A stretch of DNA of 13,790 nt, taken from contig DHOL01000061.1 in assembly GCA_002410755.1 (NCBI GenBank), positions 1 through 13,790 on the forward strand. Reading direction: 5' to 3'. Each line of letters opens with the position of its first letter. Position 1 is the first letter of the stretch. The position numbers and the translations under genes were made by a program. This document shows, in pieces, positions 1 to 13,790 of this stretch. Under the pieces are notes generated by a model that made no database searches, was not told where the DNA came from, and worked only from the letters and a program-made list of their open reading frames with translations. This DNA comes from Ruminococcaceae bacterium UBA5391. GTDB taxonomy: Bacteria > Bacillota > Clostridia > Oscillospirales > Acutalibacteraceae.

Positions 1-11
1 GGTGTAAAGCA

Positions 12-52
12 CAAAAAAACGCTGGATACGGACAGCGTCCATATCCAGCGTT
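12..52 (-). terminator. Strong intrinsic terminator of the small RNA
   Basis: On the minus strand a 16-bp stem (arms at 37-52 and 18-33, one U-G wobble) closes a 3-nt GCU loop and is followed directly by seven T residues (complement of 13-19). This is a textbook rho-independent terminator for leftward transcription. Confidence 0.9.
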
Positions 53-225
53 CCGAAGCACAGCACAGAACTTATTGCGGAACCCCCTGTACAAAAAGCA
101 GAACAGGCGGTATAATAAGAACCGCAATGTGCCGATTATTCGGTTGCGTATGGAGCCTAGCTCTCCGTATGCAGGAAGTAGATGTTCTAGCGTCTGCTTC
201 TGCATTGCACTTTTTGTGCCCTACA
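12..225 (-). ncRNA. Candidate structured small RNA (unidentified family)
   Basis: The minus strand has a promoter at 232-259 and an intrinsic terminator at 12-52, giving a predicted transcript of about 210 nt. The enclosed sequence is rich in self-complementarity. A 5' hairpin has GCAC/GUGC arms around AAAAA. An imperfect GCAG..CUGC hairpin lies near 176-205. A GGAG/CUCC hairpin with symmetric A-C mismatches lies near 147-173. A CGCAA/UUGCG hairpin encloses CCG/CGG near 122-148, and GUUCCG pairs with CGGAAC just before the terminator. A longer-range pairing is also possible: ACAAAAAG, CAGAA and CAG in the 5' part against the contiguous CUGUUCUGCUUUUUGU near 90-106, bridging two bulges. No protein on either strand looks real (a 63-codon plus-strand frame at 75-266 has no family look). 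I do not recognise the RNA family; 6S-like or a Clostridia ornate RNA such as raiA are possibilities only. Confidence 0.6.
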
Positions 226-231
226 AGGGTA

Positions 232-259
232 ATTATACCTCTTTTGGGAAGATAGTCAA
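232..259 (-). promoter_or_regulatory. Near-consensus sigma-A promoter for the small RNA
   Basis: The minus strand has TTGACT (complement of 254-259), a 16-nt spacer and a perfect TATAAT (complement of 232-237). Transcription should start near 224-226. The -35 region and its flanks (TCCCTTGACTATCTT) recur exactly at the promoter upstream of the acetyltransferase near 10853-10880. Confidence 0.8.
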
Positions 260-395
260 GGGATAATTTGGCATTGTCAGCCCTTTCAAGACGTTTTTCT
301 GTAGGGTGATATAGCCCCGCAGAGGCATGTGATTTGTATCGGCTTCCTTTACCGTTCAGGAAGAAAATACGGCAGACGGAAGCCGTGGAAGACTT

Positions 396-566
396 TTAAA
401 CCAATGCTCCCTTTATAAGAGACCGTGTCTTTATTTCACGGTCTCTTATAAAGGGAGCAATTCCGGAATACGCCTGTTTTTTGTTCCGATAAGTTTGCCC
501 GCGTTCATCCAGCAATTCCAAAGCGTCTTGCGGGACAACTTTTACCCCACTTTTCCCTTTTGAAAA
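396..566 (-). pseudogene. Possible coding remnant, unknown protein
   Basis: One minus-strand frame stays open from about 566 to a TAA at 396-398. It reads with protein-like composition, for example VVPQDALELLDERG followed by QTYRNKKQAYSG and then IAPF. It has no start codon or ribosome-binding site, because its upstream end runs into the permease gene in another frame. Its last 20 or so codons are encoded by the inverted repeat at 405-459. It could be the 3' end of a lost gene or a chance open frame. I do not recognise the family. Confidence 0.25.
405..459. repeat. 23-bp perfect inverted repeat
   Basis: Arms 405-427 and 437-459 are perfectly complementary (23 bp) around a 9-nt loop (TCTTTATTT). 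Neither side has an immediate T-run. It lies about 110 nt downstream of the ABC-2 permease stop, so it may end or stabilise that transcript, or be a small palindromic repeat element. Confidence 0.85.
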
Positions 567-567
567 A

Positions 568-1191
568 TTATAGCTCCTTATTTTCCACTATCCGGCAGGA
601 GATTAAATAGGAGCCGATAAAGATTAGGGCTACGATAAATGGCAGGGACCAGCTTATACGGGTGATTGCCTCTTCCCCTAACGTGTTTAAATGCGCCTGC
701 CTTATGAGGGGAGTAAAAATCATCGGCACGGCAATCCCAATGATGAGACAGATCAGCCACGCTTTTTGTACGCCGAATCTGTAAACGAACGGCAATATAA
801 CGGAGCATATCGTTATGCCAATACCGGCGCAAGCAGCAAGTGTAAGAAGCGTTTCACTAAAATTTTCCATTCCCTGAAAAGCAAAAGCAAAAATTCCTGA
901 AATCAATGTCACGGCAGCCGTCATGAAAAGCAAAAAAACATATTTTTCAAGGACAATCTGCTTTTTCCTAACCGGCAGTGAAAAAGCATAAATATCCCAT
1001 TTGGAGCCTTCATCGAACGCAAACGTGTTAATCACAACGACAAGTGTCACCGCAACAGCCAATCCGCTGATAGCCGTCATAGCGCCGCCTTTCGACATAA
1101 CAGCGAATGCCACGAAAAATATTAAGAGTACCAGAAGCGCTCTGCCCTGCTGTTTTAAATACAGAAAATCCTTAATAAGAAGCCCTTTCAT
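568..1191 (-). CDS. ABC-2 type transporter permease
   Basis: The 207-residue protein is an integral membrane permease, the partner of the ATPase encoded just upstream. Its N-terminus (MKGLLIKDFLYLKQQGR) and length fit the short ABC-2 permease family (ABC2_membrane_5 type) found in YtrA-controlled cassettes. About six hydrophobic segments are visible, near residues 18-36, 38-55, 85-105, 115-135, 142-162 and 180-200. The start ATG overlaps the ATPase stop by 4 nt (ATGA at 1188-1191), indicating translational coupling. No typical terminator follows directly; the nearest candidate is the inverted repeat at 405-459. Such transporters often confer resistance to cell-envelope antibiotics or respond to wall stress; the substrate here cannot be read from sequence. 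Confidence 0.88.
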   Translation of the reverse strand: MKGLLIKDFLYLKQQGRALLVLLIFFVAFAVMSKGGAMTAISGLAVAVTLVVVINTFAFDEGSKWDIYAFSLPVRKKQIVLEKYVFLLFMTAAVTLISGIFAFAFQGMENFSETLLTLAACAGIGITICSVILPFVYRFGVQKAWLICLIIGIAVPMIFTPLIRQAHLNTLGEEAITRISWSLPFIVALIFIGSYLISCRIVENKEL

Positions 1192-2060
1192 ACTTTTTCC
1201 CCCTTAATATAAAACAGCATGATTTCGTCAAGTGTTGCATTGTCCACAATGCAATCCGGATATTTCCGCTTTACCTGTGCCTTATTCTTTACAAGTGCCT
1301 CACACTCAAAACTGCCTTTGCGCCAGCGCAGGAAGTCCGAGTGGTCAAGGTTCGGGAATTCAGAAGCGCCGCACTTCAAAATGCCGAAGTTGTCCGCAAG
1401 CTCATCCTTCGAGCTGCTGAAAACGATACTCCCATTATGGATAAACGTGACATAATCCGCCACTTTTTCAAGGTCTGACGTGATGTGTGACGAAAACAGC
1501 ACACCGCATTTTTCGTCCTGTATAAAATTAAGGAAAACGTCAAGTATTTCGCTCCGCATGACCGGGTCAAGGCCGCTTGTCGCCTCGTCGAGAATCAAAA
1601 GGCGCGGGTGGTGCGAAAGGGCACTCGCAATCGAAAGCTTCATTTTCATTCCCTTGGAAAATTCTTTTATCCTTTTGTTCCTCGGCAGGGACAAATTCCT
1701 TAAATATTGAGCATACAGGGAAGAATCCCATGTTTTATAAACGTTTTTTAAGATTTTTTCTATATCTTCTACGGTAAATCCACCGTAAAAATAGCTTTCA
1801 TCGAACACGGTGCCTATCTGCGATTTGATTTTGATTTCGTCTTTTATGTTATCCATCCCGAAAATCCGGATTTTCCCACCGTCCCGTTTTACTTCGTTGA
1901 GCAAGAGCTTAATGGTCGTTGTTTTCCCTGCCCCATTTTCACCGATAAATCCCATGATGCTGCCTTCCGGCAATGAAAAGTTTACGTTCTTCAGCGAGAA
2001 CGTATTGTAATTTTTACAGAGATTGCGCACCTCAATCATATTTTCCATATGGACTTTCAT
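1188..2060 (-). CDS. ABC transporter ATP-binding protein (YtrB/BcrA-like)
   Basis: The 290-residue cytoplasmic ATPase energises the ABC-2 permease encoded next to it. Visible motifs are Walker A GENGAGKTT (residues about 40-48), a signature with the variant FSKGMK (about 132-137), Walker B LLILDEATSGLD (about 155-166) and the switch histidine in SSHI (about 190). All catalytic residues are present. It is sandwiched in an operon by ATGA overlaps with the upstream regulator (2057-2060) and the downstream permease (1188-1191). The ATG at 2060 directly abuts a GGAAGGA sequence. An in-frame ATG at 2048 (MENMIEV...) lies 12 nt from that sequence and matches where relatives usually begin, so the true start may be four codons later. 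The family covers export of, or resistance to, peptides and envelope-active compounds. Confidence 0.92.
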   Translation of the reverse strand: MKVHMENMIEVRNLCKNYNTFSLKNVNFSLPEGSIMGFIGENGAGKTTTIKLLLNEVKRDGGKIRIFGMDNIKDEIKIKSQIGTVFDESYFYGGFTVEDIEKILKNVYKTWDSSLYAQYLRNLSLPRNKRIKEFSKGMKMKLSIASALSHHPRLLILDEATSGLDPVMRSEILDVFLNFIQDEKCGVLFSSHITSDLEKVADYVTFIHNGSIVFSSSKDELADNFGILKCGASEFPNLDHSDFLRWRKGSFECEALVKNKAQVKRKYPDCIVDNATLDEIMLFYIKGEKV

Positions 2061-2437
2061 TCCTTCCCGTCACCATAAAGTAAGGACAACATTTCGGTCA
2101 GTTCCTTTAAAGTAATGTCGCCCTGTTTTGCAATGTCCACGGCGCCTTGCAGCAGTTCTTCAGCTTTTCTAAGCTGTTCTTCCCGTATGAACTCCATGTT
2201 TTTCGCCGCTACGAAGCTGCCCTTGCCCGCAACGGTTTCAATAAAACCGTCCCGCTCCAGTTCCGCGTATGCACGTTTTGTCGTGATAACGCTTATATGG
2301 AGGTCTTTCGCCAAAAGCCGCATGGATGGCAGCGCTTCGCCCGGCTGAAGTTCACCCATTATTATTTTGCTCTTTATCTGCCCGGCTATCTGGCTGTAGA
2401 TGGGATCTAAGCTTGAATTGCTTATTACAATGTCCAT
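2057..2437 (-). CDS. GntR family (YtrA subfamily) transcriptional regulator
   Basis: This is a small DNA-binding repressor of 126 residues from the ATG at 2437. A winged-helix GntR domain spans about residues 8-72 (PIYSQIAGQIKSKI, then PGEALPSMRLLAKDL and TTKRAYAELERDGF, ending GKGSF). A short helical tail of about 50 residues follows, typical of the YtrA subfamily rather than the ligand-binding FadR or HutC types. The protein start MDIVISNSS..PIYSQI aligns with relatives, so the ATG at 2437 is preferred. A GTG at 2452 would add five residues; neither start has a strong ribosome-binding site. It is the first gene of an operon with an ATPase and permease that it probably represses, and a palindrome over its own promoter (2489-2508) suggests autoregulation. 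Confidence 0.9.
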   Translation of the reverse strand: MDIVISNSSLDPIYSQIAGQIKSKIIMGELQPGEALPSMRLLAKDLHISVITTKRAYAELERDGFIETVAGKGSFVAAKNMEFIREEQLRKAEELLQGAVDIAKQGDITLKELTEMLSLLYGDGKE

Positions 2438-2488
2438 TCCGCTCAAAATCACCGTCCGCTCTTTGTAAATATGCAGTATATTCTGTAT

Positions 2489-2508
2489 ATATCATATATA
2501 TATGGTAT
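2489..2508. promoter_or_regulatory. Probable operator of the GntR regulator
   Basis: A 20-bp palindrome with a single mismatched pair (ATATCATATA then TATATGGTAT) overlaps the -10 element of the minus-strand promoter. Binding of the repressor here would block its own operon. Basis: symmetry and position; binding is inferred. Confidence 0.6.
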
Positions 2509-2530
2509 CATCAGTGATTACAGCTGTCAA
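2502..2530 (-). promoter_or_regulatory. Promoter of the GntR-ABC operon
   Basis: The minus strand has a consensus TTGACA (complement of 2525-2530), a 17-nt spacer and a weak -10 TACCAT (complement of 2502-2507). The start point would be near 2495, giving a leader of about 60 nt. Confidence 0.65.
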
Positions 2531-2792
2531 GACAAAATTTTACCGCTTAAAAAATTGCCCGAATAAGGCTCAACATTTGTTAAAACAGTACCTGTCTTTC
2601 AGTTTTCCAGACAGGCCCTTGGAGAAACGAGAAATCCCTTTCAGCTATGAAGGGAAGCCATACCCTGCCTTCTGTCCGACAAAATAACTTGTATTATTCC
2701 AATATCCGGCATATAATTTAAACTATCTGATGATTTTTCATAAGTATTTCGATTTGGAATTGGCTATTATACCGGATTACAGGCGATTTTCC

Positions 2793-2810
2793 AACTGGCT
2801 AAGTCCAGTT
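2793..2810. repeat. Short inverted repeat upstream of the exporter operon
   Basis: AACTGG (2793-2798) and CCAGTT (2805-2810) are perfectly complementary around a 6-nt spacer, about 40 bp upstream of the predicted promoter of the ABC pair. It may be a regulator site. A second small dyad, TTGCCG/CGGCAA at 2887-2901, lies just after the promoter. The rest of 2531-2790 shows no gene: a 61-codon plus-strand frame at 2502-2687 lacks a ribosome-binding site and family features. Confidence 0.4.
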
Positions 2811-2849
2811 GCTCCATGCAGTCCGTGAAAAAGAACATAGTAGTTAACT

Positions 2850-2878
2850 TTGGAATCTTATTTGTAGAAAGTTAAAAT
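2850..2878 (+). promoter_or_regulatory. Probable promoter of the ABC exporter pair
   Basis: TTGGAA (2850-2855), a 17-nt spacer and TAAAAT (2873-2878) form a reasonable sigma-A promoter, placing the start near 2885, about 58 nt before the first gene. Confidence 0.5.
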
Positions 2879-2942
2879 TAGAAATATTGCCGTGTCGGCA
2901 AATCTGATTCTTAGCTAAACATCACACTGGAGGCACTATTCC

Positions 2943-4544
2943 ATGCACCGAAACGATAAACTTGGCTTTGGAAAAACCCTGAAACCGGTATTTTGGGGAA
3001 CGGCCGCGGTAAAAACAATTTCAATCCCCTTTTCCCTCATCACGGCCCAGCTTTTGTCGGACGTAGTTACACAGGCAATTCAGGGGAAAGTTGACGCCGT
3101 TGTAATGAAATCCATCCTGATTTTAGTTTTGCTTCTAAGCTCCATCGCGCTTCAGACCGCAAGCAATACGGCAATCCGCAAGAAGAAGACAAAGGCCCTG
3201 AATCAATGCAGGATTGACTTTCTGGATTCGCTTTTCCGGAATCCCCTTGACCGGCTGTTCCGGGCGGATCACGGGGAACTGACAGAGAATCTGAACAACG
3301 ATATGACGGCGTCCACAAAACGGTTTACGGAACTGTACCCGACCATCCTGTCAAGCACGCTCACTGCTTTTGGCTATCTGCTTTTTCTAATCTTCAAGAG
3401 CCCGATTGCAGCGGTGTCCCTTCTGGCAATCTCTTTTCTTCAGCTTCTGCCTCCGATCATTGTAAAAAAATACATGCAATCCTATTACGATGCAGACCGT
3501 AAAATAGAAGCTGTAGTGACGGATCATCTTCTCGAAGGAATCCGAAACTTTGAAGTAATCAAGCTGTATGGGTTAAAAAACTGGTGGCAGTCCAGACTTG
3601 CCGGTTATCATAAAAAGTATCTCGTGGTCGGGCGAAAGCTCGATGCAGTCCATACAGTCAGAATATCCATGTACCGTATGCTGGACAAAATTCTACAATT
3701 TGGTTCCTATGCCCTGATGGGAATTTACATGATTCTGGGGTACTGCTCAATGGATACTGCGGTTCAGGCAATTTATCTTTCCAGCGGATTGTTTGAGGCG
3801 GTAAAGTCCCTCTTCTCTACCATTCCGGATATCGCAGTGTCAGAAAAGGCGCAGGAAAGAATGGATCGGTGGATTCCGAAAGACAGCGGAAAAGGAGAAG
3901 CACAAGTTCCTGATTCCGAATCCAACACCATCGTGCTGAACGGGTTAAGCTACAGCTGCGAAAACAAGGATATTCTTCACGGGTTAAACTATCAGTTTGA
4001 TGTGGGGCAGAATTATTTAATTGAAGGGAGCAACGGCGCAGGAAAAACGACGCTGTTCAACTTGCTGACCGGGCTGCTTCTTCCGAAAGAGGGAGACGTT
4101 TTGGTCTGCGGAAAGCCTGCGAATCAGCTTGGGGACGATACCCTTTTCAAGACGCTGCTTTACATCCCGCAGAACGACCCGGAATATGGATTCGATGCCC
4201 AAACACTTTTCGCCATGTTTGGCAAAGAACGTCAAGAGGCGCTGAACCAGACCGCGAAGCGGCTGGGCTTAGCGGAAGAAAGAAGAAACGGGTGTGCCAT
4301 CCGGGACCTTTCCGGCGGGGAACGGAAAAAGGTCTTTCTGTCAATCGGTTTCGCCCTTCATCCAAAATGGCTGCTGCTGGATGAGCCGTCAAACAATCTC
4401 GACCAGTATGGGCGGGAGATGCTCTGCGGGATGCTGAAGGAAAGAAATGGCACTATCATTATCAGCCATGACCTTATCTTCCGCGAAGAAATCCATGATA
4501 TCCTGAAATTGAAAAACGGGTGTATCTATCGTGAAGAAAAATAA
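2943..4544 (+). CDS. ABC half-exporter, membrane domain plus ATPase (first of pair)
   Basis: The 533-residue protein has an N-terminal membrane domain of about 300 residues with several hydrophobic helices and a C-terminal nucleotide-binding domain. The order TMD-NBD marks a type I (type IV-fold) exporter half. Motifs are Walker A GSNGAGKTT (about 362-370), a Q-loop in LLYIPQND (about 400), signature LSGGERKK (about 456), Walker B WLLLDEPSNNLD (about 475-486) with the catalytic Glu present, and the switch His in IISHD (about 507). A GGAGG sits 9 nt before the ATG. The next gene overlaps its end by 14 nt and encodes a similar half-transporter, so the pair probably forms a heterodimer. No precursor peptide, protease domain or radical-SAM gene is adjacent, so the substrate is unknown. 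Confidence 0.9.
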   Translation: MHRNDKLGFGKTLKPVFWGTAAVKTISIPFSLITAQLLSDVVTQAIQGKVDAVVMKSILILVLLLSSIALQTASNTAIRKKKTKALNQCRIDFLDSLFRNPLDRLFRADHGELTENLNNDMTASTKRFTELYPTILSSTLTAFGYLLFLIFKSPIAAVSLLAISFLQLLPPIIVKKYMQSYYDADRKIEAVVTDHLLEGIRNFEVIKLYGLKNWWQSRLAGYHKKYLVVGRKLDAVHTVRISMYRMLDKILQFGSYALMGIYMILGYCSMDTAVQAIYLSSGLFEAVKSLFSTIPDIAVSEKAQERMDRWIPKDSGKGEAQVPDSESNTIVLNGLSYSCENKDILHGLNYQFDVGQNYLIEGSNGAGKTTLFNLLTGLLLPKEGDVLVCGKPANQLGDDTLFKTLLYIPQNDPEYGFDAQTLFAMFGKERQEALNQTAKRLGLAEERRNGCAIRDLSGGERKKVFLSIGFALHPKWLLLDEPSNNLDQYGREMLCGMLKERNGTIIISHDLIFREEIHDILKLKNGCIYREEK

Positions 4545-6147
4545 AAAGCAGAAAGCCGAAAAGCGAATTCTAAGGGAGGTCTATCGGGACTGTTCCCGCG
4601 CTATGTGGCTGCCTATGGTTCTGGACACCGCGGAGCAAATTTTGACCGGCATACTGAGCGTGGTAACAGCCAGCATTTTGGGAAAATTCACAGATGCGGC
4701 GTTTCACCTGAACTTGTCCCTGGGGCTGAAAGATGCCGCAATTCTGGCCATATACATCCTGGCAACGGTCATCCTTGTTCCGGCAGTTGGAGAACTTGAC
4801 GCCTTTATCATGCTGAAAAAGGCTCTGGAGCATGACCAGTTAGTCTTCGAACACTATCTGGATAAAGAGCCGGAAAAGGCGATGCAGTATGACTGCGGCG
4901 AACTGCAGTATCAGCTGGAAGATGCACCTTGTACGTTGCGGATTCAGTGGGTTGTACTGCTCGGCATGACACTTTCCATACCGATCAGTCTCGGCTATTT
5001 TTTGTACTCTGCCGGCGGCGTCAGCTGGACATTGACGTGGCTGATGCTCCTCTTAGCCGTGATAAAGCTGACATCGCCGCTGTTTTTCAAAGGGAAAATT
5101 GCCAAATACGATAAACTTGAGCGGGAATACAAAGCGAAACGCAGGGCATACGAGTCTGAAATTACCACGAAGCCGTGCCTGATGAAGCTGTGGGGAATTC
5201 AGAAACCGGTCTGCAGCCGGATCAACCAGTTGTTTGCAGATTATTACCACAAGACCGAGTCCCACTACATCACATGCCAGGTTGCTTCCGAGCAGTCGAA
5301 AGATTTCTTTGACAAAATCACGCAGCTTCTTCTTTTCCTTTTCGGTGCGGTCATGGTGGCAAAGGGGCAGGTGACACCCGGAGGATTTGCATCCATGCTT
5401 GTTTATTTCTCCGTAGTGCAGACGCTCTTTAAAAATATCGGAGATACCATCCAGAATTACCCTATCATGATTAACGCGGCACACCGGGTAGGCGAGCTAT
5501 ATGCGGACAGAGAAACGGATTCCGGCGAACCCCTGAATCATTTCCGGAACATTACGTCGGAAAACATCAGTTTTGCATTCCCTAAAAAAGAAGTATTTCA
5601 CGGCCTGAACTTTTCCATAGAGGCAGGAGACAAAGTCGGCATCTGGGGTGAAAATGGATGCGGAAAATCGACTTTGTGCAAAATCATATCCTCCTTAATC
5701 CATACATACAGCGGGACCATCCGAATCAACGGGATAGACATGAGACAAGTCAGGTTAAAGGACTGGCGCAGCATTCTTGCCTACGCTTCGCAGACTCCGC
5801 GCTTATTTAATACCACGGTACGGGAAAACATCCTCATGGGGAATCCGGATGCAACAAAAGAAGAGGCGGATCGGCTGATGGAGGATTTCGGGATTCTTCC
5901 TCTGGCGGATCGGGTGGTGTCCGCCGATTCCACGCTGTCCGGCGGAGAAAGGCAAAAGATATCAATTGCCAGAGCGCTGCTCAAAAAATCCGAGGTACTG
6001 ATTCTGGATGAGCCTTCCAACCATCTGGACCGGAAGAGTATTGACACCTTAAAGCGCTATATCACGGCAGAGGATAAAACGGTGCTCCTCATCTCCCATG
6101 ATGCTTCTCTTAAGGACGTGGTGACAAGGTCGATTTGCGTCGGATGA
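4531..6147 (+). CDS. ABC half-exporter, membrane domain plus ATPase (second of pair)
   Basis: The 538-residue protein has TMD-NBD architecture like its upstream neighbour: a lysine-rich N-terminus, hydrophobic helices over about residues 20-310, then the ATPase. Motifs are Walker A GENGCGKST (about 371-379), Q-loop YASQTPRLF (about 416-424), signature LSGGERQK (about 469), Walker B VLILDEPSNHLD (about 488-499) and switch His in LISHD (about 521). The start is a GTG at 4531 inside the end of the previous gene (14-nt overlap) with no clear ribosome-binding site, which points to translational coupling. Both members keep a catalytic glutamate after Walker B, whereas many heterodimeric exporters have one degenerate site. 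The substrate is unknown. No convincing terminator is seen after the stop. Confidence 0.9.
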   Translation: MKKNKKQKAEKRILREVYRDCSRAMWLPMVLDTAEQILTGILSVVTASILGKFTDAAFHLNLSLGLKDAAILAIYILATVILVPAVGELDAFIMLKKALEHDQLVFEHYLDKEPEKAMQYDCGELQYQLEDAPCTLRIQWVVLLGMTLSIPISLGYFLYSAGGVSWTLTWLMLLLAVIKLTSPLFFKGKIAKYDKLEREYKAKRRAYESEITTKPCLMKLWGIQKPVCSRINQLFADYYHKTESHYITCQVASEQSKDFFDKITQLLLFLFGAVMVAKGQVTPGGFASMLVYFSVVQTLFKNIGDTIQNYPIMINAAHRVGELYADRETDSGEPLNHFRNITSENISFAFPKKEVFHGLNFSIEAGDKVGIWGENGCGKSTLCKIISSLIHTYSGTIRINGIDMRQVRLKDWRSILAYASQTPRLFNTTVRENILMGNPDATKEEADRLMEDFGILPLADRVVSADSTLSGGERQKISIARALLKKSEVLILDEPSNHLDRKSIDTLKRYITAEDKTVLLISHDASLKDVVTRSICVG

Positions 6148-6410
6148 TATATTTCAATTTCGTGCTTAAAGAAATATTATGGAAGTGCAGAGATTAAACA
6201 CCCCAAAAATGTAATGAAGCATGTCAAATGAAAATAAGGCAGAAGCCCGACACCGTGCGAAACCATGAGAACTTGAATCATTCAACATTTAAAGCGGGAA
6301 ATTGCATTCATAAATAATAATATTTTATTTTGAAAGAAATACTTAGCATTTATGTCTAATCATTTTAGGATAATCTGCACTTTATAACCTGATATTCCAA
6401 AATTTGTGTA
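6148..6410. other. AT-rich intergenic stretch without a recognised gene
   Basis: No open frame here has a ribosome-binding site or family look. The only structure noted is a weak A/T stem (ATATTTC near 6150 with GAAATAT near 6170) lacking a T-run. I see no clear terminator for the exporter operon. Confidence 0.5.
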
Positions 6411-6439
6411 TTGTTTTCTCCTTGGAAGCATGTTAAGAT
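6411..6439 (+). promoter_or_regulatory. Probable promoter of the CAP-domain gene
   Basis: TTGTTT (6411-6416), a 17-nt spacer and TAAGAT (6434-6439). The start point would fall near 6446, at the left edge of a large dyad (6445-6478). Confidence 0.6.
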
Positions 6440-6444
6440 GGGCG

Positions 6445-6478
6445 TGTTAAAGGTTACATATTTGTAACAACTTTAACA
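6445..6478 (+). promoter_or_regulatory. Dyad at the predicted 5' end of the CAP mRNA
   Basis: TGTTAAAG and GTTACA (6445-6458) are complementary to TGTAAC and CTTTAACA (6463-6468, 6471-6478): 14 bp with a 2-nt bulge and a 4-nt loop. It begins at the predicted transcription start. It could be an operator or a 5'-terminal mRNA hairpin. A second near-perfect palindrome, GCATGGT-A-ACCATGC, follows at 6497-6511, just ahead of the ribosome-binding site. Confidence 0.6.
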
Positions 6479-6538
6479 ATTCAGTAACAATGCAGAGCAT
6501 GGTAACCATGCGAATCTTGCAAAAAAGGAGCCTATCTT

Positions 6539-7522
6539 ATGAACCAGAAAATACTTGCACTGATTACCGCGTTGCTTGTCGGCGGAAACGTCAGCGCTTT
6601 TACAGTTTCCGGCAACTTAGCATCCTGCGGGACAACCCCCTCCACCTCCTGTACAGCTTCAGAGGCAGCATCCGCCTCCTGTGAAAACTCCGCAACAGTT
6701 GCCGGCACTGTAGAATCAGTGCTGAACAAGGCCGTATCCGCTGCCGCGGCAAACGGCAGCACGTCTCCCGCCTGTAAACAGAATTCCTGTGGAAACAGCA
6801 CTGCATGTGCTTCTAAGGCATCCAGTACAACTGTGGCAGGATGCGCTTCCAGCGGAAGCTGCGGCACAACTGCCTGTGCAGGAAATACGTCAGCTTCCAG
6901 CGGGAAATCCGGAAGCACAGTAATTGTCAGCGGCTCGGCCTGCACAACGAAAAACAGTCTAATTAACAGCATCCTGAATTTCGTGTGCGGTGGGAAATGC
7001 TCCGGGACGGCTTGTACACCGTCTGGACAATCATCCTCAGCGAAACCCGTTTCTTCCCAGCCCGCCGCTTCTAAGCCAACTTCTTCCCAGCCTGCCACTT
7101 CTAAGCCAACTTCTTCCCAGCAAACCGGAAGTTCCGGGTACACTGCTTTCCAAAACAAAGTCGTCCAGCTTGTAAATGCAGAACGTGCCAAGGCAGGTCT
7201 TTCCGCTCTTGCCGAAGATGCAGGGCTTATGAAAACAGCTACCATTAAATCGCAGGATATGGCACAGAATAATTATTTCAGCCATACCTCCCCAACCTAT
7301 GGTTCCCCATTTGACCTGATGAAAAAGTACGGCATCAGCTACCGCACCGCCGGAGAAAATATTGCGATGGGCCAGACTTCCCCGTCACAGGTCATGAATG
7401 GCTGGATGAATTCAGAAGGTCACCGGGCAAATATTCTGAACTCATCCTTTACGAAAATTGGCGTCGGCGTTGTTCAGAACGCAAGCGGCCGGTATTACTG
7501 GACTCAGCACTTTACCGGCTAA
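6539..7522 (+). CDS. Secreted CAP/SCP-domain protein with Cys-rich N-terminal region
   Basis: The 327-residue protein is predicted to be exported: residues 1-20 form a signal peptide ending VSA. Residues 21-160 are rich in Ser, Ala, Thr and Gly and hold 13 cysteines (30, 38, 48, 79, 84, 90, 102, 108, 113, 135, 150, 154, 159). Residues 165-198 are a Pro/Ser repeat linker (KPTSSQPATS type). Residues about 201-327 are a YkwD-like CAP domain with the conserved cavity residues His249 (FSHTSP), Glu273 (AGENIA), Glu293 and His295 (SEGHRANIL) and the terminal YYWTQHF. The CAP domain itself has no cysteine. AAGGAG lies 8 nt before the ATG. In Clostridia such proteins are extracellular or spore-associated, with poorly known biochemistry. 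The next gene encodes a wall lytic enzyme, which suggests a shared envelope role. Confidence 0.9.
   Translation: MNQKILALITALLVGGNVSAFTVSGNLASCGTTPSTSCTASEAASASCENSATVAGTVESVLNKAVSAAAANGSTSPACKQNSCGNSTACASKASSTTVAGCASSGSCGTTACAGNTSASSGKSGSTVIVSGSACTTKNSLINSILNFVCGGKCSGTACTPSGQSSSAKPVSSQPAASKPTSSQPATSKPTSSQQTGSSGYTAFQNKVVQLVNAERAKAGLSALAEDAGLMKTATIKSQDMAQNNYFSHTSPTYGSPFDLMKKYGISYRTAGENIAMGQTSPSQVMNGWMNSEGHRANILNSSFTKIGVGVVQNASGRYYWTQHFTG
7041..7120 (+). repeat. 30-bp tandem repeat in the CAP linker
   Basis: Units at 7041-7070 and 7071-7100 and a partial one at 7101-7120 share the core TTCTTCCCAG and encode the repeating KPTSSQPATS-type linker. Copy number could vary by slippage without changing the frame. 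Confidence 0.75.
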
Positions 7523-7549
7523 AAAAGCAGCCTCCTGTTTTAAGGAGGC
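7521..7549 (-). terminator. Hairpin with minus-strand T-run after the CAP gene
   Basis: GCCTCCT (7530-7536) pairs with AGGAGGC (7543-7549). Read leftward, the stem is followed by TGC and six T residues (complement of 7521-7526), so it could stop antisense transcription entering the CAP gene. Read rightward there is no immediate T-run. Confidence 0.45.
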
Positions 7550-7584
7550 CGACAAAAAATCAAATTTTCTTTCTAAGTTATCTT

Positions 7585-7625
7585 ATTGGGATGGCACCGC
7601 TTCGGTTGTGCCATCCCAATTTTTT
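7585..7625 (+). terminator. Intrinsic terminator of the CAP gene
   Basis: A 13-bp perfect stem (arms 7585-7597 and 7608-7620) with a 10-nt loop is followed by a T-run at 7620-7625. It lies about 63 nt after the CAP stop codon. Confidence 0.92.
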
Positions 7626-7681
7626 AAGCCAGGCTGCCAAAACGGGCAGAAACGGAGGTTTAGTAAAATGCGGCGCATAAA

Positions 7682-7700
7682 GCCCCGTAGCTTGAGGGGG
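7682..7700 (+). other. GC-rich hairpin resembling an IS200/IS605 right end
   Basis: CCCC (7683-7686) pairs with GGGG (within 7696-7700) around GTAGCTTGA. The sequence AAAGCCCCGTAGCTTGAGG resembles the end hairpin that follows tnpB in IS200/IS605 elements. No tnpA or tnpB is present in the window, so this is at most a relic; it may simply be part of a leader. Confidence 0.2.
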
Positions 7701-7839
7701 AACTATTCCTATCATTAAAATTTCAGGCACTTCTGCCTTACATATTTCCACGCGGATAAACAGCACAAGCGTTAAACCCGATATAATACTATCATGTGTT
7801 TTCAAATATGCCAAGAAAAAGTAACATGGAGGAATTGAA

Positions 7840-8274
7840 ATGATAGGAAGAAGTGGAAAGCTGGCTGCGCTTTCGGTCAGTGTACTTGCCAGCGCAATGC
7901 TTTGTTTCCACACAGCGGCGCCCGCCGGGCTGCCGCGGGCAGCAGTTTCTGCTGTTTCGCCGAGTCCTGGCGATACTGTATCCGCAACTTCTGCAAAGGC
8001 GGCCAGCTTTTGGGACAAGCCCGCAAATACGACTTCTTCAGTAAGCAGTACAGTATCTGAATTACAGCAGGCTGCTTCTTCGGCTGTAAACAATACTTCT
8101 TCGTCAGCAGCCCCAAAGCAAGTGGTCCCGACAAGCACGCAGCTGAAAGTTGCTGCAACAAAGGCTCCAACCAAAGAGGCAATGGCAGAGGACCCGGAGA
8201 ACCTCAAACCGGTCGTACCACCGTTCAAGACAGCGTTGATGTCCCCGCAGCAAAAGAAATCCCGCCGAAGGTAA
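7840..8274 (+). CDS. N-terminal part of a frameshifted secreted GH25 lysozyme
   Basis: The 144-codon frame starts at an ATG with GGAGG 7 nt upstream. It encodes a signal peptide (about residues 1-30, basic start then hydrophobic stretch and Ala-rich cleavage region) and a Ser/Ala/Thr/Pro-rich linker. It ends abruptly in a basic tail (QQKKSRRR) unlike the linker. The -1 frame continues the same kind of linker from about 8200 (SVDVPAAKEIPPKV...) straight into the lysozyme frame, so this is the front of that gene with a one-base loss, or a backward slip, around 8150-8225. A TATAAT at 7782-7787 may serve as -10 element, without a good -35. If it is really broken, the fragment would be a short secreted linker peptide without enzyme activity. 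Confidence 0.75.
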   Translation: MIGRSGKLAALSVSVLASAMLCFHTAAPAGLPRAAVSAVSPSPGDTVSATSAKAASFWDKPANTTSSVSSTVSELQQAASSAVNNTSSSAAPKQVVPTSTQLKVAATKAPTKEAMAEDPENLKPVVPPFKTALMSPQQKKSRRR

Positions 8275-8303
8275 CAGTAAGTACAATCAGCTCTCCACAG
8301 CCA

Positions 8304-8429
8304 GCATCTTCCGCGGCGTCAAGTCCTGCCAGTCCTGCAAAACCAGCTTTTTCTATGGCGTCCAGCTCTGCCAGTTCTACAAAACCGGCATCCTCCGCAG
8401 CGTCAAGCTCTATTAGTTCAGCCGCAAGC
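8304..8429 (+). repeat. 42-bp triplicated repeat in the lysozyme linker
   Basis: Three diverged 42-bp units (8304-8345, 8346-8387, 8388-8429) each encode a 14-residue ASSAASSPASPAKP-like segment. They belong to the frame of the catalytic domain and start upstream of its first ATG, supporting a single original gene. Confidence 0.7.
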
Positions 8430-9242
8430 AGCTCCGGTGCTGTAAGTTCAGTCCCATCTGCACCGGTTCAGATTCCGGATGGATGGCAGTGCTTAAATGG
8501 CAGCAGATACTTTTATTATAATGGGAATCCGCTGAACGGATGGCAGACTCTTGATGACCGCAAATACATGTTTGATTCCAGCGGCAAGCTCAAGACCCGC
8601 ACCGGCATTGACGTATCATCTCACCAATCGAAAAAAGATAAATACGGAAATGTTGAACAATATATCGATTGGAATCAGGTTAAGGCTTCCGGTGTTGACT
8701 TTGTCATAATCCGCATTGGTTACCGGGGCTATGTCACCGGTTCCTACAATAAGGATCCGGATTTTGACTACAATTATTCCCATGCAAAGGCGGCGGGCCT
8801 TTCGGTTGGCGCGTATTTCTTTTCCCAGGCAATTTCCGACGAAGAGGGGGCCAAGGAAGCGGAGTTTGCCCTTGATATTCTCGGCGGCCGCAGCCTTTCA
8901 GAGCCGCTTGCGTGCGATACGGAGTATGTAAATGACACCGGCGTCCGTACGAACCTTGCCAATCTCTCTGTTTCCCAGCGCACCGATATCGTAAAAGCGT
9001 TTTGCAACCGTATAAGTTCCGGCGGGTATCGCCCAACCGTCTACGCAAGCAAATATTGGTTCTACGACGATTTGGATGTCTCTCAGTTTTCGCAATACCC
9101 AATCTGGGTTGCACATTATGTAACTGGCGCTACAGAAGATGCAAATTACCGATATCCTTATACATATTGGCAATATGCCAGCGATGGGACTGTTCCCGGG
9201 ATTCCCACTGGGATTGATGTTGATATGGATATATCGTTCTGA
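8355..9242 (+). CDS. GH25 family lysozyme, C-terminal part of the frameshifted gene
   Basis: The enzyme family hydrolyses the beta-1,4 bond between N-acetylmuramic acid and N-acetylglucosamine in peptidoglycan. From the first in-frame ATG (8355) there are 295 residues: a Ser/Ala linker (1-37), one short repeat resembling a glucan/choline-binding wall motif (about 41-80, GWQCLNGSRYFYYNG and NGWQTLDDRKYMFD), and a full GH25 domain (about 84-295). Catalytic features are Asp86 in GIDVSSHQ and the DxE pair Asp188/Glu190 in LACDTEY, with the usual ending WQYASDG..GIPTGIDVDMD. The ATG at 8355 lies inside the linker and has no ribosome-binding site. The frame is open back to 8061 with no better start. 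Translation therefore probably begins at 7840 in the other frame, making this a frameshifted gene, a sequencing error or a recoding case. The catalytic domain looks intact. Confidence 0.88.
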   Translation: MASSSASSTKPASSAASSSISSAASSSGAVSSVPSAPVQIPDGWQCLNGSRYFYYNGNPLNGWQTLDDRKYMFDSSGKLKTRTGIDVSSHQSKKDKYGNVEQYIDWNQVKASGVDFVIIRIGYRGYVTGSYNKDPDFDYNYSHAKAAGLSVGAYFFSQAISDEEGAKEAEFALDILGGRSLSEPLACDTEYVNDTGVRTNLANLSVSQRTDIVKAFCNRISSGGYRPTVYASKYWFYDDLDVSQFSQYPIWVAHYVTGATEDANYRYPYTYWQYASDGTVPGIPTGIDVDMDISF

Positions 9243-9308
9243 TTCCGGAAAAATGTTTTAAAATTTTTTCCTGTCCAGTTTCGTCAAAATAACATTACAA
9301 CATGAAAA

Positions 9309-9370
9309 GACCTGCCAGAATAGTCGGGAAAATACATATTACCCGGCTTATAAATTCCAGCAGGCCTTTC
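9309..9370. terminator. Bidirectional terminator between convergent genes
   Basis: A long imperfect stem pairs GACCTGCCAGAAT (9309-9321) with ATTCCAGCAGGCC (9353-9365, G-U wobbles), and TCGGG inside pairs with CCCGG. It is flanked by TTTCT on the right and, read leftward, by TCTTTTC. It lies between the convergent lysozyme and acetyltransferase genes. A weaker A/T stem (GGAAAAA/TTTTTTCC, 9247-9271) lies closer to the lysozyme stop. Confidence 0.65.
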
Positions 9371-9496
9371 TGATACGGATTTCACATTTATTCTGCTTTT
9401 CTGCTGCCCTTTGAAACAGTTTTCAGGGGCAGTTATCTTTTTTTGCGCCAAACGAATCGGCTGCATTCTAATTCTGAGCCATTTTACAAAGCGGCG

Positions 9497-10657
9497 TCAG
9501 ACGTCGTCAGCCCTTGGAATATACAGCGGCAGTGGGAACCATGATGCAACAAATTTTCCGTATTCCCGCGCATAATTGAAAAATGCGGACAGTGGGGAAA
9601 AAAGAAAACGCATGGCCTTCAGATGAGGCAATGTAATATCTGCCTGTTCACTGGTTTTTTCTACGGATACTTTCTGGGAACGCACTTCAATGGCGAGTTT
9701 TATATTATTTTCTATCTCAAGCACAAACCTGCCATCTTCCAGCTTGGTGTAGGAAGCCTTGAGCAGTAAAAGCTGGCGGATCATATTTTCATAATCAAAG
9801 ATGTTAAAGCTGTGTACCGAGCTGACATTAAGGCCGTCACAAAAAGTCTCCAGTATCTTGATTTTCTCCCTGTCATAGGGCGGAAGGTTAAAGTGGATGG
9901 AATTTACTCCCGACCAGGGAAAGAACGCGGCAATTACGTCGGGCAGAAGCGCTGTATCCGACAGTTCCATCTCAAGGATGGAGCCTTTGTCATTTGAGCA
10001 AATCATATATCCAACGTACCGGTTATCCAGCAGGATTACATAAGGCCGCGAATTCCATGAACAGCATGTTACATAAAAATTAGAAGGCTCCCTCATGAAG
10101 TACAGCGGCAGATTCTGCTGCAAATCGATTGACTTGCAAATGTTAGTATTATCTGTTAATTTCAGTGGGGCAAAGGAAATTTTCTTAAACGTTTTTCCCC
10201 GAAAGCAATGCCGGATATTATTGGAAGTGATAGAAAAATTAATTGATGTTCCGCATGGTTCAAAGCCAAAATACTCGTATCTCTGGCGTTGTCCGCTCAG
10301 CGTGCCAAATGCTAATCCTTCCCTCTTCATATCAGCCACTGCATGATTCAGCAGCATTTTCATGAGTCCCAGTCCACGGAAATACGGGTGCACGCAGACG
10401 GTCCCGATTCCACAGCCTTTAAAATGGCGCCCCATAATATCCATTTCACAGGGAATGGCCCCAATCATGGCAACCAGCTTCCCATCTACCTTCGCAAGAT
10501 AGTGGTATTTTGCCGTATTAATATCTTTTCCGTATACTTTAGGAAGTAAAGTTGGAAAATCCGTAGAGGTGTACTCATGGCTGAAAACATAATTCCCTAA
10601 GTCGACAATCGCTTCATAGTCGGATGGAACCCCTTTTACATACTCAATCTGGTTCAT
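9497..10657 (-). CDS. GNAT family N-acetyltransferase, Eis-like
   Basis: The 386-residue protein is a predicted cytoplasmic acetyl-CoA-dependent acyltransferase. Residues about 1-150 form a GNAT domain with the acetyl-CoA loop in HPYFRGLGLMKMLL (about 90-103, R94-G95-x-G97) and the following SGQRQRYEYFGFEP element. Residues about 170-386 make a second GNAT-like region and a C-terminal part (RFVLEIENN..LAIEV) resembling the SCP2-like tail of the Eis family. Length and layout fit Eis-type enzymes, some of which acetylate aminoglycosides or proteins; the substrate here is unknown. The ATG at 10657 has GAGGG 8 nt upstream. An in-frame GTG at 10672 overlaps that site and is rejected. A strong promoter lies near 10853-10880, leaving a leader of about 190 nt. 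The gene converges on the lysozyme. Confidence 0.87.
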   Translation of the reverse strand: MNQIEYVKGVPSDYEAIVDLGNYVFSHEYTSTDFPTLLPKVYGKDINTAKYHYLAKVDGKLVAMIGAIPCEMDIMGRHFKGCGIGTVCVHPYFRGLGLMKMLLNHAVADMKREGLAFGTLSGQRQRYEYFGFEPCGTSINFSITSNNIRHCFRGKTFKKISFAPLKLTDNTNICKSIDLQQNLPLYFMREPSNFYVTCCSWNSRPYVILLDNRYVGYMICSNDKGSILEMELSDTALLPDVIAAFFPWSGVNSIHFNLPPYDREKIKILETFCDGLNVSSVHSFNIFDYENMIRQLLLLKASYTKLEDGRFVLEIENNIKLAIEVRSQKVSVEKTSEQADITLPHLKAMRFLFSPLSAFFNYAREYGKFVASWFPLPLYIPRADDV

Positions 10658-10846
10658 TCCTATAGCCCTCACTTTTATCTGTTTTGATTACAATGATTAC
10701 TTAAAAAAATCTAATGTCTAATGATAGCTGCAACGCCCAAAGAGGGTACTGTAAACTATGTTTTTCCTCATGTATCAACGGGCAGACAGCAATCGTTTCC
10801 GTCTGCATGCGCTTAATTTGCGCCGCGCCGCTTAGATATTATTTAT
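10658..10846 (-). promoter_or_regulatory. Long leader of the acetyltransferase mRNA
   Basis: About 190 nt separate the predicted start from the ATG. Minus-strand dyads include GCGC/GCGC around AAATTAA (near 10805-10821) and GCAGAC/GUCUGC (near 10782-10806). A run of seven T residues (complement of 10703-10709) lies further down but has no strong hairpin in front of it. I recognise no riboswitch class. A 63-codon plus-strand frame at 10714-10905 lacks coding features. Confidence 0.4.
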
Positions 10847-10852
10847 ATGCTG

Positions 10853-10880
10853 ATTATACAGCTTTCCATAAGATAGTCAA
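10853..10880 (-). promoter_or_regulatory. Strong promoter of the acetyltransferase gene
   Basis: On the minus strand, TTGACT (complement of 10875-10880), a 16-nt spacer and TATAAT (complement of 10853-10858). The segment TCCCTTGACTATCTT and the GTATAAT end are identical to those of the small-RNA promoter at 232-259. Confidence 0.75.
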
Positions 10881-10991
10881 GGGACAAGACGCCAGCCTAT
10901 GTTAAATCACAACAAAGCCGAAATGGCCTGAACCTGTAAGGAATTTCTGAATTTATTATTTAAAAAGCAAGAACAAATATTTCATATGGGA

Positions 10992-11021
10992 TTGCCTGAA
11001 CCAAATGTTCTGTGCTATCCT
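10992..11021 (+). promoter_or_regulatory. Possible promoter of the sulfatase remnant
   Basis: TTGCCT (10992-10997), an 18-nt spacer and TATCCT (11016-11021). AAAGGA at about 11094-11099 is the likely ribosome-binding site of the remnant gene. The rest of 10906-11109 shows no gene. Confidence 0.4.
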
Positions 11022-11109
11022 ATATATGGAAAAAATAAGGGCCCTCTCGGTCGGATTTTAGCAGGGCAACCTGCCATTTATTTTTCTACACAAAGGATAA
11101 GATGCAAAC

Positions 11110-11781
11110 ATGCGGAAAAGCAAGCCTAATGTAGTGCCGATTGTTGTTGACCAGATGAGAGGCGATTGCCTTTTCCATTTGGGCCATCCGGTGGTGGGAA
11201 CTCCATGGCTTGACCATCTTGCCCGAGACGGAGTCTCTTGTACACGGGCCTATTCAGCCGTTCCAAACTGCATTGCAGCCCGAGCCGCACTTTTGACCGG
11301 CCTTTCCCAAAATCATCATGGCCGCCTGGGATACCAGGATCGGGTTCCGTGGGACTATCGGCAGACAAAGGGCAAGTCCACTCCCTGCGGCCCTGCCTGC
11401 ATGGCGAGCATACCCTGGGGAAACTTTCAAGCCACTGGATTCTCTCAGGCAGCATGAAATAATATTTGGTTCAGTCAAAACGGCCGGAAACAGCTTTTCG
11501 GCCTTTCTAAGGACCCACATGAACAGCATGACTGCTCTCATGACGCAGGATATGCAGATGATTTAAAGTGCCTGAAAGGGTATTTAACTGATTTGCTGTA
11601 CCGCCGTGGTGATGGCTACAGCGACGGGAAAGAACTTTTGGTCGGGATAAATCCCCGTAATCTGCTTCCCTTTATGAAAAGTAAAACCGGCACCGGGATA
11701 ACGGAGGGGAATTGGGGAAAAACCGCTTTTGCCAAAGCTATCAGGCGTACTATAAAGCCTGCCTGCCTTCTATGGCAATGA
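11110..11781 (+). pseudogene. Sulfatase pseudogene, internal deletion plus frameshift
   Basis: The first ~86 codons are a clear sulfatase N-terminus: the metal-binding Asp in VVDQMRGDC, the formylglycine motif CIAAR in PNCIAARAALLTG, and NHHGRLGYQDRVPWDY. After about 11370 family similarity jumps in another frame to the family's C-terminal LHGEHTLGKLSSHWI (about 11390-11435, frame of 11238). After GSMK it returns to the original frame as IWFSQNGRKQLFGLSKDPHE (from about 11463) and runs to the TGA at 11779-11781. An in-frame TGA at 11455-11457 ends the first frame. The pattern is explained by loss of the central catalytic region (several hundred codons by comparison with usual sulfatase length of roughly 450-500 residues) and one extra A near 11461 (ATGAAATAATATTTGG for expected ATGAAATATATTTGG). 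It cannot make a working enzyme. Confidence 0.85.
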
Positions 11782-11848
11782 TTGTCCGGACATTCCAATG
11801 AAAAGGCAAAAAGCCGCCCTCAGCAGGAAAGCGGGGATTCCCCTGTAG

Positions 11849-11878
11849 TTGCGGGCCTGCACAAATTTATGATATAAT
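11849..11878 (+). promoter_or_regulatory. Promoter of the DUF951-prfA-tsaC block
   Basis: TTGCGG (11849-11854), an 18-nt spacer and a perfect TATAAT (11873-11878). The start would lie near 11885, about 20 nt before the first ATG. Confidence 0.65.
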
Positions 11879-11904
11879 AAAGTTTCGGGAAGGGAGGCAG
11901 CAGC

Positions 11905-12102
11905 ATGGATGTAAGGCCCGGTGATATTCTTCAGATGAAAAAGCCGCATCCGTGTGGGAACAACAGGTTTCTCGTCCTGCGCTCCGGCATGGACTTCAAA
12001 ATTCGCTGCACCAAATGCGGGCATGAGGTCATGGTGCCGCGCCTGAAATGCGAAAAAAATATCAAGAAAATCATCCGCGAAAGCACACAGGATGAACGAT
12101 AG
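11905..12102 (+). CDS. DUF951 family protein
   Basis: The 65-residue cytoplasmic protein has the family pattern: a start of VRPGDILQMKKPHPCG, a central FLVLRSGMDFKIRC and the end CTKCGHEVMVPR. Cys17, Cys35 and Cys38 plus His15 could bind a metal; that is inference. Length matches the family. GGGAGG lies 7 nt before the ATG. Function is unknown, but the gene is widely conserved in Firmicutes. Here it heads a run of housekeeping genes: prfA follows after 47 nt, probably on the same transcript. Confidence 0.92.
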   Translation: MDVRPGDILQMKKPHPCGNNRFLVLRSGMDFKIRCTKCGHEVMVPRLKCEKNIKKIIRESTQDER

Positions 12103-12149
12103 CGTCCCCCCTTTGCAGAAAAGTCTGAAAATGCAAGGGAGAGTCCGTG

Positions 12150-13223
12150 ATGTTTGAAAATCTGGATATTTTTGAAAAGCGCTATGAGGAGCTGGGGCGG
12201 CGCCTGTATGATCCTGCCGTTGTATCCAGCCCAAACCTCTACCGCGACACGATGAAGCAATACAAAAATGTTGAGCCAGTCGCCCTCGCTTACCGCAAAT
12301 ATAAAAAGACATTTGACGATGAGGACGACGCACTTTCTGTCCTGGAGGACAGTTCTGCCCGTGACCTGCACAAAATGGCTGAGGAAGAGCTTGCTTCTGC
12401 ACGGGCAGACCGCGCAAAACTGACGGAAGATCTGAAAATTCTGCTTCTGCCAAAAGATCCAAACGATGAACGGAACGTAATCGTTGAAATCCGCGGCGGC
12501 GCAGGCGGTGAGGAAGCAGCCCTGTTTGCTGCCGTCCTTTTCCGCATGTATTCCATGTACGCCCAGCGCAGGGGCTGGAAAGTGGAAATCCTGAATGCCA
12601 ACGAAACGGAGCTTGGGGGCTTTAAGGAAATCAGCTTTATGATTTCAGGGGAAGGTGCCTATTCGCGCCTCAAATACGAGAGCGGTGTCCACCGCGTCCA
12701 GCGGGTGCCGGAAACCGAACAGCAGGGCCGCATTCACACCTCAACGGCAACCGTTGCTGTACTGCCTGAAGTGGACGACGTTGAAGTCGAGCTTAACCCG
12801 AAGGACTTGCGGATTGACACCTACCGCTCCAGTGGTGCAGGCGGGCAGCATATCAACAAGACATCCTCCGCCATCCGCGTGACGCATATCCCTACCGGCC
12901 TCGTTGTTGAGTGTCAGGACGAGCGCAGCCAGTACAAGAATAAGGACCGCGCCCTGAAAATTCTCCGCTCCCGCCTCTACGACATGAAGCAGAAAGAGCA
13001 GGACGACAAGGTAGCGGAAGCGCGTCGGAGCCAGGTGGGCACAGGCGATCGGAGCGAGCGTATCCGTACCTATAACTACCCACAGGGCCGCGTGACAGAC
13101 CACCGCATCGGCCTGACTTTGTACCGTCTGGATGATGTTCTGAACGGCAGCCTTGATGCAGTCATTGATCCCTTGATTGCTGCCGACCGCGCGGAAAAAC
13201 TGAAAAACGCTGAAACAGTCTAA
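12150..13223 (+). CDS. prfA: Peptide chain release factor 1
   Basis: RF1 recognises UAA and UAG stop codons in the ribosomal A site and triggers peptidyl-tRNA hydrolysis. The 357-residue product has normal family length. The stop-codon reading tripeptide is PET in [18 protein letters not shown] (about 187-189), a PxT form that distinguishes it from RF2 (SPF). The catalytic GGQ lies at about 231-233 in [17 protein letters not shown]. The C-terminal [20 protein letters not shown] block is typical. The ATG at 12150 has AAGGGAGA about 8 nt upstream and gives the family start MFENL; a GTG at 12147 would add one residue. prmC, the methyltransferase for the GGQ glutamine, does not follow; tsaC does, 43 nt on. 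Confidence 0.97.
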
Positions 13224-13266
13224 CCTTAATATATGGAGATTAAAAAAACAGGAAAGAGCGACTAAC

Positions 13267-13790
13267 ATGAAAACTTTGCTGCTGAATGCATCCAAGCCGG
13301 AAGACGTGGAGACCGCTGCAAAAATCATTCGGGAAGGCGGCCTTGTCGGAATGCCGACTGAAACGGTCTACGGCCTTGCTGCAAATGCGCTGGACGGGGA
13401 CGCGGTGAAAAGAATTTTTATCGCAAAAGGGCGTCCGCAGGACAATCCGCTGATCGTTCATATTTCAAAATTTGAACAGATTTACCGGTTGACTAAGGAT
13501 ACGCCGGAAAGCGCAAAGGAACTGGCAGCGGCTTACTGGCCCGGCCCAATGACCATGGTGCTGGAGAAATCGGATATCATCCCGGAAGTAACGTGTGCGG
13601 GCCTGCCTACCGTAGGTATCCGCTTTCCCTCGCATCCGGCAGCCCAGGCACTCATTACTGCTTCCGGTGTGCCGATTGCCGCGCCTTCTGCAAATATCTC
13701 CGGTCTGCCGAGCACAACAACAGCCGAGCATGTTATGCGCGACATGGACGGGAAAATCGACGCCGTGCTCGACGGCGGCCCCTGCGGCGT
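13267..13790 (+). CDS. tsaC: Threonylcarbamoyl-AMP synthase, 3' end outside the window
   Basis: The enzyme (TsaC/Sua5/YwlC) makes threonylcarbamoyl-AMP from threonine, bicarbonate and ATP, the first step of t6A37 modification in tRNAs reading ANN codons. The 174 visible codons cover most of the YrdC domain: PTETVYGLAANAL (about 30-42), the KGRPQDNPL nucleotide/substrate loop with Lys54 and Arg56, PGPMTMVL (about 98-105), TVGIRFPSHP, and the SAN of APSANISG near 140. AGGAAAG lies about 10 nt before the ATG. The frame runs off the window, so whether a Sua5 C-terminal domain follows cannot be told. Confidence 0.95.
   Translation, partial: MKTLLLNASKPEDVETAAKIIREGGLVGMPTETVYGLAANALDGDAVKRIFIAKGRPQDNPLIVHISKFEQIYRLTKDTPESAKELAAAYWPGPMTMVLEKSDIIPEVTCAGLPTVGIRFPSHPAAQALITASGVPIAAPSANISGLPSTTTAEHVMRDMDGKIDAVLDGGPCG

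Follow-up and report, generated by a model that had tools for sequence, protein, structure and literature searches.

The window analysed here is the whole stretch of 13,790 nucleotides at positions 1 to 13,790 of contig DHOL01000061.1 (Ruminococcaceae bacterium UBA5391). The element lies at its left end, where a predicted leader RNA is read leftward and a second predicted RNA is read rightward from an internal promoter (Table 1). The leftward promoter, described in a preliminary description as a near-consensus TTGACT-16-TATAAT, is indeed the top-scoring of 8 sites in a promoter scan of positions 1-2600. The terminator hairpin followed by seven T was also found again, with 18 pairs counted against the 16 claimed. 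As had been stated, no protein gene accounts for the stretch: among ORFs of at least 80 aa, the overlap consists of only two plus-strand frames that are open at the contig start. The plus-strand promoter-like site at 88-116 was absent from that reading.

The 217-nt minus-strand stretch folds at -87.5 kcal/mol (z -6.4), and none of 200 shuffles was as good. We named the two arms of P3 in the leader A and B, and the two arms of the terminator P6 C and D. The leader contains an intrinsic terminator (P6 and its U run), as well as a segment in a 5' hairpin that matches the 5' arm of the terminator, as expected of an antiterminator. The predicted leader RNA reaches at least the U run, and would extend beyond the contig start if the terminator is read through. 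The window is the start of its contig, which ends just past the terminator; any gene downstream of this copy would lie beyond the contig end, so that its target is not readable.

Table 1. Positions of the promoters, predicted RNAs and helices of the copy in the window
Feature	Position	Strand	Basis or remark
Leader promoter (TTGACT 259-254, 16 bp, TATAAT 237-232)	232..259	-	11 of 12 consensus positions
Leader RNA (predicted)	1..225	-	Start at about 225 predicted from the -10 box; extent predicted from promoter, terminator and helix P0
Closing helix P0, 5' strand	213..224	-	P0 coevolution; A run 215-211 is the template of the U tail of the plus RNA
Closing helix P0, 3' strand	4..15	-	Directly behind the U run of the terminator
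Terminator hairpin P6 of the leader (arm C 54-37, loop 36-34, arm D 33-16)	16..54	-	18 pairs, then seven T
B, 3' arm of the P3 segment and its 3' flank in the leader (predicted antiterminator)	143..155	-	Complementary to arm C of P6; B:C coevolution
A, 5' arm of the P3 segment in the leader and part of the loop	160..173	-	Weak pairing with B
Antisense promoter (TGTACA 88-93, 17 bp, TATAAT 111-116)	88..116	+	10 of 12 consensus positions
Antisense RNA, four-way junction (predicted)	about 122..216	+	-45.0 kcal/mol, z -7.3 for the fold of 122-217; both ends predicted
Helices of the plus RNA	P1 124-130/202-208; P4 131-135/140-144; P3 145-155/163-173; P2 174-185/190-201	+	
U run of the plus RNA	211-215	+	Unpaired tail in the fold
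P3 loop	156..162	+	Variable between paralogues
P2 hairpin	174..201	+	Variable between paralogues, pairing kept

Between the element and a leftward gene (568-1191), the window contains an almost perfect inverted repeat (403-461, some 22 pairs), which may be a terminator and which yielded spurious microRNA-precursor matches in a relaxed Rfam scan. Further along, positions 6539-7522 and 8355-9242 presumably encode secreted CAP-domain-like and GH25-lysozyme-like proteins, as recognised from their translations.

Copies and spread of the element

Eight matches to the stretch were found in its own genome. One match is the terminator palindrome read on the other strand, which leaves 7 copies; contig ends truncate two of these. 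At the DNA level, 9 of 98 genomes searched (own genome included) contain matches. When species genomes were scanned with a 33-base pattern, 84 stretches were returned; about one third of them carry the element, and the carriers include Caproicibacter fermentans (Caproicibacter is placed in Acutalibacteraceae by NCBI, presumably also the family of the genome of the window), Caproiciproducens galactitolivorans and Amazonia massiliensis. In total, 39 places with distinct cores were found, and 16 further loci with the same cores were set aside. Alignment A2 holds 34 of the 39 cores, leaving out L104 (a chance match), L003, L049 and L052 (contig ends or N runs) and L112 (3' end cut).

The covariance model R1, built from the 34 copies of A2, matched 21 of 300 genomes of the family, 48 of 394 from the order and 12 of 391 from the class, counts that include the own genome and many weak matches. 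Copy numbers per genome are lower bounds in these scans, with at most 5-7 candidates scored per genome. When 150 candidates were scored per genome, G323 gave 18 matches, all above 130 bits, G258 gave 14 (two of them opposite-strand echoes) and G143 gave 11 weaker ones. Alignment A5 was made from 68 chosen loci using the first 70 of 89 matches (at least 37.8 bits); the 19 others are weak and mostly opposite-strand secondary matches. Among the 70 members, 25 rows near the sequence type of the window are called close and 45 rows, mostly from other families, are called distant, although at least six of the latter come from divergent genera of the same family (G143, G146, G326). Taken together, the stretch is one copy of a repeated element of gut-type Clostridia that is present across the order and is predicted to control genes.

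The pattern ATTATAC-N14-TTTGTACAGRGG matched 90 times in the fetched loci and the window, and 33 matches have the CTCCATA of the element upstream (one of these, L104, was judged by eye to be a chance match). The other 57 were not counted as members, and many of those listed look to us like promoters that serve other genes, for instance hprK of Gemmiger or IS transposases. The promoter spelling CCYCTGTACAAA-N14-GTATAAT was seen in L030, L047, L101, L106 and L109 (Gemmiger); judged by eye, it stands before an apparent hprK in Gemmiger and before presumed IS transposase genes elsewhere. Such a share outside the element (57 of 90) seems above chance, and the pattern is perhaps a preferred promoter form of the order.

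No Rfam 15 model matched the window at its gathering score, in line with the earlier view that the family is not a recognised one. That reading had named 6S RNA and raiA as the candidates to consider first, and neither was among the covariance-model matches at E values up to 10; these and other Rfam families were rejected for lack of a match. Relaxed scans of the window gave chance-level matches only, which within 1-260 fell mostly on the terminator palindrome. Riboswitch models of Rfam had no match over the element in the window, and 20 distant loci were without any match at gathering score. In the 14 G323 loci scanned, the sole match was a TPP riboswitch that does not overlap a copy. No title that we found describes this element family; the motif lists of PMC8040213 lie beyond the part of the literature covered, so that an earlier unnamed prediction is possible.

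Two RNAs and an exchange of pairing partners, both predicted

Leftward promoters with at least 9 of 12 consensus positions are present in all 25 close members and in 33 of the 45 distant ones (6 and 9 percent in shuffles). At the same threshold, rightward promoters are found in all 25 close members and in 41 of the 45 distant ones (3 and 7 percent in shuffles), and a promoter opposing the 5' part of the leader is thus conserved as sequence. Its spacing is 17 bp in most members, and its -35 box varies (TTGACT, TTGTCA, TTGTAA, TTGCCA and others).

The stretch from P1 to P4 is more stable as plus RNA in all 70 members (P2 in 63 and P3 in 68), while P6 is more stable as minus RNA in 69 of 69. P4 alone is more stable on the plus strand in 30 members and on the minus strand in 37, with 27 for minus vs 15 for plus among the distant ones. 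Read as minus RNA, the cells of A2 have G.U to A.C ratios of 47:7 in P0, 118:3 in P6, 3:10 in P2 and 0:16 in P3. The wobbles of P2 and P3 are G.U on the plus strand, and therefore belong to the plus RNA. P1 in A2 gives 19:4 in favour of the minus strand, with 19 G.U and 2 A.C cells coming from one edge pair, and P5 gives 20:15, leaning to minus. In distant members, the same reading gives 25:12 for P0, 6:19 for P1, 6:32 for P2, 1:58 for P3, 0:4 for P4, 24:10 for P5 and 85:5 for P6. Not all helices agree in the strand test: P1 in A2, P5, and P4 in distant members lean to the minus strand.

On the plus strand, P1-P4 folds into exactly three hairpins in 68 of 70 members, and its fold has a z score below -3 in 68 of 70 members on the plus strand vs 43 of 70 on the minus strand. 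The minus-strand stretch between P0 and P1 is rich in A (fraction 0.70, vs 0.25 over the element; at least half A in 64 of 67), which makes the plus RNA U-rich behind P1. The compact fold thus belongs to the plus strand as a predicted antisense RNA of about 95 nt, a cloverleaf or four-way junction with a U tail, and the leftward RNA bears the outer helix P0, the terminator P6 and the predicted antiterminator.

The search for covarying homologues that the preliminary description had proposed found conserved copies in related genomes, and the consensus structure of A2 contains 106 double-change cells, vs 27.2 in shuffles. It is paired at 92.6 percent, vs 32-49 percent for slid versions. A2 was aligned without regard to structure, but the structure was derived from A2 itself, which favours these figures. 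Further pair types in A2 were no better than in shuffles (reached by 101 of 500). That description had viewed the unit as one dedicated, structured leftward RNA. The structured RNA with its own promoter and terminator stands, conserved and with covariation; the single RNA does not, since in every member the plus strand gives the more stable branched core (P1-P4) and a second conserved promoter, on the plus strand, precedes it. The long-range helix of 16 pairs proposed to close the core (200-217 with 90-106) was not borne out: it does not coevolve, and over the 70 members the own partner gives -4.45 kcal/mol vs -4.79 kcal/mol for the partners of other sequences.

Pairing of A with B is weak in the leader, where nearly all copies of A2 have a C.A mismatch. 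B can be paired with C as well, and the complementary sequences change between members: CUCCAUAC pairs with GUAUAUGGA in the type of the window, and elsewhere CACCUACAC with GUGUAGG, CACUCAGCAC with GUGCUGGG, and CACCCC with GGGGUG. For 65 of 70 rows (five were dropped because B or C was too short), the own B:C duplex has a mean of -11.92 kcal/mol, vs -8.76 kcal/mol for B and C of different members, and 0 of 5000 permutations, which ignore relatedness as do all of these coevolution tests, were as low. The z score is -6.6 in the 25 distant rows that differ in B. The control pairings show no coevolution (A:C z -0.7 and +1.1; B:D z +1.2 and +2.3). A:B, C:D and P0 coevolve (P0 z -16.0 over 65 rows), and A:D coevolves over all rows (z -3.9), but the signal is lost when the distant rows are taken alone (z -1.2).

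Of 65 members, 42 show B:C and 15 show A:B in minimum free energy folds that end just past C; once D is included, 62 form C:D. In the copy of the window, the B:C duplex (-8.7 kcal/mol) is weaker than the family mean of -11.9, and the fold ended just past C gives A:B and not B:C, which counts against the switch reading.

Downstream genes, paralogues and genomic placement

Distant leaders usually precede a predicted gene, mostly one whose product looks secreted or of S-layer type. An ORF on the same strand, at least 60 aa long, with a Shine-Dalgarno-like site and a start at +235 to +480 from the -10 box, follows in 31 of 40 distant loci, vs 8 of 40 in the opposite-strand control; some of the 40 loci are closely related to each other, for example L198 and L218. 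By a crude rule, 20 proteins behind distant leaders appear to have signal peptides. A Pfam scan covered 20 of the 31 downstream proteins, and 14 of these 20 have SLH, stalk (Cu_amine_oxidN1), BspA-LRR or SH3 domains (SLH 7, Cu_amine_oxidN1 5, BspA repeats 3, SH3 1); CAP, M23, GGDEF and IS605 OrfB occur singly, and 4 are without a family. In two distant loci, L220 and L223, the leader is followed by an IS605 OrfB/TnpB-type gene, by Pfam in L220; the gene in L223, without a Pfam match, is presumably of this type by resemblance.

Among close copies, downstream ORFs are not enriched (12 of 44 vs 9 of 44 in the control; 2 of 18 vs 3 of 18 in G323), so many of them may regulate nothing nearby or do something else. 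At least two of them, L016 and L029, precede ORFs with signal-peptide-like starts that the ORF scan missed. A leader of one fixed gene was rejected for the close copies, as the flanking ORFs differ by eye.

Nine near-identical copies in G323 differ pairwise by 0.40 on average in P2, 0.54 in the P3 loop and 0.38 in the linker before P6, and by 0 to 0.16 elsewhere. The corresponding values in a second set of three copies are 0.10 for P2, 0.67 for the P3 loop and 0 to 0.23 elsewhere. Pairing is kept where P2 changes between paralogues, and the divergence of P2 and the P3 loop has the look expected of private addresses. Diversifying selection on them is not proved, because the linker varies nearly as much.

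In some relatives (G323, G198 and G279), copies crowd near dnaA: 12 of 18 lie within 109 kb of it in G323 (KS p 2e-7), and all three strong copies within 147 kb in G198. Origin clustering as a property of the RNA was rejected as not specific, since a 600-bp flanking intergenic repeat occurs in the same places in G323, where repeats seem to accumulate as a mosaic around the origin. Several G323 copies (L160-L174) are followed, within about 250 bp, by a further repeated stretch whose arms seem to covary (CCTGCC..GGCAGG vs CCCACC..GGTGGG); no Rfam match corresponded to it in the 14 loci scanned. Genes that we take, from reading translations, to encode IS30-like transposases lie about 300-700 bp from copies at L162, L163 and L164. 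In the assembly of the window, contigs C24, C36 and C61 end in or at copies, as expected of a repeat that breaks assembly.

Other element types were also considered. Linkage to rRNA or tRNA genes was rejected (no tRNA in 18 loci, no rRNA in 14). An invertible switch and transposon ends were rejected too: P0 is an inverted repeat, yet it shows covariation, and the homology does not stop at P0 but reaches about as far as the -35 box. A plasmid or phage element was rejected, as the window copy has no blastn match to either and 4 viral stretches found by pattern are without the element. Against a type I toxin-antitoxin with a conserved small toxin ORF, hairpin lengths vary out of frame between copies, as judged by eye.

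A predicted attenuator and its relation to known systems

We consider it likely that the element is a transcription attenuator controlled by an antisense RNA, of the pT181 kind. The minus promoter would give rise to the leader RNA, and during transcription B, weakly held by A in P3, would pair with C, the 5' arm of the terminator, allowing read-through. From the internal plus promoter, a cloverleaf RNA of about 95 nt, complementary to the P1-P4 region of the leader, would be made. Its pairing with the leader, probably starting at the P2 and P3 loops, would remove A and B, so that C is left free to pair with D and the terminator halts transcription. Distinct P2 hairpins and P3 loops would keep the RNA pair of each copy private. 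Comparison among members supports, at the level of sequence, both promoters, the strand-specific folds, the pairings A:B, B:C, C:D and P0, and a gene behind most distant leaders. We infer that both RNAs are made and pair with each other, that the antisense RNA acts as the OFF signal, and that P0 has a role.

More tentatively, and with some doubt on our part, the copies could be a large family of mutually independent antisense attenuators, each with its own P2/P3 address, so that one chromosome would run many separate RNA switches, mainly for surface proteins. In the lineage of the window the switch would have multiplied as a free-standing element, to as many as 18 copies, and would have some further use.

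A riboswitch is unlikely, in which the P1-P4 junction of the leader binds a small molecule and so chooses between B:C and C:D, the opposite promoter being incidental. The position in a leader, the conserved junction nucleotides and the attenuator-type expression platform would suit it; however, in all 70 members the junction folds less stably as part of the leader than as plus RNA, the C.A mismatch of P3 in the leader is a G.U on the plus strand, and the plus promoter is conserved across families. The plus-strand evidence could be turned into a different proposal, that the cloverleaf is a trans-acting small RNA whose P2 and P3 loops are aimed at different targets, with the minus RNA as its antisense control. 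Its strong fold, its variable loops and the many close copies without a nearby gene behind them fit this quite unlikely alternative, which leaves unexplained the B:C coevolution and the ORF at 31 of 40 distant loci.

Two further readings were weighed. Two convergent promoters are present, and polymerases might simply collide; interference is joined with attenuation in the part of the RnaG/icsA account that we consulted (PMC6597380). Collision would have no need of a conserved cloverleaf, a strand-specific fold or an antiterminator, and on its own it is very improbable. It is likewise highly improbable that the element is a non-autonomous mobile or passive intergenic repeat with palindromes that matter as DNA. 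Copies are many, they are set within larger repeats in G323, and three assembly contigs end at or in them. Yet such a repeat would not be expected to show covariation or two promoters with near-fixed spacing, the element is at the same place in two species (L014 and L020), and the window copy is without a plasmid or phage match.

The antisense-controlled attenuator thus remains our preferred reading, and as such it can be set beside known systems. Riboswitches with terminator platforms also form a mutually exclusive terminator and antiterminator in a 5' leader; unlike them, the element has a conserved opposing promoter and an opposite-strand fold. To our knowledge, antisense attenuators are known mainly from plasmids, one of them being the RNAIII/repR system of pIP501. 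The family would point to RNA-level control of surface proteins in gut Clostridia, and its many chromosomal paralogues, differing in loops and stems, would be ready-made natural antisense pairs in which cross-talk could be measured directly.

In the passages that we consulted, pIP501 is described as a case of antisense-induced transcription attenuation (PMC5415839); by this description, the element would share the plan, while pIP501 serves plasmid copy control. In Shigella flexneri, the cis antisense RNA RnaG, made from an opposing promoter, is reported to lower transcription of the invasion-protein gene icsA by interference and attenuation; unlike the element, it is a single antisense RNA of 450 nt, and no family of conserved structure is mentioned in the part consulted (PMC6597380). 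The closest likeness is to the repC attenuator of the Staphylococcus plasmid pT181. There, as far as the consulted descriptions go, a 5' hairpin harbours an antiterminator that sequesters the terminator stem in its 5' part, until this antiterminator is withdrawn by an antisense RNA matching the 5' portion of the leader (PMC4878617), its specificity residing in the loop and upper stem (PMC4878617, PMC3753616). The element resembles it, in an anatomy compared by description only, in its leader with an intrinsic terminator, its predicted antiterminator in a 5' hairpin and its predicted antisense RNA to the 5' part of the leader. In contrast to pT181, it is chromosomal, recurs in many copies and is spread over an order. 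Its predicted antisense RNA forms a four-way junction, the leader has an outer helix P0 in addition, and what follows is mostly a surface-protein gene and not rep. As predicted from its sequence, the element is the pT181 attenuator plan in the form of a chromosomal family.
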